NCBI RefSeq assembly: GCF_000235565.1
Contig: NC_017527.1
Span: 496,001 to 560,000 of the forward strand
Reading direction: 5' to 3'
Length of the DNA stretch: 64,000 bases
DNA from: Methanothrix harundinacea 6Ac
GTDB lineage: Archaea; Halobacteriota; Methanosarcinia; Methanotrichales; Methanotrichaceae
Notes under the pieces: generated by a model
What the model saw: the letters and a program-made list of their open reading frames with translations, nothing else
What the model was told of the DNA's origin: nothing
Databases searched by the model: none
In this document: positions 1 through 64,000 of the stretch, one piece after another
Layout of the letters: every line of letters starts with the position of its first letter
Numbering within the stretch: the stretch's first letter is position 1
Program-made: the position numbers and the translations under genes

Positions 1-1310
1 AGCTGGGGGAGGATCTCCTCGGCGGCCTTGCTGTAGGGGTAGCACGCCCGCCACCCGGCCTCGATCTGCCGGGCACCCGTCGCCCTGAAGGGCTGGCCGT
101 CGATCTCCACCCGGACGTTCATGACGATCCAGCGGGAGGGGCCGGAGAGGGTCGCCAGAAATCTTCTGACGACGAGCTCGTAGATCTTCCACTGGTCGGG
201 CTTCATATCCGCCTTGGCGGCCGGAGCCGTCGGGTAGATGGGGGGGTGGTCCGTCGAGAACCTCTTGCCCCTGGTCGGTACCATCGGCCCCGACAGGACC
301 CGCTCCGCGTCCTCCCGGAAGGGACCCTTCTTGAAGATCGATACCAGGGCCCTGAGGTCCAGGGTCTTCGGGTAGACGGTGTTCTCGGTCCTGGGATAGC
401 TGATGAACCCGCTGGTGTAGAGCCACTCGGCGATCCTCATGGCGTTGGCGGCAGAGAAGCCGATGCCGCTCGCGGCGCTGATGAAGGCGGTGGTATCGAA
501 GGGGGCGGGGGGCCTGTCGGTCCGCGTCTTCTCCTTGATGGAGACTACGGTGGCGACCTCCCCGAGCTCCTCGAAGATCGACCTCGCCAGGTCTCCTTCC
601 CAGATCCTCCCCTTCTCATGCTTCACCCGGAGGTCCTTCTCGAGGCAGGCGCTGATCTCCCAGTAGGGCTGGGGCTTGAAGGCCTCGATCTCCTTCTCCC
701 GGTCGACGATGAGGGCCAGGGTAGGGGACTGGACCCTCCCCACCGAGAGGAAGCCCTTCCCCAGCCTCCCGGAGGTGATGGAGATGAACCGGGTGAGGGC
801 GGCGCCCCAGATCAGGTCGACGACCTGCCTCGCCTCCCCGGAGGATGCGAGGTCGAAGTCCACCTCCCCGGGGGATTCGAAGGCGTCCTGGATCTCCCCC
901 TTGGTGATGGCGCTGAACCTCACCCTGTCTGCTTTGATCGTTGGGTTCGCATCCTCGGCTATCCTCAAGGCCTCGACCCCGATCAGCTCCCCCTCCCGGT
1001 CGTAGTCGGTGGCGATGGTGATCCGGTCTGCATCCTTTCCCAGGTCGTGGAGGGCGGATACAATCTTGCCCTGGGTCGGCCTGGTCACCACCTCGGCGTG
1101 GATCAGGTCTCGGTAGTCCACCTTCTGCCAGTTGTTGTAGCCGGGCGGGTAGTCGACCCCGACTATGTGGCCGGAGAGGCCCATGACGACCTTATCGTCG
1201 AAGTAAAATGCTTCGATCCCGTGAACCCGTTTGACCTTCGGCTTGGACCCGGCGAGAATTTGGGCGATCCTCTTGGCGACATTGTGCTTTTCGGCGATGA
1301 TGAGATGCAT
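1..1310 (-). CDS. topA: DNA topoisomerase I (type IA), 3' end outside window
   Basis: The reverse strand encodes a protein starting MHLIIAEKHNVAKRI, the typical N terminus of archaeal type IA topoisomerase (TOPRIM domain). The acidic TOPRIM signature DYDREGE and the later SYPRTENTVYP segment, with the catalytic tyrosine, are both readable. The enzyme relaxes negative supercoils by nicking and passing one strand through a covalent 5'-phosphotyrosine. The start at 1310 is chosen because a TATA-like element (about 1331-1348) lies some 27 bases upstream, which suggests a leaderless transcript. The gene runs off the left edge, so any zinc-finger tail cannot be seen. It diverges from the mcr operon. 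Confidence 0.93.
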   Translation of the reverse strand, partial: MHLIIAEKHNVAKRIAQILAGSKPKVKRVHGIEAFYFDDKVVMGLSGHIVGVDYPPGYNNWQKVDYRDLIHAEVVTRPTQGKIVSALHDLGKDADRITIATDYDREGELIGVEALRIAEDANPTIKADRVRFSAITKGEIQDAFESPGEVDFDLASSGEARQVVDLIWGAALTRFISITSGRLGKGFLSVGRVQSPTLALIVDREKEIEAFKPQPYWEISACLEKDLRVKHEKGRIWEGDLARSIFEELGEVATVVSIKEKTRTDRPPAPFDTTAFISAASGIGFSAANAMRIAEWLYTSGFISYPRTENTVYPKTLDLRALVSIFKKGPFREDAERVLSGPMVPTRGKRFSTDHPPIYPTAPAAKADMKPDQWKIYELVVRRFLATLSGPSRWIVMNVRVEIDGQPFRATGARQIEAGWRACYPYSKAAEEILPQ

Positions 1311-1948
1311 CCGATCCCCGCCAGTTTTGGAGATGATATAAGTATTTATCGCAAGGCTCGAAGGGCCTCATCAGAAGCGATCCAGGAAGCGGGGCCGCAA
1401 GATGGCGTTTTAACCTTAAACGCTCCCTTCATTTTCATCACATTCCTGCCATCGCGGCTCCCCTCGGATCGTCTGTTTACAGATACCACATATTATGTGC
1501 AAACGGTCGGAGACTGTCAGGCCATTGTAACACAATCGCCCCCGTCCTGTATTCAAATCAAAATATTTGCCTTGATCTTCGATCTCTCCATTGGATACAA
1601 TGGATCAATCCGCTGATATTATCTCGCCGAAAGGTGGCCTGAAATCCGATTACGAGCCACATAGTCCAGGTCTATCATCACCATTTTATGCCATGCGCCC
1701 GTAAGATTATTTTTTTATCTTTTTTTCACACTACGGGCCATATTTTTACACATTCGAATAAATGTATTGTTATTAAATGTATCGCACAAAAACTTTAAGT
1801 AGCGTTATGACTATCATCTCTTCGGCGGGAGACTGCAGTAAAGAGGATCATTGTCGGGTATGATGGCACTAGAAATTAATCATACCGTTCGCTCCGGCAT
1901 CCCTGGTTTGTTCGGTCTCCTGCTAAAAGGTAAAGGAGGAAAAAGAAC
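1311..1948 (+). promoter_or_regulatory. mcr upstream region with two dyads, promoter and leader
   Basis: This 638-base gap between topA and mcrB holds no convincing gene; the long plus-strand reading frame that crosses it is antisense to topA. It becomes AT-rich from about 1700. The best TATA candidate is AACTTTAAGTA near 1791-1801, which would give a leader of about 125 nt. Two short inverted repeats lie upstream: CACAT-ATT-ATGTG (1497-1509) and CCATTG-GATA-CAATGG (1588-1603). A strong ribosome binding site (AAAGGAGGA, 1932-1940) precedes the GTG of mcrB. Confidence 0.5.
1330..1348 (-). promoter_or_regulatory. TATA promoter of topA (probably leaderless)
   Basis: On the minus strand an AT-rich TATA-like stretch (TACTTATATCATC) is centred about 27 bases upstream of the topA ATG at 1310. 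No Shine-Dalgarno sequence sits in front of that ATG, so the transcript is probably leaderless. Confidence 0.5.
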
Positions 1949-3253
1949 GTGTCTGACAAAATAGACCTCTATAGTGACCGTGGCGTTCTTTTAAAGAGTG
2001 ACGTTGACCTGAGCGCCGTCAGCCCACTCAAGAACGCGGCGATGAAGAAGCTGATCAACCTGACCAAGCGGACCGTAGCGGTCAACCTGGCGGGAATCGA
2101 GAACGCCCTGAAGACCGGAAAGGTCGGCGGGCAGGGGAGGCAGATCAAGGGACGCGAGCTCAAGTACGACGTCGTCGCCAACGCCAACGCCCTCGCCGCC
2201 GAGATCAAGAAGCTCCTCCAGGTCGAAGCCGGAGACGACACCAACGTCCAGGTCCTGGGTGGAGGAAAGCAGCTCCTCGTCCAGATCCCGACTGCCAGGG
2301 TCGACGCCGCCTCCGAGTTCGTCGTCGGGATGACCGCAACGGCAGCCGCCACCTGTGAGGCGCTCGTCACTCAGTTCAAGGCCGGAATGTTTGAAGCCCC
2401 CATGGTCCACGCCGCAGTCTGGGGCCAGTACCCGCAGACCGTCCCCATGGCCGGCGGAAACATCGCCTCTGTTCTCAACATCCCCCAGAACGATGAAGGT
2501 CTCGGCTTCGCTCTTCGAAACATCATGGCCAACCACATCGCGGCCATCACCAAGAGGAACGCCATGAACGCTGCAGCCCTCTCTTCCATCTACGAGCAGA
2601 TCGGAAACTTCGAGATGGGCAACGCCATAGGCATCTTCGAGAGGTACCAGATGCTGGGCCTCGCCTACCAGGGCCTCAACGCCAACAACATGGTCTACGA
2701 CCTGGTCAAGTCCAACGGCAAGACCGGAACCATCGGGACCGTCGTCCACAGCGTCGTGGAGAGGGCCGTCGAGGATAAGGTCATCAAGGCCGGCGAGAAG
2801 CTCCCCTCCGGGTTCGTCATGTACGAGGCCGTCGATGTCCCCATGTGGAACGCCTACTGTGCAGCAGGCACCCTCGCAGCCACCATGGTCAACTGCGGCG
2901 CTCTCCGAGGCGCTCAGGCCGTCTCCTCAACCCTGCTCTACTTCAACGACGTCATCGAGAAAGAGACCGCCCTGCCCGGCTGTGACTGGGGCAAGGTCAT
3001 GGGAACCGCCGTCGGGTTCTCCTTCTTCAGCCACTCCATCTACGGCGGCGGCGGACCTGGCGTCTTCAACGGCAACCACGTCGTGACGAGGCACTCCCGA
3101 GGATTCGCCATCCCCTGCGTGTCCGCAGCGGTTGCTCTTGACGCCGGAACTCAGATGTTCACTCCGGAGATGACCTCCGGTCTGGTGGGAGCCGTCTACG
3201 GAGAGATCAAGGAGTTCCGCGAGCCTATCGTAGCAGTTGCGGAGGCTGTATAG
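1949..3253 (+). CDS. mcrB: Methyl-coenzyme M reductase, beta subunit
   Basis: McrB (434 residues) is the beta subunit of the alpha2-beta2-gamma2 enzyme that reduces methyl-CoM with CoB to methane and the CoM-S-S-CoB heterodisulfide, using nickel cofactor F430. The N terminus [15 protein letters not shown] and the Gly-rich segment [20 protein letters not shown] are typical of the family, and the length is normal. The GTG start is fixed by an AAAGGAGGA ribosome binding site eight bases upstream. It is first in an operon with mcrD, mcrG and mcrA, all on the same strand with gaps of 15-25 bases. Confidence 0.98.
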
Positions 3254-3268
3254 ATAGGTTGAGTATGC

Positions 3269-3763
3269 ATGGTCACTAAATCAGACACGGAACCGGTCCA
3301 GATAGAGATCTTCCCTCAAAGATTTCTAAAGCCCGATACGGCCCAGCGCCTCCTGGAGGAGATCTACAGCAGTGGAGGCATCCTGCGGATCATGATCCAA
3401 GGTCCCAACCTCCCCAAGTCGGTGCCCTACGGCCCCGGCAAGGGGATCCCCATCGAGGAGCACTTGAACATGCTCCTGGAGCTGGGGGATTCGGCCCTGG
3501 AGCTGAGGGTGAAGGTGGGACGGATCTGGCTGGAGCTGGATAGCGAGGAGAGGATTGAAGGGGTCAAAGCAGCATGCGAGCGAGTGCTGCCCTGCACCTT
3601 CAGCATCAAGAGAAAGCAACTATTTCACACCAAGCCCACCGTATCGGACTACGCGAAGTACGGGAGCGAGGTGGAGGATAAGAGGATCCTTGGACTGGTC
3701 GATCCGAAGGCCAAGCGAGAACGCGACCTGGCCATTTTGTCTGATACAGGCGGTGACACATAA
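3269..3763 (+). CDS. mcrD: Methyl-coenzyme M reductase operon protein D
   Basis: McrD (164 residues) is encoded in most mcr operons but is not part of the purified reductase; it is thought to assist MCR assembly or binding of F430. The region IEIFPQRFLKPDTAQRLL followed by a Gly-Pro-rich loop (VPYGPGKGIP) matches the family. It starts 15 bases after mcrB and ends 24 bases before mcrG. In many methanogens mcrC follows mcrD; here mcrG follows directly. Confidence 0.95.
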   Translation: MVTKSDTEPVQIEIFPQRFLKPDTAQRLLEEIYSSGGILRIMIQGPNLPKSVPYGPGKGIPIEEHLNMLLELGDSALELRVKVGRIWLELDSEERIEGVKAACERVLPCTFSIKRKQLFHTKPTVSDYAKYGSEVEDKRILGLVDPKAKRERDLAILSDTGGDT

Positions 3764-3787
3764 AATTTTCACAAGGAGGTTAAGGAT

Positions 3788-4561
3788 ATGGCATACAAAC
3801 CCCAATATTATCCCGGCACCACGTCTGTCGGCAAGAACAGACGCAAGCACATGTCTAGCGATCTGGAGAAGCTGAGAGACATCTCCGACGCCGACGTTGT
3901 AACCATCATGGGCCACAGGGCCCCCGGTGCAGACTACCCCAGCACCCACCCGCCCCTGGCAGAGATGGGAGAGCCCGACTGTCCCATAAGGCAGCTCGTC
4001 ACGCCCACCCCCGGCGCCGCCGCTGGAGACAGGATCAGGTACTCCCAGTTTGCTGACTCCATGTACAACGCCCCCGCCATCCCCTACTTCAGGAGCTACT
4101 GGGCGGCCATCAACTGCAGAGGCTCTGACCCCGGCACCCTCTCCGGCCGACAGATCGTCGAGGCTAGAGAGAGAGACATTGAGCAGTACACCAAGATCAT
4201 GATGGACACCGAGATGTGCGACCCCGCTCTCGCCACCATGAGGGGCTGCACCGTCCACGGCCACTCCCTGAGGCTCGACGAAGATGGAATGATGTTCGAC
4301 ATGCTCGCCAGGACTGAGCTCGGTTCCGACGGAAACGTCTACTACGTCAAGGACCAGGTCGGCATCCCCCTGGACAGAAAGGTCAACGCCGGAAAGCCGA
4401 TGAGCGAGGCCGAGGCGAAGAAGAGGACCACCATCTTCAGGTGCGACAACGTCTCCTTCGGTGGACCCTGCACCGCAGACAAGAGGACCTTCGACGAGGG
4501 GCTGGTCACTCTGCACCACATGTGGGAGCGGAGAAGCAAGTGGGGATTCAGGCCAGAGTAA
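3788..4561 (+). CDS. mcrG: Methyl-coenzyme M reductase, gamma subunit
   Basis: McrG (257 residues) is the gamma subunit of MCR. The N terminus MAYKPQYYPGTTSVGKNRR, the segment IMGHRAPGADYPSTHPPL and the C-terminal WERRSKWGFRPE are family hallmarks, and the length is typical. A ribosome binding site (AAGGAGG) is visible at 3772-3778. The gene lies between mcrD and mcrA, with a 16-base gap to mcrA. Confidence 0.98.
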   Translation: MAYKPQYYPGTTSVGKNRRKHMSSDLEKLRDISDADVVTIMGHRAPGADYPSTHPPLAEMGEPDCPIRQLVTPTPGAAAGDRIRYSQFADSMYNAPAIPYFRSYWAAINCRGSDPGTLSGRQIVEARERDIEQYTKIMMDTEMCDPALATMRGCTVHGHSLRLDEDGMMFDMLARTELGSDGNVYYVKDQVGIPLDRKVNAGKPMSEAEAKKRTTIFRCDNVSFGGPCTADKRTFDEGLVTLHHMWERRSKWGFRPE

Positions 4562-4577
4562 ATGGTGGTGATTAAAG

Positions 4578-6257
4578 ATGGGAAAGATTCACACTAAAAA
4601 GCTGTTCGTAAAGGCTTTGAACAAGAAGTTCGGAAGGGACTTCGACCTCAGCGGAACTAAGACCGTCTACGAGAGGCTTGGTCCCGAGCAGAACGCCCGT
4701 AAGAGAGAGTTCATGGAGGCCTCCAAGAAGCTGGAGGGCAAGCGTGGCATCTCCATGTACAACCCCTACCTCCACGCCGGCGGCGTACCGCTGGGCCAGA
4801 GGCAGCTCGTCCCCTACAAGCTCTCCACCACGGAGTACATCGTAGAGGGTGACGACCTCCACTTCGTCAACAACCCCGCCATGCAGCAGATGTGGGACGA
4901 CATCCGGAGGACGATCGTCGTCGGTCTGGACATGGCCCACGAGGTGCTGGAGAAGCGTCTGGGCAAAGAGGTCACCCCCGAGACGATCAACAACTACCTG
5001 GAGATCCTCAACCACGCCATGCCCGGCGCCGCCGTGGTTCAGGAGCACATGGTCGAGACCCACCCCGCCCTCGTCGACGACTGTAACGTCCGGATGTTCA
5101 CCGGCGACGACGACCTGGCGGACGAGATCGACGACCAGTACCTGATCGACGTCAACAAGCTCTTCCCCGCCGAGCAGGCCGAGGAGATCAAGGCAGCCAT
5201 GGGCAAGACCTCCTGGCAGGCCATCCACATCCCGACGATCGTATCCAGGACCTGCGACGGCGGTACCACCTCCAGGTGGAGCGCCATGCAGCTCTCCATG
5301 ACCTTCATCGACGCCTACAACATGTGCGCCGGTGAGGCCGCTGTGGCCGACCTGGCCTTCGCCGCGAAGCACGCCGCCGTCATCCAGATGGCTGACATGC
5401 TCCCCGCGAGGAGGGCCCGAGGCCCCAACGAGCCCGGTGGACTATCTTTCGGCTTCCTCGCCGACATGGTCCAGACCTCCAGGGTCAAGCCCTTCGACCC
5501 GCCCCAGGTCTCCCTGAACGTCGTCGCCGCCGGCGCGATGCTCTACGACCAGATCTGGCTCGGCAGCTACATGTCCGGTGGTGTCGGCTTCACCCAGTAC
5601 GCCACGGCCGCCTACACCAACGACGTCCTGGACGACTTCTCCTACTACGCATGCGACTACGGCGTGGACAAGTTCGGTGACTGGGGCAAGGCTCCCGCCA
5701 CCCTGGAGACCTCCAAGGACATCGCCACCGAGACGACCCTCTACGCCATGGAGCAGTACGAGTCCTTCCCGACCCTGCTGGAGGACCACTTCGGCGGTTC
5801 CCAGAGGTCCGCGGTCATGGCCGCCGCCAGCGCCATCGGCTCTGCCTGCCTGACCGGAAACAGCCAGTCCGGCCTCGCCGCCTGGTACCTCAGCCACCTC
5901 ATCCACAAGGACGGCTGGGGCAGGATGGGCTTCTTCGGATACGACCTGCAGGACCAGTGCGGTCCGACCAACGTCTTCAGCTACCAGGGCGACGAGGGGA
6001 GCCCCCTCGAGCTGAGAGGCGCGAACTATCCGAACTACGCCATGAACGTCGGCCACCAGGGCGAGTATGCAGGCATCTCCAGCGCCGCTCACGCGGGCCG
6101 CTTCGACGCCTATGCGTGCAACCCCCTGATCAAGGTCTGCTTCGCAAACCCGGCCCTGATCTTCACCTGGGACGACATCCGCAAGGGATACGGCATGGGT
6201 GGTGCGAGGGAGTTCCGCGCGGCCGGCGAGAGATCCCTGGTCATGCCCGCAGTGTAG
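4578..6257 (+). CDS. mcrA: Methyl-coenzyme M reductase, alpha subunit
   Basis: McrA (559 residues) carries the F430 active site of methane formation. Conserved segments include [15 protein letters not shown] (residues 333-347) and [11 protein letters not shown] (452-462). By motif comparison with the M. marburgensis enzyme, the post-translationally modified positions correspond to His265 (N-methyl), Arg279 (5-methyl), Gln409 (2-methyl), Gly454 (thioglycine), Asp459 (didehydro) and Cys461 (S-methyl). All these residues are present, but whether each is modified cannot be read from DNA. Enzymes matching the Arg and Gln modifications are encoded at 8261-10809. Confidence 0.99.
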
Positions 6258-6276
6258 GCGAGAGCCTGCACACCCC

Positions 6277-6292
6277 TTTTTTATTTATTTTT
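6277..6292 (+). terminator. T-rich terminator of the mcr operon
   Basis: About 20 bases after the mcrA stop, the sequence changes to a T-rich tract (CCCCTTTTTTATTTATTTTT), the usual archaeal oligo-T termination signal. No strong hairpin precedes it. Confidence 0.65.
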
Positions 6293-6392
6293 GCCCACGG
6301 TCCATTACATCAGGATTCTTCTGCATGAGCCCGCGTTGATCCCCCAGGTGAAGATCTGGCCATAGAATGGTGCATCTTCTGGGGCGGGCTTT

Positions 6393-6409
6393 CTGGATGG
6401 TTCATCCAG
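6393..6409. other. Short hairpin between convergent mcrA and TIR-like gene
   Basis: The inverted repeat CTGGATG-GTT-CATCCAG lies between the mcr terminator and the end of the convergent TIR-like gene, with a T5 tract on the minus strand just before it. It may help to end the minus-strand transcript. Nothing else was recognised in 6293-6480. Confidence 0.35.
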
Positions 6410-6480
6410 GGGGCTCAAAAAGAGGTCTTCTCTGGTCGATCGCCCCCATCCTACCCGGGCCACCATGGGGTGGCGTTCGG

Positions 6481-6999
6481 CTATCGATCCGAGGCTTTAT
6501 CCCTGGTCAGATCCCGGATCAGCCCCTCCCCCCAGGGGTGAAGATCGACCTTGAGGTCTCTCAGGACCTTGGGGGCCTTCAGGGATGGCTCGTCGCTCAG
6601 CCTCAGGGCCACCAGATTTTTCTTCATCAGGAGGCTCTCTCGAACCTCCCAGTCGACCCATTCGCAGTCCTGGAAGGTCTTTCCCACCAGGACGAAGACG
6701 ATCGATGACGCCTCAATCCTTTTCGTGATGCAGCGTCGGACGTAGACGGCGTTCTCGTTCTTGAAATGGACCTTCAATGCGAAGTCTATGAAGTCGAGGC
6801 GGGGGTCGACCCCCTTGGCGAAGCTGCAGAACTCCCGGACCCGGTCCAGGTCTTCCACCCGGAAGATGAGGAAGGCCCTCCTCCGGGGGAGGAGGGCCTG
6901 AGGCTCGAATACCTCCCCCCGCGCCATCTCCTCCAGCCTCTCCAAAGCCGAGGGTTTCGGCTCTGAAGGGCGGATCTCCGGATCGGCGATCTCAATCAT
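6481..6999 (-). CDS. TIR-like domain protein (ThsB/DUF1863-like)
   Basis: This 172-residue protein has the layout of the MTH538/ThsB TIR-like family (DUF1863). It has a first beta strand RAFLIFRVEDLD (about 41-52), a middle segment FKNENAVYVRRCITKRIEAS, a strand SIVFVLVGKTFQDCEW and the family signature CEWVDWEVRESLL. Such domains in Thoeris ThsB make NAD-derived signals, and other TIRs cleave NAD; catalysis here is unproven. Residues 1-38 form a polar leader with no clear domain. It starts inside the last codons of the QueC-like gene (8-base overlap) with a GGAGGGAAGGG site upstream, so the two are translationally coupled. No membrane segment is visible. Confidence 0.72.
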   Translation of the reverse strand: MIEIADPEIRPSEPKPSALERLEEMARGEVFEPQALLPRRRAFLIFRVEDLDRVREFCSFAKGVDPRLDFIDFALKVHFKNENAVYVRRCITKRIEASSIVFVLVGKTFQDCEWVDWEVRESLLMKKNLVALRLSDEPSLKAPKVLRDLKVDLHPWGEGLIRDLTRDKASDR

Positions 7000-7609
7000 C
7001 CCTTCCCTCCCTCCCCAGGGGGTCGACGACGGCCTTTCGGGCGGTGCAGCTCCTGCAGATTCCGTTTCTTCCCGGGTGGCAGCAGAAGGTCTCCTCGATG
7101 GGGAGGCCGTACCATCTGGCGGTGTTGAGGACGTCCTCCTTCGTGAAGTTTATGAGGGGGGTGAGGATGGTGATGAAGTCGCCGAAGGCCGAGTTTATGG
7201 CGAAGTTGGCGTTGACGAGGAACTCCTCAGTCTGGTCGGGGAACCGGCGGCTCTCATCCGAGAGGAGGGCGAGGGCTACGATCTTAATCCCCCGCTGGTA
7301 GGCGTACGAGGCGGCGGCCATCAGAGCCATCAGGTTTCTCCCCGGGAGGAAGGCGTTGATGTAGCTCGCCTTGCACTCCCCCTGGACGTCGGACTCTATC
7401 GATCTGCAGTAGCCGCTCAGGTCTATCCTCTCGGGCGGCGGAAGGTCGCACCTCTCAAAGACGCTCCTGCAGGCCTCCCACTCCTCATCGCCGGATATCT
7501 GGCCGAAGTCGATGAAGATGGGGTGCTGCTCCTGCCTCTCGTTGTTGAGGATCTTGCACATCACCAGGGAGTCTATGTCACCGGAGACTATGGGGACTAC
7601 GGCCATCAT
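6992..7609 (-). CDS. Divergent QueC-family (PP-loop) protein coupled to TIR-like gene
   Basis: This is a 205-residue relative of 7-cyano-7-deazaguanine synthase QueC. It shows the N-terminal PP-loop MMAVVPIVSGDIDS, where QueC normally has SGGxDS, the helix GRNLMALMAAASYA and a C-terminal zinc-like cluster FCCHPGRNGICRSCTARK. Only three of the four canonical C-x8-C-x2-C-x2-C positions are Cys; the last is Arg. The start at 7609 is chosen because TAAGGAGCT lies just upstream and a TATA element sits at 7674-7686; the longer frame to 7690 would begin upstream of that TATA. A canonical QueC exists at 45916-46593, so this copy probably does another job. QueC-like proteins occur in the Qat and type IV CBASS defence systems. 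Confidence 0.75.
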   Translation of the reverse strand: MMAVVPIVSGDIDSLVMCKILNNERQEQHPIFIDFGQISGDEEWEACRSVFERCDLPPPERIDLSGYCRSIESDVQGECKASYINAFLPGRNLMALMAAASYAYQRGIKIVALALLSDESRRFPDQTEEFLVNANFAINSAFGDFITILTPLINFTKEDVLNTARWYGLPIEETFCCHPGRNGICRSCTARKAVVDPLGREGRDD

Positions 7610-7673
7610 CGATAGCTCCTTATCTGAGGGACGGCGCGGTTCTGCGCAGTCGGACTTTGTACCTTGAAGCATC

Positions 7674-7686
7674 AACTTATATATCC
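7674..7686 (-). promoter_or_regulatory. TATA box of the QueC-like/TIR-like unit
   Basis: Minus-strand AGGATATATAAGT is a good archaeal TATA box. It predicts transcription starting near 7650 and a leader of about 40 nt containing the AAGGAG ribosome binding site, which supports the start at 7609. Confidence 0.6.
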
Positions 7687-7784
7687 TCACCGGGTGGCCC
7701 CTCCTCCCAGGGGCATTCCGCCCGAAGATCGGGGCGGGAGATATATCCCCTTAATGGTCGGGTAAGCCGAAAATGGTTCGCAAA

Positions 7785-7795
7785 TTTCTTATACA
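7785..7795 (+). promoter_or_regulatory. TATA promoter of the phosphatase-fold gene (leaderless)
   Basis: TTTCTTATACA is centred 27 bases before the ATG at 7817. No Shine-Dalgarno sequence is seen, so the transcript is probably leaderless. Confidence 0.45.
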
Positions 7796-7816
7796 AACCG
7801 AGCCCAAGTTGATAAT

Positions 7817-8254
7817 ATGTCCAGAAAGGAGAAGGTCATATTCCTCTCCGCCCATAACTCCGCCCGATCTCAGATGGCTGAGGGGCTCCTCCGCCACCTC
7901 TACTCCGACCGCTACCTCGCCTTCAGCGCCGGGGTGGACCCCCGGGAGGTGGACCCCCTGGCGGTGGAGGCGATGGCGGAGAGGGGGATAGACATCTCCC
8001 GGCAGAGGTCCAAGAGCTCAAAGGAGCTTTGGGGTACGGCCGTGGACGTGGTGGCCAAGATCCGCGACTTCGATTCCGAGGCCTGCCCCCTCTTCCCCAG
8101 CGGGAGGTGGAGGGCGTTCCTGCCCCTGGAGGACCCCTCGATGGTGGAGGACCCGGCGGAGCGGAGGCGGGTCCTCTCGGCGGCGAGGGACCGCCTGGAG
8201 CGGTGGATCGTCGAGACCTTCGGAGAAGAGGCCTTCAGGAAAGATGATCAGTGA
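7817..8254 (+). CDS. LMW phosphatase/ArsC-fold protein with nucleophile Cys replaced by Ser
   Basis: This 145-residue protein has the fold signature of low-molecular-weight tyrosine phosphatases and thioredoxin-type arsenate reductases. The P-loop region reads VIFLSAHNSARSQMAEG, where the family has a Cys in the C-x5-R motif; here that residue is Ser11 (codon TCC). Later family segments are kept (FSAGVDP, DVVAKIRDFDSEACP, PLEDPS). Normal family members form a thio-phosphate or thio-arsenate intermediate, so this protein is probably not a standard phosphatase or reductase and may bind phosphorylated or arsenylated ligands. It is divergent from the QueC-like unit and convergent with the next gene. 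Confidence 0.8.
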   Translation: MSRKEKVIFLSAHNSARSQMAEGLLRHLYSDRYLAFSAGVDPREVDPLAVEAMAERGIDISRQRSKSSKELWGTAVDVVAKIRDFDSEACPLFPSGRWRAFLPLEDPSMVEDPAERRRVLSAARDRLERWIVETFGEEAFRKDDQ

Positions 8255-8260
8255 TAGGTA

Positions 8261-9556
8261 TCAGACGATCCGGTCCTTATATTTCTCCAGAAGGCCCATC
8301 ACCCTCCTCACATCCCTCCCCTGAGTTCGCACCTCCTGAAGGAAGGCGGAGTAGGTGGCGTCGTCGACTATTCGCGGCACCGGCTTGCAGCTCATCCCGG
8401 TGAGCATCAGGTTGAAGCACCGGGCCTCCGCCTCCGAGATCCTCAGGGCCCGATATTCTCCGGCATGCTCCCGGTAGAGGGGGTTATCCTCCCGGGGCAG
8501 GTCCAGGGCGATCTTGGCGAGGGGAGTTCCTGGTATCGGCTCTGCGACGCTCGCGAAGACGTCCTCCAGCATCGCCTCCTCCATGAAGTCTAGGGTCGCC
8601 TGGTAGTCCTCCTCCATCTCGCCGGGGTAGCCGACGATGAAGCTTCCGCCGACCTTGACCCCGGACTGGTGGGCGAGCTCCACCGCCTCCAGGCTCTTCT
8701 CGGGGGTCGTCCCCTTCTTCATCGCCCTGAGGATCCCGGGGCTCCCCGACTCGATCCCGAAGAAGACCCAGCCGACGGTGTACCTCCTCACCGCCTCCAG
8801 GATCTCCTCGTCGACGAAGTCGACCCTCATATCCGGGACTGAGAGGTTCTTTGGACCCAGGATCTCAGCCAGGCCCTTTAAGAGGGTGATGAAAGCCTCC
8901 TTGTTCACCTCCTTCCCGTAGCCGAATAGTGATCCCGTACCGCCGCTGACCGCCACCCTGGTGACCCCCCTCCTCTTCATCTCTCTGACCTCGGCGAGGA
9001 TGTTCTCGAGGGACCGGGACCGGATTGACCGGCCGAAGAACCGGGGGACCTGGCAGAAGGTGCAGCCTCCCAGGCATCCCCGGTGGGTCTCGATGTAGAC
9101 GTTGGCTCCCCGGACGCTCTGGCTCCTCAGGTCGTCGGGGATGAGGGGCATGACGTGGTCGAGGTCGGAGACGGGGATGGGATCGGTCTTGACCACCACG
9201 CCGTCCCGGAGGAAGGCTAGGCCGGAGATCTCTTCGGAGGGCCCCCCTTCGACTAGGTCTGCGACGACCTCCTCCCCCTCCCCCACGACCACAGCATCTA
9301 CCTCCAGCTCCCCGAGGACGATCTCGGGGACGAGGCCGACGGGGCCTCCGACGTATATCCTCGGAGCCCGGCTCGCCAACTCCCGGATCTCGGGGTCGAG
9401 GAGCTGGGAGGTGGAGAAGAGGCTGAGGAGGGTCAGATCCCCCTCGGAGGAGAGGTCCCTGGTGATCGAGACGGCGTGGCCCCGGTCCCTGAGGATGCCG
9501 CCGAGGACTAGGGAGCCGTAGGTGTAGATCTTAGGGGATACGATCGTCGTCTTCAT
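8261..9556 (-). CDS. B12-binding radical SAM enzyme, probable McrA glutamine C-methyltransferase
   Basis: The protein (431 residues from the chosen start) has an N-terminal cobalamin-binding-like domain (MKTTIVSPKIYTYGSLVLGG; YVGGPVG; VVVGEGEE). A radical SAM core follows, with the cluster motif RGCLGGCTFCQVP and downstream VAVSGGTGS and FFGIESGSPGILRAM. This layout matches the MJ0865-type family shown to C-methylate the active-site Gln of McrA, equivalent to Gln409 here. The start at 9556 is preferred because GGAGATTAAG precedes it; an in-frame ATG lies 12 bases upstream at 9568. It follows mmp10 by about 30 bases and is probably co-transcribed. The location close to mcr supports the assignment. 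Confidence 0.82.
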   Translation of the reverse strand: MKTTIVSPKIYTYGSLVLGGILRDRGHAVSITRDLSSEGDLTLLSLFSTSQLLDPEIRELASRAPRIYVGGPVGLVPEIVLGELEVDAVVVGEGEEVVADLVEGGPSEEISGLAFLRDGVVVKTDPIPVSDLDHVMPLIPDDLRSQSVRGANVYIETHRGCLGGCTFCQVPRFFGRSIRSRSLENILAEVREMKRRGVTRVAVSGGTGSLFGYGKEVNKEAFITLLKGLAEILGPKNLSVPDMRVDFVDEEILEAVRRYTVGWVFFGIESGSPGILRAMKKGTTPEKSLEAVELAHQSGVKVGGSFIVGYPGEMEEDYQATLDFMEEAMLEDVFASVAEPIPGTPLAKIALDLPREDNPLYREHAGEYRALRISEAEARCFNLMLTGMSCKPVPRIVDDATYSAFLQEVRTQGRDVRRVMGLLEKYKDRIV

Positions 9557-9585
9557 CTTAATCTCCATACCGTTATTGATCCGTC

Positions 9586-10809
9586 TCAGACCCCCAGGCC
9601 GTTGATCTCACTGATCAGCTCGGTGAAGGCCTCCACCTCCACCTCGATCACCTCCTCGGGGGTCATGCTGATGGACATCTCCCCGTCGACGGTCAGCCGG
9701 TCGGGGCCGCGCCGGACGAGCCTTCTGACCCCGTCCCTCGATAGGACCCGTTTGATCTCGGGGTCGAAGGCCATCGTCCTCCCCGGGAGGATCACCGTCT
9801 CCTTCACCGACGAGAGGTCGAGGGCGAGGAGGTCCTGGATGGTGATGAGGCATCCGATATCCTTTTTTACGGCGATGACGTTGACGCCGTCGCCCAGCTC
9901 CGCGAAAATCGCTTTGAGGAGGGGGGCGGCGACGGAGCTGGTGATGAGGGTCGCCCCCTTCTGGACTTGGGGGAGCCTTCTTATCAGGTCCTTGTGGTGC
10001 GCCAGGGCGAAGGGGGACTTCGTCACGGGGTCCCAGAGGGGGGTTCCCGCCACCCTGAAGCTGTATCTATCGTTCGTCTCGGTCACGATATCCCGGAACT
10101 CCTCGACGGTGTGGGGGACGACCCCGGGGATGATCGGCTCGTTTCCGAGGATCAGCCCCTGCTCCCGAGAGTTTGCAAACCTCATCAGGATCAGGTTCTT
10201 GACCCCCATCTCCTCCAGGTCCCGGCAGGTCCGGTCGAGCTCGGGGCCGTCGTTCACCCCCGGTATGAGGACGGAGGCGGCGTAGACGTCGCAGCCTTCA
10301 GCGAACCGCCGGAGGTTCGCCAGGGCGGCCTCGGGGTGGCGGTCGTTCATATGCTCTCTCCGGAGGGCCGGGTCCGTCGAGAAGACGGTGAAGGAGACCT
10401 CCTTCACCCCCGCCTCGATCAGGTCCTCGGCCTCGTCTCCCCTCGTGAAGCCCTTGCCGCTGGTGTAGCCGAGGTGGATGGGGACCCCGCCCTGCCCCAC
10501 CATCCGGGCCAGCTCCAGGAGGTGGGGATAGCAGCTGAGGTCGCCTCCGCCGCTGATCGTCACCTTATCGGGCCTCCTCCCGAAGGCGGCTCCGGCCACC
10601 TCCATCGCCACCGTCGCCATCGGCTTGAAGCCTGGGTACGCCTCGGCGATCGCCCGGGAGCAGTAGTCGCACCCCTTCTGAAAAGGTAGGCACCTCTTGC
10701 ACCCGAAGGGCTTCAGCTCGTTTGTCTTTACGCCCTTGAAGTAGCAGTAGCTGCAAAATCCCTTGCAGTCTATCCCCGGCCTTCCGCCGACGTCCGCCAG
10801 AATCTCCAT
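9586..10809 (-). CDS. mmp10: McrA-arginine methyltransferase Mmp10 (methanogenesis marker 10)
   Basis: Mmp10 is the cobalamin-dependent radical SAM enzyme that C5-methylates the active-site Arg of McrA (Arg279 here). The N terminus DVGGRPGIDCKGFCSYCYFKG followed by CKRCLPFQKGCDYC is diagnostic, and the SAM-binding GGGDL motif follows. The length (407 residues) is normal. The ATG at 10809 is chosen because GGAGAG lies seven bases upstream; an in-frame TTG at 10815 is the alternative. It is transcribed away from the radical SAM/SPASM gene at 10995 and is followed by the Gln methyltransferase. Confidence 0.93.
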   Translation of the reverse strand: MEILADVGGRPGIDCKGFCSYCYFKGVKTNELKPFGCKRCLPFQKGCDYCSRAIAEAYPGFKPMATVAMEVAGAAFGRRPDKVTISGGGDLSCYPHLLELARMVGQGGVPIHLGYTSGKGFTRGDEAEDLIEAGVKEVSFTVFSTDPALRREHMNDRHPEAALANLRRFAEGCDVYAASVLIPGVNDGPELDRTCRDLEEMGVKNLILMRFANSREQGLILGNEPIIPGVVPHTVEEFRDIVTETNDRYSFRVAGTPLWDPVTKSPFALAHHKDLIRRLPQVQKGATLITSSVAAPLLKAIFAELGDGVNVIAVKKDIGCLITIQDLLALDLSSVKETVILPGRTMAFDPEIKRVLSRDGVRRLVRRGPDRLTVDGEMSISMTPEEVIEVEVEAFTELISEINGLGV

Positions 10810-10994
10810 CCGCAAACTCTCCAGACCAGGATCGGCCCGGAGGGGTAAAGCCTTTGCGGGATGGGCGGGGGCGGGGATGATCCGATCGAAACCCTCCCGA
10901 AGCGGGAGGAAGGTGGGCTGGACTCGACCCCTCCTTTCGACGGAATCGCCGCGTAATCGGCGAGAAAACCGTAAGCCGGAAAACTATTAGTACC

Positions 10995-12179
10995 TTGAAG
11001 AAGACCAAAAAGATCGTGGCTCATAAAAGGCCGTTTCACGTCATGATCATCCCCACCCTGGGCTGTCCATCCAGCTGCAGCTACTGCTGGTCCTCCGATG
11101 AAAGGTCCCCAATAATGACGATCGAGACTGTGAAGGAGATGGTCCACTGGCTCCGGGAGTTTCGGGACGACCCCGTCACCTTCACCTTCCACGGCGGCGA
11201 GCCCCTCCTCGCCGGAGCCGACTTCTACCGCGAGGCTCTGGCCCTGATCACCGAGGGGCTCCGGCCCCGGAAGATCGCCTTCGCCCTCCAGACGAACCTC
11301 TGGAAGATGACCCCGGAGATGGCCTCCGTCCTGGCGGAGTACCAGATCCCCATCGGCTCAAGCATCGACGGCCCGAAGGATCTGAACGACCTCCAGAGGT
11401 CGGCGGGGTACTTCGATAAGACGATGGCCGGCTACAGGGTCGCAAAGGAGCACGGCCTCTCCGTCCAGTTCATCTGCACCTTCACCTCCACCTCGATAGA
11501 CAAAAAGGAGGAGATATTCAACTTCTTCTTGGAGAACGGCCTCACCATGAAGCTCCACCCTGCTCTTCCCTCCCTGAAGAGCGACGATCCGGATAAGTGG
11601 GCCCTCCCTCCCGAGAAGTACGGCGAGCTCCTCGTCTACCTCCTCGACAAGTACCTGGAGAATATGGATAAGATCGAGGTCCGTAACATCAACGACCTCT
11701 GTCGATGCGTCTTCACCGGCCGGGGGACGGTCTGCACCTACGTCGACTGCATGGACGACACCTTCGCCGTCGGCCCCGACGGGAGCATATACCCCTGCTA
11801 CCGGTTCGTGGGGATGCCGGAGTGGGTGATGGGGAACATCCGCGACCGTCCCTCCCAGGCCGACCTGGCGGGGTCCGGGGCTGGAAGGAGGATGCAGGAG
11901 TTCAAGAGGCGGGTCGACGTGGCGTGCAAGGGCTGCCGCCACCTCCGGTACTGCCGGGGCGGATGCCCCTACAACGCCATAGCCCCCTCCGGCGGCGAGC
12001 TTTTGGGCGTCGATCCCCACTGCGTCGCCTACAAGAGAATCTTCGACGAGATCGCCGACCGGTTCAATAAAGAGATCTTCGGCTCCTTCCCGATGGGGCC
12101 GACCTGCCTCCCCACCGAGCCCCCTCGGGGCGGAAAGCCGGGGATCACGGCCCTGATCCAGAAGATCGTCTCGAGCTAG
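10995..12179 (+). CDS. Radical SAM/SPASM peptide-modifying enzyme
   Basis: This 394-residue protein has a radical SAM core (LGCPSSCSYCWSS, residues 23-35; TFHGGEPLL) and a C-terminal SPASM-type region with several Cys clusters (GTVCTYVDC, GSIYPCYRF, ACKGCRHLRYCRGGCPYN, DPHC). It resembles the anSME-like, putatively peptide-modifying enzymes of methanogens (Mhun_1560 group). Such enzymes act on a protein or peptide side chain. No precursor peptide gene was found next to it, so a protein target should be considered. Its position opposite mmp10 makes McrA a possible substrate, by inference only. The start is a TTG; a later ATG at 11043 cannot be excluded. Confidence 0.8.
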   Translation: MKKTKKIVAHKRPFHVMIIPTLGCPSSCSYCWSSDERSPIMTIETVKEMVHWLREFRDDPVTFTFHGGEPLLAGADFYREALALITEGLRPRKIAFALQTNLWKMTPEMASVLAEYQIPIGSSIDGPKDLNDLQRSAGYFDKTMAGYRVAKEHGLSVQFICTFTSTSIDKKEEIFNFFLENGLTMKLHPALPSLKSDDPDKWALPPEKYGELLVYLLDKYLENMDKIEVRNINDLCRCVFTGRGTVCTYVDCMDDTFAVGPDGSIYPCYRFVGMPEWVMGNIRDRPSQADLAGSGAGRRMQEFKRRVDVACKGCRHLRYCRGGCPYNAIAPSGGELLGVDPHCVAYKRIFDEIADRFNKEIFGSFPMGPTCLPTEPPRGGKPGITALIQKIVSS

Positions 12180-12271
12180 GGGTCTGGATCCTGGGATCTC
12201 TCCTCCCTTCCCTCAGGCCGCCCCGGGATCGGACCCTCCAAAGGAACGATCGACCACCGGCTGTCTCTTCT

Positions 12272-13228
12272 CTACAGGATCGTCAGGATGGCGATGACCT
12301 CCAGGAGGTATATCGCGACGAGCATGCTCCCCTCAAACCTGGTTATCCGGTTTCCCAGGACCATGAAACCGAGGAGGAGGCTGATCAGCACCACCACGGG
12401 GAGGGTGACGGAGACGAAGGCCTCGCTCGCGGCCACGTCCCCCACCAGGGAGGCGGCTCCAAGGATGATCAGGGCGTTGAAGGCGTTCGCCCCCATGATG
12501 TCACCCATGGCGATGTCCCCCCGGCCGCTCTTGGCGGCGACGATGGCGGTGCTGATCTCGGGGAGGGAGGTTCCTACCGCCAGGAGGAGGACCGCCACCA
12601 CCCCCTCGGGGATCCCCAGGGTCGAGGAGATCGACAGGATCGCCTCGATCATGTAGTTTGCGCCGATGGCCAGGAGGAGGATGCCGGCGAAGAAGATCCC
12701 CAGCTGCCGTGGATTGAACTTCTCGCCCCCTTTCGCCTCCCCCTTCCGGTGCTCGGAGATCTCGTGGCGGAGGAAGGAGAGGTATATGGCGATGAGGAGG
12801 AGCCCCTCGATCCAGGTTATCCTGTAGTCGAGAAAGACGACGTATATCGCCAGCATCGAGGCGAGGAGGAAGGAGAGGTCCGTCTCCAGGATCTTCCTGT
12901 CGATGTATATCCCGTAGAGGGCCGCCGCTGCTCCGAGGGCGAGGCCGGTGTTGGCCAGGATCGAACCCAGGACGTTTCCGGCGGCGATCTCGGGGGCGCC
13001 GCCGTCGACCATCATCGCGACGATGGAGGTAGAGAACTCCGGAAGGGCGGTGCCGAAGGCGACGACCGTCGCCCCGATGACGAACTCGGAGATCCCCAGG
13101 ACCTTGGCGAAGTGGACGGCGCTATCGGTGATCGCCTTGGCCCCGTAGTAGAGGGCGACGAGAGAGACGGCGAAGGTCAAAAACTCCAGCAACGAACCAG
13201 CCCCGGAAGACCCGTCGTCGGTCCTCAT
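12272..13228 (-). CDS. Ca2+/Na+ antiporter, CaxA/YrbG type
   Basis: This 318-residue integral membrane protein has about ten hydrophobic segments in two inverted halves. The alpha-1 repeat reads GATVVAFGTALPEFSTS and the alpha-2 repeat reads AVGTSLPEISTAIVAA followed by GDIMGANAFN, the ion-binding repeats of the family. It probably exchanges Ca2+ or Na+ at the cytoplasmic membrane. A minus-strand TATA-like element (about 13270-13285) lies upstream of the ATG. It is divergent from smc. Confidence 0.9.
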   Translation of the reverse strand: MRTDDGSSGAGSLLEFLTFAVSLVALYYGAKAITDSAVHFAKVLGISEFVIGATVVAFGTALPEFSTSIVAMMVDGGAPEIAAGNVLGSILANTGLALGAAAALYGIYIDRKILETDLSFLLASMLAIYVVFLDYRITWIEGLLLIAIYLSFLRHEISEHRKGEAKGGEKFNPRQLGIFFAGILLLAIGANYMIEAILSISSTLGIPEGVVAVLLLAVGTSLPEISTAIVAAKSGRGDIAMGDIMGANAFNALIILGAASLVGDVAASEAFVSVTLPVVVLISLLLGFMVLGNRITRFEGSMLVAIYLLEVIAILTIL

Positions 13229-13434
13229 TAATTAATCAATCCGTCAGCCTCTGCCGCCAAAGATTGGGGAAGCCAAAATATAAACCATTGAATAGGTATT
13301 TTAATTAGAAGATACAAAGTCTCCGGCGATAGATCGACCAGGGGGTCCTCGGGGCCGGTGCGGCTCCGAGGTCGGGCGGCCGGAAGGTTGAAGAGATCTC
13401 CCGGACCGGGTTGGAGTAGCAAAGGTGGTCGGGG

Positions 13435-16400
13435 TTGCACATCAAGGAGATAGAGCTCGTAAACTTCAAGTCCTTCGGCAGGAGGGCGGTGATACCCCTA
13501 AGAAACGACTTCATCGCCGTCACTGGACCCAACGGCAGCGGCAAGTCCAACGTCGTCGACGCTCTCCTCTTCGCCCTATCCCTCTCCTCCAGCAGGGCGA
13601 TGAGGGCGGAGAGGCTCCCCGACCTCATATACCGGGGCGACAACGGCAAAAACCCCGACTTCGCCCAGGTGACCGTCAAGTTCGACAACTCCGAGCGGGG
13701 CGTCCCCGTCGACGAAGACGTCGTCGAGATATCGAGGAAGGTCAGGCTGACGAAGAACAAGTACCAGAGCATCTACTATTTTAACGGCAACCCCTGCACC
13801 CAGACGGAGATCCACGACCACCTCTCCCGGGCGGGGATCACCCCCGAGGGGTACAACGTGGTGATGCAGGGGGACGTCACCAGGATCATCGAGATGACCC
13901 CCCTGGAGAGGAGGAGGATCGTCGACGAGATCGCCGGGGTCGCCGAGTTCGACGAGAAGAAGAAGAAGGCTCTGGAGGAGCTGGAGGTGGTGAGGGAGAG
14001 GATCGACCGGGGAGACGTCATCCTGGTGGAGGTGGAGGCCCAGCTGGCGAGGCTCGCCGAGGAGCGGGATCGGGCCCTCGCCTACCAGGCCCAGAGGGAG
14101 GAGAAGAGGCGGATGGAGGCGTTCCTCCTTCTGGCGAAGCTGAAGGAGGCGGAGTCCGATCTGGCCGACCTCGATACGGAGCTCCTCGACCTCCGATCGA
14201 TCGATTCCGACCTCATCGGGAGGCTGGACCGGGGTAGGGCGGAGCTCTCCTCCCTGGAGGAGAATCTGAAGGGGCTGAACGACGAGATCACCCGCAAGGG
14301 GGAGGACGAGCAGATCGAGGTCAAGCGGCGGATGGTGGAGGTGAAGGGCTCGATCAAGGCGGATGAGGGGCGGATCGAGATGGCCGAAGGCGAGATCGCC
14401 GCCCTGGAGGCGGAGCAGAGGTCCGACTACCTCGAGGCCGATCGGCTCGGCCGGGAGGCGGAGGAGCTCTCCATGCGGATCCGGGACGGCTCCATCCGGA
14501 AGGCGAGCATCCTCGCGGAGATCCAGGAGCGGGAAGAGGCCCTGGCCTCCTATAGAGAGAAGATCGCCCGGGCCGACGCCCGGTACGCGGAGGTGAGGGA
14601 CCGGCTCGCCGTCGTCAAGAGGGAGGTGGAGGAGGCGAAGTCGAGGGCGGCAGACCTGATGAGGGAGAGGGACCGCCACCTCGACGCCGCCAGGAGGCGT
14701 TCCATCGAGCGGGAGGAGGCGGCGATTGAGATCTCCGAGGCGAGGGAGACGATGGCGGGGCTCGACCGGGAGAGGGGACGGATCGGCCGGCAGCGGCAGG
14801 AGCTGGAGGAGAGGATATCCCTCTTCGAGGAGGAGAGGGACGACCTCGACTCCGCCCGGATATCGATCAGGCGGGAGATGGCCCGGGTCGATGAGACCCT
14901 CCAGCGGCTCCAGATGGAGCGGGCCCGGGCCGAGGCGAGCCTCCGGTCCGCGGGCGAGGGCACCGGCTACAGCAGGGCGGTGGAGGCGATCCGGTCCGCC
15001 ATGAGCCAGGGGCACCTGACGGGGCTCTTCGGGACGATCGCGGAGCTCGGGGAGGTCGGCGAGGATTACGCCACCGCCCTGGAGGTGGCGGCGGGGGGGA
15101 GGCTCCAGAGCATCGTCGCCGAGACGGACGGGGATGCGGCCCGGGCGATCGAGACCCTCAAGAGGTCGAAGGCGGGGAGGGCCACCTTCCTCCCCCTAAA
15201 CAAGATGGCCTCGGGCACCCCACCGGCGCTGCCGAAGGAGCCCGGGGTCGTCGACTACGCCATAAACCTCGTCGCCTTCGACCCCCGGTTCCTCCCCGCC
15301 TTCTGGCACGTATTCCGAGATACTCTGGTGGTGAAGGAGCTGGATGTGGCCCGGAGGCTGATGGGCCGCTACCGGATGGTCACCCTGGACGGCGACCTGG
15401 TGGAGAAGGGGGGAGCCATGACCGGAGGTACCTTCAAGTCTCGGCTCAAGTTCGCCGCCGACGAGCGGCAGAAGCTGGAGGAGGCGACGAGGCGGGTCCT
15501 CGCCGCCCAGGCGGAGAGGGACTCCCTGATCGAGCGGCTCGACCGGGTCGAGGGGGAGGTCTCCTCGGTGCGGAGAGGGGTGGAGGAGCTCGGCCGGGAG
15601 GTCTCCCGGATCGAGGTCCGGCTCGAGGAGATCGACGGCCAGAAGGTCCGGCTCGAGAGGCTCATCCAGGACCGGGAGAGGAGGCTTCTGGAGCTGGAGG
15701 CGGACGCCGCCGGGGTGATGGAGCGGCTCGACCTCCTGGAGCGGGATATACGAGAGAGGGAGGCCGAGGCTCGAGGGGCCGAGGAGCGGGCCCGGTCCCT
15801 GGAGAGGGACCTGGAGGGGTCGGAGATCCCGGAGCTATCGGCCCTCGCCGACGGCCTGGAGGCCGAGATCCGGTCCCTCTCCCGGAAGGCCTCCGAGATC
15901 GAGGCCGAGATCACAGGCCACCGCCTCCGGGAGGAGAGCCACTCGGCCCGGCGGGCGGAGCTCTCGGGGCGGCGGGAGGCCCGGGAGGAGAGGAAGAGGG
16001 CGGCTATCGAGAAGAAGAGCGCCGCCGCCGATAGGATCGGCAAGGCCGATCTCGCCCTCGCCGACCTCGGCCAGCGGGAGAGGGAGATCGAGGTGGAGCT
16101 ATCGGAGCTGAAGGGGACGAGGAGCCGGCTCCTCGACGAGGTGATGGCCAAGAGCAGGGAGGTCGACTCCGCCGACCGGGAGCGGGAACGGGTCCGGGCC
16201 CGGATCGCGGCGGCGGAGGGCGCCGCCGCGGAGATGAGGTCGGCGGCCGACGGCCTGCGGGCGGAGATCGAGAGCTTCGGGATCGACGCCTCGGAGGAGC
16301 CACCCAAGAGCCAGACCATCATCAGGAAGATCCACGCCCTGGAGAGGTCGATGGAGGAGCTGGAGCCGGTGAACATGCTCGCCATCGAGGAGTACGACCG

Positions 16401-16950
16401 GGTCTTCGACCGGCGGGAGACCCTCCGGGACCGGCGGGAGACCCTCCAGCGGGAGAGGGAAGACCTCCTGGCGAAGCTAGACCAGTACGAGGAGATGAAG
16501 CGAGAGGCCTTCATGGCCGCCTTCGAAGGGATCAACGAGAACTTCCGGGATACCTTCAATCAGCTCTCCGACGGCGAGGGGGAGCTGATCCTGGAGAACG
16601 AGGAGGACCCCCTCGCGGGCGGGATGACGATCCGGGCGAGGCCCGCCCGGAAGGCCTTCCACCGGCTGGAGGCGATGTCCGGGGGTGAGAAGAGCCTCAC
16701 CGCCCTCTCCTTCATCTTCGCGATCCAGAGGTTCCGGCCCGCCCCCTTCTACGCCCTCGACGAGATCGACATGTTCCTGGACGGGGCGAACGTCGAGAGG
16801 GTGGCGAAGCTGATCAAGGGGATCGCCCAGGCCGCCCAGTTCATCGTCGTCTCGTTGCGAAAGCCGATGATCCAGGAGGCTAAGTACGTGGTGGGGGTGA
16901 CGATGCAGGAGAACAACATATCCACGGTCACGGGGGTGTGTCTCAACTGA
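13435..16950 (+). CDS. smc: Chromosome segregation protein SMC
   Basis: SMC (1171 residues) is the ATPase of the condensin-like complex that organises and separates chromosomes. Walker A GPNGSGKSN is at residues 31-39. A long coiled coil (about 170-500) leads to a Gly-rich hinge (about 520-650), and a second coiled coil returns to the ABC signature MSGGEKSLTALSF (about 1081) and Walker B FYALDEIDMFLDGAN (about 1105). The start is TTG, which fits the N terminus MHIKEIELVNFKSFG; a GGTGG site lies just upstream. The last 13 bases overlap scpA, so the genes form an operon. Confidence 0.97.
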   Translation: MHIKEIELVNFKSFGRRAVIPLRNDFIAVTGPNGSGKSNVVDALLFALSLSSSRAMRAERLPDLIYRGDNGKNPDFAQVTVKFDNSERGVPVDEDVVEISRKVRLTKNKYQSIYYFNGNPCTQTEIHDHLSRAGITPEGYNVVMQGDVTRIIEMTPLERRRIVDEIAGVAEFDEKKKKALEELEVVRERIDRGDVILVEVEAQLARLAEERDRALAYQAQREEKRRMEAFLLLAKLKEAESDLADLDTELLDLRSIDSDLIGRLDRGRAELSSLEENLKGLNDEITRKGEDEQIEVKRRMVEVKGSIKADEGRIEMAEGEIAALEAEQRSDYLEADRLGREAEELSMRIRDGSIRKASILAEIQEREEALASYREKIARADARYAEVRDRLAVVKREVEEAKSRAADLMRERDRHLDAARRRSIEREEAAIEISEARETMAGLDRERGRIGRQRQELEERISLFEEERDDLDSARISIRREMARVDETLQRLQMERARAEASLRSAGEGTGYSRAVEAIRSAMSQGHLTGLFGTIAELGEVGEDYATALEVAAGGRLQSIVAETDGDAARAIETLKRSKAGRATFLPLNKMASGTPPALPKEPGVVDYAINLVAFDPRFLPAFWHVFRDTLVVKELDVARRLMGRYRMVTLDGDLVEKGGAMTGGTFKSRLKFAADERQKLEEATRRVLAAQAERDSLIERLDRVEGEVSSVRRGVEELGREVSRIEVRLEEIDGQKVRLERLIQDRERRLLELEADAAGVMERLDLLERDIREREAEARGAEERARSLERDLEGSEIPELSALADGLEAEIRSLSRKASEIEAEITGHRLREESHSARRAELSGRREAREERKRAAIEKKSAAADRIGKADLALADLGQREREIEVELSELKGTRSRLLDEVMAKSREVDSADRERERVRARIAAAEGAAAEMRSAADGLRAEIESFGIDASEEPPKSQTIIRKIHALERSMEELEPVNMLAIEEYDRVFDRRETLRDRRETLQREREDLLAKLDQYEEMKREAFMAAFEGINENFRDTFNQLSDGEGELILENEEDPLAGGMTIRARPARKAFHRLEAMSGGEKSLTALSFIFAIQRFRPAPFYALDEIDMFLDGANVERVAKLIKGIAQAAQFIVVSLRKPMIQEAKYVVGVTMQENNISTVTGVCLN

Positions 16951-17648
16951 GCACCGTAGAAGCCCTGGAGGTCCCCGAGGCCTACGGCCCGGAGCCGGAT
17001 CCGATCATGGTCCTGCTGGACCTCGCGAGGCGGGGGGAGATCGACCCCTGGGACCTGGACCTCTCCGCGGTGACGGAGAAGTTTCTGGAGCGGATCGAGG
17101 CCCTGGGAAATAGAGACCTTCCCGCCCTCGGCAGGACCCTCCTCTACGCCAGCATCCTCCTGAGGATGAAGTCCGACTCTATGGAGGGGGAGGAGGAGCC
17201 AGAGGAGGAGTTCGAGGAGTTCGACGACCCCCCCGTCTTCAGGAGGCGGATCGTCGAGGGTCTCCCCTCACCGCCGATAAGGAGGAGGGCGAGGAGGCCC
17301 GTCACCCTCGAGGAGCTGATATCCGAGCTGAGGCGGGCGGAGACCGTCGCTGAGAGGAAGGTCGGAAGGGAGAGGGCGAGGCCCGAGCCGACGGTGGAGG
17401 AGGCGATGGAGCGGGCCCACGAGGAGGGGATCGAGGGGAGGATCCGGACCCTCCGGGGGACGATCTTCGAGATGCTAGCGGCGGAGGAACGGATCTCCTT
17501 CTCGGACCTCCCGGAGAGGGACGTCCTCAGCTACGTCTCCCTCCTATTCATGGCGGGGAGGAGGGAGATATGGCTCGAGCAGGACGCCCTCTTCGGCGAG
17601 CTTTACATCAGGAGGCACCCCGGCGGGCCGGGGGAGCAGGCGGCGTGA
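16938..17648 (+). CDS. scpA: Segregation and condensation protein A
   Basis: ScpA (236 residues) is the kleisin that closes the SMC ring. The N-terminal segment (PIMVLLDLARRGEIDPWDLDL) and the helix LGRTLLYASILLRMKS are typical, followed by an acidic linker (about 77-95) and a C-terminal winged-helix region. It overlaps the end of smc and lies 12 bases before scpB, the usual arrangement for these partners. Confidence 0.93.
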   Translation: MSQLSTVEALEVPEAYGPEPDPIMVLLDLARRGEIDPWDLDLSAVTEKFLERIEALGNRDLPALGRTLLYASILLRMKSDSMEGEEEPEEEFEEFDDPPVFRRRIVEGLPSPPIRRRARRPVTLEELISELRRAETVAERKVGRERARPEPTVEEAMERAHEEGIEGRIRTLRGTIFEMLAAEERISFSDLPERDVLSYVSLLFMAGRREIWLEQDALFGELYIRRHPGGPGEQAA

Positions 17649-17660
17649 GGCGGGACGACC

Positions 17661-18734
17661 TTGGCGGGCGAAGCTTCTGAAGATCGGTCTTTGCCGTCGG
17701 TTGAGGCCAGCGGGGAGGCGGCGGTGGTGGAGGCTGCCCTCTTTGCAGCCGGAAGGCCCCTGACGGCGGCGGAGATCGCCGAGCTGACGGACCTGCCGAT
17801 AAGGGTCGCCATGCGCTTCGCCGACAGCCTCGTCCGGGAGTACTCCGAGAGGGCGGGCGGGATCGAGGTCCGGGAGTCGGAGGGGCGGTACGTCATGCAG
17901 GTCCGCTCCACCGTCGCCGATCGGGTGAGCAAGGTCGGCCCCCAGGAGCTGGATCCACCGCTTCTGCGGACCCTGGCTGTCATCGCCCGACACCAGCCGA
18001 TCCCCCAGAGCGAGCTTGTGAGGGTGAGGGGGAACAAGAGCTATGGCCACGTCCGGGAGCTCCTGGAGCGGGGGCTGATCCGGGCCGAGAAGGAGGGGAG
18101 GACGAAGATCATCACCACCACCAAGGGCTTTGCCGAGTACTTCGGCCTCGACTTCGACGACCCCGACTTCGTCAGGAGGGCGATGGAGGGGCGGAGGCTC
18201 GGGGTCACCCCCATGTACCGGAGCCTCGCCGAACGGATGGGCCTGGAGTACGACGTCGTCAACCCGTACAGCCCCGGCAGAAATGACCTGGTGGCGATGA
18301 AGGGCCTCGACCTTCTGGTCATCGCCCCCGGCTACGCGGAGAGGGCGAGGGAGCACTACTCGGCGGAGCTCTTGGAGGCCGGGGTGAGGACCTTCACCCA
18401 GCTGAAGGAGAGCGCTGCTCTAATCGCCGAGAGGTCTGGGGCCGCCGATCCCGCCAGGACCGCATCCCTCCTCGAGGAGATCGACGTCCTCCTGGCGGGT
18501 TACAGGGAGAGGGCAAGGGGCGCAAGGCCGATCAGGCCCCTATCGCCGATGGTGGAGGAGATCGCCCTGGACCTCGGGGTCCCGACGGTCGAGGACGGCG
18601 TCCCTGCCGCCCCCGACTACAAGGGCTTGGAGGCCGAGATCCAGGTCCCGACCCACCAGCCCTACGATATGGACATCCTCGAGAGGATCAAAGAAAGGTA
18701 CGAGGCGATCTTGAAGGGGCTCGCTGAGGGCTGA
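17661..18734 (+). CDS. scpB: Segregation and condensation protein B with a long C-terminal extension
   Basis: Residues about 15-175 match ScpB: tandem winged helices with EAALFAAGRPLTAAEIAEL, RTLAVIARHQPIPQSELV and the classical LLERGLIRAEKEGR. ScpB binds ScpA and SMC heads. The protein is 357 residues long, whereas typical ScpB has about 180-220. The extra 170 residues contain a PGYAERAREHYSAELLEAGV-type helical region that may be a helix-hairpin-helix or other DNA-binding addition. The TTG start at 17661 is provisional, because the first 15 residues are poorly conserved and no strong ribosome binding site is visible. Confidence 0.9.
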   Translation: MAGEASEDRSLPSVEASGEAAVVEAALFAAGRPLTAAEIAELTDLPIRVAMRFADSLVREYSERAGGIEVRESEGRYVMQVRSTVADRVSKVGPQELDPPLLRTLAVIARHQPIPQSELVRVRGNKSYGHVRELLERGLIRAEKEGRTKIITTTKGFAEYFGLDFDDPDFVRRAMEGRRLGVTPMYRSLAERMGLEYDVVNPYSPGRNDLVAMKGLDLLVIAPGYAERAREHYSAELLEAGVRTFTQLKESAALIAERSGAADPARTASLLEEIDVLLAGYRERARGARPIRPLSPMVEEIALDLGVPTVEDGVPAAPDYKGLEAEIQVPTHQPYDMDILERIKERYEAILKGLAEG

Positions 18735-18870
18735 GGCCGGTGAACGGATGATCCCGGGAAGATCTCCATCGCGATCGTCGAAGATCGATGGCCCTCTCCT
18801 TTAGCAGAAGCGGTATTTTTTTTATCTGGACGAAAGAGATTTGAACCTCTCGCTACCTCTTTGTTCCTGG

Positions 18871-19689
18871 ATGGATGAAGAGACCCTCGACGACTTAGCC
18901 CGCTGGTTCTCCGATTACGTACATACCTTCAAGTCCGGCGATCCCGGCGAGGACGAGAACATCATCCTGAAGGAGGAGCACACCGCCCGCGTTCGCCGGG
19001 AGATCAGCGATATAGGCCGGACGCTCGGCCTCGCCGACGACGACCTCCGCCTGGCGGAGGCGATGGCCTTATTCCACGACCTCGGTCGATTCCCCCAGTA
19101 CGCCACCTACGGGACCTTCTCGGACCGCCGATCCTGCGACCACGCCGCCCTATCCGTCGGGGTCCTCATCGATAGCGGTGTCCTGGACGCCCTCGATCCC
19201 GAAGAGCGGGAGCTGATACTCAAGGCGATATCCCGCCACAACCGGGCAGGCCTTCCGGAGGAGGAATCGGACCGGTGCCTCCTCTTCTCAAAGCTCCTCC
19301 GGGACGCCGATAAATTGGACATCTGGGCCGTCCTCCTCGATTACTATCAGCGGCGCGAGAAGGAAGGATATCGAAACGCGGCCCTGGAGCTGGACCTTCC
19401 CGATGCGCCCGGGATCAGCGAGGAGGTCCGTCGCGACATCATGGCCGGAGAGATCGTGAAGCTCTCCGGCGTCAAACGGCTCAACGACTTCAAGCTCCTC
19501 CAGGCGAGCTGGGTCTTCGACATAAACTATCGGCCCGCCCTGCTGGCGGTGAGGAAGAGGGGCTACCTCGAGGAGGCCCGGAAGTTTCTTCCCCGGACCG
19601 AGGAAGTAGATATGATCTTCACCCTCCTAAAATCCAGCCTCGATTGGAGGATCGAATCCGAGGTCGTCGGCGCCGGGGATGGGGCTTGA
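18871..19689 (+). CDS. HD-domain phosphohydrolase
   Basis: The protein (272 residues from the ATG) has a metal-binding HD core: His in EEHTARV, then MALFHDLGRFPQYATYGTF, the following DHAALSV, and RDADKLDIW. It is probably a metal-dependent phosphohydrolase acting on a nucleotide or other phosphoester; the substrate is unknown. The frame extends 10 codons upstream to a TTG at 18841. A TATA-like T-rich stretch at about 18811-18825 would place the start of transcription near 18843, so a leaderless TTG start is also possible. It converges with the glucoamylase gene. Confidence 0.85.
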   Translation: MDEETLDDLARWFSDYVHTFKSGDPGEDENIILKEEHTARVRREISDIGRTLGLADDDLRLAEAMALFHDLGRFPQYATYGTFSDRRSCDHAALSVGVLIDSGVLDALDPEERELILKAISRHNRAGLPEEESDRCLLFSKLLRDADKLDIWAVLLDYYQRREKEGYRNAALELDLPDAPGISEEVRRDIMAGEIVKLSGVKRLNDFKLLQASWVFDINYRPALLAVRKRGYLEEARKFLPRTEEVDMIFTLLKSSLDWRIESEVVGAGDGA

Positions 19690-19697
19690 TGGAGGGA

Positions 19698-21686
19698 TCA
19701 AATCTCAGCCCCGTCCAGCGGAGGGCGCAAAGCCCCTTTTTTTCCGAGGGCTTCAAGATACTCCAGGACCGCCAGGATGAAGGCGGCGTGGGACCACATC
19801 AGGGGCAGCACCGACCTCGGGCTGCCGTCGTCGGCGACCTGCTCCGGCAACAGCCCCGTCGTCGGGTGGGCCCGATCCGCGCACCAGCCGATCAGCTCCA
19901 GGGCCCGATCGAGACTCCCCACCGCGGAGTGCCACTGGGCGAGCCATAAGGTGGAGATGATCCAGCTGTTCATCCTCCCGCCATACTCGTCCCCCTCGTA
20001 CCGGGCCACGCCCCCCCCCGGCCTCAACAGCTCCCTCTCCACCGCCTCCATCGTCCTGGCCACCCTGGGGTCGTTGGGGGGTAGAACCCCAAACCACCAT
20101 ACCCCAAATAAGGAGGAGTCTACGGTCCCGTCCTCCCCAGACCGCCTGAACCTCCCGAGCCGATCGTCGTAAAGCCGGTCGACGATCGCCGCCCGGACCC
20201 TCTCAGCCCCCGCGGACCAGGCCTCGAAGAGCCGGTCGTTTCCTAGGGCGAGGGCCAGCTCCGCCGCCCCCCGGAGGCCGGCGTAGACGGTGGAAGCGCT
20301 GTAGGTGAATACTCCCTTCCTCTCCTCCCAGAGGTCGAAGCTCGCCCGCGGCAGGCCGGAGTCGTCCAGGCTCCGGAGGAGCCAGTGGGCCGCGGGAGCT
20401 GCGATGGAGCCGAAGTATCTGCCCGCGGTCCAGACGTTCCTCGCGACGAGCCAGTTGAAGTAGAGGGCGTATAGGGGCAATCCCGTCTCGTCGATCTGGA
20501 TCATGGGGACGGGGTGCCAGGTGGACCCGAAGTCCCCGGCGGGGGTGTACTTGTGGAGGAAGTACCCCCGATCGGTGATCGTCTTCGCGAAGAAGCCGAA
20601 GACCTCGCAGCTGAGGTGGTGGTACCGCGCCCGGTCGAGGGCTATGGAGGCCCAGGCGGCGTCCCGGGGCCAGCAGTAGGAATAGACGTCGGCTCCGAAC
20701 TGCCGGATATCGGAGTCGCAGGAGGCGATCGCCGAGCCGTTGATGTCCATATGGGCGACGGTGGCGATCAGGCTCCGGTAAAAGATCACGCGGACCCTCT
20801 CGGGGAGGCTATCCATCAGGGCGGCCTCGGGGAGGATGGAGGTCCTCTCGAGGAAGGAGTTCCAGAAGTTCAATGTAGTCCTGTAGAGGCTATCTCCCTC
20901 CCCTCGCCCGATCTGCCGGTGGAGGGAGATGACCTCCTGGTAGCTCTTCCCGAAGATGGTCCAGAGTTGGACCTGTCGAGATTCGCCGGAGAGGAGGCCG
21001 GATATCGTCCAGGCCAGGGTCGAGTCCACCGATCCGTGGGCTACGGGGTTTCCGCTGAGCCTCTCCCCCTCCAGGATCTCCTTCCAGGTCCCTTCGAGCC
21101 CCCTCCACTCCGCGGTACCGGTGGCGAACTGGTCGAAGTTCGGGCGGCTTCCGTGGAGGATGTACCGATCGCGCTTGTAGTGGATCAGGACGTCCCGGTC
21201 CACCACCGCCGTCTCGCCGATCTTGTTCTCCAGGATCCTGTAGTTCTGGTTGGAGAAGAGCCTCAGGTTCCTCTCCTCCCCGGAGACGTTCTTCACCTCG
21301 AAGATCCTGGAGAAGGCGTTGAGGGAGGGGTGGACTGCGTCCAGGACGGCCACCTCCATACCTCCCCGGGGATCTCTGAAGATCGTCTCTCCGATGCTCG
21401 AGACGATGTCGTGGACGAAGCCCTCCCCATCGGGCCTCCTCCCCTTCCCCGGGATGGGAGATCCCCTCAAGAGGTCGGCCCGGAAGCTCGACTGGTACCT
21501 CTGGACCGGGCTCCAGCCTTCAAACCAGCTCGATCGGCGTGGTGGGTCCAGGTCGCAGATCCCGGCCCTGACGGAGTGGCCGTGGTTCTCAAGGCCGACG
21601 TGGGGGAAGTAGACGTCGCGGACCGTCCCCCTCTCGTCCTCGCAGATGAGAATTCTGCCGTTTCCCAGGATCAGAGGTCGAGTCAT
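19698..21686 (-). CDS. Glycoside hydrolase family 15 glucoamylase
   Basis: This 662-residue protein has a beta-sandwich N-terminal domain (from GNGRILICEDERGTVRDVYFP) and an alpha/alpha-barrel catalytic domain. The barrel contains YSYCWPRDAAW, the general-acid region DLWEERKGVFTYSAST (about residue 450) and the general-base region TTGLLPEQ (about 612). Archaeal GH15 enzymes release glucose from alpha-glucans or act on trehalose-like disaccharides. No signal peptide is visible, so it probably works in the cytoplasm on stored glycogen; this is inference. It is transcribed alone, divergent from the Ig-domain protein gene. Confidence 0.92.
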   Translation of the reverse strand: MTRPLILGNGRILICEDERGTVRDVYFPHVGLENHGHSVRAGICDLDPPRRSSWFEGWSPVQRYQSSFRADLLRGSPIPGKGRRPDGEGFVHDIVSSIGETIFRDPRGGMEVAVLDAVHPSLNAFSRIFEVKNVSGEERNLRLFSNQNYRILENKIGETAVVDRDVLIHYKRDRYILHGSRPNFDQFATGTAEWRGLEGTWKEILEGERLSGNPVAHGSVDSTLAWTISGLLSGESRQVQLWTIFGKSYQEVISLHRQIGRGEGDSLYRTTLNFWNSFLERTSILPEAALMDSLPERVRVIFYRSLIATVAHMDINGSAIASCDSDIRQFGADVYSYCWPRDAAWASIALDRARYHHLSCEVFGFFAKTITDRGYFLHKYTPAGDFGSTWHPVPMIQIDETGLPLYALYFNWLVARNVWTAGRYFGSIAAPAAHWLLRSLDDSGLPRASFDLWEERKGVFTYSASTVYAGLRGAAELALALGNDRLFEAWSAGAERVRAAIVDRLYDDRLGRFRRSGEDGTVDSSLFGVWWFGVLPPNDPRVARTMEAVERELLRPGGGVARYEGDEYGGRMNSWIISTLWLAQWHSAVGSLDRALELIGWCADRAHPTTGLLPEQVADDGSPRSVLPLMWSHAAFILAVLEYLEALGKKGALRPPLDGAEI

Positions 21687-21873
21687 CCCTATCCCTCCGG
21701 GTGCGGGATGGTATTTCGGCGACCGACGTATTTTAACCTGCTCTCCTCCGCCGTCTTCTCGGATCCCGAGGCCGGGATGATTTTAAGATCAGGCCTGGCC
21801 AGCTTAACAGGTACTTGAAAATAAATGTTTTATATCAGTAAGTTGTAATGACTCCTTCAGGGAGATTGTTAGC

Positions 21874-22860
21874 ATGAAGGCGATTAAACTATCGATGGCC
21901 GTCCTGATCATCGGCCTCTTCTTGGCCTCTCCGTCCCTCGGAGTGGCGTCGTCACCCTTCGGAGAGGGGTGGCCCCTCTGGAACGATGGGGTGGGGATCG
22001 GCGACTCGCAGGTCAAGGGGATCTCCAAGGCGGATGAGACCACTTATCAAGAGAACGCTTCGACAGCAGACGTTTTGAAGGATGCACCTCTGGCAGAGGA
22101 GGCCTCTGCCGATGCAGAGTCGTCGGAGGGATATGATGCCGTCGTCGACGACTGGATCATCGACGAGAGCTTCTACAGCGACAGCTCCGGATATGAGGGG
22201 GAAGAGTTCGGATGGGGGGACACCATCGACCATCCTGGGATGCCGGGGCCCGATGAGAACGCCCTCTGGATAGTATTTCCCTACAGCACCAACGTCCGGA
22301 CCACCAAGCTCGTCATCCAGAGGGGGAGGTTCGCGAAGGAGCTGATAATTCCAGGGATGGACGGGAAGCTGACGATCCATGAGGTGAGGCCCGACGGCAC
22401 CGAGGATACTTACGTCCCCGACTGGCAGGTGAAGGCGAGAAGGGCCTATCGGGTCTGGTTCACCGCCGACTCCGTCGGCGACTACACCGTCTGGTACGAG
22501 GTCCAGAACCCGAAGACGATGGTCACCACCAAGAGCAACGAGATCAAGTACCGGGTCTTCGAGAACCTGGCCATCGTCGTCCCCAACGAGGTCAAATGTG
22601 AGGGGGAGACCGCCACCCTGAGGGCCCTGGTCTCGGGATGCTACGACCCGATATACCAGTGGTTCAAGGGGATCACCTCCGAGGATGGGACCTCGATCCC
22701 CGGGGCGACGGGGAGCGTTTACATCATAAGGAACGTCTCTCCTGAGGACGAGGGCTACTACACCTGCAAGGTCACCTGCAACGGAAACTCCGACGAGGAT
22801 GCGGGATATCTCCGGGTCTGCACCAGGGATGAAGAAGGGAACAAATGCAAAGGCCGATGA
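21874..22860 (+). CDS. Secreted protein with C-terminal immunoglobulin-like domain
   Basis: The protein (328 residues) starts with a signal peptide (hydrophobic stretch to about residue 26). An acidic, low-complexity linker (about 55-125) follows, then a beta-rich domain (about 128-225, WIVFPYSTNVRTTKLVIQRG to VQNPKT). A C-terminal Ig fold (about 232-320) shows the pattern ETATLRALVSGCYDPIYQWF and PEDEGYYTCKVTCNG, with the paired Cys, core Trp and D-x-G-x-Y-x-C motif of eukaryotic I-set domains. It is probably a surface adhesion or structural protein. A TATA-like TGTTTTATATCAG at 21825-21837 is its likely promoter. Confidence 0.8.
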   Translation: MKAIKLSMAVLIIGLFLASPSLGVASSPFGEGWPLWNDGVGIGDSQVKGISKADETTYQENASTADVLKDAPLAEEASADAESSEGYDAVVDDWIIDESFYSDSSGYEGEEFGWGDTIDHPGMPGPDENALWIVFPYSTNVRTTKLVIQRGRFAKELIIPGMDGKLTIHEVRPDGTEDTYVPDWQVKARRAYRVWFTADSVGDYTVWYEVQNPKTMVTTKSNEIKYRVFENLAIVVPNEVKCEGETATLRALVSGCYDPIYQWFKGITSEDGTSIPGATGSVYIIRNVSPEDEGYYTCKVTCNGNSDEDAGYLRVCTRDEEGNKCKGR

Positions 22861-22891
22861 TCCGGCGGCCGACCCGTTTAAATGGGCGCGG

Positions 22892-22916
22892 GCCATGACC
22901 TGAATCAGGTCATGGC
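22892..22916. terminator. Near-perfect palindromic bidirectional terminator
   Basis: A 12-bp stem (GCCATGACCTGA and its complement) around a single base lies between two convergent genes and is followed on the plus strand by CTCTTTTTCTT. It could stop both transcripts. Confidence 0.65.
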
Positions 22917-22949
22917 AACCTCTTTTTCTTAACCCATCTAAGCCCGACC

Positions 22950-25900
22950 TCAGCCGAACTGGAGCTTGCAATCCACGGATGCCTCCACCATGTACGCCTC
23001 TCCCGGGATCAAAGGCTCGCTCCGATCGAGGTGGACCCACCGGCCGTCCCTGTAGCTCCAGAGGAAGGCGGATACGATCCCCTCCTGGACCGCCTGGGGG
23101 TAGTCGTATCGCTTGTGGTTCGCCCTGACGGTGACGTTCGCCAGAGAGACCGTCTCGTTCGTGGGGACCCCCACCAGGTTCCACCCCTTCCTCAGATCGA
23201 CCATGCAGGGGAGGTCCACAGGCTTTCCGGCTATCTCCAGGGTGAAGCTCTCGCGTCCGTCGATGACGTAACCCCTTCCCGGCTCCAGGTCTGTGATGTT
23301 GGCGGCGTGGTCCTCCTGGATGGTGTAGTTCCAGCCGTCCCCGGCGAGGGTGAATATTCCCCGGTAGCTCTTCCTATTCAGGAGCTTGGAGATGGAGGGG
23401 TCCTTCGGTTTCAGGTGGAGGGAGAAGGGGGTCCACCCCACCGAGACGTTGACGACCTGGACCATTCCCGGGACGATCCGGTACTCGACGGTGAAGGTCC
23501 TCTTCTCCCCCAGGGCGGGGCTCAGAACCGGCCAGACCACCCGCTTCTCCGAGCCTACCAGCTCCTCGCCGTGCCATACCGCCCTCCCCCTCTCCTTCAC
23601 CACAATCTCCTCGGCGTCCCTGTTGAGGAACACCTCGCCGATGAGGGCGGGGGGAGCGTTCAGGCTGAGGTAGCCGTCGGAGGAGTCCTCCATAATCCAG
23701 TAGATCCAGTCTCCGGACCACTCCGAAGTCGGCGTGATCGATACCGTGACGTCATTCGATTCGTTCGATTCGGTGACGTTCGAAGTCTCGACCTCGTAGG
23801 GGAGGTCCGGGGTCTTCGGGATCGTCGGCCGGAAGGCGGGATCTCCGAAGAGGGTGAAGATGCTCGCCGTCTGGTTGAGCATCTCTTCGATGGAGAGGTA
23901 CCAGGGCTGGTATTCGTCTATCTTTTCGAGGTCGATCCCCTCGGTGGCCTGGATCTTCGATGCGTAAAGGTTGTTTGCCGCCATCATCGCCTCGCCGATG
24001 GTGGCGTTCTCAAAGACCAGGGCCTGATGCATCCTCCCCACATAGTCGTCGGATACGAAGATCCAGGAGTTAGCGCTCGGTCCCGCGTAGTTCACAGCCC
24101 CCGCCTTCAGGAAGGCCAGGGCCATGGAGTCCTCGAGCCTCGTCGGTATGTATACGTCGATCCCATCCCTGTAGGGGAAGGTCTGGCCCTTGAGCTTGGT
24201 GGTGAGACATGCGGAGGTGGTGGTGGTCTGAGGGGCGAGGGTCAACTGCTTGACCTGCTCCTCGTCCATGAGCTGGTCCATCAAAGCCCAGATCGAGAGC
24301 TGCCATCCCCAGTCGACGCCGTGATAGTCGAAGTATACCAGGCTCTGGCCGCTGTTCATCTTCGATGAGACCCTCTGGTAGGTCGCCTCCTCCCAGCGGA
24401 GGTTCTCGGCGTTCAGCCCCGCAGCCCTCAGGTACTCTCCGATCCGGAGGGGTATCGGCGACTGAGGCCACGTCGAGGGGTAATCGGCGGGAGAGGATAT
24501 CACCAGGGCGGAGCCTCGCCATTCGCCGCCGATATCATCGTAGGCGAAGGTTCTGGCTACCATCTGGGAGGCGTCGTAGACGCTGAGGCCTATGATCCTG
24601 CCCGTCGCCACGTCCTGATAGCCGTCATCGTCGAGCTCGATCCCGTACTCACGGCATACATCGTACTCGAAGACCCCCGCCGCCTGTTTCATCCCCGTTG
24701 ATATGAAGGGGAGGGACCCGGGGCCCCCCACCACCATCAGGTACCTCGGCGATATCTCCAGGTCTTCCACCAGGGTCTGGAGGTCCCGCTCCAGGACCGA
24801 AGGATCGATGCTCTGGGGGTCGGTCGCCGCATCGAAGACGATCCCCCTCCTGGCCCCGGCCATCTGGGCCGATAGGAGAGATAGCTTCGGGATCTTGGTG
24901 TGGCTGAAGGCGGTGACGTTTATGGGGCTCGCAGATGTGGCGACGGTGACGGTGAAGTTCTCGGTCCTGTGATCCACCGTCTCAGAGGCGGTCCAGGCCT
25001 CGAGGTTGAAGGTCCAGGTACCGGGCCTCCCCAGGAGGAGGGTGGCGTTCGAGACCTTCCCGGGGCGAGAGTCGGTGAAGACCTGGCTCGACTTCTCGCC
25101 CTCGGGGTTGTAGTAGTTGAGGACGACCCGGGCCGGCTGCCTCGTCACCTCCCAGGAGATCGTGGTCCATCCCGGCGAGGCTCTAGAGGGACGGGTTATG
25201 TTGATGAAGGGACCGTCGTCGATTCTCGCCCTCTCCCTTCCGTCTCGGCCTTCCTCTTCCTTTCCGGTATAATTGACGGAGATACCGCCATCCAAAGCCT
25301 GGGTCCATCCGGCGTCGAGGGCGTGGAGGATCAGCACCTCCAGGTTGAGGGTGGCGAACTCCCGGGGACCCAGCCGATCGATCGTCCAGCTCAGGTTCGT
25401 GCCGCTGAAGAAGGCGCTGTCGGGGGTGGGGGAGAGCCCCGTCGAGGGGTCGGTGAGGACGACCTTCCCGGAGGCGGAGCTCCACCAGGCGACCATCCGA
25501 GCGGGGAGGATCAGGTCGGTCAGAGCCAAATCCTTCAGCTCATCTTTTCCGCTGTTCTTCAGGGTTATCTTGAGGCGGACGATCTCTCCCTCGCGGTCAG
25601 AGGGTATCTCGGTGGGGTTCACCTCCACCTCCAGGACCAGATCTTCGCCGATCTTCGTCCTCATGAGGTCCGACCTGGGCTTCGGGGAGAGGAGGGATAT
25701 GTCTCGAGAGTTGGTGAGGACCACCGACTCCACCTCGTCGCCCCGGGCCCTCATCTCCCGGATCAGAAGCTCGTTATCCCCATCGATGACCGTCAGGTTC
25801 ATCTCGGCGAGGCGGGACCTGACGCCTTCGGATATGGGGCCCGCTGATACGACCGTCGTCGATCCGAGCCGGGCCAAGTCGTCTTCGGTGGAGTTCGAGA

Positions 25901-27365
25901 GGGAGTCCCCGACGAAGAGGACGGGCCAGTTGAGGTAGGATGCGATGGCGGCTGCGGTGAGGCCTGCGCTGTAGTTGTCGCCGATCAGGACCGCTCCCGG
26001 CGACTCATCCCACTTCGCTGCGACCTTCGAGGCCATCTCGATGCTGTCGTTGTACTCGATGACGCCGTCGGGGTCCCAGAAGACGTCCCCAATCCCCAGG
26101 GTCCGACCCTGGAGCCGGTCCATCAGCCACTGGACCGAGGCGGAGGGGGGCTGGAGCTCCGACCAGAGGGGGGTGTAGACGACGTCGTACTCGAAGACCA
26201 TCCCGGCAGCCCCCTCCTTCGCCAGATCTTCGATCCGGCGGACGGTCCCTTCCACGTTCTGGGTGGATATGGTGTACTCGATGTAGTCGTCGCTGAGCCT
26301 GACGAAGACGGGAGCCGCCGCCATCGACGATGCCACCTTCATATCCGCCGGCTCGACGGGGCTCACCACCACGAAGTCGGCCCGGTCCGATATCTCCGCC
26401 AGGTTGTACCCCTCGCTCCGGTCAAAGGGGTCGCCGATGGCCACCCCCAGCTTCGCGGGGCCGAGCTCCCCGGCCATCCGTCTAACCTCGTCGACGACCT
26501 CCAGGACCTGCTCCTCCTTCCACCGGCTCCATAGCTGGCGGTTGTAGCTGCTGGACCCTACCCTGGAGAGGTCGACGCCGGTATCGTTGTAGAACTCCTC
26601 TTTGCATACGTCGCAGAAACAATGGTTCTCGTCCAGGAACCCGAAGTTGTAGAGGACGACTCCGTCGGCGGCGTAATCATCGATCACCTCCTCGACCCGG
26701 TCGTAGAGGTGATCTCTCGCATCGGGATCTATGGGACAGAGCCTATCGGCGACGACGACCCCCTGGGATAGGATGGCGATCTGGGCCGAGTCGGGGTAAA
26801 GGTCTCTGTACTGCGGAGGGATCGGGCCGGATAAGCCAGCTCCCTTCGTCTCCTGGTCCCCCAGAAGCATCTTCCCCAGGAGGCTGAGGGCCGCCCCTCT
26901 CTCCTGCGCCGCCAGGACCTCCTCCTCGGAGATGCCCGCCTTGGCCTCCTCAGGGACCTCCAGGGTGGCGGTGACGTAGGCCTCGATCCCCTCCTTCTGG
27001 GCTGCCTTCACCAGGCTCTTGGCGAGCTCCCCCTCGGCGTCGATCACCAGGGCCGAGATGTTCGCCGCCGCCATGGCATGGAGGGCGGAGGTCGGACCGT
27101 ACCTATCGAGGTCAGCCCTGTCGATCCATCCGATCCTATCCTTAGCCTGGATCTCCCGCGGCATGACGAGGAGGGGCCTCGTCACGACGTCGCCCTCCTC
27201 CGACCATACTGCCAGGGGCGTCGCGGCGACGGCGGCGCGCCAGTCGTCAGCCCCCACCAGGATGATCTCCTCCAGGGAATCCGATTTCGTCCCCCTCTCC
27301 ATCTGGCCGTCGGCGGCGATCGCCAGGATCGCAAACAACGTCATGACCGTCAAAAAGCCTCTCAT
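22950..27365 (-). CDS. Giant secreted protein with GHL-like barrel, CWB2-like and C25-protease-like domains
   Basis: The protein (1471 residues) begins with a signal peptide (1-20). Residues about 70-415 resemble a TIM-barrel glycosidase-like domain, with ADGVVLYNFGFLDE and a Cys motif CFCDVCKEEFYNDTG. Residues about 455-560 resemble a cell-wall-binding repeat 2 unit (VLIGDNYSAGLTAAAIA, TTVVSAGPISEGV). Beta domains follow (about 575-810). Residues about 825-1200 resemble gingipain-type C25 proteases, with His in YFDYHGVDWGW (His1015) and Cys in TTTSACLTTK (Cys1053). The C terminus has the envelope motif RKGWNLVGVPTNETV. The ATG directly follows the stop of the upstream 528-residue gene, so the two form one operon. 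Activity is unproven. Confidence 0.75.
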   Translation of the reverse strand: MRGFLTVMTLFAILAIAADGQMERGTKSDSLEEIILVGADDWRAAVAATPLAVWSEEGDVVTRPLLVMPREIQAKDRIGWIDRADLDRYGPTSALHAMAAANISALVIDAEGELAKSLVKAAQKEGIEAYVTATLEVPEEAKAGISEEEVLAAQERGAALSLLGKMLLGDQETKGAGLSGPIPPQYRDLYPDSAQIAILSQGVVVADRLCPIDPDARDHLYDRVEEVIDDYAADGVVLYNFGFLDENHCFCDVCKEEFYNDTGVDLSRVGSSSYNRQLWSRWKEEQVLEVVDEVRRMAGELGPAKLGVAIGDPFDRSEGYNLAEISDRADFVVVSPVEPADMKVASSMAAAPVFVRLSDDYIEYTISTQNVEGTVRRIEDLAKEGAAGMVFEYDVVYTPLWSELQPPSASVQWLMDRLQGRTLGIGDVFWDPDGVIEYNDSIEMASKVAAKWDESPGAVLIGDNYSAGLTAAAIASYLNWPVLFVGDSLSNSTEDDLARLGSTTVVSAGPISEGVRSRLAEMNLTVIDGDNELLIREMRARGDEVESVVLTNSRDISLLSPKPRSDLMRTKIGEDLVLEVEVNPTEIPSDREGEIVRLKITLKNSGKDELKDLALTDLILPARMVAWWSSASGKVVLTDPSTGLSPTPDSAFFSGTNLSWTIDRLGPREFATLNLEVLILHALDAGWTQALDGGISVNYTGKEEEGRDGRERARIDDGPFINITRPSRASPGWTTISWEVTRQPARVVLNYYNPEGEKSSQVFTDSRPGKVSNATLLLGRPGTWTFNLEAWTASETVDHRTENFTVTVATSASPINVTAFSHTKIPKLSLLSAQMAGARRGIVFDAATDPQSIDPSVLERDLQTLVEDLEISPRYLMVVGGPGSLPFISTGMKQAAGVFEYDVCREYGIELDDDGYQDVATGRIIGLSVYDASQMVARTFAYDDIGGEWRGSALVISSPADYPSTWPQSPIPLRIGEYLRAAGLNAENLRWEEATYQRVSSKMNSGQSLVYFDYHGVDWGWQLSIWALMDQLMDEEQVKQLTLAPQTTTTSACLTTKLKGQTFPYRDGIDVYIPTRLEDSMALAFLKAGAVNYAGPSANSWIFVSDDYVGRMHQALVFENATIGEAMMAANNLYASKIQATEGIDLEKIDEYQPWYLSIEEMLNQTASIFTLFGDPAFRPTIPKTPDLPYEVETSNVTESNESNDVTVSITPTSEWSGDWIYWIMEDSSDGYLSLNAPPALIGEVFLNRDAEEIVVKERGRAVWHGEELVGSEKRVVWPVLSPALGEKRTFTVEYRIVPGMVQVVNVSVGWTPFSLHLKPKDPSISKLLNRKSYRGIFTLAGDGWNYTIQEDHAANITDLEPGRGYVIDGRESFTLEIAGKPVDLPCMVDLRKGWNLVGVPTNETVSLANVTVRANHKRYDYPQAVQEGIVSAFLWSYRDGRWVHLDRSEPLIPGEAYMVEASVDCKLQFG

Positions 27366-28952
27366 TCATCCCACCTCCTCGATGGTCAGCCCCGCTCCCC
27401 TCAGCGCCTCGATGGTGGCGGTATCAGCCCCCGTCCCCCAGATGAGGGCCCTGGCGAGGCCCGAACTCACCATCTCTTCCAGGGCCGCGGCGCTCGCCTC
27501 GGTCAGGGGAGTGCCGCAGATTATCAGGGGCGCCCCGATCCTCTTCGCCTCCTCGTACGCGGCGAAGGCCTCCATCTCGTCGGCTCCGGCGATCACCACC
27601 GCCTCCGTCCCCGCCGGCGAGAAGGCCGAGGCGAAGAGCCACGACGTCTCGCAGATCTCGTCGCCAGCGATCCTCTCCGTCGGCATCATCCCCGATATGG
27701 TCCTCTCCACCTCGGAGGAGACGACGGACTCGTTGCCCAGGATCACCACCTTCGCGAGGGGCAGCTCCTCCAGCAGCTGGAGGTCGTCCTCCGATAGATC
27801 GCCACCCCGGAGGGTTATGACGGGGACCGTATCGTTTGCCAGCCCCTCGGCGTAGGCAAGCGCGATGGCCCGGTATAGGAGGCCTTCCCCGGTGACGATG
27901 GCGAACCTGGCGGATTCCACCGCCAGAAACTCCGCCCTCTCCGTCGGCAGGGGTATGTTGTAGGAGTCGTGGAGGAGGAACTCTATCCTGTACCGTCCGG
28001 GCTTGGTGGCCAGAAGAGTGAACTCGCCTATCCCGGACTTCTCCTCTCCGACGGATATCACCTGGCTTTTTGGCATCACCAGGACCTCGGGAGGCGCCAC
28101 CACCTGGATCGATATCCTCTCGTCGACGTTCAGCTTGATTCCGATCGATCCGATGTGGGTCCTGTTGGTCACCACCACCGCTGGGAGGTCGACGATCGCC
28201 TCATATTGCCGGACCTCCTGGTTCAGCTCGATCATCGCCGTCACCGTGGCGTTCTTCAGGGGGTCGCCGAGGGAGGTCGCCTGGATCCCGATCGTCCGGG
28301 TATCTCCAGGCCTCTCGCCCACGATCTCCAGGCCGAGGACCCGGCTCACCCCCGATGAGAGGGTGAGGTTGTAGGGCATCTCCACCGTCTCGGTCCCGTC
28401 GAAGAGGGTCGCCGTCCATCGGGGTGGCAGGTGGGGGACGTCCAAGGATATCACGTCCTTGAAGCGGCCAGCGTTCCTGACGAAGATCTCAAACTCAGCG
28501 GGCTCATCCGGGTCTGCGGTCGCGGAGGATGATCTGGCATCGTCTATGCTGAGGCTCACCCCATAGCTCTCCTCCTCGATCACCGCCACCTCGAACTCCA
28601 CCAGAAGAGGCAGGGAAGATGCATCGTCGAAGAAGTAGGCGAAACCAGGATACGTTCCAGGGCTGATCTCCGGCGGCGTCGAGAACTTTATCTTTACCTT
28701 GACCTCCTCCCCCGGGGCGAGGATCTCGAACTTCGAGATCTCCATCAACACCAGCTCTTTCGCCTTGCCGGCCACGGGCATCGTGGTGATCCCGAAGATG
28801 GGCTGGTTTCCGGAGTTCTTGAGGATCAGGGTCCTTTCCGTAATCTCACCGGGATGGAGTTCAACTTCGAACCGGTCTATCTCTGCTGCCAGCTCGGCCG
28901 CAGAAACGGCGACCAGCAGCAACGGGATGGCGAGCAGGCTTATAAGCTTCAT
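27366..28952 (-). CDS. Secreted protein with NEW3/CARDB-like repeats and CWB2-like C terminus
   Basis: The protein (528 residues) has a signal peptide (1-18). Two or three immunoglobulin-like repeats of the NEW3/CARDB kind follow (about 25-355; ITERTLILKNSGNQPIFGI and PAEFEIFVRNAGRFKDVISL). A C-terminal region (about 365-525) resembles cell-wall-binding repeat 2 (VITLRGGDLSEDDLQLLEEL; VVILGNESVVSSEVE; IGAPLIICGTPLTEAS). It probably sits at the cell surface and may anchor or partner the giant protein encoded immediately downstream. Its stop codon abuts that gene's ATG, and the ribosome binding site GGAGGTGGG lies within its last codons. Confidence 0.78.
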   Translation of the reverse strand: MKLISLLAIPLLLVAVSAAELAAEIDRFEVELHPGEITERTLILKNSGNQPIFGITTMPVAGKAKELVLMEISKFEILAPGEEVKVKIKFSTPPEISPGTYPGFAYFFDDASSLPLLVEFEVAVIEEESYGVSLSIDDARSSSATADPDEPAEFEIFVRNAGRFKDVISLDVPHLPPRWTATLFDGTETVEMPYNLTLSSGVSRVLGLEIVGERPGDTRTIGIQATSLGDPLKNATVTAMIELNQEVRQYEAIVDLPAVVVTNRTHIGSIGIKLNVDERISIQVVAPPEVLVMPKSQVISVGEEKSGIGEFTLLATKPGRYRIEFLLHDSYNIPLPTERAEFLAVESARFAIVTGEGLLYRAIALAYAEGLANDTVPVITLRGGDLSEDDLQLLEELPLAKVVILGNESVVSSEVERTISGMMPTERIAGDEICETSWLFASAFSPAGTEAVVIAGADEMEAFAAYEEAKRIGAPLIICGTPLTEASAAALEEMVSSGLARALIWGTGADTATIEALRGAGLTIEEVG

Positions 28953-29494
28953 CTGGGCACCTCACTCGGGTCATCGCGGATCGGTGGGATCTCTCACGAT
29001 ACCGCCTTCGTCCCATCGGCCTGGGGTGGGGCTGAAAAACCCCCTCTCCAGAGTGAGACTGGATTGTGGTCCTGATCGGCGCCATCTGCGGATAGGGTCC
29101 GGCGGGTGCCGGGCCGGGAACGCCGGTGAGAGCTCACTGGTCTTACGCCTCTTAGGTTGGACGACCTCGACGATTCCGATTTCAGATACAAATCAATTAT
29201 ATGCGCAGGTTATTTAGACGAACTATGGATGAATAAGCTTTGCGGCCAACTTCCTGCCCTGGGTTCGGCCTTTTCGCCGCCGCCTTAGGGACTCCAGTCG
29301 GGGGCGAGGGTCGCGAAATTCTGATTCCAAAGCCGTCCCAACTCCGGGACGGCCATGACAAGTTATAAATGGACGGCGCATAATACTAATATTGTCAACC
29401 AAAAATGGGCTATGGGCGCTTATGAAGAGGGGTTTCACCTTCTAGGGAGATGGGCAGTCCCCAGAGCCCATGGGCAGATCGTGAGGTGGAACGA
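28953..29494. promoter_or_regulatory. Divergent intergenic region with promoters and a hairpin
   Basis: This 540-base gap separates two divergent secreted-protein genes and contains no convincing gene. A minus-strand TATA-like GCATATAATTGAT lies near 29193-29205 and a plus-strand AGTTATAAATGG near 29360-29371. A perfect 8-bp hairpin (GCCGTCCC-AACTCC-GGGACGGC, 29332-29353) sits just upstream of the plus-strand TATA and might be an operator. On these predictions both transcripts have leaders of more than 100 nt. Confidence 0.45.
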
Positions 29495-30286
29495 TTGGAT
29501 AAATTTACAGCAGCTGGATTCGTCTTCGCCTTTGCTGTCATCATCTCGATGGCACCGACATCGGCGGCACAGCCGATATTCTCAGAGCCCTATCAGTATC
29601 CGGGATACGATCCCTGGTCGTCGATGGACCCCTGGCCTGGCTCTTGGGACGGTAGCTGGTCGCCCATGACGGGGTACGGCTGGCCATACCAGTCGGAGGA
29701 TCCCTTCTGGACGGCGGAGGAGAACCCGTGGACCTGGGGGTCGTCGGGGGTCTCCTCGGATGGAGCGCCCACTGCTACCAGGCCCAGCGGCTATCAGCCT
29801 TCTAGTGCGCCGTCCGCCTCGACGGGGTCGCCGATATCCCACCTAGCCGATGGCATCTCCCTATCAGAGCAGGAGGTGAGCAGCCTTCCCGGTGGTTGGA
29901 GCCTCCTCGCCCCTGGGGGCTCAGGCTCGCCGGTGGCTTCGGGGAGGCCGGAGGTCTTCCAGGGCTATTACGGAGGAACCCAGGCTTTCCGGAGATACAG
30001 CGGCGGCCTGCAGCATTGGATCTACTACTGCGGGAGGTGGACCTACGGCCCCGCAGCCCTATGGTATGGCCAGCAGACTAACACCGTCATAAGAAATGAT
30101 CAGTATCAGATGATCTGGTCTTTCGAGAGATACCCGAGCGGTTATGAGGCGTGGCAGTACTGGGGATACTGGTATCCGGGCTACCGTCACGCCTGGTTCG
30201 GGGCTGATGCCAAAGGCTGGCACCAGATCGCTGTATGGGGAAGCCGCTCAGGATGGAGCAACCCGATCTGGGTCTACGTCTGGTGA
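29495..30286 (+). CDS. Secreted Trp/Tyr-rich protein of unknown function
   Basis: The protein (263 residues from the chosen start) has a clean signal peptide (start to about SAAQP) followed by a mature chain unusually rich in Trp, Tyr, Gly, Ser and Pro. Short echoes of the type PGYDPWSSMDPWPGSWDGSW occur near its start, and a C-terminal aromatic domain ends in WSNPIWVYVW. I choose the TTG at 29495, because GAGGTGG lies six bases upstream and the signal peptide then begins at its charged residue. The ATG at 29450 would add 15 residues without a usable ribosome binding site. I do not recognise the family; an envelope or sheath role is a guess. Confidence 0.65.
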   Translation: MDKFTAAGFVFAFAVIISMAPTSAAQPIFSEPYQYPGYDPWSSMDPWPGSWDGSWSPMTGYGWPYQSEDPFWTAEENPWTWGSSGVSSDGAPTATRPSGYQPSSAPSASTGSPISHLADGISLSEQEVSSLPGGWSLLAPGGSGSPVASGRPEVFQGYYGGTQAFRRYSGGLQHWIYYCGRWTYGPAALWYGQQTNTVIRNDQYQMIWSFERYPSGYEAWQYWGYWYPGYRHAWFGADAKGWHQIAVWGSRSGWSNPIWVYVW

Positions 30287-30448
30287 TGGGGGGGCGGTGG
30301 GGGGAGGGGCCGATGACCCGGGAGGCGGATCTCGATCTATCCTCCGCCCCCATCTTTCGCCTCAGACCACCCGGACCCATGGATGATCGACATCTATTTC
30401 TGGAGCGGATGAGAGGGACTCCCATGGCGAAAGCGGCCTGGGGTTGCG

Positions 30449-30919
30449 GTGAGGCCTTTGGATAAGGAAAGGGCGTATCTGGTGGCCACCCCCTTCAAGA
30501 AGAGGGACAAGAGGAGCCTGAAGATCAGCGACTTCGTATTCGCCCTATCTCTGGACCTGAAATGGGGCCCCCCCGAGAAGGTGAGGGCCCTCCTCCAGGA
30601 GGCGGCGGATGAAGGGCTCGTCCGGATCGAGGGGGATTACGTCCACGCCGCCTTCGACGATAGCCAGGCCGAGGTCCCCGTCGGGTTCAAACCCCAGAAG
30701 GAGGAGGACCTCTTCGAGAAGGCCCTCCGGCTGGTCGTCTCCACCACAGGGATGGGGAGGAAGGAGGTGATATCCATGGTCAACGAGAGGCAGGATTCCC
30801 TGATGGGCCTCGTGAACCTGGACGCCGTCGCCCTCCTGGTGGCGAAGGAGGTGGGGGCGGAGGTGACGGACCTGGCCGGGGAGGCCTACCGCAACCTGAT
30901 CGAAGAAGGGGCGCGGTAG
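30449..30919 (+). CDS. DUF2240 family protein
   Basis: This 156-residue protein resembles the archaeal DUF2240 family. Its N-terminal half is winged-helix-like (KISDFVFALSLDLKWGPPEKVRALLQEAADEGLV), then a linker and a helical second half (MGRKEVISMVNERQDSLMG). The function is unknown; a nucleic-acid-binding role is suggested by the winged-helix look. The start is GTG at 30449. It precedes a small secreted protein on the same strand. Confidence 0.7.
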   Translation: MRPLDKERAYLVATPFKKRDKRSLKISDFVFALSLDLKWGPPEKVRALLQEAADEGLVRIEGDYVHAAFDDSQAEVPVGFKPQKEEDLFEKALRLVVSTTGMGRKEVISMVNERQDSLMGLVNLDAVALLVAKEVGAEVTDLAGEAYRNLIEEGAR

Positions 30920-31006
30920 GCCTTAGTGGCGTGGGAGATCATCAGCCCTCGCGTCTTCGGAAGGGCTTTATCCTCAGAGCGCCCCAGATCGCCGGGGAGA
31001 TCTATC

Positions 31007-31498
31007 TTGATATCGATCTCGCTTTGGTCCCAGGGAGCCTTGTGCATCCTCCTTTCTGCCTTATTACCTGCGGGGGCGGCCACCGACGGAGGCGAGCCGT
31101 CGAGCGGGCTCTTCAGGATCGAGGACGGGGCTGTGGTCATAGACTGGTCCCCGGGGACGGGCTTTTCCCTCAACCCCCCAGGATCCTGGAGGAACCTGAC
31201 CGATTCGGCGGGGGAAGAGGCCAGCAGCCACCTCCCAGGGGGTGGAGGCGGGGGATCGGATCTGAGGCGGTCCGCCCCAGCCTCCACGGAGGGGTGGGGG
31301 GTCTACGGCGGAGGCCTCGGCGGCGCCCATATCGGGTGGGCCTCACGCGGCCTCCGGGGCGGCGGCCATGGCCGCCCCGCCGAGTACGGCCGGAGGGCGA
31401 CGGACCTGGTGGGGGTATTCTCCATCGATATGACGATAAAGCTCGGATCGAAGGGCCCCACCAACCTCTCGGAGGCGGAGTGGATCGGCTGCCCGTAG
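31007..31498 (+). CDS. Small secreted protein, divergent relative of the 59-61 kb surface family
   Basis: From a TTG at 31007 this encodes about 163 residues with a signal peptide (MISISLWSQGALCILLSALL), a Gly-rich middle and a C-terminal domain GGAHIGWASRGL ... EYGRRATDLVGVFSIDMTIKL ... EWIGCP. That C terminus matches, segment by segment, the last 55 residues of the proteins at 59216-60016 and 60498-61298 (GVAHIGWLSKDV, WGRSVEDLTGVFSIEKFIQL, DWLPCI). It lacks their Cys-rich central part. A GGGGAG site lies about six bases before the TTG; the frame stays open upstream to a GTG at 30926. Function unknown. Confidence 0.55.
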   Translation: MISISLWSQGALCILLSALLPAGAATDGGEPSSGLFRIEDGAVVIDWSPGTGFSLNPPGSWRNLTDSAGEEASSHLPGGGGGGSDLRRSAPASTEGWGVYGGGLGGAHIGWASRGLRGGGHGRPAEYGRRATDLVGVFSIDMTIKLGSKGPTNLSEAEWIGCP

Positions 31499-31609
31499 GG
31501 GTGGGGCCGATCCGTCCGGGGTCAAGGGGATTCGCTCTCGATCGAGGCCTCCTCAGAGCCGACCGTTCCCTTTATTATCTCATACGACGATGCGATCTGG
31601 GGGAATGCC

Positions 31610-32371
31610 ATGAAGGCTTTGGCAATTTTATTGTCTCTATCCGCTATCACCCTTTTGGGGGCAGCCGGGGAGGCTCCGACGCTGACCGTCGTCGGTGAAG
31701 GGGTCGTTCTCGTGCCGGCCGACGTCGTCTACGTATCTATCACCGCGACGGTCCAGGATGAGAACCTCACCGTCGCCTCGTCGGAGAGTTCCGAGGCGCT
31801 GAACCGTACTATAGAGGCCCTCATAGAGGCTGGCGTCGATGAGGGGGCCTTCACCGCCGGCCGGGGCCGATCCGTCTCCACGATCCAGACTGCGAGCAGG
31901 GTGTGCAACAACTCGACCTGCGTCGTCGTCTCCGACGGGGCGGTGAACCTGGTCAGAGAGGAGGTGACGATCAGGTTCGATGCCCGTGAGGAGGCTCTCA
32001 TCAACAGGAGCTTTGAGGTGGCCAGGTCCGAGGGCGCCGAGGCCGGCATCGCCGGTTACGCCCTGGTGGACAGAAGAGCCGCCATCGCCGAGGCTAGGGA
32101 GAAGGCGATCCAGAACGCCGAGGCGGAGGCCGGGGCTCTCGCCTCCGCCGCGGGGCTCAAACTCGGAGAGAGGCTAGAGATCTTCGAGAGGTCGAGCCCT
32201 CTGATCCGGGAGCCCTCTTACGCCTTCGACCCCCTGGGGATGAGGATGACGGACCTCTTCGACCTCTCGTGGCCCGTTGCTGTCGATCCCTTCGAGACGG
32301 CCTCTTCCGCAGAGCCGGGGATGATGGAGGTCATATCTCAGGTCTTCGTCACTTATCGGGTCTCTCCGTGA
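31610..32371 (+). CDS. SIMPL-domain (DUF541) secreted protein
   Basis: The protein (253 residues) has a signal peptide (1-19) and a SIMPL/DUF541 domain: LTVVGEGVVLVPADVVYVSITATV, repeated segments with VREEVTIRF, and ARSEGAEAGIAGYALVDRRAA to AREKAIQNAEAEAGALASAAG. Members occur in bacterial and archaeal envelopes and are sometimes linked to oxidative stress, but the molecular role is not settled. Two Cys (VCNNSTC) may form a disulfide. It is a single gene with an oligo-T terminator behind it. Confidence 0.85.
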   Translation: MKALAILLSLSAITLLGAAGEAPTLTVVGEGVVLVPADVVYVSITATVQDENLTVASSESSEALNRTIEALIEAGVDEGAFTAGRGRSVSTIQTASRVCNNSTCVVVSDGAVNLVREEVTIRFDAREEALINRSFEVARSEGAEAGIAGYALVDRRAAIAEAREKAIQNAEAEAGALASAAGLKLGERLEIFERSSPLIREPSYAFDPLGMRMTDLFDLSWPVAVDPFETASSAEPGMMEVISQVFVTYRVSP

Positions 32372-32407
32372 TGGGGCGTCGCGGATCATCCCCATCCACC
32401 GCGGAGG

Positions 32408-32432
32408 CTTTCTATTATTTATTTTTATTAAA
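32408..32432 (+). terminator. T-rich terminator after the SIMPL gene
   Basis: The stretch TTTCTATTATTTATTTTTAT begins about 37 bases after the stop and is the only strongly T-rich run in this gap. Confidence 0.5.
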
Positions 32433-32518
32433 TTCCGCAGGGCCGAATCTCTGCTGCTCAGGTACTTCTGAAACATAATTTACTTATTCTACAAAATCCA
32501 TCAGGGAACTGTGATGAA

Positions 32519-33499
32519 ATGAGATGGCTTACCATTATCCTCCTGGCGTCCATAGTCTCGTCGGCTCCGGCTCATGCTCTGGAGTTTTTTAGCGGCGACC
32601 CCGTAGTCATCGACTCCCCCGTGGCCGACGACATCTTCGCCGGCGCCAGCACCGTCAAAGTCCTGGCCCCCGTCGACAGCGCCGTCATCGTCGGAGGCGA
32701 CGTCCTCATTGACGCCCCGATAAGAGGCGACCTCCTCGTCGCCGGGGGGACGGTCGATATAAACTCCGACGTGGGCGGAAAGATCCTGGCTGCAGGGGGG
32801 ACCATAAACCTCCGGGGCGACGTCGAGAGGAACGTGGTTATGGCAGGCGGCACCGTCAAGGTCCTTCCCACCTCGAATATCGGGATGGACGCCGCCCTCA
32901 CCGGGACCGAAGTCCAAAATGGCGGTAACGTGGCGGGGACCCTCTGGGTCAGCGCGGCGAACTTCGTCAACACCGGCGACGTTGGGGATCTGAAGTTCCG
33001 GATCGTCGAGGAGGAGGGGGCGGAGGGCCCCCGGACCCTCATCTCTACCTTCAGCCTCCTGATGATCCTCGGCTTTCTGATCGTCGGCCTCGTCTCCCTC
33101 CGGCTATTTCCGGGGGTGTTCTCCGCCGTCGATGGGGAGGTGAGGCGATCTCCGGCGGCCAGGGCCCTCCTCGGCCTCGGGCTGATGGTGGCGGCGACGA
33201 TCCTCGTGATAGTCTCGGCCCTCTCCGTCGTGGGGATCCCCCTGGCCCTCCTCCTCCTGGCCCTCGCGGCGGCCGCCCTCCTCGCGGCCAACCTGTTCGT
33301 CTCCTTCAGCCTGGGGAGGTGGATCGTCTCGGCCCTGAACCGGGATCTCGCCGACCTTTCAGCCTTCGTCATCGGCTACCTGGTTCTGAGCCTCCTCTTC
33401 CTGATACCCTACGCTGGATCCTTGATGGAGCTGATCTCCATCGGCCTGGGGTTCGGAGCAGCGGCGACCGCCCTGAACGAAAGCCGGAGGAGGGGATGA
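32519..33499 (+). CDS. Bactofilin-like polymer-forming domain membrane protein
   Basis: The protein (326 residues) has a signal peptide (1-20). A beta-helix-like domain follows (about 25-155) with short repeats ending in hydrophobic triplets (DSAVIVGGDVLIDAPIRGDLLV; GGTVDINSDVGGKILAAGG; GDVERNVVMAGGTVKV), as in bactofilins. The C-terminal half has four or more hydrophobic helices (about 180-320). It is likely an envelope scaffold with the polymer domain outside the membrane. A TATA-like ACATAATTTACTTA lies near 32472-32485. Confidence 0.75.
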   Translation: MRWLTIILLASIVSSAPAHALEFFSGDPVVIDSPVADDIFAGASTVKVLAPVDSAVIVGGDVLIDAPIRGDLLVAGGTVDINSDVGGKILAAGGTINLRGDVERNVVMAGGTVKVLPTSNIGMDAALTGTEVQNGGNVAGTLWVSAANFVNTGDVGDLKFRIVEEEGAEGPRTLISTFSLLMILGFLIVGLVSLRLFPGVFSAVDGEVRRSPAARALLGLGLMVAATILVIVSALSVVGIPLALLLLALAAAALLAANLFVSFSLGRWIVSALNRDLADLSAFVIGYLVLSLLFLIPYAGSLMELISIGLGFGAAATALNESRRRG

Positions 33500-33563
33500 C
33501 CGCTCTTGATATTACCGTTGAAGGGCGGACCCGCCAGACGGGATGGCCGTGGAGCCCGTCGGA

Positions 33564-33589
33564 CCCGGGGAGAGGATCTGCTCCCCGGG
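33564..33589. other. GC-rich perfect hairpin between the bactofilin-like gene and ftsZ
   Basis: CCCGGGGAG-N8-CTCCCCGGG forms a 9-bp stem about 65 bases after the stop codon. No T tract follows directly, so it may be a transcript 3' structure rather than a terminator. Nothing else was recognised in this 270-base gap except the ftsZ promoter (TCCATATACCAATA, about 33727-33740). Confidence 0.4.
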
Positions 33590-33770
33590 ATCAGGTCGGA
33601 GGCTCTCGGAGATGCCGCCCTCCGCGGGAACTTTTGGTCTCTTTTGGGATCCCATCTTCGGGGATGGACGGATCGGGGAGGGGATCTGGGGCGAGAGAGA
33701 GCTATTTCGAGCTTACTATGAAAAAATCCATATACCAATACGCGTCTAAATCAAGGATGGAGAAGCCCAG

Positions 33771-34949
33771 GTGATGGACTTGAAGTCGATTATAGATGAG
33801 GCTCTTAACCGAGCTGAGCTCGAGGGCCGAACAGCTCCGCCGGGGGCCATGGAGAACGACGACGATCTCGAAGATCGGAGAGTTCGGACTAGGGCCAAGG
33901 AGAACGACGACGATCTGGCGGCGGTTCTGGAGCAGCTCACGACGGTCATTCGGGTAGTCGGCTGCGGCGGGGGCGGGTCCAACACCATCGAGCGGCTCGC
34001 CGAGACCGGGATCGAGGGGGCCGAGCTCTTCGCCATGAACACCGACGCCCAGCACCTTCTTCACATAAGCGCGGACCGGAGAGTCCTCATCGGCCGGAGG
34101 ACTACCCGGGGGCTGGGGGCGGGGAGCCTCCCCTCCATCGGGGAGGAGGCGGCGAGGGAGAGCATCGACGAGATCAGGGCGGCGGTGGAGGGGGCGGATA
34201 TGGTCTTCATCACCTGTGGCCTCGGCGGCGGGACCGGAACCGGAGCCGCTCCCGTGGTGGCGGAGGTGGCGAGGGAGATGGGAGCCCTCACCATATCGGT
34301 GGTGACCCTCCCCTTCGCCGCGGAGGGGGCGATAAGGATGGCCAATGCCGACGTGGGGCTGAAGCGGCTCCGCGATGTCTCAGACACCGTCATCGTCGTC
34401 CCCAACGACCGGCTCCTGGAGGTCGTCCCCGACCTACCCCTCCAGGCCGCCTTCAAGGTGGCAGACGAGGTATTGATGCGTTCGGTCAAGGGGATCACCG
34501 AGCTGATCACCAGGCCGGGGCTGATAAATCTGGACTTCGCCGACGTCAGGACGATCATGTCCAACGGTGGGGTGGCCATGATCGGCCTCGGAGAGGCCCA
34601 AGGGGAGATGAAGAGCAAGGACTCGGTGATAAAGGCCCTCAGAAGCCCCCTCCTGGACGTGGACATCTCGGGGGCGACGTCGGCCCTGGTCAACGTCGTC
34701 GGCGGCCCCAACATGACGATCTCCGACGCCGAGACGGTGGTGGAAGAGGTCTACGAGAGGATCAACCCGGAGGCGAGGATCATCTGGGGGGCTCAGATCG
34801 ACCCGAACCTCGAAAACGGCATCAGGACGATGTTGGTGGTCACCGGTGTATCGTCTCCTCAGATCCTGGGAAGAGAGGACTCAAAGGAGGGGCGGATCGT
34901 CTCCAAGCACGGGATAGACTTCCTCCGGAGAAGGAGGGCCGATATCTGA
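33771..34949 (+). CDS. ftsZ: Cell division protein FtsZ
   Basis: FtsZ (392 residues) is the tubulin-like GTPase that forms the division ring. After a variable N-terminal stretch (about 1-60), the nucleotide-binding motifs appear: [22 protein letters not shown], the tubulin signature [18 protein letters not shown], and [15 protein letters not shown] with the catalytic T7-loop region. The N-terminal extension contains a twice-repeated acidic segment ([10 protein letters not shown] and [10 protein letters not shown]). The GTG at 33771 is directly followed by an ATG, so either may start the protein. Confidence 0.96.
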
Positions 34950-35024
34950 GGCCAAATGCTCGGGCACCTCGACGAAAAGGATCCCAGGGCCAATGCCGTC
35001 GCCCGCAGAAGCGAACCGCCCGGG

Positions 35025-35345
35025 TCAGCGGCCCGCCATGACGGGGGCGAGAGGATGGGGTGGGGTTGCGTCCTGATTCTTGCTTGCCTCCCCTCCCCCG
35101 GCGGATAGGACCTTCGGGACGTCTCCGTCCACCACCAGCTCCACCTTCTGCATATAAAGGAGGGTCTGGCCGACACAGGGGAACTCTTTGAAGGTGTCAG
35201 GGTGAATGTAAACGGTCTTGAGCTTATGACAGGCCTGGAGCATTCTGTAGATTTCCCGGTTTGTGGGGACGAAGGCGATTGCCAGCTCCTCGTCGGAGGG
35301 TAAAAGCCGCGCCAGGTCGAACTCCGAGTTCAAGATCCGCATCAT
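35025..35345 (-). CDS. DUF1699 family protein
   Basis: This 106-residue protein resembles DUF1699, a small family of methanogens: a hydrophobic strand ELAIAFVPTNREIYRMLQAC, then LKTVYIHPDTFKEF, and LLYMQKVELVVDGDV. Function unknown. The last 25 residues are low-complexity and probably disordered. It converges with ftsZ, and a GGTGA ribosome binding site precedes the ATG. Confidence 0.7.
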   Translation of the reverse strand: MMRILNSEFDLARLLPSDEELAIAFVPTNREIYRMLQACHKLKTVYIHPDTFKEFPCVGQTLLYMQKVELVVDGDVPKVLSAGGGEASKNQDATPPHPLAPVMAGR

Positions 35346-35804
35346 ATTCAGATCACCGCGAAGATCTCCATCAGAAAGCCCAAGGGTGGAAGCTCCATAC
35401 GCTGGCCAACTCTTTCTGATTTTACAATACTAGCAATGGTCCTATCGTATTTGAATCTGTTGATTAAAAATAACTGGGGATAGACCCCTCACTGAGCTGA
35501 AGGGCATGCTACAGCTTGGCATGATGGATCCCCCTTGGCGCAGGCTGGCTGCCCTCCATCTCGTAGACAAAAAAATAAGACGATATGAGGTCGGTACGGA
35601 TCGCGACGCCCCGCGGGGCAGTCTTCGACAAAGATGACCCTCGGAGGCTTCTCGGATGGGTAGCCCCCTCCTCGGAGCGGAACCATCGGAGAGCTTCCGT
35701 CCTGGCCGCAAATGATAACATGCACCATGTCAATCGATGGGGTTATAAGGTATAGCGATTGCTTAATAAATATTGTTATGGTGGCTGACGCTGGATGTGA
35801 GAAT
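35346..35804. other. Divergent intergenic region without a supported gene
   Basis: Open frames here have no ribosome binding site or recognisable protein. The region holds a TATA-like sequence for the DUF1699 gene on the minus strand (near 35445-35460) and one for the HTH gene on the plus strand (CTTAATAAATAT, near 35763-35774). Confidence 0.45.
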
Positions 35805-36104
35805 ATGGTGACTGATAAGGTGAAGCGAGAGCTTGAGATGCTAAAAAGGCACCTTATAATCCTGAAACACGTCATGGAGAATGAGCCGATCGGCATCCTC
35901 AAGCTGGCCGAAGAGACGGGGATCCCCAGCCACAAGGTCCGCTACTCCCTCCGGGTCTTGGAGCAGGAGGGGCTCATCGCCGCCTCCGCGCCAGGGGCCG
36001 TCACCACGGAGCGGACGGAGGCCTTCCTCCGAGATCTGGACATCGCCATCGACGGCCTGCAGGAGACGGTCCGGGGTCTCAAGGAGATAAAGCTCGAGCG
36101 GTAG
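35805..36104 (+). CDS. Winged-helix transcriptional regulator
   Basis: From the ATG at 35805 this encodes 99 residues: a helix-rich start (KRELEMLKRHLIILKHV), a winged HTH (PIGILKLAEETGIPSHKVRYSLRVLEQEGLI) and a C-terminal coiled helix (LDIAIDGLQETVRGL). It looks like a small archaeal MarR/ArsR-like regulator. The frame is open to 35712, but a TATA-like CTTAATAAATAT at 35763-35774 makes the shorter start more likely. It ends six bases before the ligase-like gene, so the two are probably one transcript. Confidence 0.75.
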   Translation: MVTDKVKRELEMLKRHLIILKHVMENEPIGILKLAEETGIPSHKVRYSLRVLEQEGLIAASAPGAVTTERTEAFLRDLDIAIDGLQETVRGLKEIKLER

Positions 36105-36110
36105 CTTCCG

Positions 36111-37409
36111 ATGCTCCCTTACCTAGAGATCGCAAGGGCTCTGGAGGCGGTCTCCAGAGAGGAACGGCGAGGGGCCAAGGCTGAAAGGTTGGCGGCTCTT
36201 ATCAAGCCTCTCCCCGCCGAGATGCTCCGCCCCACCGTCAGGCTCATCTCGGGCCGGCCCTGGCCCCCCTGGGAGCCCCGGGAGCTTGGGATCGGCCCCG
36301 AGACCCTGGATGCGGTCCTCGAAGAGATCTCCGGCCGGGTCCCCTCCTCCGAGGAGAGGGCGGCTGACCCCGGGGATCGGGCGGAGAGGATGGTCCGAGG
36401 CCGGTCTCAGAGGACCCTCGCGCCGTCGACGATGGACTCTCTGCACGTCTATGAATCTCTCCGCCAGATCTCGGCCCAGAGGGGACCGGGCTCCTTATCC
36501 CGGAGAAGAGCCATCCTCAAGGGCCTCCTTCTAGCCGCATCCCCCCTGGAGGCGAAGTACCTGGCCAGGGCTGTCCTGGGGAGGACGACGGCGGGGCTGG
36601 GCCCCTCGCTGATCTCGGCTGCGATAGGGAAGGCCTTCGACGTCGATTATTCCCTGGTGAAGAGGGCGTACTCCTACCTTCCGGATCTCGGGATGGTGGC
36701 CCTCAACGCCCGCCAGGGGGACATATACGATATGAGGCTCGCACCTTCTAATCCCGCGAGGATGATGTCGTTCCGACGGGTGAAGGACCCCCGGGAGTTG
36801 ATGGCGGGGGGAGGTCCGAGGGCCTACGTCGTCAGGTATGGGGGTCTGAGGGTCCAGGTCCACAAGTTCAACGACCGGGTGTACATCTATACCAGCCAGC
36901 TTCGAAATGTCACCCGGCCCCTTCGCGATCTGGCGGAGGAGGTGGCGATGGCCGGAGGAGAGTTCGTGATGGAGGGGGAGTTGATCCTGGTCCGAGGGGG
37001 AAGGATATCCCCGAGGTCGGAGACGGTGGGAAGGATCAACCTCCGGGGGAGGTCCCGGGGCGGGGCGATGCCGTCTCTCGCGGCGTCGGATCTTCTCTAC
37101 CTGAACGGCGGGGATCTCCTCCAGAGAGGCTATGAGGAGAGGAGGGGTCTCCTGGCCAAGGCTCTAAAGGGGGTGGAAGGAAGGCCCTTATCGTCCAGGA
37201 TATTCCTGGCGGAGGAGGAGGTGATTGGAGATGGCCAGAGGGCGGAGGAGTTCCTCCGACGGTCTCTGGATCGGGGGTTTGGTGGGGCATGGATCCGCGA
37301 TCTTGACGGATTGTACATCCCCGGCGAGATGAGTTCCGGGGACGCGGAGGTATCTCGGTTCCCGGCGGAAGGAAACTCCTCCTCCCAGGATCAGGAGCCC
37401 CACCGTTAA
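36111..37409 (+). CDS. ATP-dependent DNA ligase paralogue lacking the catalytic lysine
   Basis: The protein (432 residues) follows archaeal DNA ligase. It has an N-terminal DNA-binding domain (IARALEAVSREERRGAKAERL; EPRELGIGPETL; LLAASPLEAKYLARAVLG), then an adenylation-domain-like region. Motif I, normally K-x-D-G-x-R, reads RYGGLR at 242-247, so both the AMP-accepting Lys and the Asp are missing. Motif IV is SDLLYLNG (326-332). Motif V, normally with two Lys, reads GAWIRDLDGLY. It ends about 100 residues early, without the OB domain. It cannot ligate by the normal mechanism and may bind DNA or regulate. It is co-directional with the HTH gene, six bases apart. Confidence 0.85.
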   Translation: MLPYLEIARALEAVSREERRGAKAERLAALIKPLPAEMLRPTVRLISGRPWPPWEPRELGIGPETLDAVLEEISGRVPSSEERAADPGDRAERMVRGRSQRTLAPSTMDSLHVYESLRQISAQRGPGSLSRRRAILKGLLLAASPLEAKYLARAVLGRTTAGLGPSLISAAIGKAFDVDYSLVKRAYSYLPDLGMVALNARQGDIYDMRLAPSNPARMMSFRRVKDPRELMAGGGPRAYVVRYGGLRVQVHKFNDRVYIYTSQLRNVTRPLRDLAEEVAMAGGEFVMEGELILVRGGRISPRSETVGRINLRGRSRGGAMPSLAASDLLYLNGGDLLQRGYEERRGLLAKALKGVEGRPLSSRIFLAEEEVIGDGQRAEEFLRRSLDRGFGGAWIRDLDGLYIPGEMSSGDAEVSRFPAEGNSSSQDQEPHR

Positions 37410-37547
37410 ATTGCGGCCCCTCGCCGGCGGAATGCGGGGTGCGGTCGTCGTCCTTCCGGGGCGGTCCCGACCCTCCTCGCCGAAGATCTCCCCAAGTTCA
37501 AAATAGAAGTCTGCGGAAGCGTTTTCTGACGTAATACGGCCACGAAA

Positions 37548-37561
37548 GTCTTTATATGTGA
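37548..37561 (+). promoter_or_regulatory. Promoter of the fasciclin gene
   Basis: AGTCTTTATATGTG is a good TATA box about 110 bases before the start codon; an AGGAGG-like site (GGAGGAAGG, about 37659-37667) precedes the ATG. Confidence 0.55.
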
Positions 37562-37671
37562 AGAATACTCAGTTCCTTGAGAGCCGGTCAGCAGGGCGGT
37601 TCTTGTCAGAGGGGAGAATATTTAAGCTCAGTATGTGAATAAGTTTAGAGAGGTATCGGAGGAAGGATTAG

Positions 37672-39063
37672 ATGAATAGAGGATTCTTGGCGGTTTCGGC
37701 GGCGCTGCTGGTGGCCGCCATCACGTTATCGCCAGTGATGGCATATACCATCTGCAGCTCAGCAACTCCATCTTACACCATAGGATCGGGAACGCCCTAC
37801 CAGTACTCGATAGGATCAAAGGGCCTCCAGGCCTACTCGATCGGTTCCGGGAGCCCGTATCAGTACACATCGGGGTCCAGCGGCCTCCAGGCCTACTCGA
37901 TCGGTTCCGGGAGCCCGTATCAGTACACATCGGAGTCCAGCGGCCTCCAGGCCTACTCGATCGGTTCCGGGAGCCCGTATCAGTACACATCGGGGTCCAG
38001 CGGCCTCCAGGCCTACTCGATCAGTTCGGGGAGACCCTACCAGTACAGCGTAGCATCGGGAGCCCTCCAGGCCTACTCCATAGGGATGGGAGTTCCTGCG
38101 GCCAGTACCGGATCCTGTCCAATAGTGGCGCCGACCGTCGCGCCCAAAGTCGAGGTTCCGGTCGTCGCTGATACCGAGGCCGAGGATGTCGAGGTTCCGG
38201 TCGTCGCTGATACCGAGGCCGAGGATGTCGAGGTTCCGGTCGTCAATGATACCGAGGCCGAGGACGTCGAGGTTCCGGTCGTCAATGATACCGAGGCCGA
38301 GGATGTCGAGGTTCCGGTTGTCGCTGATACCGAGGCCGAGGATGTCGAGGTTCCGGTTGTCGCTGATACCGAGGCCGAGGATGTCGAGGTTCCGATCGTC
38401 GCTGATACCGAGGCCGAGGATGTCGAGGTTCCGGTCGTCGCTGATACCGAGGCTGAGGATGTCGAGGTTCCAGTTGTCAATGATACCGAGGCCGAGGATG
38501 TCGAGGTTCCGGTTGTCAATGATACTGAGGCCGAGGATGTCGAGGAGCCGGTCGTCGCTGAGACTGAGCCCGCCCTCCTGAACATCGTCGAGACGGCAGT
38601 CGGGGCTGGCAATCTGAACGACCTCGTCACCGCGGTGGAGGCGGCAGGTCTTGCAGACTTCCTTGCAGGCGAGGGGCCCTTCACGGTCTTCGCCCCCACG
38701 GATGAAGCCTTCGGACTGTTGGGTGAGATCGACCTCAACGACACCGATGCTCTGACCGAGATCCTCACCTACCACGTAGCTGATGGCGCTCTGATGGCCG
38801 CGGATGTCGTGAACATGACCTCCATTGAGACCCTCGAAGGCTCTAGCCTCACCATCGAGGTCACTGACGAGGGGGCCTTTGTCAATGGCGCCAGGATCGT
38901 CCAGACGGACGTGGTCTGCAGCAACGGAGTCGTCCACATAATAGACGCAGTCTTGATGCCACCCGCTGAGGCGGAGGTGCCTCCTGAGGAAGTTCCTCCC
39001 GTAGAAATGCCTCCGGCAGAGGTGGAGGAGCCTCCCGCGGAGGTCCCTCCCGTGGTAACTTGA
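37672..39063 (+). CDS. Secreted fasciclin-domain protein with two repeat arrays
   Basis: The protein (463 residues) has a signal peptide (1-24). Next come five 20-residue repeats (34-133; consensus AYSIGSGSPYQYTSGSSGLQ) and ten 13-residue acidic repeats (160-289; consensus VEVPVVADTEAED, with A or N at the seventh position). A FAS1 domain follows (about 302-430; LNIVETAVGAGNLNDLVTAV, GPFTVFAPTDEAFGLL, VVCSNGVVHIIDAVLMPP), then a Pro/Glu-rich tail. FAS1 domains mediate adhesion; the repeats look like stalk sequences. Repeat units are nearly identical at DNA level (60 bp and 39 bp), so the copy number probably varies between strains. There is no visible membrane anchor. Confidence 0.9.
   Translation: MNRGFLAVSAALLVAAITLSPVMAYTICSSATPSYTIGSGTPYQYSIGSKGLQAYSIGSGSPYQYTSGSSGLQAYSIGSGSPYQYTSESSGLQAYSIGSGSPYQYTSGSSGLQAYSISSGRPYQYSVASGALQAYSIGMGVPAASTGSCPIVAPTVAPKVEVPVVADTEAEDVEVPVVADTEAEDVEVPVVNDTEAEDVEVPVVNDTEAEDVEVPVVADTEAEDVEVPVVADTEAEDVEVPIVADTEAEDVEVPVVADTEAEDVEVPVVNDTEAEDVEVPVVNDTEAEDVEEPVVAETEPALLNIVETAVGAGNLNDLVTAVEAAGLADFLAGEGPFTVFAPTDEAFGLLGEIDLNDTDALTEILTYHVADGALMAADVVNMTSIETLEGSSLTIEVTDEGAFVNGARIVQTDVVCSNGVVHIIDAVLMPPAEAEVPPEEVPPVEMPPAEVEEPPAEVPPVVT
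37771..38070 (+). repeat. Five tandem 60-bp repeats inside the fasciclin gene
   Basis: Five in-frame 60-bp units encode the YSIGSGSPYQYTSGSSGLQ-type repeat. The three central units differ at only one or two bases, which indicates recent expansion; the outer units are more diverged. Confidence 0.9.
38149..38538 (+). repeat. Ten tandem 39-bp repeats inside the fasciclin gene
   Basis: Ten in-frame 39-bp units encode VEVPVV(A/N)DTEAED; an eleventh, degenerate unit follows. Ala and Asn variants occur in pairs (A A N N A A A A N N), which suggests duplication in blocks larger than one unit. Confidence 0.9.
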
Positions 39064-39089
39064 GATAGCAGAAGTAGAGTGGCGGGGCA

Positions 39090-39144
39090 GGGCTGGGAGC
39101 GACCCGAATGTCTAGCTCCCGGCCCTCTCCCGAAATCCGTTTTT
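39090..39144 (+). terminator. Hairpin plus T-run terminator of the fasciclin gene
   Basis: An 11-bp stem (GGGCTGGGAGC, 39090-39100, with GCTCCCGGCCC, 39115-39125; one G-T pair) is followed by CCGTTTTTG. It lies 27 bases after the stop codon. Confidence 0.65.
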
Positions 39145-39279
39145 GATTTAATTTTCGTAGGACAATCCTATCCGACTCAGCCGGTCGAAGCCCGTGCCGG
39201 CGATGCCTCCCGCCCGGAGGGCCGGAGGGTAATGCCGCCTGAGGGAATGCGGCGGAGAAGGGACCGATACCGTGGATGA

Positions 39280-39364
39280 CCGGGCGGCGAGAACCCGTAG
39301 GCCTGGCTCCCTCCAGTCGATCTCAGAGCGTCGGGATGTAGGTGGGTTCCGTCCAGAGAAGATG
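39280..39364 (+). repeat. Left copy of an imperfect 85-bp direct repeat
   Basis: This segment matches 39907-39990 in order: CGGGCGGCG, then GGCTGGCTCC versus GGCTAGCTCC, then TCAGAGCG, then GTAGGTGG, then GATG. It lies just beyond the 3' end of the RelE-like gene. No protein-coding signal was recognised in it. The rest of 39145-39279 holds nothing recognisable. Confidence 0.6.
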
Positions 39365-39370
39365 CCGAAT

Positions 39371-39664
39371 TCAGAGCCGCCCGTACATCTTGTGCGCCTT
39401 CTCAATGGTGGTGATGGCAAGGATCGAAACGACCTTCTCGTCTTCATATATCCGATAGAAGACGGTATAGGACCTTCCCACATGGAGGCGATATAGCTTC
39501 TTATGGCCAGCGAGATGGAGCGCCTTCCGGTCGCCCCTTTCGCCTCCAGGGAAGGGATCGTCGGAGAGAGCCAGACACCGATCTGCTACAAGCCGCCTGC
39601 TCTTCTCAGGCAGCGATCGGAGGAACTCAAGGGCCTTCTCTTCGATCAGCAGCTGGTAGGTCAA
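39371..39664 (-). CDS. RelE/ParE-type toxin
   Basis: This 97-residue protein has the RelE/ParE fold pattern: YQLLIEEKALEFLRSLPEKSRRLV, KALHLAGHKKLYRLHVGRSYTVFYRI and KVVSILAITTIEKAHKMYGRL. RelE members cleave mRNA in the ribosome, while ParE members act on gyrase; the basic residues (Lys, Arg, His) in the strand LHVGRSYTVFYRI favour the RelE type. It overlaps the antitoxin gene by four bases (ATGA), the classic arrangement. Confidence 0.87.
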   Translation of the reverse strand: MTYQLLIEEKALEFLRSLPEKSRRLVADRCLALSDDPFPGGERGDRKALHLAGHKKLYRLHVGRSYTVFYRIYEDEKVVSILAITTIEKAHKMYGRL

Positions 39665-39852
39665 AATCGAAGCTCCACGAAGTTCCCCTCCCTCTCGATC
39701 CTCTCCATATCCAGGAAGAGCCGCCGCTTCTTCTCGTGCTCGATCATCTCCGCCAGAAGGCCCGCGAAGGTCTCTCCCGGCCTCTTGAGGTCTGATAGAT
39801 CCTCCCAGACCTCCCTGGTCACCGGTATCCTCTTATCGGCCGCTTCGCCCAT
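39661..39852 (-). CDS. Antitoxin of the RelE-like toxin
   Basis: This 63-residue protein has an N-terminal ribbon-like segment (KRIPVTREVWEDLSDLKRPGETFAGLL) and a helical toxin-binding tail (EKKRRLFLDMERIEREGNFVEL). It is of the short archaeal antitoxin type with a VapB-like N terminus. It is translated first and overlaps the toxin gene, so both are coupled; it probably represses its own promoter. Confidence 0.83.
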   Translation of the reverse strand: MGEAADKRIPVTREVWEDLSDLKRPGETFAGLLAEMIEHEKKRRLFLDMERIEREGNFVELRF

Positions 39853-39906
39853 GTAAATGCTGTAAGGGCTGTAAGGGCTTATAGGTTGTGGGTAGAGGGC
39901 GAGCGG

Positions 39907-39990
39907 CCGGGGCGGCGCGAAATTCCGGAGGCTAGCTCCATCCGGGCGATTTCAGAGCGCCACGAAGTAGGTGGATTCTAGAAAATGATG
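39907..39990 (+). repeat. Right copy of the imperfect direct repeat
   Basis: This is the partner of 39280-39364, on the same strand, located between the promoter side of the RelBE-like unit and the UPF0175 gene. The two copies bracket the toxin-antitoxin pair and lie about 630 bp apart, start to start. Identity by eye is around 70-75% with a few gaps. Confidence 0.6.
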
Positions 39991-39995
39991 GGTCT

Positions 39996-40247
39996 TTAAG
40001 GAGTGGCGTTCTCCAGGTCTCGCAGCTCGGCTTCGAGGGGAAACGCCTTGTAGCGTTCGAGGGTCAGCAGAAACTCGAATCGCGGCATACCGGCAAGCTC
40101 CGCGGCTCGTCCTGAGGAGAGCCGACCTAGCTCATAGAGCTTGACTGAGGCCAAAATCCGCAGCTCGCGCCCGAAGGCCTTCTCGTCGGTCTTCTCGGAT
40201 AAGAGCACCTTTTCGGGCACGTCGATCGTAATTCTTCGAGCGGCCAT
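39996..40247 (-). CDS. UPF0175 family antitoxin-like protein (orphan)
   Basis: This 83-residue protein matches UPF0175: an N-terminal strand ITIDVPEKVLL, a helix ELRILASVKLYELGRLSSGRAAELAGMPRFEFLLTLERY (an HTH typical of these antitoxins) and an acidic tail. Such proteins usually pair with a PIN-domain (DUF3368) toxin downstream. Here the downstream 140 bases contain no toxin, so it appears to be an orphan. An AT-rich promoter lies upstream (40250-40300). Confidence 0.78.
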   Translation of the reverse strand: MAARRITIDVPEKVLLSEKTDEKAFGRELRILASVKLYELGRLSSGRAAELAGMPRFEFLLTLERYKAFPLEAELRDLENATP

Positions 40248-40535
40248 ATTTCACCATAATACGATTATTTTCATGGCATAACTTATTTTTCATACGATGA
40301 TTCTTATCGGATTTCAGCCGGGCGAGGCTCGTGGGGGCGGAGCCGTCCAGCCGGAGGGAGCGCAAGGTTCGCACCGCCTGGGCGAAGGCGGACGGCATCG
40401 AGCGGCTCGTGGTCGTGCAGGATGTATCTCACGTCTCCGGTTGCCTGCAGTCAAAGACGATGAAATGATAATGGATTACTTTGGCCCACTTTCTAGATAT
40501 TTATATATTAAATATAGAATCGTCTGCCTTAGGCA

Positions 40536-41639
40536 TCATTTTCGTCTTTTTAAATAACTCAATAGTGCTTCTTGCAAAAACTTCTCAGCTTCTCTTAGGG
40601 CGTCCCAATCATCTGAAAGTTGATGTACATTTTTTCCACGCAGTTTTGAAGCTTTACTCACCTTCGAGTATGCACTTTCTTCACTGATATTCATTATACG
40701 AGCCATATTTTCGGCCATGATCCTGTTCCGACCCTTAAGGAATACTCGACCTGGATCGGAAATCGCATTTTTGAGCTTATCTAGACGATCAGGATCATTT
40801 TTGAGACTTTCAACATTCTTAGCTGATTCGAGAATTTGATTAATCTCATCCTTTGTGAGAAGAGGCTCAGACTTACTGCGAAACACGTGTTCAGTAGCTG
40901 CCCAAAGCATCGAAAGTCGGCTTGGCATGCAGTTTTCTAGGTAAGATTGGTTTAGGCCTCGGGCGGCTAGCCTTTCTTTATCAAACGAAAGAATTGCCTC
41001 GATATTATTAATTTCTTCTGGCGTTACTGGACGAAGCATTTCTTCCCGCATTCCAGCAAAGCAATATAATCCAATTCGAGGTCTAAATGTGCAGCTAAAT
41101 TGTTTAATATAAAAACCAACATTTTGTATTATTGCAAGGCAATCCAATAAAAGTAGTAACTTTTCTCGAACCAATTCCCCATATTCCCTATCAGTTTGGT
41201 CCAGCTTAATGAAAACGTTAAATGCTCCAACAGCGTCTCCCAACTTAAACTCCCAACCCCAAAGACCATCCAAGCTCTCAACTAAACGATCTAAGTGGGA
41301 AACCCCTCCATAAGTGGATCTACCACCTAGAGCGAGACATTGTGCACGAATAGCCATACCAATTGGCTCATTTTGATATTCGATCCGCTTGTTTATTCGA
41401 TTGAGTATAGCCTGATCTGAAGTAAGTACTTCTACTTGGTGCCCTGTGGGTATATGGCTCAAGACTACTACGTTTTTATTTCTGTTTGATGGATGAAGTG
41501 CTTCTTGTAAAGATAGTTCAGTCTTAAAGAATGAAATGAATCCATGGATTTCCTGTGGGGTATGATTCAGTATAGGATAGGACGTCACAACCCGATAACC
41601 GTCCTCAAAAAGTTTCTCTAATTCTTCCAGGCTAACCAA
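40536..41639 (-). CDS. AT-rich foreign gene with a C-terminal HEPN-like motif
   Basis: I do not recognise the whole 367-residue protein. Its coding sequence is clearly more AT-rich than all neighbours, with many AAT, ATT and TTA codons, which points to transfer. Residues about 1-230 form a mixed alpha/beta region (YRVVTSYPILNHTPQEIHGF; CTFRPRIGLYCFAGMREEM). The C-terminal 130 residues are helical and end with LRGKNVHQLSDDWDALREAE, a R-x4-H motif (Arg334, His339) as in HEPN ribonucleases of the ApeA type. That suggests a defence or toxin RNase. The start is TTG at 41639, with GAGGG upstream. It sits 30 bases downstream of apgM. Confidence 0.6.
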   Translation of the reverse strand: MVSLEELEKLFEDGYRVVTSYPILNHTPQEIHGFISFFKTELSLQEALHPSNRNKNVVVLSHIPTGHQVEVLTSDQAILNRINKRIEYQNEPIGMAIRAQCLALGGRSTYGGVSHLDRLVESLDGLWGWEFKLGDAVGAFNVFIKLDQTDREYGELVREKLLLLLDCLAIIQNVGFYIKQFSCTFRPRIGLYCFAGMREEMLRPVTPEEINNIEAILSFDKERLAARGLNQSYLENCMPSRLSMLWAATEHVFRSKSEPLLTKDEINQILESAKNVESLKNDPDRLDKLKNAISDPGRVFLKGRNRIMAENMARIMNISEESAYSKVSKASKLRGKNVHQLSDDWDALREAEKFLQEALLSYLKRRK

Positions 41640-41669
41640 GGTGCAACCCTCTTAAGAAGCTACAATCTA

Positions 41670-42887
41670 TTATGAGCTGCCAGCGGATCCTATTCCTGCC
41701 CTCTCCACCATCATCCCCATCAGCCGCCACCCGTCGATCGTGCCGCACCCGCCCCGGGCCCCCTCCCGCTCGGAAAACGCCTCCATCCCGTCGGCCTCGA
41801 TCCCCGAGCCGATCATGGCGAAGGGGACGGGCTCGGCGGTGTGGGTCCGAAGGGCGATGGGGGTGGGGTGGTCGGGCAGGACGGCGACGCGCCACTGGTG
41901 CCCCGATCGTTCGAGGCCGGCGAGGACGAGGCCGACGACCCGCTCGTCGAAGCGCTGGATCGCCTCGATCTTCTCTTCGAGCTTGCCATCGTGGCTCATC
42001 TCGTCGGGGGCCTCGACATGGAGGTAGACGAAGTCCACCCGGTCGAGGGCCTCGAGGCAGGCGGCGACCTTCCCCTCGTAGTTGGTGTCGAGGACGCCGG
42101 TGGCTCCGGGGACGTTGATTACCTCGAGGCCCGCGTAGACCCCCATCCCCTTGAGGAGGTCGACGGCGGAGATGACGGCGCCCTCTACGCCCCACAGCTC
42201 GCGGAACTTCGGCATGGAGGGGGCCTTCCCCTGCCCCCAGAGCCAGATCATGTTGGCGGTCCGCTTTCCCTCTCGCGCGCGGCGGAGGTTGACCGGGTGT
42301 TCAGCGAGGATCGGGACCGACGCCAGCATCATCTCGCGCAAGGCGGCTGCTCCCTCTCCCTTCGGCAGGTATCCATCGATCGGCTGGCCGGAGATGTCGT
42401 GGGGCGGGGTGCAGACCGCCTGGAGGCCTTCGTCGCCGCCCCGGACGAGGAGGTTTCGGTAGCTTACGCCAGGATAGAGCCTCGCTTTTGGATCGCTCTT
42501 CTGGAGGGCGGCGATCAGCTCGCGCCCCTCCTCCGAGGAGATGTGGCCCGCGCTGTAGTCGACCATGACCCCACGATCGAGGTCGACGTTGACCAGGTTG
42601 CACCGGAAGGCGACATCTTCTGGACCGAGAGAGACGCCCATCGCCGCCGCTTCCAGGGGGGCTCGGCCGGTGTAGTACCTCCTCGGGTCGTAGCCCATCA
42701 CCGAGAGGTTTGCGACGTCGCTTCCCGGCGGCATCCGCGGCGGGACGTTTCTAGCAAGGCCGCCTCGCCCTTCTCGGGCTATCCTGTCCATATTGGGGGT
42801 CTCTGCCGCCTCCAGAGGCGTCTTTCCCTCCAGCGCCTCGATGGGATGGTCCGCCATCCCGTCTCCCAGCAATATAACAAGCTTCAT
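41670..42887 (-). CDS. apgM: Cofactor-independent phosphoglycerate mutase, archaeal type
   Basis: ApgM (405 residues) interconverts 3- and 2-phosphoglycerate in gluconeogenesis/glycolysis using two metal ions. The N terminus KLVILLGDGMADHPIEALEG, the catalytic-Ser segment PPGSDVANLSVMGYDPRRYYTGRAPLEA, and the metal-binding HVEAPDEMSHDG and AVLPDHPTP segments are diagnostic of the archaeal alkaline-phosphatase-like family. The length is normal. It is a single gene upstream of the AT-rich insertion. Confidence 0.95.
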   Translation of the reverse strand: MKLVILLGDGMADHPIEALEGKTPLEAAETPNMDRIAREGRGGLARNVPPRMPPGSDVANLSVMGYDPRRYYTGRAPLEAAAMGVSLGPEDVAFRCNLVNVDLDRGVMVDYSAGHISSEEGRELIAALQKSDPKARLYPGVSYRNLLVRGGDEGLQAVCTPPHDISGQPIDGYLPKGEGAAALREMMLASVPILAEHPVNLRRAREGKRTANMIWLWGQGKAPSMPKFRELWGVEGAVISAVDLLKGMGVYAGLEVINVPGATGVLDTNYEGKVAACLEALDRVDFVYLHVEAPDEMSHDGKLEEKIEAIQRFDERVVGLVLAGLERSGHQWRVAVLPDHPTPIALRTHTAEPVPFAMIGSGIEADGMEAFSEREGARGGCGTIDGWRLMGMMVERAGIGSAGSS

Positions 42888-42959
42888 CCTGCTCTCCCAA
42901 ATTCTCCGGCCCTCTGAGCCTCTCGCCTAGCGCGTCTCCCGTCCTTGGACTATAGCGTT

Positions 42960-43715
42960 CTATTCAGGCGCAGCCTCTCGCCCTGCCACTTCATAACGGA
43001 GCCATACGAAGCCGCCCCTCACCCTCTCCATATGGGTCAACCTGAGATGGACGAACTCACCGCCGGATTCTATCTCACCTTCTTCGAAGAGGCTCGTCCC
43101 TCTCCGCCCCCCCACCAGGGTGGGGCTGATGAGGACGCTCACTTCGTCGACCAGGCCCGCCCGGAGGAGGACGCCATTCAGCCTTCCTCCACAGTCCGTC
43201 CGCACCGACCTCGCGCCGTACCGGGCCTTCAGCTCTTCGAGGGCCTGCCGGAGGTCGACATGATCTTCGCCGACTATGAAGTATTCCAGGTGCCTCTTTC
43301 CCAGATAATCCAGGTAGGATGGTGGCGTCGCCTTTGAGCAGAGGACCACAATCTTCCGCCACCACGGCTCCTGCTGTAGGAGCCTCCAGTTGTGGATCCG
43401 CCCCCGGCTGTCGGGGACGACGAGCAGCGGCCGAGGCTCATAGATCAGGCCTTCCGTCCCCGGAGGCGGCTCCTTCCGGGGTGGAGGGGGCTCCTCCTTC
43501 GCCATCTCTTCCTCCTCGTGCCCTCCCAGAACGAAGATAGTCTCGCTCCCCGCGAGGATGGCGTCAGCCTTCCAGTGGTACGATAGCTCGTAGTAGAGGA
43601 GCATCGCCTCCGGCGAGTCTGCGACCCTGTCCACCCGGCCATCAAGGCTCGCGAGGTTGTATATCGTGACCCTCGGCAGCGTCGCAGCTTTCACCCTCTG
43701 AAACCCTCCCCTCAT
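42960..43715 (-). CDS. RibD C-terminal/DHFR-fold reductase
   Basis: The protein (251 residues from the ATG) has the fold of pyrimidine reductases of riboflavin/F420 precursor synthesis: VTIYNLASLDGRVD, then ADAILAGSETIF, a Pro-rich insertion (EEPPPPRKEPPPG, about 91-103), RPLLVVPDSRGRIHNW, VRTDCGGRLNGVLLRAGLVDEV and LISPTLVGG. It is likely NADPH-dependent; the exact substrate is uncertain. It overlaps the McrC gene by four bases (ATGA). A GTG at 43694, with GGGAGG eight bases ahead, is an alternative start. Confidence 0.8.
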   Translation of the reverse strand: MRGGFQRVKAATLPRVTIYNLASLDGRVDRVADSPEAMLLYYELSYHWKADAILAGSETIFVLGGHEEEEMAKEEPPPPRKEPPPGTEGLIYEPRPLLVVPDSRGRIHNWRLLQQEPWWRKIVVLCSKATPPSYLDYLGKRHLEYFIVGEDHVDLRQALEELKARYGARSVRTDCGGRLNGVLLRAGLVDEVSVLISPTLVGGRRGTSLFEEGEIESGGEFVHLRLTHMERVRGGFVWLRYEVAGREAAPE

Positions 43716-44443
43716 ACGAAGAAGGTGCTCATCCCGCCTTCCGCCTTCGCCTCTTCCGCCTTCTTCTTCGCCCTCGCCTTCCTCTCCGCCTCGGGCATCT
43801 CCTCCTCCTCCCTCCTCTTCCTCTCCTCTCTCTCCATCCGGGCTAGGTGGTGGTTGAGGACCTTTGCTAGCTGGTTCAGCTTCGCCCTCTGGCACGTGGC
43901 GCCCCGGGTGACGCCGTAGACGATCTCGACGACGGTCCCCAGGGTCTCGACCTTGTTCCTCGGGGGCATCACCAGCCTCGTCTTCACCCCCACCTTCGCG
44001 AAGTCCTCGAAGTCGACGGGGCTCTGGCATACGATCACCGCCGGGACCTCCGCCAGGGCCAGGACCTCCTTCGCCTTGTAGACGACGTGAGACCTGATAT
44101 TCCCGAGGTGAATGACGGCGATCTTGTGCCTCTCGATCTGCTCGATCTCCTTGGGGGAGAGGCCGAAGGTGGGGCCGAACCCCTTGGAGGCGGATGGGAA
44201 GCTGTCGGGAACCCCCGCCCCCGCCTCCAGGACGAGGACGCTCGTCTGGACCCCCTCCCGCCGCAGACCGTAGGTGATCTCGCAGACGGGCTTGGTTATG
44301 TGCCTCCGCCCCGGGGACATGGCGATGGCGATCACGTCTGGTCTGGAGGCCTCGGAGAGGGTTCCGCGCTGGGCCAGGCCGCCGCCCTTGGCAAGCCCCA
44401 TGCTCTCTCGGCAATCCACAACCTGGGTCGTCCTGCCGATCAT
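43712..44443 (-). CDS. mcrC: Methyl-coenzyme M reductase operon protein C, separated from the operon
   Basis: The protein (243 residues) matches McrC: GRTTQVVDCRESMGLAKGGG, SPGRRHITKPVCEITYGLRR, HKIAVIHLGNIRSHVVYKAK, VICQSPVDFEDFAKVGVKTR and TRGATCQRAKL. McrC belongs to the ATP-dependent complex that activates MCR by reducing Ni in F430. It is usually encoded between mcrD and mcrG; here it lies about 37 kb away and overlaps a reductase gene. It has an additional charged tail of about 45 residues (EREERKRREEEEMPEAERKA) ending in STFFV. The related marker protein Mmp7 shares some motifs, but the VVDCR and GLAQRG start favours McrC. Confidence 0.88.
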   Translation of the reverse strand: MIGRTTQVVDCRESMGLAKGGGLAQRGTLSEASRPDVIAIAMSPGRRHITKPVCEITYGLRREGVQTSVLVLEAGAGVPDSFPSASKGFGPTFGLSPKEIEQIERHKIAVIHLGNIRSHVVYKAKEVLALAEVPAVIVCQSPVDFEDFAKVGVKTRLVMPPRNKVETLGTVVEIVYGVTRGATCQRAKLNQLAKVLNHHLARMEREERKRREEEEMPEAERKARAKKKAEEAKAEGGMSTFFV

Positions 44444-44536
44444 GGGAATTTATTCGGAGGCTAACGCATATTAGCCTTTGCTCGCCGTTTTTCCTCGGGC
44501 GAGGCCTTTAAGCCTCCTCCTGCTGAGGAGGACCTC

Positions 44537-45337
44537 ATGCTCACTTTCGTTGGCCTGGGGCTCTACGACGAGAGGGATGTCTCGGTCAAGGGCCTGCAGA
44601 CGATCAGAGACTCCGACCTAGTCTATGCGGAGTTCTACACCTCTCGGCTCATGGGCGCAACTCCTGAAAAGCTCGCCCAGCTCTACGGCAGAGAGGTCAA
44701 AGTCCTGACCCGGGAGGAGGTGGAGGTGAGCCCCGAGGGCTGGCTGGGCCGGGCGAAGGAGGAAAAGGTCGCCTTCCTGGTGGGGGGAGACCCCATGATC
44801 TCGACGACCCACCTTGACCTCCGCCTCCGGGCCCTCAGGATGGGGATAGAGACGAGGATAGTCCACTCCTCCTCCATCGTCACCGCCGTATCCGGGATGA
44901 CGGGGCTTCAGAACTATCGGTTCGGCAGGTCCACCTCGATACCCTACCCTTACGTGGCGGGGGGAAGGAGGATCGTCGCCATGAGCCCCCGGGACGTAGT
45001 CGTCGATAACCTCGCGAGGGACCTTCACACCCTCCTCTTCCTCGACATCCAGCCGGAGAGGTACATGACCGCCGGGGAGGGGGCGGCCCTCCTCCTGGAG
45101 ATGGAGGAGGAGGCCTGCGGCGATCGGTTCAACTCCTCCCTGGGCGTCGGGGTGGCGAGGGCGGGCTCCGAGGACGCCGTCGTCGTCGCCGACTGGCTGC
45201 GGAAGCTTGTGGATCGGGATCTGGGCGGTCCCCTCCAGATCCTCGTCGTCCCGGGGAGGCTCCACTTCATGGAGGCGGAGGCGCTGGTGGCCCTAGCCGG
45301 CGCGCCGCCGGAGATCCTGGAGATGGCAGAGCCCTGA
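44537..45337 (+). CDS. dphB: Diphthine synthase
   Basis: DphB (266 residues) is the SAM-dependent methyltransferase that makes diphthine on the conserved His of elongation factor 2. The N terminus [42 protein letters not shown] and [21 protein letters not shown] are diagnostic of the tetrapyrrole-methylase-like fold. A GGAGG site lies four bases before the ATG; TTTAAGCC at about 44507-44514 may be the TATA element. It is divergent from mcrC. Confidence 0.96.
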
Positions 45338-45345
45338 TCGGGAAA

Positions 45346-45386
45346 GGTTTAATAATCTCTGGGTATTCTCTCAGGAATACTGGAGG
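45346..45386 (+). promoter_or_regulatory. TATA box, inverted-repeat operator and RBS before the RHH/que operon
   Basis: GGTTTAATAAT (45346-45355) is a TATA box. GTATTC-TCTCAG-GAATAC (45363-45380) is a perfect 6-6-6 inverted repeat covering the predicted transcription start, and GGAGG (45382-45386) is the ribosome binding site of the RHH gene. A dimeric RHH repressor bound here would block initiation of the whole operon. Confidence 0.65.
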
Positions 45387-45389
45387 ATT

Positions 45390-45572
45390 ATGGTGCCCAA
45401 GATATCGGTGGAGATACCCCAGCACATCATCGACGACGTAAACCGGCACGTCGGCGACGACGGGAAGTTCGTCACCTTCTCCGACGCCGTCCGGACGGCG
45501 CTGAGGAAGATGCTCGACCAGCTCGACGAGATAGACCGCCGCCAGGGGCGGCTGAAGGATGGAGAAGAATGA
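45390..45572 (+). CDS. Ribbon-helix-helix (CopG-like) regulator heading queDCE
   Basis: This 60-residue protein has an N-terminal beta strand (KISVEIPQHIIDDVNRHV) and two helices (TFSDAVRTALRKMLDQL) of a MetJ/Arc-type ribbon-helix-helix DNA-binding protein. It has no ligand domain. It overlaps queD by four bases and sits directly behind an inverted repeat at its own promoter, so it probably represses itself and the preQ0 genes. The signal it responds to is unknown. Confidence 0.83.
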   Translation: MVPKISVEIPQHIIDDVNRHVGDDGKFVTFSDAVRTALRKMLDQLDEIDRRQGRLKDGEE

Positions 45573-45919
45573 GGATGGGCCTCTCCCTGGAGTTCGACGC
45601 CGCCCACCGCCTTCCGGGATACGACGGCAAATGCGCCCGTGTCCACGGCCACACCTACGAGGTGGAGGTGGTAGTCGAGGGGCAGGTCGACGAAAAGACA
45701 GGCTTTTTGATGGACTTTTACGATCTGAAGGAGGCCCTCAGATCGGTCCTGGAGGAGCTGGATCACCGCGACCTCAATGAGATCCTCGATAACCCCACCG
45801 CCGAGTGTATCGCAGAGCAGATCAGGGCCGGCCTGGAGGAGCAGCTCCTTGGCTCCAACGCCGCCCTCGTCTCGGTGAAGCTCTGGGAGGGGAAGGGCAA
45901 GTGGGTGATGACCGGATGA
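45569..45919 (+). CDS. queD: 6-carboxytetrahydropterin synthase QueD
   Basis: QueD (116 residues) converts dihydroneopterin triphosphate to 6-carboxy-tetrahydropterin, the first dedicated step toward preQ0 and archaeosine. Zinc and catalytic motifs are present: FDAAHRLPGYDGKCARVHGHTYEVEV (His20, Cys31, His35 and His37 by count), DFYDLK, LDHRDLNE and PTAECIA. The length is typical. It overlaps both the RHH gene and queC by four bases. Confidence 0.95.
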   Translation: MRMGLSLEFDAAHRLPGYDGKCARVHGHTYEVEVVVEGQVDEKTGFLMDFYDLKEALRSVLEELDHRDLNEILDNPTAECIAEQIRAGLEEQLLGSNAALVSVKLWEGKGKWVMTG

Positions 45920-46593
45920 CGCCGAAGGCGGTCTGCCTCTGCTCCGGGGGGCTCGACTCGACCGTCGCGGCGACGAAGGCGCTGAACGACGGCTTTGAGA
46001 TCTCCATCTTCCACGTCCTCTACGGCCAGAAGGCGGAGGAGAGGGAGAAGAGGGCGATCGCGGAGGTGGCGGGGGCCCTGGGGGCGGTGGAGGTACGGTT
46101 CGCGAAGACGGACCTCTTCCGGAAGATGACACCCCTGACGACGGCCGGGGCCCCCATCCCCATGGGGAGGGAGGTGGATATCCGGGGCCCCAGGGCCACC
46201 CCCTCCACCTGGGTATACTGCCGGAACCTCGTCTTCGGGTCCATGGCGGCGGCGTATGCGGAGTCGGTGGGGGCTGAGAGGGTCTACGTCGGCTTCAACG
46301 CCGAGGAGGGGAGGTCGTACCCCGACAACAGGCCGGAGTTCGTCGATAGGTTCAACCTCCTCCTGGAGAAGGCCGTTGCCTCCTTCAGCATCCCCCCGAG
46401 GGTCGAGGCGCCCCTCGTCCACCTCCAGAAGCCCGAGATCGTAAAGCTCGGGTCGGATCTGGGGGCGCCGATGGCCCTGACCTGGTCCTGCTACCTGGAT
46501 GGCGCCCTCCACTGCGGGGAGTGCGAGGCGTGTCAGCACCGGATGTTCGGCTTTCTGGAGGCGGGCGTCCCTGACCCCACCGAGTACCTCTGA
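45916..46593 (+). CDS. queC: 7-cyano-7-deazaguanine synthase QueC (canonical)
   Basis: QueC (225 residues) makes preQ0 from carboxy-deazaguanine, ATP and ammonia. It has the canonical PP-loop CSGGLDS, the substrate segment STWVYCRNLVFGSMAAAYAE and the complete zinc site SCYLDGALHCGECEACQHR (C-x8-C-x2-C-x2-C). The start at 45916 overlaps the queD stop (ATGA). Compare the divergent paralogue at 6992-7609, which has altered PP-loop and zinc positions. Confidence 0.96.
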   Translation: MTPKAVCLCSGGLDSTVAATKALNDGFEISIFHVLYGQKAEEREKRAIAEVAGALGAVEVRFAKTDLFRKMTPLTTAGAPIPMGREVDIRGPRATPSTWVYCRNLVFGSMAAAYAESVGAERVYVGFNAEEGRSYPDNRPEFVDRFNLLLEKAVASFSIPPRVEAPLVHLQKPEIVKLGSDLGAPMALTWSCYLDGALHCGECEACQHRMFGFLEAGVPDPTEYL

Positions 46594-46603
46594 CTCTGGA
46601 GTC

Positions 46604-47323
46604 TTGGGGGAGATCTTCTCCTCCTTCCAGGGGGAGGGGCCGCTCTTAGGGAGGAGGCAGGTCTTCGTCCGGACGGCGGGATGCAACCTCGCTTGCGCCT
46701 ACTGCGACTCGGCGAAGTTCCGCCGCGAGGTGACGTTTTGTGATGTTATTGCCCCCGGCCTCCGCCGACGGGCTGAAAATCCCGTATCCTTGGCGTGGAC
46801 GATGGAGGAGGTCCGGGCTCTCTGGGGCAGAGGGACTCATAGCGTCTCGATAACCGGCGGCGAGCCCCTCTGCCAGCCCGAGTTCGTCGAGGCGCTGGCG
46901 AGGGCTTGCTCCGCCGAGGGGATGCCTGTCTACCTGGAGACGAACGGCTTCTCTCACCGCCGGTTCTCGAAGATGATCCCTTGGATCGATATTGCGGCCG
47001 TCGACATAAAGCTTCCAAGCGCGTTCTCCCGGGGGGGATCGGAGGAGCTGGTCGAGAACGAGCTCGCCTCCATCGAGGCCGCCTCCCGCCGGGGGGTCTT
47101 CACCATCGCCAAGGTGGTGGTCCTCGCCTCGACCCCTAGGGCGGAGATAGAGGGCCTCGTTCCCAGGCTGGCGGGGCTGGACGCCGTGGTCGTCCTCCAG
47201 CCCGCCTCGGGGGACGGGAGGCCGTCTCCGGAGAAGCTGACAGAGCTATTCGAGGCGGCAGCGGAGGTCCTCTCCGGGGTGGTCGTCATACCCCAGGCCC
47301 ACAAGATGATGGGGATCCTCTGA
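46604..47323 (+). CDS. queE: 7-carboxy-7-deazaguanine synthase QueE
   Basis: QueE is the radical SAM enzyme that contracts 6-carboxytetrahydropterin to carboxy-deazaguanine. The N terminus GEIFSSFQGEGPLLGRRQ, cluster motif AGCNLACAYCDS (C-x3-C-x2-C) and SITGGEPLCQPEF are diagnostic. I choose the TTG at 46604 (239 residues), ten bases after the queC stop with GGAG in front. The open frame extends upstream to 46499, but that part overlaps queC and looks unlike the family. It completes queDCE. Confidence 0.92.
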   Translation: MGEIFSSFQGEGPLLGRRQVFVRTAGCNLACAYCDSAKFRREVTFCDVIAPGLRRRAENPVSLAWTMEEVRALWGRGTHSVSITGGEPLCQPEFVEALARACSAEGMPVYLETNGFSHRRFSKMIPWIDIAAVDIKLPSAFSRGGSEELVENELASIEAASRRGVFTIAKVVVLASTPRAEIEGLVPRLAGLDAVVVLQPASGDGRPSPEKLTELFEAAAEVLSGVVVIPQAHKMMGIL

Positions 47324-47338
47324 CCCTGCCGGGAGGGG

Positions 47339-47713
47339 TCAGAAGCTGAGCTCCTCTTTCTTCTCCGCAATCCTCTCCTTCACCATCCGGCTTCTCTCAT
47401 CGGCGTTTCTGTCGTACATATCCCGGTACCGATCGGACCGCTCGTTCCTCTCCCATTTAGCCAGCCTGCGGTCGAGGGCCTCGAACATGTACCTCTCCGC
47501 CGCCTTCACCGTATCGAAGTCTCCTCGGAGGACGAGGATCTCCCTCTCCTCGGACTCGCCGTCCAGAAGGCCGACCTTGGCGTTCCGCCTCACCGGCTCC
47601 AGCTCGAATCTGTCCACCAGATCCTGGATCACGCTGAGGGGCATCCCTATGGGGATCGCCAGGTCGTAGAGCCCAGAAAGTTCCTCTCTCTTCTCAATTT
47701 CAGCGTCGGCCAT
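47339..47713 (-). CDS. Conserved hypothetical protein
   Basis: I do not recognise this 124-residue protein. Residues about 15-85 look like a small alpha/beta domain (LYDLAIPIGMPLSVIQDLVDRF, then REILVLRGDFDTVKAAERYMFEAL), resembling a ligand- or nucleic-acid-binding module. A strongly charged helix follows (DRRLAKWERNERSDRYRDMY to the end). It converges with queE, 15 bases apart. It is a real gene by codon use and uninterrupted frame. Confidence 0.6.
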   Translation of the reverse strand: MADAEIEKREELSGLYDLAIPIGMPLSVIQDLVDRFELEPVRRNAKVGLLDGESEEREILVLRGDFDTVKAAERYMFEALDRRLAKWERNERSDRYRDMYDRNADERSRMVKERIAEKKEELSF

Positions 47714-47969
47714 CTCATCATCACCCTCAGATCCTCATCCCTTGAAGATTTAACTCTGTCGAAGGGCGCAGCGCCGGAGGTGGGCCAGCGTACGGGTTTA
47801 CATCCTTTGGAAGAGCATCGCCGGACCGGGGGATCCTCGGAAGGTCGAACCTTCTCCGGCGCATAGCCGATCGTCAGAAGAAGCAGATGGGGCGGCCTTA
47901 TGCCCCCGTCTTCCGGGAGCACCTCTAGGGAAACTGTTATTAAGGGGTGGCTCAATCAGAAAGGCTGCC
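47714..47969. other. Intergenic region upstream of tRNA-Ile
   Basis: No gene is supported. The AT-rich stretch ACTGTTATTAAGG (about 47932-47944) lies some 30 bases before the tRNA and is a plausible tRNA promoter. Confidence 0.4.
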
Positions 47970-48047
47970 GGGCCCGTAGCTTAGCATGGTTGGAGCGCAC
48001 GGCTGATAACCGTGAGGTCACGCGTTCGAATCGCGTCGGGCCCACCA
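47970..48047 (+). tRNA. tRNA-Ile (GAT)
   Basis: A complete cloverleaf is visible: acceptor GGGCCCG pairs with CGGGCCC, the anticodon loop CTGATAA gives GAT, and the T arm contains GTTCGAATC. The 3' CCA appears to be encoded (48045-48047). Confidence 0.96.
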
Positions 48048-48125
48048 GAAATCCGTTTTCGTATTTTAGGACCTTAAATCCCGCCCTTTTGTCTGGTATC
48101 CTCCCCTCTATTGCGTCCCCACCGG

Positions 48126-48587
48126 CTATACCCCGGAGATATCCCCGCTGAGGTTCGTGTTCATGACGTAATTGAAGCCGAGGGCCGGGGTCCCGCACCA
48201 TCCCGCCTGCTCGAGGATCCCCATGAAACAGACCCCTATCAGCTTCTTGTGCTGGATCTTTCCCAGAAGGGCTGCCATCTCCTCGATGGAGACCCCGATC
48301 TTCGGCATCGCCATCCCTCCCAGGATCACCACCACGTCGGCGTCGGGGCTGGCGGCTTTGCCGAGCTCCATCCCGTACCCCGTCGCCACCAGGGCTCTCG
48401 TCTCTTCCACCTTCAGGCCGGGGACGAAGGCCAGCCTCTTCTCCCGGACGGGAAAGCCGAGGAAGGTGGCGAAGGGCGTGCAGAAGCCCGGGGTTCCGAC
48501 GAAGGTTATGCTCTCGTCCTCCTTCACCAGGTCTCGAAATCCGTTGAGCATCCCGCCAAGGCCCTTTATATCGTTGATCTTCTTCAT
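48126..48587 (-). CDS. DUF2124 family protein
   Basis: The protein (153 residues) resembles the methanogen DUF2124 family, a Rossmann-like fold: ITFVGTPGFCTPFATFLGFPVR, AFVPGLKVEETRALV, ADVVVILGGMAMPKIGV and LIGVCFMGILEQAGWCG. Function unknown; conserved Cys residues (GFCTPF, GVCF, GWCG) may matter. The start at 48587 is fixed by AGGAGG six bases upstream; a further in-frame ATG at 48608 precedes that site. Confidence 0.8.
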   Translation of the reverse strand: MKKINDIKGLGGMLNGFRDLVKEDESITFVGTPGFCTPFATFLGFPVREKRLAFVPGLKVEETRALVATGYGMELGKAASPDADVVVILGGMAMPKIGVSIEEMAALLGKIQHKKLIGVCFMGILEQAGWCGTPALGFNYVMNTNLSGDISGV

Positions 48588-48709
48588 CCGATTCCTCCTG
48601 ATCTTCATATAGACGCCCCAAAGGTTTTAAGCTTTAACCATCGACAATCGAGCCGACACTCTCGCAGGGATCCGGACGATTTGGCGACGAACGATCGGGG
48701 GTATGAGGG

Positions 48710-49378
48710 ATGATGGGAAAAAATCTTAAAAAAATGTTTGACGTCAGCCGGGACAATTCGGCGGTCATGAAGGTGAGGCGGCAGAGGATCGCCCTCTTCA
48801 GGGATCTGGCCGCACCCCTCCCAAAGCCCTTGAAGCTCATAGACGTCGGCGGGACGGAGCTCTTCTGGGAGAAGATGGGCTTCGCCGACGATCCGGACTA
48901 CGAGATAACCATCCTCAACCTCTCCAGGACGGATAGCCACCACTCCAACATCCGCCTCGTCGCCGGGGATGCGAGGGATATGAGGGGCTTCGCTGATGGA
49001 GCCTTCGACGTCGCCTTCTCCAACTCAGTCATCGAGCATGTGGGGGGGCCATCTGAGCAGCGCCGGATGGCCCGGGAGGTGATGCGCGTCGGGAGGAGGT
49101 ACTTCGTCCAGACGCCGAACTGGAGCTTCCCCCTGGAGCCTCACTTCCTCTTCCCGGGCTTCCAGTTCTTCCCTCTCGCCCTGAAGGTCTTTTTGATCCA
49201 GCGCTTCAGCCTCGGCTGGTACCCGAAGATCCCCGATAGAGAGGAGGCGCTGGCGGCCGCAAACTCCGTCCGGCTCCTCAAGAGGCGGGAGGTGGAGGAG
49301 CTATTTTCCGGCGGAACGATCCGGGAAGAGAAGATCTTCGGGATCACCAGCTCCTTCATAGTCTATGGTGGATGGTGA
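48710..49378 (+). CDS. Class I SAM-dependent methyltransferase
   Basis: This 222-residue protein has a Rossmann SAM-binding core: LKLIDVGGTELFW (motif I), VAGDARDMRGFADGAFDVAFSNSVIEHVG (motifs II-IV, type 11) and MREVMRVGRRYFVQTPN-like motif V-VI. The conserved histidine/aromatic region PLEPHFLFPGFQFFP suggests a lipid or sugar-linked substrate. The substrate is not determined. It precedes aglB on the same strand, so a role in glycan or lipid modification is possible but inferred. Confidence 0.82.
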   Translation: MMGKNLKKMFDVSRDNSAVMKVRRQRIALFRDLAAPLPKPLKLIDVGGTELFWEKMGFADDPDYEITILNLSRTDSHHSNIRLVAGDARDMRGFADGAFDVAFSNSVIEHVGGPSEQRRMAREVMRVGRRYFVQTPNWSFPLEPHFLFPGFQFFPLALKVFLIQRFSLGWYPKIPDREEALAAANSVRLLKRREVEELFSGGTIREEKIFGITSSFIVYGGW

Positions 49379-49559
49379 CCTCCGGCCCGATCTGACGAGG
49401 GGGAGATACCTGCCCCGGGCCTGATCTTCTCCGCCTCTGATCGGTCCCGACCCTGGCCTCCCGATGGGCCGGTGGAGGGGAGGATCCCCGTCCTGGCCGA
49501 GCCTCCTCAAATCCCGCTTCAAAATGTTTATCTGGATTGAAAATGGTTCTTCCGGCACG

Positions 49560-52265
49560 ATGACCAAGAAATCGGTGAAGGAGAAAAAAGCGGGCACGGA
49601 GGGGAAGGATCAGCCGGCTCCGAAGAGGAGGCCGTTGGAACGGATCCCAGACCTTTACATCTACGTCGGCCTGGGAGTCGTATTCCTCTTCTCGCTCTAC
49701 CTGAGGGTCTACAAACCCATGTCGCGCGTCCTTGTCGGAGATTCCGTCCTCTTCGACGGCAACGATGGATCTTATCACATCATGCTCGCCAAGAGCACCG
49801 TCCTCAACCTCCAGCGGCCGTGGTTCGATCCCATGACCTTCTTTCCGAGGGGGACGGAGATCACCTTCGGCCCCTTCAACAGCTGGGCGATCGCGATCCT
49901 CTCTTACATGGCGGATCTCGGCACCCCCAGCATGCACACCGTCGAGGTGGTGGGGGCGGTGTTGCCGGCCGTCTTCGGAGCCCTCCTGGTCTTCGTAGTC
50001 TACTTCATAGGCCGGGAGCTGGGAGGGAGGACGGCGGGGTTCATGGCCGCGGTCATGATCGCAGTCCTGCCGGGCCAGTTCCTCTCCCGGTCGTTGATAG
50101 GGTTTGCAGACCATCACGCCGCTGAGGTCCTCCTCAGCACCACGGCGATGCTCTTCTTCATCCTCGCCTTCCGGTCGGGCGCCGGCAAGCTCACCTTTGC
50201 CGCCATCCGGAGGATGGATCTAACCGCTCTGAAGAGGCCGCTTGCCTACTGCCTGCTGGCGGGCCTCTTCCTGGGGCTCTACATAGATGCATGGTCATCG
50301 GGCCACCTCTTCGTGGGGATCATCCTCGCCTTCGTCACGGTCCAGAGCATAGTCGACCACATGAGGGGGAGGAACGCTGATTACGTGGGTATCTCCGGGG
50401 CGATCGCCTTCTTCGTCACGCTCCTTCTCGTCCTGCCCTTCGTCAGGGCCGAGAACGGCTTCGGCTTCACCCTCTACTCCCTTTTCCAGCCTACGATCCT
50501 GATCGTCGGTATCATCTTCATGCTATTCCTCTCCGTACTCTCCAGCCAGCTAGTCCAGAGGAAGATGGATAGGAGCTACTTCCCCCTGATCGTCATCGGG
50601 TCGATAGTCGTCGTCTTCGTCATCCTGATGCTGGCGGTTCCCCAGTTTACTGGAGCCCTGACGGCCGGCCTGAAGATATTCCAGCCCAGGACCGGGGGAG
50701 GGGCCACCATATCAGAGGCTTCCAGGATACTGGAGAGGGGCTCCATCCAGCGGAACTTCCCAGGGATCGTCCCGATCCTGTCGCCCTTCTGGCTGACCCT
50801 CATCGCCCTGCCCCTCCTCCTCCTGAGGTATCGGCGGGACGACAGCCGGAATGGGGATATGCTGATCCTCGCATGGACGGTGATCATCCTCGCCCTCACC
50901 TTCGCCCAGAACAGGTTCGCCTACTACTACGCCGTCAACGTCGCCTTCCTCGCCGGTTACCTGGGATCGGTCCTCCTCGAGAAGACCCGGTTTTTGGAGG
51001 TCGAGGACGCCTTGGTCAGGATGGCGAGGGGGTCGTCCAAAGAGGCTCCGGATCAGAACCGGGCCATCATCAACTTTGTGGTCGTCGCCTTCCTGGTGGT
51101 CCTCTTCGTCTATCCCTCGATGTTTGGGTCAGTCCAGGGGGTTAAGATAGGAAGCTTCTACTCGCAGAACCAGGTAGGACCGATGAACTCCGACTGGTAC
51201 GAATCGATGTACTGGCTCCGGGATAACACCCCCTCGCCGGAGATGGGGATCTACACCATATACGAGCGGCCGCCCAAGGGCGAACGGTTCCCTTATCCCG
51301 ACTCCGCCTATGGGACCATGTCCTGGTGGGACTACGGCCACGCCATCGAGGCGGTGGGCGAAAGGCTTGCGAACTCCAACCCCTTCCAGCAGGGGATAGG
51401 GAGCATAGAGACCGGGGTTGCGGGTTCGTCCCCCTTCTTCCTCGCCCAGAACGAGTCGGAGGCGGAGGCGGTGGCGGCTAACCTCGACGTCAACAGGTCC
51501 CTCTACTCCAACATCAGGTACGTAGTCACCGACGTGGAGATGGCGATGGGGAAGTTCCACGCCATGGCCGCCTGGAGCAACATAAATCCCGGCACATACC
51601 ATTTCAGCTACTGGCAGGACGGCCAGCCGATCATGATCTATCGGCCTCCCTACTTCAGTTCGATGGTCGCCCGGCTCCACTTCTTCGACGGGACGGAGGC
51701 GAGGGTCCAGGAGGGGTGGACGATCGCCTACCGCACCGACGGTCAGGGCGGGGTATCGGTGGAGCCCCAGAAGAGGTCTCGAAACTACCAGGAGCTCCTC
51801 GATAGCGTCAACGAGAGCCTGGGGCGGGGCTATGCGGCGGCCGAGGTGGTATCCCAGAGCCCGATCATGACCTCAGTTCCCCTGGAGGCCCTGAGCCATT
51901 ACAGGCTCGTCCACGAGTCCCCGAGCTCGATCACCTCCAGCGGCCAGAAGTACGTAAAGGTATTCGAGCACGTTCCGGGGGCCACGATCACCGGGACGGC
52001 CTCCCCCGGGACGGATGTGGTCATCTCCGTCCCGATATCGACGGGCAGGGGCAGGAGCTTCGTATATCAGAAGTCCACCGCCGCCGGATCCGACGGCCAG
52101 TTCTCCCTCGTCGTCCCCTACTCGACGGAGGGTCCAGAGAGCTGGTCCACCAACTTCGACGTGGGGCCTGTCGGCCCCTACACCCTGCGGGTCGGCACCG
52201 TCCAGTACGAGGAGGTCCGGGTCCCCGAGGGGGCGGTGATCGCCGGGAGTTCGATCAGCCTATGA
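49560..52265 (+). CDS. aglB: Oligosaccharyltransferase AglB (STT3 family)
   Basis: AglB (901 residues from the chosen start) transfers lipid-linked glycans to Asn in N-x-S/T sequons of secreted proteins. It has about a dozen membrane segments (to about residue 500). A first loop carries the acidic catalytic region (GDSVLFDGNDGSYH), and the soluble C-terminal domain carries the WWDYGH motif (589-594). The ATG at 49560 is preferred over the longer frame, as a TATA-like AAAATGTTTAT lies about 30 bases upstream. Many secreted proteins in this window contain N-x-S/T sites, its likely clients. Its stop overlaps the next ATG. Confidence 0.94.
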   Translation: MTKKSVKEKKAGTEGKDQPAPKRRPLERIPDLYIYVGLGVVFLFSLYLRVYKPMSRVLVGDSVLFDGNDGSYHIMLAKSTVLNLQRPWFDPMTFFPRGTEITFGPFNSWAIAILSYMADLGTPSMHTVEVVGAVLPAVFGALLVFVVYFIGRELGGRTAGFMAAVMIAVLPGQFLSRSLIGFADHHAAEVLLSTTAMLFFILAFRSGAGKLTFAAIRRMDLTALKRPLAYCLLAGLFLGLYIDAWSSGHLFVGIILAFVTVQSIVDHMRGRNADYVGISGAIAFFVTLLLVLPFVRAENGFGFTLYSLFQPTILIVGIIFMLFLSVLSSQLVQRKMDRSYFPLIVIGSIVVVFVILMLAVPQFTGALTAGLKIFQPRTGGGATISEASRILERGSIQRNFPGIVPILSPFWLTLIALPLLLLRYRRDDSRNGDMLILAWTVIILALTFAQNRFAYYYAVNVAFLAGYLGSVLLEKTRFLEVEDALVRMARGSSKEAPDQNRAIINFVVVAFLVVLFVYPSMFGSVQGVKIGSFYSQNQVGPMNSDWYESMYWLRDNTPSPEMGIYTIYERPPKGERFPYPDSAYGTMSWWDYGHAIEAVGERLANSNPFQQGIGSIETGVAGSSPFFLAQNESEAEAVAANLDVNRSLYSNIRYVVTDVEMAMGKFHAMAAWSNINPGTYHFSYWQDGQPIMIYRPPYFSSMVARLHFFDGTEARVQEGWTIAYRTDGQGGVSVEPQKRSRNYQELLDSVNESLGRGYAAAEVVSQSPIMTSVPLEALSHYRLVHESPSSITSSGQKYVKVFEHVPGATITGTASPGTDVVISVPISTGRGRSFVYQKSTAAGSDGQFSLVVPYSTEGPESWSTNFDVGPVGPYTLRVGTVQYEEVRVPEGAVIAGSSISL

Positions 52266-52975
52266 TGCTCCTCGAGGAGATGACCTGGACCGAGATCGAG
52301 GCAGCCCTAGAAGTGACCCGGACTCTGATCCTCCCGGTGGGGGCTACGGAGGAGCACGGCCCCCACCTCCCCACCTTCACCGATACGATCCAGGCCCTGG
52401 AGGTGGCAAAGGAGGTCGCCCGGAGACGAGCCGTCTTCGTCGCGCCGCCGGTCCACTACGGGGTCTGCAGGTCGACCCGGGGCTTTCCGGGGACGATCTC
52501 CATCAGTCCGGGGGCCCTGAGGGACCTCGTCTCCGACCTCCTCACAGCCTTTCACGACTCCGGCTTCGAGAGGGTCCTCATCCTGACGGGCCACGCCGGC
52601 GGCCAGCACCTCTCCGCCCTCAAGGAGGCGGCGGAGAAGGCGGTCGCAATAAGGGATATCCGGGTGAGCCTCGTCTCCGACTTCGACCTGATCGATCCGA
52701 GGGAGGTCGAGACCCCCGGGGACGGCCACGCCGGGGAGATCGAGACATCGAGGATGCTGGTCATCCGGGAGGACCTGGTGAAGGGGCTCCCCGAGAAGCA
52801 CTTCCCCCCCAGGCCGAGGTACCTGATCATGAGGGACGTGAGGCCCCTGATGGGAAACGGTGTGATGGGCGACCCCTCCCGGGCCACCAGGGAGAAGGGG
52901 GAGCGGTTCATGGAGATGGCAGTCCAGGGGGTTCTGGAGGCCCTGGAGGAGCTGGAGAGCTATCCATCTCCTTGA
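52262..52975 (+). CDS. Creatininase-family amidohydrolase (ArfB-like)
   Basis: The protein (237 residues) has creatininase-fold metal motifs: PVGATEEHGPHLPTFTD (Glu, His, Asp ligands), ILTGHAGGQH and GDGHAGEIETSRML. In methanogens one family member (MJ0116, ArfB) is the formamide hydrolase of riboflavin/F420 biosynthesis, and this is a fair candidate; MftE-like or other roles remain possible. It overlaps aglB by four bases (ATGA), although the functional link is unclear. Confidence 0.82.
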   Translation: MMLLEEMTWTEIEAALEVTRTLILPVGATEEHGPHLPTFTDTIQALEVAKEVARRRAVFVAPPVHYGVCRSTRGFPGTISISPGALRDLVSDLLTAFHDSGFERVLILTGHAGGQHLSALKEAAEKAVAIRDIRVSLVSDFDLIDPREVETPGDGHAGEIETSRMLVIREDLVKGLPEKHFPPRPRYLIMRDVRPLMGNGVMGDPSRATREKGERFMEMAVQGVLEALEELESYPSP

Positions 52976-53071
52976 CCGTCTCTCCTCCTCTTAGTTTTCT
53001 TTTCTCCCCGGTCTACTGCCTCGGCGCGCTTCTCCTGAAATCTGAGGTCCGCGACTTCGCGGCGGGCAGGT

Positions 53072-53083
53072 TTAATATATGGT
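53072..53083 (+). promoter_or_regulatory. TATA box of the pheST operon
   Basis: TTTAATATATGG is an excellent archaeal TATA box. It predicts a start of transcription near 53104 and shows that the in-frame ATG at 53079 cannot be the pheS start. Confidence 0.65.
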
Positions 53084-53135
53084 CCCTCGCATCTGCCTAC
53101 CCTTGAAGATCGCGATTTCGCAAAGGTTGATCATC

Positions 53136-54659
53136 ATGCCATCAGAAGAGGATAAGCTGTCCGCCCTGTCTCCCAGGGACAGGCAGGTGCTGAAAGAGAT
53201 CTCGGACGGCCTCACTGACCCCAGGAAGATCGCCGAGAAGCTGGGAATTAAGGAGGTCTCCGTCATCTCCTCGGCGGAGGGGCTTGCCGAGATGGGCCTG
53301 ATAGGGCTCGATAAGAGGGTGGAGGAGGTCTACGCCCTCACCGAGGAGGGGGCCCGGTACGCCGAGATCGGCCTTCCCGAGAGGAGGATCCTCGAGATCG
53401 CCGGGGCCGGGGGGGTCCCCATATCGGAAATCGAAGATCCAGCCCTGAAGGTGGGGATAGGCTGGCTCAAAAAGAAGGGATGGGCGGCCGTCGAGGCCGG
53501 CAAGATCAAGCCCGCAGGGGATGCCCCCCCAGGAAAGGACGAGGAGATCCTGGGGGCACTTTCGTTCCAGGGGGAGACGAGCGGATCGGCCCTGGACTCG
53601 GAGGCGCTGAAGCTCCTAAAAGGAAGGGGTCTTGTGGAGTCCAGGGCCCAGAAGTCCTGGTCTTTAGAGATCACCGATGCCGGACGATCTGTCTTCAGAA
53701 AATCTGTTGAAAAGGATGTCGCAGGCCGTTGTGACTCGATCTCTCATATAAATCAGATCACCCCGGATATGATAAAGAGCGGGGTCTGGGAAGGAGGATA
53801 CGTAAGTTATAAGGGTTCTCGATACGAGGTCCGCCCCTACGACGTCGCCCTCCCCGCGGAGCGGATCTACCCCGGGAAGGTTCACCCCTACCAGCGGCTC
53901 CTATCGAGGATGAGGGAGATCATGCTGGAGATGGGCTTTTCCGAGATCAAGGGGGAGGTCGTCCAGTCGAGCTTCTGGAACTTCGACGCCCTCTTCCAGC
54001 CCCAGGACCATCCGGCCCGGGAGATGCAGGACACCTTCTACCTCGACTCCAGGGCCGAGATCCCCGACCACTCCCGGGTGAAGGAGATGCACGAGCACGG
54101 CGGCGAGGTCGGCTCCACCGGCTGGGGCGGGACCTGGGACCCGGAGGTGGCCCGTCGGGAGGTCCTCCGGACCCACACCACATCGGTGACCATAAAGTAC
54201 CTGGCAGACCACCCGAACCCTCCGGTGAAGGCCTTCTCGATAGACCGGGTCTACCGGCGGGAGGCGATAGACCCGACCCACACCCCGGAGTTCGAGCAGC
54301 TGGAGGGGGTGATCATGGACGAGGGGCTCTCCTTCGCAAACCTCCTGGGGGTCCTCCGGGAGTTCTACGCCAAGATGGGCTTTGAGGAGGTCCGGTTCCG
54401 CCCCGGCTACTTCCCCTACACCGAGCCCTCCGTCGAGCCGGAGGTCTACATCCAGGGGCTCGGCTGGGTGGAGCTCGGCGGGGCGGGGGTCTTTCGGAGG
54501 GAGGTGACCGCCCCCTTCGGGATAGACCATCCGGTCCTGGCGTGGGGGCTCGGCGTCGGGAGGCTCGCCATGCTGAGGCTGGGGCTGAAGGACCTGCGGC
54601 TCCTATACCAGTCGGACATCGGATGGCTGAGGGACGTGCCCACTCTGTCGAGGATGTGA
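53136..54659 (+). CDS. pheS: Phenylalanyl-tRNA synthetase, alpha subunit
   Basis: PheS (507 residues) is the catalytic class II subunit that charges tRNA-Phe. It has N-terminal winged-helix domains (MPSEEDKLSALSPRDRQVLKEI to about 190). The catalytic core follows: HPYQRLLSRMREIMLEMGF, SSFWNFDALFQPQDHPAREMQDTFY, RTHTTSVTIKYLA, and motif 3 with LGVGRLAML. The start at 53136 is preferred because the 53079 ATG overlaps the TATA box. pheT follows after six bases. Confidence 0.96.
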   Translation: MPSEEDKLSALSPRDRQVLKEISDGLTDPRKIAEKLGIKEVSVISSAEGLAEMGLIGLDKRVEEVYALTEEGARYAEIGLPERRILEIAGAGGVPISEIEDPALKVGIGWLKKKGWAAVEAGKIKPAGDAPPGKDEEILGALSFQGETSGSALDSEALKLLKGRGLVESRAQKSWSLEITDAGRSVFRKSVEKDVAGRCDSISHINQITPDMIKSGVWEGGYVSYKGSRYEVRPYDVALPAERIYPGKVHPYQRLLSRMREIMLEMGFSEIKGEVVQSSFWNFDALFQPQDHPAREMQDTFYLDSRAEIPDHSRVKEMHEHGGEVGSTGWGGTWDPEVARREVLRTHTTSVTIKYLADHPNPPVKAFSIDRVYRREAIDPTHTPEFEQLEGVIMDEGLSFANLLGVLREFYAKMGFEEVRFRPGYFPYTEPSVEPEVYIQGLGWVELGGAGVFRREVTAPFGIDHPVLAWGLGVGRLAMLRLGLKDLRLLYQSDIGWLRDVPTLSRM

Positions 54660-54665
54660 TCGATC

Positions 54666-56306
54666 GTGCCGGTAGTTAGACTGTACTACGGGGATCTGGA
54701 GGAGATGGTCGGTGCCTCCAGGGATGAGATCATGGCGCGGATGGCCATGATGGGCGCAGACATAGGAAAGAGCAACGCAGAGGATTATGTCGACGTCGAG
54801 TTCTTCCCCGACAGGCCCGACCTCTACAGCTCCGAGGGGGTCGCCAGGGCCCTCCAGGGCTTCTTGGACCTCAAGAGCGGCCTTCCGGAGTATCGGGTCT
54901 CCCCCGGAGAGATAGACCTGAGGGTGGACCCCTCCGTCGAGAGGGTGAGGCCCTTCATAGGCTGTGCCGTGGTGAGGGATCTTCAGTTCAGCGACCCCGC
55001 CATAGAGTCCCTGATGGACCTCCAGGAGGACCTCCACTGGGGCCTCGGGAGGAACCGGCGGAAGGTGGCGATCGGCGTCCACGACATCTCCCGGGTCGTC
55101 CCCCCCTTCACCTACTTCGCCGCCGACCCGTCCTTCGAGTTCGTCCCCCTCGACTTCGAGGAGAGCCTCTCGATGGAGGAGATCCTGAGGCGCCACCCCA
55201 AGGGGGTGAGCTACGCCTCCATCCTGGAGGGGTTCGACCGCTACCCCCTCATCACCGACGCCAACGGCGATGTCCTCTCCTTCCCTCCGATCATCAACGG
55301 CGAGCTGACTCGAGTCCGAGACGATACCAGGGACCTCTTCATCGACGTCACGGGGACCGATCCCGTCGTATACAAGGCCCTCAACATCGTGGTCTGCGCC
55401 CTGGCGGAGAGGGGCGGCAGGATCGAGACGGTCCGGGTAAAGAGGCCCGAGGGTACCCTCGTCCTGCCCGACCTCGCTCCCGCCAGGTGGATGGTCGAGG
55501 TCGAGGAGGCCCGATCCCTCATCGGCTTCAACCTCTCGGCGGAGGAGCTGGCCGCCTCCCTGGAGAGGATGAGGTTTGGGGTCCGGCCCCTCGGCCGGGA
55601 GCTGGAGGTCCTCGTCCCCGCCTACCGGGCGGACATAATGCACTCCTGGGACATCTTCGAGGACGCCGCCAAGGGTTACGGCTACGACAGGCTGGTGCCG
55701 GTCCTCCCCAAGACCGTCACCGTAGGCGAGCCCCACCCTCTGGAGGTCCGAAAGTCCGACCTCCGGGAGATCATGGTCGGCCTAGGCTACCTGGAGACGA
55801 TGCCCTTCACCCTCACCTCTGAGAGGGTGAACTTCGAGATGATGGGCCGCCCCCGGGACGAGGCGGCTGCCACCCGGGTCCTCCACCCGATCAGCGAGCT
55901 TCACACCATGGTCAGGACCTCGATCCTCCCGAGCCTCCTTGAGATCTTCGCGATAAACCAGCACCATCCCCTCCCCCAGAGGATCTTCGCCCTGGGGGAC
56001 GTTCTTATTGGAGGAAGGACGAGACAGGAGCTGGCCGCAGCCTCGATCCACAGCTCCGTCGACCTCGCGGAGGTGCGGTCGGTGGTGGGCGCCCTCTTCC
56101 GGGAGCTGGACCTGACGCCAGAGATAATCCCCTCCGAGGATGGGGCGTTCCTCGCGGGGAGGAGGGGAGACCTCCTGGTCGAGGGGACGAAGGTCGGGTC
56201 CTTCGGCTTCTTCAGCCCCCAGGTCCTGCAGAGCTTCGGCCTCGACCAGCCCGCCGTGGGGCTGGAGTTGAGGTGGGACCGGCTCTGGCCTCTCGGGGGT
56301 TCGTAG
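54666..56306 (+). CDS. pheT: Phenylalanyl-tRNA synthetase, beta subunit
   Basis: PheT (546 residues) is the archaeal-type beta subunit without the bacterial tRNA-binding N-terminal domain. It has VEFFPDRPDLYSSEGVARAL, a B3/B4 editing-type domain (LHWGLGRNRRKVAIGVHD), FPPIINGELTRV and a catalytic-like C-terminal domain. The GTG start at 54666 follows pheS by six bases, so the subunits are translated from one message. Confidence 0.96.
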   Translation: MPVVRLYYGDLEEMVGASRDEIMARMAMMGADIGKSNAEDYVDVEFFPDRPDLYSSEGVARALQGFLDLKSGLPEYRVSPGEIDLRVDPSVERVRPFIGCAVVRDLQFSDPAIESLMDLQEDLHWGLGRNRRKVAIGVHDISRVVPPFTYFAADPSFEFVPLDFEESLSMEEILRRHPKGVSYASILEGFDRYPLITDANGDVLSFPPIINGELTRVRDDTRDLFIDVTGTDPVVYKALNIVVCALAERGGRIETVRVKRPEGTLVLPDLAPARWMVEVEEARSLIGFNLSAEELAASLERMRFGVRPLGRELEVLVPAYRADIMHSWDIFEDAAKGYGYDRLVPVLPKTVTVGEPHPLEVRKSDLREIMVGLGYLETMPFTLTSERVNFEMMGRPRDEAAATRVLHPISELHTMVRTSILPSLLEIFAINQHHPLPQRIFALGDVLIGGRTRQELAAASIHSSVDLAEVRSVVGALFRELDLTPEIIPSEDGAFLAGRRGDLLVEGTKVGSFGFFSPQVLQSFGLDQPAVGLELRWDRLWPLGGS

Positions 56307-56390
56307 AGGGCGGCTCGGGCAGGGGCGGGGCCGCCGTCCGGCCCCCAAAAATCGGCCTTTCCATCTCATATCCAGTACCCTTACCCTGAT

Positions 56391-56403
56391 AAGTTTAATA
56401 TAA
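56391..56403 (+). promoter_or_regulatory. TATA promoter of the CBS-domain gene
   Basis: AAGTTTAATATAA lies about 29 bases before the ATG at 56427, so the gene is probably leaderless and its natural start is that ATG. Confidence 0.55.
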
Positions 56404-56426
56404 GCCCCAAAACAACTTTTACTTCA

Positions 56427-56884
56427 ATGGCAGGGGGGGAGCCCTCATAAAGGTCCGGGATTTGATGACTTACCCCATCCTCGCGGTGGGGGTGGAGACC
56501 ACCGTCTTCGAGGCGATCCAGATGATGGTTCGCGAGGGGAAGGGGAGCGTCCTCGTCGTCGAGGGGGGTCTCCTCAAGGAGGTGGTGGGGATAGTCACCA
56601 CCTCCGGATTGTTCAGGCAGGTCTTCGCCAAGGGGATAGATCCCAGGAACGTCGTCGTATGGGAGGTGATGACCCCAGCGCCACTGGTGACCATCGGCCC
56701 CAACGAGACGACCAGAAGGGCGGCGGAGATGATGCTGGAGCATAAGGTAAGGAGGTTGCCGGTGGTTGAATGCGGCGCCCTCGTGGGGATAATCACGAGC
56801 AAAGATCTTCTCCGGTGTGTCGGCGACGGGGGGGCTGGGGAGACGTCACGCTCCGAGAATACCTCAGATCACCGGAGGCGGTGA
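56427..56884 (+). CDS. CBS-domain protein with an apparent frameshift at its start
   Basis: The main frame (from 56462) encodes two CBS domains: MTYPILAVGVETTVFEAIQMM to GIVTTSGLFRQVF, and VMTPAPLVTIGPNETTRRAAEMM to VGIITSKDLLRCV, followed by a short polar tail. CBS pairs bind adenosine nucleotides and act as energy sensors. In this frame the usual leader (IKVRDLM) has no start codon. An ATG at 56427, spaced correctly from a TATA box, is out of frame across a run of seven G (56433-56439). With eight G it would read MAGGGALIKVRDLM. I suspect a homopolymer indel, either natural or a sequencing error. Confidence 0.75.
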
Positions 56885-56952
56885 TCATCGGTGGTTCCGG
56901 GTACGCCTCCCGACGCAGAATTTAAATATCGAGAGGATCAAGTTGGGGTCGG

Positions 56953-57037
56953 GTCGAGGTAGCCAAGCCTGGTATGGCGCAGGTTTGCTAAACCTGTGTC
57001 CCTTCGGGACTCGAGGGTTCGAATCCCTCCCTCGGCG
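56953..57037 (+). tRNA. tRNA-Ser (GCT)
   Basis: Acceptor GTCGAGG pairs with CCTCGGC (one G-T pair). The anticodon loop TTGCTAA gives GCT, and a long variable arm (GTCCCTTCGGGAC) shows the type II structure expected for Ser. The T arm contains GTTCGAATC. CCA is not encoded. Confidence 0.95.
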
Positions 57038-57067
57038 CTAATTTTATAAAATAAATAAAAGAGCGGC

Positions 57068-58184
57068 TCATCCTCCGCTCGAGATGGTTTTGAACCTCTC
57101 GGCGAAGTTGAAGCATGAGCCGTCAAAGCAGCCGAAGCTCGGGGCCGGGTTGTCCTTGAAGATCAGCCTTCTCTGGATCTCGAAGGACCCCAGGAACTCC
57201 TCCCGTTCTCTGGTGCTCCTCTGACCGGGGATCGTCTGCTTGGCGTCGATGGCCAGATACCCGGTGAAGTTGTCCGCCGTCTGGAACTCCGCCCTCCGGT
57301 GGGGGCCGGTGTGGTGGAGGTCTATCTGCTGGACCTCGTACTCCATCTCCTGGAAGTTGTAGCTCTCGTGGACCCTCGGCCCCCACCCCCCCGAAGACCA
57401 TGGAGCTTCTGACCGACTCGGTCCCCATCAGGGTGTCTCCGGGGTTTTGGGCGACGTAGTTCTCCACGGCATCGCACTCCTGGAAGGTGGGGTTGCCACC
57501 TTTCGCCTTCTCCACCAGGTACTCGTTCTTCATCAGAGTGTCGACGCTGCCGCTGAAGTAGATGTCCTTGTTGGACTTGACCCCGGTGTTCATGCTCCGG
57601 ACGTCTTTGTTCATCGTGAACTGACCGCTACCGCTGACGGAGGTCTCGGAGACGTAGTCGTAGTTTTGAAGCTTGAACCCAGCGATGGCTGACCCCGACT
57701 TGAAGCTTGGGGCTGAGGCGGTCACCTGGAAGTCGTAATCTCCCGGCGGCGCCTTCATATCGGGGGTCACAGGAAGGACTTCGGTCCCCACGCTACCCGC
57801 CGCTACCGTCATGACCAGCTCGGTCCATCCGAACCAGCCGGGTCTGCAGTTCTTGGGGACGGCCACCAGCTTCACATCCGCGTCGGAGCACCCCAGGTTC
57901 TCCACGGTGACGATGTACTCCAGGGTCTTTCCCGGGGTGGCGTAGTTCTGGTCATGGCCGGACTTCGGCCCGGAGAGATCGACGGATACTCGAAGCTCCC
58001 CCAGGATCCGGGGCGCGGAGGGCCATACGGTCCCCGATACGGGTCCCGATACGGGACCTGATGCAGGCCCCGTGGCAGCCGCCTCCAAATTCCACTCCGA
58101 TTCCGGCCCCTGCCTCGTCTCTTCGACGGTGGCAAAGGCCGTCTGGGCCGCCAGAAATAGAAGGATCATCAGGCATTTCTTCAC
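57068..58184 (-). pseudogene. Secreted surface protein, frame broken at a G7 run
   Basis: From a GTG at 58184 the frame encodes a signal peptide (MKKCLMILLFLAAQTAFA), a Pro/Gly linker, a CARDB-like domain (about 65-165; ENLGCSDADVKLVAVPKN) and the start of a beta domain (NKDVRSMNTGVKSNKDIYFSG). Near 57380 the correct reading changes frame: the sequel (GWGPRVHESYNFQEMEYEV ... GSFEIQRRLIFKDNP ... CFDGSC) lies in another frame down to 57068. The change falls on a run of seven G (minus strand) followed by T and five G; six G would restore one 372-residue protein. The C-terminal part resembles the gene at 58324-59028. Either a pseudogene, a phase-variable gene or a sequencing indel. Confidence 0.7.
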
Positions 58185-58323
58185 TCTTTAACCCCCATGA
58201 CGAGTTGCTTTGCGACAAAGGCGGTTGGTTTCAAGCCACGACGGAAAAGGCCTTCCCCCTGGGGACGATCGGATCCGGACCGGCTCCGCCGCAAAAATAA
58301 GAAAAGAGGGCGGGCTGCTGACC

Positions 58324-59028
58324 TCAGCAGTCCACTCCCGCGCACGGGCACGGTCTCGGTTCATATACTGGGTTCTCGTGGAACTTGATCTCCTTCTGGA
58401 CCTCGAAGTCACCGCGGAAGAGTTCGTGGCTCTTTATGTCCTTGTAGAAGATCTTGTGCATGCTGGCGTCGGTTCCCCAGGTACCGTTGAAGCTGTTGAG
58501 GGTCTGGAGGCCTACGGTGTGGACTATCGTCGAGTTCTTCGTCGAGCCGAAGAAGACCGTCTGGTCCTTCTCCATCTCGTTGACGCTGAACATCTCCTGG
58601 ATGTTCGCACCGATGCCGCCGTAGAACGCCTTGGAGTTGATGAACTTCCCGCCCTGGAGAGGCGCGTTCTTCACCGCGAAGGTGAGCTTGGTGTTCTCAT
58701 AGAAGTTCAGGTTCGCGTAGGTCGAGTCGTTCTTTTGACAGTCCGTCTCGTTGTAGTTCGGGATCGGCCTCTTCAGCTTGTTCGGCTCCTGCGAGTAGAC
58801 GTGGGTGGAGTCCATCTCCAGAGTGCCGTCGCCCGACATCATGTCGTAGTACTCGAGGGCTATCTTCTTATCAACGATGGAGGTTGCCACGTCGATGTAA
58901 CCGGTCCCGCTGACCAGCGCATTCTCACAAAACTGCTCGTACTGAATCGGCTCCTTTAATGGCGGGTTGGCTACAGCTAAGCTACACGCCAATGCAAGTG
59001 CCACCAGTATCGCTATTACTCCCTTCAT
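58324..59028 (-). CDS. Secreted Cys-containing surface protein
   Basis: The protein (234 residues) has a signal peptide (1-20), a beta-rich mature domain (VSGTGYIDVATSIVDKKIALEY; NKLKRPIPNYNETDC; NAPLQGGKFINSKAF) and a Cys-rich end (PRPCPCAGVDC). The segment RGDFEVQKEIKFHENP matches GSFEIQRRLIFKDNP of the neighbouring frameshifted gene, so they belong to one family. Several N-x-S/T sites suggest N-glycosylation. A GGGGGTG site lies upstream of the ATG. Function is unknown; a sheath or surface-layer role is inferred. Confidence 0.72.
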   Translation of the reverse strand: MKGVIAILVALALACSLAVANPPLKEPIQYEQFCENALVSGTGYIDVATSIVDKKIALEYYDMMSGDGTLEMDSTHVYSQEPNKLKRPIPNYNETDCQKNDSTYANLNFYENTKLTFAVKNAPLQGGKFINSKAFYGGIGANIQEMFSVNEMEKDQTVFFGSTKNSTIVHTVGLQTLNSFNGTWGTDASMHKIFYKDIKSHELFRGDFEVQKEIKFHENPVYEPRPCPCAGVDC

Positions 59029-59215
59029 TTACTTGCACCCCCTTCATGTTCTGAATTCGAATCGTTCGTCTCCCTTTTCCGGTGAGACTGACTACTTGTC
59101 TATTTAATGTAGGGCTGATATTTCAGTGTTTTGGTCCAAAGATGCTCCTAAGGAGATGGAAAATAAAAAAGTAGGGTCGATTCGGACGCATAGCATCCGA
59201 ATCCCGCGTCACCGC

Positions 59216-60016
59216 TCAGATGCAGGGGAGCCAGTCGACCTGGACTTCGCCGCAGGTTCCGTTGCCCCAGAGCTGGATGAACTTCTCGATGGAGAAGACG
59301 CCCGTCAGGTCCTCAACGGAGCGGCCCCACTCGTAGTGCCTGCCCTTGCAGTTGACCATGACGTCCTTGGAGAGCCAGCCGATGTGGGCTACACCGATGA
59401 CGTTGGAGTTGAAGTTCGCCTCGAGGGCGCCGGTGCAGTTGCCGCAGCCGAAGCAGCCGTCAGAGCCGCAGCCCTCTGGGTCCCAAACACCACAGTCGCG
59501 CCTGGTCTTGACCTCGGTGTTCTTCTGGAGGTGCTCGGCGTGGGTGTACATCTCGACGACTACAGCTCCGATGTAGTAGTTCTGGACGCAGAGCTTCTCG
59601 ATCCACTTCTGGTCGTAGGTGCCGGTCTGGTAGCTCACAGGCATGTACTCAAACTCGGCCTCCTTGTTGAAGTTGATGTAGTCGACGCAGCAGCAGGGAT
59701 CGTTCCAGCCCTCGATGATGCAGGGGCCAGGTGTCGTAGAATTATATTCAGATCCACACGGCTCATTGCAGCACCAGGGTCCGAAGGGGTCCCTCTCGGC
59801 CTCGATCTCAGTTCTCTGGGTGATGACGTTTCCGCTTCCAGACTCCTTCTCGACCAGCTTGTTTCCGTTCAGGCCGGGTTGAGTCTGAATGATGATCTCT
59901 ACGTTCTTGTAGCCGACGCCCTTGATGTTGGCCTTCTCGTACATGTAGTTGGCAGCGCCAGCCATGCCCACCAGGGCGACTCCGATGACTAGTAAAATAG
60001 CCAGTTCTCTCTTCAT
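59216..60016 (-). CDS. Cys-rich secreted surface protein, tandem copy A
   Basis: The protein (266 residues) starts with a signal peptide (MKRELAILLVIGVALVGMAG). A conserved beta domain (YEKANIKGVGYKNVEIIIQT) follows, then a variable Cys-rich loop (PWCCNEPCGSEYNSTTPGPC), a conserved middle (DYINFNKEAEFEYMPVSYQT), a second variable Cys loop (CGVWDPEGCGSDGCFGCGNC) and a conserved C terminus (AHIGWLSKDVMVN ... DWLPCI). About 18 Cys predict heavy disulfide cross-linking outside the cell. GGAGGTGGGA precedes the ATG. It is nearly identical to copy B outside the two loops. A sheath component is possible but unproven. Confidence 0.75.
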   Translation of the reverse strand: MKRELAILLVIGVALVGMAGAANYMYEKANIKGVGYKNVEIIIQTQPGLNGNKLVEKESGSGNVITQRTEIEAERDPFGPWCCNEPCGSEYNSTTPGPCIIEGWNDPCCCVDYINFNKEAEFEYMPVSYQTGTYDQKWIEKLCVQNYYIGAVVVEMYTHAEHLQKNTEVKTRRDCGVWDPEGCGSDGCFGCGNCTGALEANFNSNVIGVAHIGWLSKDVMVNCKGRHYEWGRSVEDLTGVFSIEKFIQLWGNGTCGEVQVDWLPCI

Positions 60017-60497
60017 TCAGTTCCCACCTCCGTTCTTCATTCTATACCCTCGTTCGTCCGCCACCACTTCTGGCCGCAAAGGCGGCCCTCGGATGGAGGA
60101 CAACTTCGCTCCTCAGAGTTTTCGCCTGGATGCACGGGTCCCAGATCCTCGCAAAAACCGCGGAGGCATCAGTCCCGCCAAGCCGGGATACTCCAGCAGA
60201 AGCTGCACCACCCCCCCCTTGGAGCTTCAAGCCTGCCCCGAGAGCTTCAATCGTATCAAAGTTCTTTCGGCCAGGCACATCCTCTTCTTCAGGTTGATGG
60301 CATATAAATCTATCGAGCCCTCCCCCAATCTCCCACGACGCTGGTCATCACAGCGGTCCCCGGGCCCGAGATTAGAAGGCCGGTTTCCGTCAGCAGGACG
60401 ATGAGGCGGACGGGATATCAGAGAGGCGTTAAAGCCGCTCAATAAAGGCGGCCCTTGAATGAAGCCAGAAAAAAAGTGGAAGCGGGAACTTCCGTGC
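60017..60497. other. Spacer between the tandem surface-protein genes
   Basis: These 480 bases hold no supported gene. A TATA-like GGGTATAGAATG (minus strand, about 60036-60047) precedes copy A. The rest is GC-rich and not recognisably similar to the region upstream of copy B. Confidence 0.4.
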
Positions 60498-61298
60498 TCA
60501 GATGCAGGGGAGCCAGTCGACCTGGACTTCGCCGCAGGTTCCGTTGCCCCAGAGCTGGATGAACTTCTCGATGGAGAAGACGCCCGTCAGGTCCTCAACG
60601 GAGCGGCCCCACTCGTAGTGCCTGCCCTTGCAGTTGACCATGACGTCCTTGGAGAGCCAGCCGATGTGGGCTACACCGATGACGTTGGAGTTGAAGTTCG
60701 CCTCGAGGGCGCCGGTGCAGTTGCCGCAGCCGAAGCAGCCGTTAGCGCCGCAGTTCGTCGAATTCCAGCCGCTACAGTCGCGCCTGGTCTTGACCTCGGT
60801 GTTCTTCTGGAGGTGCTCGGCGTGGGTGTACATCTCGACGACTACAGCTCCGATGTAGTAGTTCTGGACGCAGAGCTTCTCGATCCACTTCTGGTCGTAG
60901 GTGCCGGTCTGGTAGCTCACAGGCATGTACTCAAACTCGGCCTCCTTGTTGAAGTTGATGTAATCGACGCAGCAGCAACCGTCATTATAGCCCTCGATGA
61001 TGCAGGGGTCAGACGGAGAGGATCCCCAGGGAGATCCACACTCGGTCCCGCAGCACCAGGGTCCATAGGGGTCCCTCTCGGCCTCGATCTCGGTCCTCTC
61101 GGTGATGACGTTTCCGCTTCCAGACTCCTTCTCGACCAGCTTGTTTCCGTTGAGGCCGGGCTGAGTCTGAATGATGGTCTCTACGTTCTTGTAGCCAACG
61201 CCCTTGATGTTGGCCTTCTCGTACATGTAGTTGGCAGCGCAGGACATCCCCACCAGGGCGATACAGGCTACCAACAAAATAGCTAGTTCTCTCCTCGT
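60498..61298 (-). CDS. Cys-rich secreted surface protein, tandem copy B, with ACG at the start position
   Basis: This is a close paralogue of 59216-60016. The conserved blocks are almost unchanged, but both Cys loops differ (WCCGTECGSPWGSSPSDPC; CSGWNSTNCGANGCFGCGNC). Where copy A has ATG-AAG-AGA-GAA, this copy reads ACG-AGG-AGA-GAA (61298 downward), with the AGGTGGGA ribosome binding site kept in place. Translation must use ACG, a TTG at 61277 or 61280, or be lost. From TTG 61277 the protein is 259 residues, with a signal peptide shortened at its charged end (MLVACIALVGMSCAA). Confidence 0.7.
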   Translation of the reverse strand, partial: TRRELAILLVACIALVGMSCAANYMYEKANIKGVGYKNVETIIQTQPGLNGNKLVEKESGSGNVITERTEIEAERDPYGPWCCGTECGSPWGSSPSDPCIIEGYNDGCCCVDYINFNKEAEFEYMPVSYQTGTYDQKWIEKLCVQNYYIGAVVVEMYTHAEHLQKNTEVKTRRDCSGWNSTNCGANGCFGCGNCTGALEANFNSNVIGVAHIGWLSKDVMVNCKGRHYEWGRSVEDLTGVFSIEKFIQLWGNGTCGEVQVDWLPCI

Positions 61299-61626
61299 TG
61301 TTCTCCCACCTATACTGTTGATCGGTAATTTGCTGGCCTCTCATCCCGGATCTTGCCGGCAGAGTGGCCCGCTCAGATCTCACCCACCGAAACGGGTTAT
61401 GTCGTCTCAGCAGAGTGACATGGAACCTGCTTTCGCATTCAAGTAGTTATACTTTTTCGTCCAGACGTTGGCAGACGTCAATAGAATATTAACTTCATCA
61501 TGGCCTACTCGTCGGCGGGAACGCCATCTGGCGGATCTACTAGGGGCGGAGACTCTAAAGAGTGGCCGCGACGTGGCCCTTAGGCGCCGCGGCCTCCATG
61601 AAAGGGGCTGCTGAGGGCTGGAAAGA
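61299..61626. other. Intergenic region without a supported gene
   Basis: No coding signal is visible. On the minus strand AT-rich GTATAACTACTTGAATG (about 61440-61456) could be part of the promoter of copy B. Confidence 0.35.
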
Positions 61627-61701
61627 TGCTCCGGCCGGGATTTGAACCCGGGTCTTCGGCTCGAAAGGCCGGAATGATTGGCCGGACTACACTACCGGAG
61701 C
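61627..61701 (-). tRNA. tRNA-Glu (TTC)
   Basis: On the minus strand acceptor GCTCCGG pairs with CCGGAGC, the anticodon loop CTTTCGA gives TTC, and the T arm contains GTTCAAATC. Discriminator A; CCA not encoded. Confidence 0.95.
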
Positions 61702-61827
61702 GCTCGATCTTCGGGTCCGATCATCCCTGAGGCGGTCGGGCACCCATCTTCCAGACTTTGGCCCTCTATATCTACGTTTCTCATCTCCGACCCGATAGGC
61801 TGCGGGGGCCCCGAGGGCGGGACTTTA

Positions 61828-61900
61828 TAGTCCCGGGCGGATTCGAACCACCGTCCCAGGCTCCAAAGGCCTGCAGGATTGACCACTACCCCACGGGACT
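61828..61900 (-). tRNA. tRNA-Gln (TTG)
   Basis: On the minus strand acceptor AGTCCCG pairs with CGGGACT, the anticodon loop CTTTGGA gives TTG, and the T arm contains GTTCGAATC. Discriminator A; CCA not encoded. It follows the same strand as tRNA-Glu, 126 bases away. Confidence 0.95.
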
Positions 61901-61944
61901 CCTCGGCCGCCCTCGGGCTTGCAGCCCCCGCGGGGACATCTATC

Positions 61945-61961
61945 TGCATAAGATATATATC
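61945..61961 (+). promoter_or_regulatory. TATA promoter of nrpR
   Basis: The AT-rich GATATATAT core within 61945-61961 lies about 30 bases before the nrpR ATG, giving a very short leader. Confidence 0.5.
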
Positions 61962-61985
61962 CGCTTCCCCGCCAGGGATCCGGAG

Positions 61986-62978
61986 ATGAAGCTGATCACC
62001 AAGCCCCATTCTAGCCAACGGAGGCTGATAGAGATCCTCAGGGTGATAAACGCGGCGGAGAAGCCGATCGGCGCGAGGGCCATCTCCGACGAGCTATCCA
62101 GCAGGGGCTACGAGGTCGGGGAGCGGGCCGTCCGGTACAACCTGAAGATCATGGATGAGCTGGGGTTCACGAAGAAGGAGGGTTACAGCGGCCGAGTCCT
62201 CACCCCCCTGGGGCGCCGGGAGCTCTCCGATGCCCTCGTCGACGACAGGGTCGGCTTCGTAAACGCCAGGATCGAGGAGTACATGTACCGGTCGAGCTTC
62301 GATCCCGGCTCTGAGAACAACAGGGTGGTCGTCAACACCAGCCTGCTGGATAAGAGGGACTCGGAGAGGGCCCTGGCAGCGATGAAGGCGGTCTTCGATG
62401 CGGGCTTTGCCGTCAGCAGGAGGGTTCTGATCCAGGACGAGGGGGAGGAGATGGGGGGGGCGGCGGTCCCCCGAGGTTTCCTGGGGATCTCGACCGTCTG
62501 CAGCATCACCGTCGACGGGATGCTCCTCCGGGGAGGGATCCCGGTGAATACCACCTTTGCGGGGGTCGTGGATGTGAGGGAGGGTTCCCTCTACCAGTTC
62601 ACCGACCTCCTCGCCTATGCCGGGTCGTCCCTCGATCCCATCAGGGTTCTGATGTCCAGGAAGGCCGCCCGGATCACCGGGGCAGTCAAGACAGGGAACG
62701 GCGGCCTTTTGGCCAACCTGAGGGAGATCCCGGTCGCCGCCATCGGACAGGCCCGGGAGTTGCTGGAGATGGCGAAGGGGGCCGGCATCGACGGGGTGAT
62801 GAGGATCAGCGAGCCGGGGGAGCCGAACATGGGGTGTCCCGTAGGGGCCGGGAAGGTGGGGATCGCCCTATGCGCCGGGGTCAACGCCGTCCTGGCGGCG
62901 GAGGAGCTGGGGGCTGAGATCAGGACGACGCCCATCTCCTCCATCCAGGAGTACGGCAGGATGAAAGAGCTCCGCTGA
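61986..62978 (+). CDS. nrpR: Nitrogen-regulatory repressor NrpR, single-NRD (NrpRI-like)
   Basis: The protein (330 residues) has an N-terminal winged helix (SQRRLIEILRVINAAEKPIGARAISDEL to KEGYSGRVLTPLGRREL, about 10-80) and one NrpR regulatory (DUF128) domain (about 100-325). The latter includes DEGEEMGGAAVPRGFLGISTVCSI, NTTFAGVVDVREG and CPVGAGKVGIALCAGVN. NrpR represses nitrogen-assimilation genes and is released by 2-oxoglutarate. In Methanosarcina, NrpRI (HTH plus one domain) works with a separate NrpRII; the partner is not in this window. The ATG at 61986 follows a TATA box by about 30 bases. Confidence 0.9.
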   Translation: MKLITKPHSSQRRLIEILRVINAAEKPIGARAISDELSSRGYEVGERAVRYNLKIMDELGFTKKEGYSGRVLTPLGRRELSDALVDDRVGFVNARIEEYMYRSSFDPGSENNRVVVNTSLLDKRDSERALAAMKAVFDAGFAVSRRVLIQDEGEEMGGAAVPRGFLGISTVCSITVDGMLLRGGIPVNTTFAGVVDVREGSLYQFTDLLAYAGSSLDPIRVLMSRKAARITGAVKTGNGGLLANLREIPVAAIGQARELLEMAKGAGIDGVMRISEPGEPNMGCPVGAGKVGIALCAGVNAVLAAEELGAEIRTTPISSIQEYGRMKELR

Positions 62979-63022
62979 GGCTGACCACAGGGTATAAGAT
63001 CTGCGGTGACGAGGGGTCTCTT

Positions 63023-64000
63023 GTGGGGATTTTGATTCGCGAAGCCCGAATTCTGATGGCTCCGCTCCTGATCTCGGCGGCCCTCGTCGCCACTTTTATG
63101 GCCGTCGCCACAGGCGACCCGTCCGAAAGCTCCGACGTAGTCCACCTTGGATCAGGCCCCCGTCCCATCTACAGGATCGGATACTCTGGGGATGGCTCCG
63201 TCGGCATCGACGAGCTGATCGAGCAGGCCCATATCAGCGTCGCGAAGGGGGCGGGCGATACGGCCCCCTCAGGCCTCTCCTCAGATTCGTTGTCACTTTC
63301 GCCGTCCTCACCTCTGGAGGCTCCGGAGTTCGACCCTCCATCAGAGGTGGGCGGAGCAAGTCCGCCGCAGCTCGCATCCGACGGAGGATCTGGCACCACC
63401 ACCTCCACAGCTGCGGCCAGGATCGGCGATGAGAAGCCCCCCTATGTGAGGGTTCCCGTCGTCTCCGACCCCTCCGGCGCGGAGGTCTACATCGACGGGA
63501 TCTATAGCGGCATCACCCCCTTCATCGCGACGGTGGAGCCGGAGAGCCACCTGGTGGAGGCCTACCGCGAAGGCTATTGGAACTGGTTCAACGTCATCGA
63601 GTTCACCCCCTCTACGGGGACTGTTCCCATCACCCTCACCCCCCGGGAGCCGGCGTCCAAAGGGACGGCGGAGGTGGAGGCGGCCCAAAACCTCTCGTCC
63701 CTCGAGGCGGCGAACCCCGCGGCAGGGGAGAACGGCTCCCTGGAGTTGAGGCCGCTGCTCCCCGATGAGGCGGACTTTCTGGAGGCGAACTACAGGAAGC
63801 TCCTGATAGTCGTGGCCCTCCTCTCCTTCCTGATCGGATCGGGGAGCATAGCCAGCTGGGCGAGGTCGAGGCTCACCACCTCCATCAGGATCAGCTTCCC
63901 CCGCGACGGCGAGGACCGGTGGGCAGGCCTGGTGGAGGGTCAGGCGAGCCGGATCCGCGGCTCCAAGAGGCAGGTCTACGTCCTGGTCAGGTACGACGAC
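63023..64000 (+). CDS. Membrane protein with PEGA domain, 3' end outside window
   Basis: The frame (at least 326 residues) begins with a signal or anchor segment (MAPLLISAALVATFMAVATG). A Ser/Pro-rich linker follows, then a PEGA domain (about 147-195; VPVVSDPSGAEVYIDGIYSGITPF, EAYREGYWNW) and a membrane helix (LLIVVALLSFLIGSGSIASW, near residue 265), after which a cytoplasmic part starts. PEGA domains occur in archaeal surface proteins. The GTG at 63023 is chosen because a TATA-like GGTATAAGAT (62991-63000) lies 28 bases upstream, suggesting a leaderless start; a TTG at 63032 is an alternative. Confidence 0.75.
   Translation, partial: MGILIREARILMAPLLISAALVATFMAVATGDPSESSDVVHLGSGPRPIYRIGYSGDGSVGIDELIEQAHISVAKGAGDTAPSGLSSDSLSLSPSSPLEAPEFDPPSEVGGASPPQLASDGGSGTTTSTAAARIGDEKPPYVRVPVVSDPSGAEVYIDGIYSGITPFIATVEPESHLVEAYREGYWNWFNVIEFTPSTGTVPITLTPREPASKGTAEVEAAQNLSSLEAANPAAGENGSLELRPLLPDEADFLEANYRKLLIVVALLSFLIGSGSIASWARSRLTTSIRISFPRDGEDRWAGLVEGQASRIRGSKRQVYVLVRYDD

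What the first reader, a model, noticed from the sequence alone, without database searches (positions are those of the whole stretch)
6481..7609. Two-gene unit of a QueC-like enzyme and a TIR-like protein: candidate undescribed defence or signalling system
Seen: a divergent QueC-family gene and a ThsB/DUF1863-like TIR gene overlap by 8 bases on one transcript with its own TATA box and ribosome binding site. Known: QueC-like proteins occur in Qat and type IV CBASS defence, where QueC chemistry serves immunity rather than tRNA, and TIR domains make or destroy NAD-derived signals. Inferred: the QueC-like protein may modify or prime the TIR protein (for example by a deazaguanine-type conjugation), or both may act on nucleotides during infection. 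No CD-NTase, TGT-like or SLOG partner is adjacent, so a two-component QueC+TIR system would be new.
Basis: partly seen in the sequence, partly recalled or inferred. Interest (0 to 1): 0.85.

Follow-up and report, generated by a model that had tools for sequence, protein, structure and literature searches.

The report
QueC–TIR gene pair, reduced in Methanothrix
Two adjacent archaeal genes, one related to a nucleobase-making enzyme (QueC) and one to an immune-signalling TIR enzyme, are a slimmed-down member of an apparently undescribed QueC–TIR gene module found in archaea and bacteria; most members carry a glycine start like the proteins that QueC-type enzymes chemically tag in known antiviral systems, but this copy has lost that tag site.

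Summary
On the minus strand a QueC-family gene (7606–6992) overlaps a ThsB-type TIR gene (6999–6481) by 8 bp. The pair is conserved in synteny in 5 of 9 genomes of the genus (Methanothrix); the other four have neither. Both proteins are under purifying selection.

Related QueC–TIR pairs occur in two other methanogen lineages, on 13 Rhizobiaceae plasmids and on one IMG/VR contig. The QueC tree (97/94) and TIR tree (95/90) each make the pairs one clade. The complete bacterial operon is PfkB, TIR–TGT, OGG glycosylase, QueC, TIR: the type IV CBASS accessory set with a TIR in place of the CD-NTase. In every relative the TIR begins MGG, the N-terminal-glycine feature of proteins tagged by Cap9 and probably QatC.

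The Methanothrix pair is a derived, reduced form: no TGT in the genome, no linked OGG, no Gly2, P-loop SGG changed to SGD, fourth zinc Cys changed to Arg. A deazaguanine tag on TIR Gly2 is therefore likely in relatives but not possible in this copy. Here QueC most likely serves as a dedicated, altered control subunit of the TIR. No paper describing QueC–TIR was found.

The parts
6992..7606 (-). QueC-like PP-loop protein (204 aa; 205 aa if ATG 7609 is used). P-loop S8-G9-D10-I11-D12-S13 (canonical SGGxDS); F34-G-Q36; P88-G-R90-N91; F122-P-D124-Q; zinc-site remnant C175-C176-H177...C184xxC187xxR190
   Evidence: Pfam QueC 5.1e-26; Foldseek best hits QueC 3bl5 and Cap9 9nto; alignments
6481..6999 (-). 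ThsB-type TIR protein (172 aa). Disordered N-tail 1-17 starting MIEI, TIR core from about 40, catalytic-type glutamate E118 in WVDWEV
   Evidence: Pfam ThsB_TIR 1.8e-10; phmmer 8fz9 TIR 6.8e-9; AlphaFold2 and Foldseek
6992..6999 (-). 8-bp overlap of the two genes; purine-rich GGGAGGGAAGGG just before the TIR ATG is a plausible ribosome-binding site
7616..7621 (-). AAGGAG ribosome-binding site of the QueC-like gene, conserved in five species
7676..7685 (-). TATA-box-like element (GATATATAAG; GATAAATA in relatives) preceded by a conserved GGTG-type purine-rich stretch
   Evidence: alignment

Best explanation
The pair is a derived two-gene member of a QueC-TIR module, the TIR counterpart of type IV CBASS. 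In the complete relatives a QueC-family ligase most likely activates 7-carboxy-7-deazaguanine (CDG) with ATP and attaches it to the N-terminal glycine of a ThsB-type TIR, with TGT-like and OGG-like proteins reading or processing the tag and the TIR turning NAD+ into a signal or depleting it on infection (inferred from Cap9 and QatC). In Methanothrix the accessory genes, the acceptor glycine and the P-loop glycine are gone, while both proteins stay under purifying selection. Here the QueC-like protein most likely acts as a dedicated, catalytically altered partner that binds the TIR's N-terminal tail and holds or releases TIR NADase activity. Shown: pairing, co-inheritance, constraint, loss of hallmarks. 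Inferred: binding, NADase activity, immune role.
For: Pair syntenic in 5 species, both absent in the other 4 of the genus. Related pairs in G475, G664, Rhizobiaceae plasmids and IMG/VR L057. TIR-linked QueCs are one clade (97/94), QueC-linked TIRs one clade (95/90), same branching order. The rhizobial operon has TGT, OGG and QueC as in type IV CBASS, with the TIR start MGGG; G475 and G664 TIRs start MGGGGGGG and MGGSGG right after QueC. MGG start in 11/11 TIRs linked to QueC, TGT or QatC versus 0/28 others (one of the 28 has MGN). CDG supply: queD-queC-queE in the same window. Residues that grip the deazaguanine and ATP in Cap9/QatC (aromatic plus Asp; S, D, S; RN) are retained. TIR tail predicted disordered like QatB's. 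dN/dS.
Against: No experiment shows defence, binding or NADase activity for any member. The pair sits beside mcrA and the MCR-modifying genes, not in a defence island. QatC also has Arg at the fourth zinc position (PMC13329287), so that change need not mean loss of catalysis; only the SGD substitution argues directly against ATP use. The MGG statistic is not corrected for relatedness of the TIRs.
Confidence: 0.55

Rival explanations
1. The Methanothrix QueC-like protein is still an active ligase that modifies the TIR, on the Met1 amine or another residue, with deazaguanine or another acid; the SGD loop and Cys/Arg changes are a change of specificity.
For: S8, D12, S13, R90, N91, F122, D124, K156 and three Cys retained; dN/dS about 0.1; first 8 residues of the TIR tail more conserved (0.62) than the following linker (0.32); QatC works with Arg at the fourth Cys position (PMC13329287).
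Against: No Gly2 in any of the five species and no alternative start that gives one; G10D puts an acid in the pyrophosphate loop; in Qat the G2D mutation of QatB, and in CBASS the same kind of change, block function (PMC13279940).
Confidence: 0.22
2. The pair helps make or regulate methyl-coenzyme M reductase, because it sits between mcrA and the MCR glutamine and arginine methyltransferases.
For: Adjacent to mcrA on one side and near TIGR04014 (MCR Gln C-methyltransferase) and Mmp10 on the other in window and relatives.
Against: In G001 and G007 mcrA is followed directly by Mmp10 with no pair; the related pairs in G475, G664 and Rhizobiaceae are not next to mcr genes, and those bacteria have no MCR.
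Confidence: 0.08
3. The QueC-like gene is a second preQ0 synthase for archaeosine, and the TIR gene is an unrelated neighbour.
For: QueC fold and Pfam membership.
Against: A queD-queC-queE cluster already exists at 45569-47323; the protein scores far below the TIGR00364 cutoff; it is outside the canonical clade; QueC and TIR share presence, absence and tree.
Confidence: 0.04
4. The pair is a decaying remnant of a complete module with no present function.
For: Loss of TGT, OGG linkage, Gly tail and P-loop glycine.
Against: Intact frames in five species, dN/dS 0.03-0.12 for QueC and 0.21-0.36 for TIR, conserved promoter and RBS.
Confidence: 0.04

Closest known systems
Type IV CBASS (Cap9 QueC, Cap10 TGT, OGG-like glycosylase, CD-NTase)
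   Same: QueC-family enzyme with a signalling enzyme as dedicated partner; the complete bacterial relatives also have TGT- and OGG-family genes and an N-terminal-glycine partner.
   Different: Partner is a TIR, not a CD-NTase; QueC belongs to a separate clade from Cap9; the window's copy lacks TGT, OGG and the glycine.
Qat (QatB-QatC)
   Same: No TGT: a minimal QueC-family enzyme plus a partner with a disordered N-tail (PMC13279940).
   Different: QatC is about 400 aa with extensions and Thr-Thr in place of the Tyr/Asp site; this QueC-like protein is 204 aa and keeps aromatic/Asp; no QatA or QatD.
Thoeris (ThsB TIR)
   Same: TIR protein of the ThsB family (PF08937).
   Different: No ThsA or other Thoeris effector gene in the neighbouring ORFs; QueC-family partner instead.
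[quoted passage not shown]
   Same: Fold, most active-site residues.
   Different: SGD P-loop, FPDQ for YPDC, no fourth zinc Cys, fails the TIGR00364 cutoff; the genome has a separate canonical-type QueC in a queD-queC-queE cluster.

Membership tests
PF06508 QueC superfamily | score above the Pfam gathering threshold, QueC fold | tested here: met
   91.9 vs 22 bits; Foldseek 3bl5/9nto/2pg3 at top
Canonical QueC | TIGR00364 equivalog cutoff | tested here: not met
   85.9 vs 150.3 bits
Canonical QueC | SGGxDS, YPDC and C(x)8CxxCxxC motifs | tested here: not met
   SGDIDS, FPDQ, CxxC then Arg in all five species
Type IV CBASS | CD-NTase gene next to cap9 | tested here: not met
   no CD-NTase in flanking ORFs; the partner is a TIR
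Type IV CBASS | TGT-family Cap10 | tested here: not met
   no PDLC00913 match in G000 or the four related genomes; present in complete relatives as a TIR-TGT fusion
Type IV CBASS | OGG-like glycosylase in the operon | tested here: not met
   only a distant, presumably housekeeping OGG in the genome; OGG is adjacent in Rhizobiaceae, L057, and as a fragment in G475
NDG / deazaguanylation substrate | N-terminal glycine on a disordered tail of the partner | tested here: not met
   tail disordered but starts MI/MM, no Gly2; met in the relatives
Qat | QatA, QatB and QatD genes; extended QatC | tested here: not met
   none adjacent; QueC-like protein is 204 aa without extensions
Thoeris | TIR of the ThsB family | tested here: met
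   PF08937 41.6 vs 21.2 bits
Thoeris | ThsA-type or other effector gene in the operon | tested here: not met
   flanks are mcrA and an LMWP phosphatase-like gene
TIR NADase | catalytic glutamate | tested here: met
   E118 in WVDWEV invariant in the TIRs aligned
TIR NADase / anti-viral system | NAD+ cleavage, virus protection | not testable with these tools
   needs experiment

The most novel reading that the evidence does not exclude
A third QueC-based immune system: QueC-family enzymes tag the N-terminal glycine of TIR proteins with 7-deazaguanine (TIR counterpart of type IV CBASS, in archaea and bacteria), and in Methanothrix the covalent step has been dropped so that QueC has become a non-covalent control subunit or sensor of the TIR.
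Probability: 0.35. Interest if true: 0.88.

Novelty: new variant of a known kind. Interest (0 to 1): 0.72.

Why it matters
QueC-family protein tagging was shown only recently for type IV CBASS and is inferred for Qat; [quoted passage not shown] A module that couples the same enzyme set to TIR proteins would link deazaguanine chemistry to NAD+-based immunity in both archaea and bacteria. The Methanothrix reduction is a natural experiment: it shows which parts can be lost together (acceptor glycine, P-loop glycine, TGT, OGG) while the QueC–TIR partnership itself is kept.

Tried and rejected
Reading it as a second canonical preQ0 synthase: rejected by score, motifs, tree and the separate queDCE cluster. 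Reading it as type IV CBASS or Qat: no CD-NTase, TGT or Qat genes. An alternative start giving the TIR a Gly2: none in any of the five species. Early TIR trees without the G475/G664 sequences did not resolve the TIR's placement; adding them did. Close-relative scans of IMG/VR with the window QueC and the rhizobial QueC found nothing. Search of 392 genomes of another class (that of G226) found no close relative (no positive control). Literature searches for QueC with TIR, PfkB or TGT gave no paper on this pairing; subscription-only papers and most preprints were not searchable, so a prior mention, for example in older comparative-genomics surveys of nucleotide-centred conflict systems, cannot be excluded.

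Full report
What is there. The window is a chromosomal stretch of a methanogen: mcrBDCGA lies at 1949–6257 (+), and its closest named relatives are records titled Methanothrix and Methanotrichaceae. Directly downstream, on the opposite strand, are the two genes of the finding: a QueC-family protein at 7606–6992 and a ThsB-type TIR protein at 6999–6481. The 8-bp overlap is real but private to this genome; in four related species the two genes are 4–19 bp apart. Pfam QueC is 5e-26, but the protein is far below the cutoff of the canonical QueC model. The TIR is closest to a Bacillus cereus TIR of known structure and to ThsB. A TATA-like element and an AAGGAG site upstream of queC are conserved in all five species.

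Conservation inside the genus. Of nine same-genus genomes, five have both genes and four have neither; the TIR occurs in no other genome of the 61 first searched. In all five the order is mcrA, TIR, queC, then an LMWP phosphatase-like gene. In two genomes without the pair, mcrA is followed directly by Mmp10. QueC evolves slowly (dN/dS 0.03–0.12) and TIR faster (0.21–0.36). The genome's only ThsB-type TIR is this one.

Relatives elsewhere. The best plasmid hits of both proteins were the same 13 Rhizobiaceae records, with the two genes adjacent. Their operon reads PfkB, TIR fused to TGT, OGG-HhH glycosylase, QueC, ThsB-type TIR, in some followed by a SLATT membrane effector and another TIR. The TGT part and the QueC match the PADLOC models that also match type IV CBASS proteins. 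An IMG/VR contig carries the same operon. Wider genome searches found two more archaeal cases: G475, same class (OGG fragment, QueC, TIR), and G664, another class (QueC, TIR, with a C-terminal OGG-like fragment read by eye). Both contigs end inside OGG, so whether TGT lies upstream is unknown. No close relative was found in 392 genomes of a third class.

One origin for the pair. A QueC tree puts all TIR-linked QueCs in one clade (97/94), apart from canonical QueC, Cap9 and the PfkB/deoxyribosyltransferase-linked QueCs; a TIR tree puts all QueC-linked TIRs in one clade (95/90). Both trees give the same order: Rhizobiaceae plus the IMG/VR contig, then G475, then G664 with Methanothrix, although the innermost forks are weakly supported. 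The TIR clade also holds L102, a TIR near a QatC-type gene. The Methanothrix stem is long in both trees (0.86 and 0.91 changes per column).

The N-terminal glycine. In type IV CBASS, Cap9 joins 7-deazaguanine to the N-terminal glycine of the CD-NTase, and QatB needs an N-terminal glycine on a disordered tail (PMC11996544, PMC13279940). All rhizobial TIRs start MGGG, the IMG/VR one MGGSS, G475 MGGGGGGG and G664 MGGSGG; in G475 and G664 the start lies just behind or over the QueC stop with a ribosome-binding site. The same start occurs in four archaeal TIRs that lie next to TGT-like genes (the TGT assignment rests on one weak PADLOC match) and in L102 with QatC. In the sample 11 of 11 such TIRs have MGG; of 28 others none does, and one has MGN (Fisher p = 7e-9 counting that one as glycine, not corrected for kinship; G664 was found afterwards). 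A same-genus relative, G001, has a type IV CBASS operon whose CD-NTase, read from the GTG at which the PADLOC model begins, starts MGGSGG.

The Methanothrix copy is reduced. Against these relatives it has lost the TGT (none in the genome), the linked OGG (only a distant one), the glycine tail (starts MIEI, MMEI, MIVI; no alternative start), the second P-loop glycine (SGD) and the fourth zinc cysteine (Arg), and gained a cysteine next to the first zinc cysteine. What it keeps: the S, D and S of the P-loop, the RN motif, the aromatic and Asp that hold the deazaguanine in Cap9 (Phe122, Asp124), and a disordered TIR tail. The first eight tail residues are more conserved than the linker after them (0.62 vs 0.32). 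QatC also has Arg at the fourth zinc position (PMC13329287), so that change alone does not show loss of catalysis.

How it most likely works. Family level (inferred): QueC activates CDG with ATP and joins it to Gly2 of the TIR; TGT- and OGG-like partners handle the tag; the TIR uses NAD+ upon infection. CDG should be available here, since queD, queC and queE lie at 45569–47323. Window level (inferred): with the donor site altered and the acceptor glycine gone, but the pair kept under selection, the QueC-like protein is best read as a dedicated control subunit of the TIR, possibly still binding ATP or a deazaguanine. An altered but still active ligase is the main rival. A role in MCR maturation is suggested only by position next to mcrA and MCR-modifying genes and is not shared by the related pairs.

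Novelty and limits. No held paper describes QueC with TIR. It is a new variant of the QueC-based defence kind rather than a new kind. Defence itself is inferred from partners and relatives. Nothing here shows virus protection, interaction or chemistry, and the neighbourhood in the window is not a defence island. That an OGG-like protein belongs to the type IV CBASS accessory set rests on my own knowledge plus the operons seen here.

Noticed in passing
L061 4953-8109 (G001, same genus): A type IV CBASS operon in a methanogen of the same genus: QueC (Cap9), TGT (Cap10), CD-NTase with probable MGGSGG start, and a gene with an HhH-glycosylase look (no Pfam hit).
   Followed up: partly
L060 5153-10458 (G343): OGG, QueC, TGT followed by a beta-propeller/SIR2 protein and a metallo-beta-lactamase-fold protein whose likely start reads MGGGSSIG: the same enzyme set with what looks like another tagged partner.
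   Followed up: partly
L082-L085 (G400, G086, G395, G389): Archaeal TIRs starting MGGG directly behind a TGT-like gene, no QueC adjacent; a caspase-family gene (L085) or a small, probably membrane, protein next to them.
   Followed up: partly
L102 1-3327 (IMGVR_UViG_3300025161_000270): TIR starting MGGGGGGG followed by a 262-aa protein of unknown family and a QatC-type protein (PDLC02214 1e-50).
   Followed up: partly
L030, L033 about 10104-11490: SLATT_3/SLATT_1 membrane protein and a second ThsB-type TIR follow the rhizobial QueC-TIR operon; possible effector pair.
   Followed up: no
window 8261-12179: MCR glutamine C-methyltransferase (TIGR04014), Mmp10 (TIGR03278) and a TIGR04083 peptide-modifying radical SAM enzyme close to mcrA: an MCR-modification neighbourhood.
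   Followed up: partly
window 45569-47323: queD-queC-queE cluster, the preQ0 pathway; this QueC reads VYCRN and YPDN rather than VPxRN and YPDC and falls just below the TIGR00364 cutoff.
   Followed up: no
L007, L008, L011, L015, L016: A well-supported archaeal QueC group with P-loop SSGLDS and TFPDN motif; may correspond to the archaeal QueC clusters of unknown role in PMC13329287.
   Followed up: no
window 40001-42000: G+C drops to 0.49 against about 0.62 around it.
   Followed up: no

Follow-up and report, generated by a model that had tools for sequence, protein, structure and literature searches.

Archaeal replicative DNA ligases of the LigA/Lig1 type, such as those in PDB entries 9dfa, 3rr5 and 2cfm, combine a DNA-binding domain (DBD; PF04675) with an adenylation domain (AdD; PF01068). 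In human Lig1, the DBD contacts the PCNA clamp through the peptide 390-QRLML-394, in which the Gln at +1 and the Met at +4 fill pockets (PMC9767926). Ligases can also contribute without catalysis, as a Lig4 devoid of catalytic activity was found to promote Lig3-mediated joining (PMC9638927). The inactive human Lig4 (K273A) is, however, an engineered point mutant of a BRCT/XRCC4 ligase that aids another ligase, whereas the protein described below is a natural, family-wide non-catalytic ligase, and the likeness between the two is one of functional analogy only. A literature search, with subscription papers mostly outside its reach, found no conserved DNA-ligase pseudo-enzymes in archaea, and such proteins seem to be undescribed so far. 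Here, we analyze a candidate from the family Methanotrichaceae, for which an invariant Qxx[L/I] peptide, a linked radical-SAM gene and an upstream element of ~37 nt are new.

The window, i.e., the whole stretch of DNA under analysis, comprises 64,000 nucleotides of Methanothrix harundinacea 6Ac (NC_017527.1, positions 496,001 to 560,000), and all unprefixed coordinates refer to it. The gene of interest and its main parts are as follows.

36111..37409, + strand: catalytically dead ATP-dependent DNA ligase paralogue, 432 aa (Pfam, NCBIfam and PDB matches, motif tables, family-wide orthologues)
36111..36752, + strand: DBD, residues 1-214, the better-conserved half (PF04675 over residues 3-172; retention of canonical invariants)
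36834..36851, + strand: degenerate motif I, R242-Y-G-G-L-R247 in place of KxDGxR (motif tables)

A preliminary description of this locus had proposed a dead ligase with an intact frame and a recognizable DBD, separated by six bases from a winged-helix gene, and on these points the analysis agrees: 432 codons are open, the start lies six bases past the stop of the winged-helix gene (36102-36104), and the DBD matches Pfam DNA_ligase_A_N at 3.1e-26. The AdD matches DNA_ligase_A_M at 2.3e-18, with both Pfam scores over the curated gathering cut-offs. Because phmmer searches against the PDB align residues 4-407 with archaeal DNA ligases end to end and reach 2.6e-48, the resemblance is not due to chance. 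As read from these alignments, the protein is by descent a member of the ATP-dependent DNA ligase superfamily, with homologous DBD and AdD in the same order as in LigA/Lig1. An AlphaFold2 model of the paralogue based on seven input sequences was discarded (pLDDT 44.7, pTM 0.29).

The paralogue differs from archaeal LigA/Lig1 by the loss of motifs I, IV and V and by an OB domain that is either lost or devoid of catalytic residues. Motif I of the window protein reads RYGGLR, so that K and D are gone while G and R are retained, and the motif V lysines are replaced (K/K to E/S), both as initially described. In addition, motif IIIa has changed from F to S and motif IV from E/K to G/R; the motif III E is retained. 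To place these changes in context, we compared 37 aligned paralogues with 30 canonical ligases, with motif roles assigned after PMC4609770. The motif I Asp, the motif IV Glu and both motif V lysines are present in 30/30 canonical ligases vs 0/37 paralogues. The motif IV Lys occurs in one paralogue, the motif Ia Arg in two and the motif IIIa Phe in none, while the motif I Gly and Arg are kept in 36 and 35 of them, respectively.

Orthologues of the dead ligase were found in 49 of 50 Methanotrichaceae genomes, the lone genome without the paralogue being 56% complete. None was detected outside the family, neither in 238 genomes of the class nor in 295 genomes drawn from the phylum. Among the class genomes, scores drop from 397 bits for the lowest Methanotrichaceae member to 287 bits; the top score beyond the family among the phylum genomes is 305 bits, and all 20 best translated phylum matches (L142-L161) carry an intact K[YF]DG. 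Relatives with an intact KxDG motif and decay confined to this genome, which would have spoken against the initial reading, were thus not found, as the catalytic set is absent from every aligned orthologue of this nearly ubiquitous family gene. Family-wide conservation also rules out local decay of the window copy. Arg242, whose conservation had been suggested as a check, is not a family trait: the motif I Lys position holds R in 19, K in 10, A in 6 and L in 1 of the 37 sequences.

The ten lysines at this position, together with a motif III acid that is often kept and the invariant AdD residues Q249, H251 and R344, would be compatible with an altered but still active chemistry that employs another nucleotidyl acceptor or a catalytic lysine in a shifted position. 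We regard this as improbable, since the same ten sequences are without the motif I Asp, the motif IV Glu and the motif V lysines, which no other member has either, motif I of the window protein itself starts with Arg, and most members have lost the OB domain together with motif VI. It is almost certain that the window protein is no DNA ligase.

In nearly all of the ~50 genomes, the paralogue has an open frame of about 385-546 codons. Seven aligned relatives of ~530-546 codons have a tail of OB length that lacks the motif V and VI residues; the remaining relatives end in shorter, ragged tails. The OB domain, initially reported as absent, is indeed missing from the window protein together with motif VI (RxDK), but its absence does not extend to the whole family. 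This distribution suggests that catalysis disappeared before the OB domain, which would then have been shed more than once. Repeated C-terminal shortening with divergent tails, an aberrant C-terminal half in one copy (L039) and a long stem branch in the tree could also be the marks of a pseudogene or slowly decaying relic. This explanation, already disfavoured, is highly improbable in view of the open frames, 24 invariant columns in the paralogue alignment and a dN/dS of 0.19-0.53.

These ratios, obtained for twelve fairly close pairs, lie well below 1 and show purifying selection on the paralogue. Canonical LigA from the same genomes yielded 0.11-0.28 in four pairs, each below its paralogue pair. 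Within the paralogue, the DBD shows a smaller dN/dS than the remaining sequence in 11/12 pairs (in one of them marginally), although the pairs share sequences and are not independent. Retention of canonical invariants follows the same gradient, with means falling from 0.55 (DBD) through 0.41 (AdD) to 0.08 (motif V plus OB). The paralogues possess invariants of their own (Y4, R44, L45, R131, G138, P191 and N310), of which Y4, R44, R131, G138, P191 and N310 further distinguish them from archaeal LigA/Lig1. Since Q249, H251, N310 and R344 stay invariant, the AdD is under selection as well. On the evidence of the alignment, the pattern is one of new constraint and not of decay, and the paralogue has almost certainly been retained by selection. 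The earlier proposal that the dead ligase is kept for a non-ligase role agrees with this constraint and with the family-wide absence of the catalytic set; nick sensing, PCNA competition and regulation, which it gave as examples, are candidate roles.

In the tree, the paralogues form one clade (100/100) outside the LigA clade, on a stem of 1.61 changes per column. A constraint joining them to Methanotrichaceae LigA costs 16 log units (p-AU 0.029), although the stem is long and the test shares any long-branch pull; the same test does not reject a grouping with the f2 ligases (p-AU 0.143). A recent duplication from LigA within the family is therefore disfavoured, with the stem length leaving room for a long-branch effect. 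The active ligase, whose location elsewhere in the genome had been suggested as a check, is an intact LigA (C2:1611184-1611765(-), 564-codon frame, KYDG) that carries the OB domain and the usual motif residues. It is the one further ligase domain over the cut-off in this genome. Because this working LigA is present, a second ligase would be unnecessary.

A possible function is suggested by a short peptide in the DBD.

36408..36419, + strand: Qxx[L/I] tetrapeptide, Q100-L103 (QRTL), matching in position the PCNA-interacting peptide of the DBD (alignment; human Lig1 in PMC9767926)

The Q at the clamp-contact position is present in 37/37 paralogues, followed at +4 by L in 28 and I in 9. As in PCNA-docked human Lig1 (PMC9767926), a Gln at +1 is thus combined with an aliphatic or hydrophobic residue at +4 at the matching DBD position; PCNA contact is reported for the human protein, whereas the match of the paralogue is one of sequence motif. 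The PIP-like Q is a feature shared with archaeal LigA/Lig1, while in the aligned Methanotrichaceae LigA (L046-L078) P or S stands in place of this residue, which other LigA of the class carry as the PCNA-contact Gln in the DBD loop. Short as it is, the invariant motif is suggestive and lends circumstantial support to PCNA binding. Active relatives share an invariant DBD loop, RIGEGxxR, which reads xxGxGP in the paralogues, with R160 kept in 7/37, E165 in 0/37 and R169 in 1/37. Because of this altered loop, DNA binding of the paralogue may be weakened or changed.

Our leading interpretation, to which we assign a probability of roughly 0.4, is that the paralogue acts as a non-catalytic pseudoenzyme that may bind DNA and PCNA and thereby modulate ligation or repair. 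It would derive from an archaeal ATP-dependent DNA ligase, have lost all three ligation steps and have become fixed in the ancestor of the Methanotrichaceae. Its DBD would dock on PCNA through the Qxx[L/I] peptide and, once docked, hold or mask nicks or repair intermediates; such occupancy could modulate the access of the working LigA or of other clamp clients. In most genera, a regulator and a radical-SAM enzyme would be co-expressed with the protein from a single unit. The altered RIGEGxxR loop, the shortness of the Qxx[L/I] match, the constraint on the AdD and the loss of the radical-SAM gene in the window's genus count against this reading.

The genomic neighborhood contains three further features upstream of the paralogue.

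33771..34949, + strand: ftsZ, conserved upstream neighbor of the winged-helix gene, listed as genomic context (TIGR00065, 5.6e-133)
35713..35749, + strand: near-invariant element TGATAACATGCACCATGTCAATCGATGGGGTTATAAG, ~37 nt, probable promoter with regulator site, upstream of the regulator-ligase pair (ungapped alignment of 24 loci)
35805..36104, + strand: winged-helix (HTH; CggR/MarR-like) regulator gene, 99 aa, ATG at 35805 (Pfam, structure model, Foldseek)

The HTH protein matches Pfam HTH_24 (1.8e-6) and CggR_N (1.4e-6), and its structure model (pLDDT 89.9) has CggR as best Foldseek match (1.4e-4); no named NCBIfam family scored above cut-off. It shares the fold of CggR/MarR-type winged-helix domains, including long N- and C-terminal helices, but differs from such proteins in being a stand-alone protein of 99 aa without a sugar-binding domain. 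The gene is adjacent to the paralogue in 31 of 37 aligned genomes, and ftsZ lies upstream in 30/31 of these loci. In the 30 loci measured besides the window, the gap is within -4 to +7 nt with a single exception. A small DUF1699 gene sits between ftsZ and the HTH gene in the window (35025-35345(-)), a placement found only in the window's genus. The pairing with a regulator, part of the preliminary description, does not define the paralogue: the HTH gene is present as a single copy in 70/80 sampled phylum genomes, over most of the phylum it occurs without a paralogue, and in genus g6 it stands behind ftsZ (4/4 loci) with the paralogue elsewhere in the genome. It is thus an old, phylum-wide regulator that the dead ligase joined, the pairing being secondary. 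Because the regulator is old, widespread and also present without the paralogue, the pairing says little about function.

The upstream element has the consensus TGNTARCATGYRCCATGTCAATCGATGGAATTATAAG; in 24 loci, which align without gaps, it precedes the HTH start by ~70-100 nt. Its core is present in 31/50 Methanotrichaceae genomes at <=3 mismatches, once each bar one extra weak match, and once only in the window's genome. The element is absent from g6, L097 and L098, in which only 12-24 nt separate ftsZ from the HTH start, and from L083, which has unrelated sequence upstream. An RNA family (no Rfam match), a regulon site (single genomic copy at up to 3 mismatches) and a strong palindrome (weak dyad symmetry, 79% over 4 pairs) were considered and rejected. 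The most economical reading is that the element represents the operon's own promoter, with a TATA box (TTATAA) and a regulator site, perhaps for the HTH protein itself.

One could imagine a sensor of DNA damage or nicks that ties DNA integrity to division: the dead ligase would bind breaks and control the winged-helix protein, which in turn would govern the operon to which it belongs and perhaps also the neighboring ftsZ. The tight linkage of the two genes, the conserved position of ftsZ and the near-invariant element with its TGNTA.RCA half-dyad fit such a sensor. We nevertheless consider it unlikely: the HTH gene occurs elsewhere in the phylum without a paralogue, e.g., in the order FAH-HTH-gltX in the eight Methanosarcinaceae loci examined, the two genes are apart in g6, and a physical interaction between their products is hypothetical.

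Downstream, a radical-SAM gene directly follows the dead ligase in 19 loci across most genera (L089-L107, e.g., L092:7277-8161(+)), often overlapping it. Its product matches PF04055 at 3e-15, with the PA0069/Rv2578c radical-SAM families as nearest NCBIfam relatives, below cut-off. The adjoining genes and this family assignment would suit an accessory repair factor, with the dead ligase delivering a radical-SAM (SplB-like) protein to lesions or clamps. Such a role appears rather unlikely, as the 9 genomes of the window's genus and both g5 genomes all lack the radical-SAM gene while retaining the dead ligase, and the match to spore photoproduct lyase is marginal (6e-4, one protein only). In g6, the gene is unlinked. 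Its absence from the window's genus rules out the radical-SAM protein as an obligate partner. In the window and in most genomes, a fasciclin-domain protein with many near-identical repeats (SIGSGSPYQYTSG, DTEAEDVEVPVV) is encoded 3' of the dead ligase (37672-39063(+)). Two short overlapping window frames (39371-39852(-)) resemble a RelE-type toxin and an antitoxin, by eye only.

The non-catalytic binder we favor could be extended to a pseudo-ligase that occupies nicks and the PCNA clamp in a regulatory capacity. It would be a natural competitor of the replicative ligase, or its chaperone, and would sit in an operon with an ancient regulator beside ftsZ, coordinating DNA integrity and division; in this full form, the proposal is speculative and rather improbable. 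It would be an error for annotation pipelines to credit Methanothrix with a second active ligase on account of the paralogue. If the paralogue does compete for or modulate nicks and the clamp, it would reveal a further level at which archaea control ligation, be it of Okazaki fragments or in repair.

Follow-up and report, generated by a model that had tools for sequence, protein, structure and literature searches.

Tandem sheath-type proteins of Methanothrix harundinacea 6Ac: a conserved core carrying loops that are probably exchanged by recombination

SH sheath proteins are known from Methanotrichales, Methanospirillum and ANME-1 (Medvedeva 2024, PMC11576556), and the family, the diversity of its caps and its tandem duplication have already been published in that account. 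The SH core has been reported as two six-stranded beta-sheets and as amyloid-like. According to PMC11576556, S-layer genes and tRNA/rRNA biosynthesis genes occur near SH genes, each Methanotrichales genome holds a single SH cluster, and SH-like viral proteins exist that in most cases have no cap. The SH protein of Methanospirillum hungatei (SH/MspA), described together with a model of the sheath (PMC10593813, PMC6242892), is presented as an amyloid-like, ring-forming subunit with an outward cap, and disulphides between neighbouring rings have been proposed via a linker loop. The likeness to the family studied here is drawn from that description; disulphides are suggested here as well, but the M. 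hungatei cap is helical and has two Cys, whereas the present proteins have two short loops with many Cys and four near-universal core Cys. A further likeness is offered by Haloquadratum walsbyi (PMC4535781), an archaeon whose cell-wall genomic island is a surface locus reported to vary among members of one natural population, although there whole-island versions vary and here two loops of one gene. The family itself is known, and the new part of our work is the manner in which the loops evolve: PMC11576556, as far as its text was available to us, covers the architecture of caps and the duplication and transfer of entire genes, whereas loop exchange and loop-to-loop co-variation of Cys come only from the present analysis. 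The main text of PMC11576556 makes no use of recombin-, gene conversion or selection as terms, and among the papers listed in literature searches, as represented by titles and the openings of abstracts, none describes loop exchange in sheath proteins.

The locus reported here lies in the window (the whole stretch of DNA analysed, 64,000 nucleotides) and consists of two tandem copies, A and B, with conserved neighbours. One genome of the sister genus, G046 (one contig of 1,879,471 bases, which we take to be M. thermoacetophila PT), carries a single copy, P, surrounded by the same gene order as A/B. The features of the locus are as follows.

57123..58184, minus strand: third gene of the conserved locus; 55% identity to its G046 counterpart, relative to which its frame is broken
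58324..59028, minus strand: second gene of the conserved locus; 234 aa, 47% identity to its G046 counterpart
59216..60016, minus strand: copy A, putative sheath-type protein of 266 aa with an ATG start (from the ORF and the alignment with B)
59951..60016, minus strand: signal-peptide region of A, residues 1-22 (boundary by eye), diverged from B
59687..59785, minus strand: hypervariable loop 1 of A, residues 78-110; 7 Cys; strand-free and partly of low confidence in the model
59438..59494, minus strand: hypervariable loop 2 of A, residues 175-193; 4 Cys; strand-free and partly of low confidence in the model
60498..61298, minus strand: copy B, colinear with A; ACG (61296-61298) replaces the ATG of A, and the first ATG, GTG or TTG in the frame, also the nearest listed start, is TTG at 61277
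61233..61298, minus strand: signal-peptide region of B, diverged from A
60969..61067, minus strand: hypervariable loop 1 of B; 10 informative sites in common with copy E
60720..60776, minus strand: hypervariable loop 2 of B, diverged from A
61627..61701, minus strand: tRNA-Glu beside the locus
61828..61900, minus strand: tRNA-Gln beside the locus

Identity to the G046 counterparts is 68% for A/B and 53% for 61758-62978. An S-layer gene is found about 14 kb from the A/B locus and 11 kb from P in G046, near but not adjacent.

The proteins of copies A and B are 89% identical, and on proper alignment the divergence of their genes is uneven. The scaffold (residues 23-77, 111-174 and 194-266 in A numbering) differs at 8/576 bases and both loops together at 46/156 (Fisher p = 9e-26), which bears out the sequence-only reading of near-identical blocks interrupted by two strongly divergent Cys loops. 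That reading had also confined the divergence to the two loops, which was right as to the loops but too narrow, since the signal-peptide regions differ at 16/66 bases and form a third divergent zone. Its statement that the Cys spacing of the loops is kept is true between A and B but not of copies C and E, where the spacing is altered. Synonymous differences amount to 6/126 in the scaffold and 12.7/35 in the loops, and because synonymous sites in the loops have diverged too, the contrast between loops and scaffold is not explained by protein constraint alone. The 60 bases flanking A and B on each side have no evident similarity, by eye, past a few bases. Given its start region, copy B may be poorly translated or started elsewhere. 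Residues 183-194 of A hold a C-x4-C-x2-C-x2-C motif in loop 2, which together with loop 1 makes up the clustered Cys of this genus; these might alternatively coordinate a metal.

Constant scaffold and variable loops are a property of the whole family and not private to A and B. Across 90 ORFs from 33 genome labels (those of 113 ORFs with a score of 320 or more, including F, two cut C copies and the initial part of D), a single residue fills 95% or more of the rows in 131/189 scaffold columns and in 0/57 loop columns. The proposed combination of a uniform scaffold with diversifying loops extends well beyond the pair on which it was based; the loops vary widely from species to species, contrary to the refuting case of invariant loops named beforehand. 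A reference set was drawn from the same 113 ORFs, of which 26 were skipped, and comprised 85 references; 80 were used, the two cut C copies, the D part, L107 and L121 being left out. In some members loop 1 reaches 88 and loop 2 125 residues, and certain loop types recur across genomes (L064 with L069, L033 with L037).

The family was matched in 50/50 Methanotrichaceae genomes searched and, at E <= 1e-5, in 14/294 genomes of the phylum, 10 of them Methanotrichaceae; presence in all Methanotrichales with patchy occurrence elsewhere is an SH trait. As in the SH proteins of PMC11576556, the genes here are multi-copy with near-identical tandem neighbours, a variable, putative cap sits on a constant core and virus-encoded relatives are mostly capless; the S-layer gene stands at the distance given above. 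We consider it highly probable that the A/B family is the SH sheath family, on the basis of distribution and context and not of a fold match, and P is likely one of the named SH genes. The earlier suggestion of sheath subunits is likewise rendered likely by the distribution, the context and the virus-encoded relatives. One mismatch weakens the SH assignment, namely that PMC11576556 describes a single SH cluster per Methanotrichales genome whereas A-type copies are here scattered over four places. Direct profile matches were not obtained: in Pfam A was matched only far below the cut-off (E 0.3), NCBIfam gave no match for A or for P of G046, PHROGs none for the A-type protein of L139 used as query, and tblastn against phage records none at E <= 0.1, while the single match to a PDB sequence profile (E 0.96) was disregarded. 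Profile comparison of A with two neighbouring genes revealed no homology.

A search for more copies, which had been recommended as a check, found them. The genome of 2,571,034 bases contains the full-size copies C, D (frameshifted) and E, a copy F without loops and several weaker relatives, so that A-type copies occupy four distant places (A/B, C/D, E and F), with A to E all on one contig of 2.56 Mb. A 190 aa ORF in the window (30926-31498, plus strand) matches residues 206-265 of A (E 2.7e-8) and is an outlying or decayed relative. The second tandem pair, C and D, differs at 7/576 scaffold, 1/66 signal-peptide and 58/198 loop bases; the signal peptide is common to both and the loops are nonetheless different. 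In copy D (G000:C2:1407728-1408616, L007) the reading frame is broken inside loop 2, at a proline-rich expansion. Switching of D by slipped repeats was considered and rejected, as the proline-coding repeats look 9 and 27 bases long by eye and a change in the number of such multiples of three would leave the frame unshifted. A hydrophobic N-terminus is seen by eye in A, C, D and E.

In a scaffold tree (FastTree, rooted on F), copies A, B, C and E, which come from three loci far apart, cluster with a support of 0.86, despite the A/B and C/D loci having counterparts in other species. The scaffold distance between B and C is 3.2%, compared with 4.9% from B to L052 and 6.8% from C to L051, the respective counterparts in LUYE. 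This grouping of sequences fits conversion between copies, though strong codon constraint could contribute. The gene conversion of the scaffold proposed from A and B alone receives some support in this way for the M. harundinacea genome; grouping by genome of the copies from the two loci was not seen in the relatives LUYE, DAXT or DAQG, and trees of single scaffold blocks disagree on homogenisation. Where two distinct copies of one genome have a scaffold pS < 0.15 (counted without the rows of the cut C copies and the D part), 6/12 pairs have both loops at least 84% alike, 3 of these 6 coming from one genome. Within M. harundinacea, 10/17 informative sites of loop 1 join B with E; in scaffold blocks 2 and 3, 10/12 sites unite A and B, and block 1 gives 3 sites for A+E and 3 for C+D; no clear grouping by loop 2 was found among these copies.

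The history of the loops is best followed in the sister genus, where P was compared in five genomes and a second paralog, Q, in six. Substitution in loops and scaffold, a comparison among relatives that had been advised, separates the two regions strongly at P: the mean pS/pN of the core is 0.114/0.013, that of loop 1 0.625/0.386 and that of loop 2 0.349/0.348, the loop values carrying the uncertainty of the loop alignment. At Q the corresponding values are 0.225/0.002, 0.191/0.025 and 0.292/0.059, its loops being nearly constant over the six genomes, unlike those of P. Between G046 and G044, P differs at 1/640 upstream bases (signal peptide included), 8/588 scaffold bases and 44/84 loop bases, and one flanking gene has a pS of 0.008; between G046 and G043 the counts are 7/640, 7/588 and 42/84. 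In loop 1, G046 matches the more distant G042 and G043 matches G041, with 14/22 informative sites for G046+G042 and 0 for G046+G044+G043, a grouping that is supported by 20/22 upstream, 9/13 scaffold and 39/73 downstream sites. Loop 2 of P has only 4 informative sites and gave no clear grouping. Within a loop-1 type, protein-changing differences number 2/45 and 2/42 and silent differences 4/12 and 5/14, which are small counts, and the silent distances are close to those of the flanking genes in the same genome pairs (0.28-0.38). With few protein changes and flank-like silent distances, the loop-1 types look old, constrained and moved between backgrounds. Even within a type the loops still exceed the scaffold (12/84 vs 24/588 and 15/84 vs 30/588). 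The loop-1 types cross the gene tree at P, where 4/5 genomes are multi-contig assemblies in which strain mixing could mimic swaps. We judge it very likely that loop types are exchanged by recombination; recombination of loops between copies is a point that the sequence-only reading did not contain.

The cysteines and two structure models provide a tentative architecture for these loops. Four core Cys (residues 143, 194, 255 and 265 of A) are present in 94-100% of rows. The total number of Cys is even in 75/81 complete distinct proteins (from the 90 rows, 7 incomplete or unlike ones, F among them, and 2 duplicates were dropped), and the parities of loop-1 and loop-2 Cys agree in 70/81. Mapped on a scaffold tree, parity changes 13 times in loop 1 and 12 times in loop 2, with 7 changes on the same branch out of 160 (Fisher p = 2e-6), a count that reflects one parsimony resolution, related sequences and differing loop and scaffold histories; counted by distinct Cys combinations, 11/15 are even (p = 0.12). 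Co-variation of parity between the loops points to disulphides joining them, and the disulphide linkage predicted earlier is suggested in this form, most simply as loop 1 to loop 2. Apart from the loops, both models (pLDDT 76 and 74, which is middling) consist almost entirely of beta structure, including four strands of 23-27 residues and some shorter strands, and the loops are among their least certain parts; Foldseek against PDB and viral models found nothing at E <= 0.001. Because both loops come, in strand order, after long strands running in the same direction, they probably lie at the same pole of the core.

Relatives of the A-type protein are also encoded at 13 loci of the viral collection. 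Loop 1 is short in 11/13 and long in L142 and L144, the distant relatives L161-L164 standing outside this survey. Matches to PHROG tail, head or helicase families lie beside the relative in L149, L150 and L151, and the handful of ORFs checked in L139 and L141 yielded none, these five being the loci covered for neighbours. Retention of the core by viruses, with loops that are mostly shortened, is consistent with an assembling core whose loops have another task.

Taken as a whole, we favour on balance a reading in which a conserved core polymerises and bears a cap pinned by disulphides, the loops of this cap being swapped through recombination. Copies A and B would be a tandem pair encoding an SH-type subunit of the sheath of Methanotrichaceae, and the near-invariant, mostly beta core of this subunit would be the part that polymerises, also with other copies. 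Loops 1 and 2 would be insertions at one pole of this core, forming a small cap pinned by loop-to-loop disulphides of predicted bonding and geometry. Strong selection would hold the core uniform, joined, in this genome at least, by gene conversion among the copies; that homogenisation appears in one genome only weakens the reading as a whole. Loop types would be replaced by recombination between copies and strains, the near-identical core presumably serving as homology arms. The cap is rather likely to face outward, and the loop pattern is one that pressure for change on a surface would be expected to produce. Sheath-recognising viruses or partners may favour such change, though as its driver their recognition is a candidate that we put forward with some doubt, and the antigen or receptor variation suggested from the sequence alone stays at the level of a hypothesis. 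More speculative still is a modular recognition surface, in which the two disulphide-coupled loops travel as cassettes between copies and strains and loop types are kept across species by viruses or syntrophic partners; in that view copies that lack a start codon or an intact frame, B and D for example, might serve as reservoirs of loops. Bacterial pathogens vary their antigens by gene conversion, likewise with a constant frame, variable segments and several copies. The variation here lies between species and copies and not within a clone, and any expression site or donor array would here be hypothetical.

The explanation that competes best with this reading, though we hold it to be unlikely, is that the subunits are specialised, each copy's loop type having a structural job (hoop joints, plugs or adhesion) while conversion keeps the cores compatible, with no arms race. 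The near-constancy of Q loops in six species agrees with it, as do the loop types that recur elsewhere and the fresh duplicates that often retain their loops, and PMC11576556, in the portion available to us, reads cap diversity as specialisation. A fixed structural role does not, however, predict different loop types at the single locus P in near-identical surroundings. That the loops are free linkers under relaxed constraint, drifting and gaining or losing residues, is a good deal less probable. The great length of some loops, the low confidence of the models in them and their excess of differences over the scaffold within a type would all agree with drift. Relaxation raises protein change and not synonymous change, so the high loop pS at P speaks against it, alignment uncertainty included; so do the scarcity of protein change relative to silent change within loop-1 types, small as those counts are, the constraint on Q loops and the largely preserved parity of Cys. 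An artefact of assembly or binning, for which the fragmented state of most genomes at P might be cited, is very improbable given that A to E share one contig, that G046 is a single contig and that the mosaic signal recurs inside the M. harundinacea genome (loop 1 of B with E, scaffold of A with B). A diversity-generating retroelement or other directed mutator would account for variation limited to short windows but is the least credible explanation, as loop lengths differ, types are common to several species and no reverse transcriptase (PF00078) was matched in the M. harundinacea genome (0/1), in a search whose control matched 3/14 known genomes.

Should the loops indeed be exchangeable cassettes on a frozen polymer core, the approximately 50 loop residues of A become the stretch to examine, and the family would supply a molecular marker by which sheath types in digesters and wetlands could be told apart at strain level, as well as an archaeal example of balanced surface variation. 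The loop-to-loop Cys rule represents a testable constraint on the fold of proteins for which no solved relative was found.

Two observations concern the neighbouring genes. When compared with its G046 counterpart, the third gene of the locus (57123-58184, minus strand) has its frame broken near 57375-57391, where the sequence is G-rich; gene decay, recoding or an error of sequencing could account for this. Downstream of P (L128:5891-6706 and its counterparts, corresponding to 58324-59028 in the window), the five genomes diverge in sharply bounded islands, at alignment columns of about 1860 and 2100-2220, and the second gene of the P locus may have exchangeable segments too.
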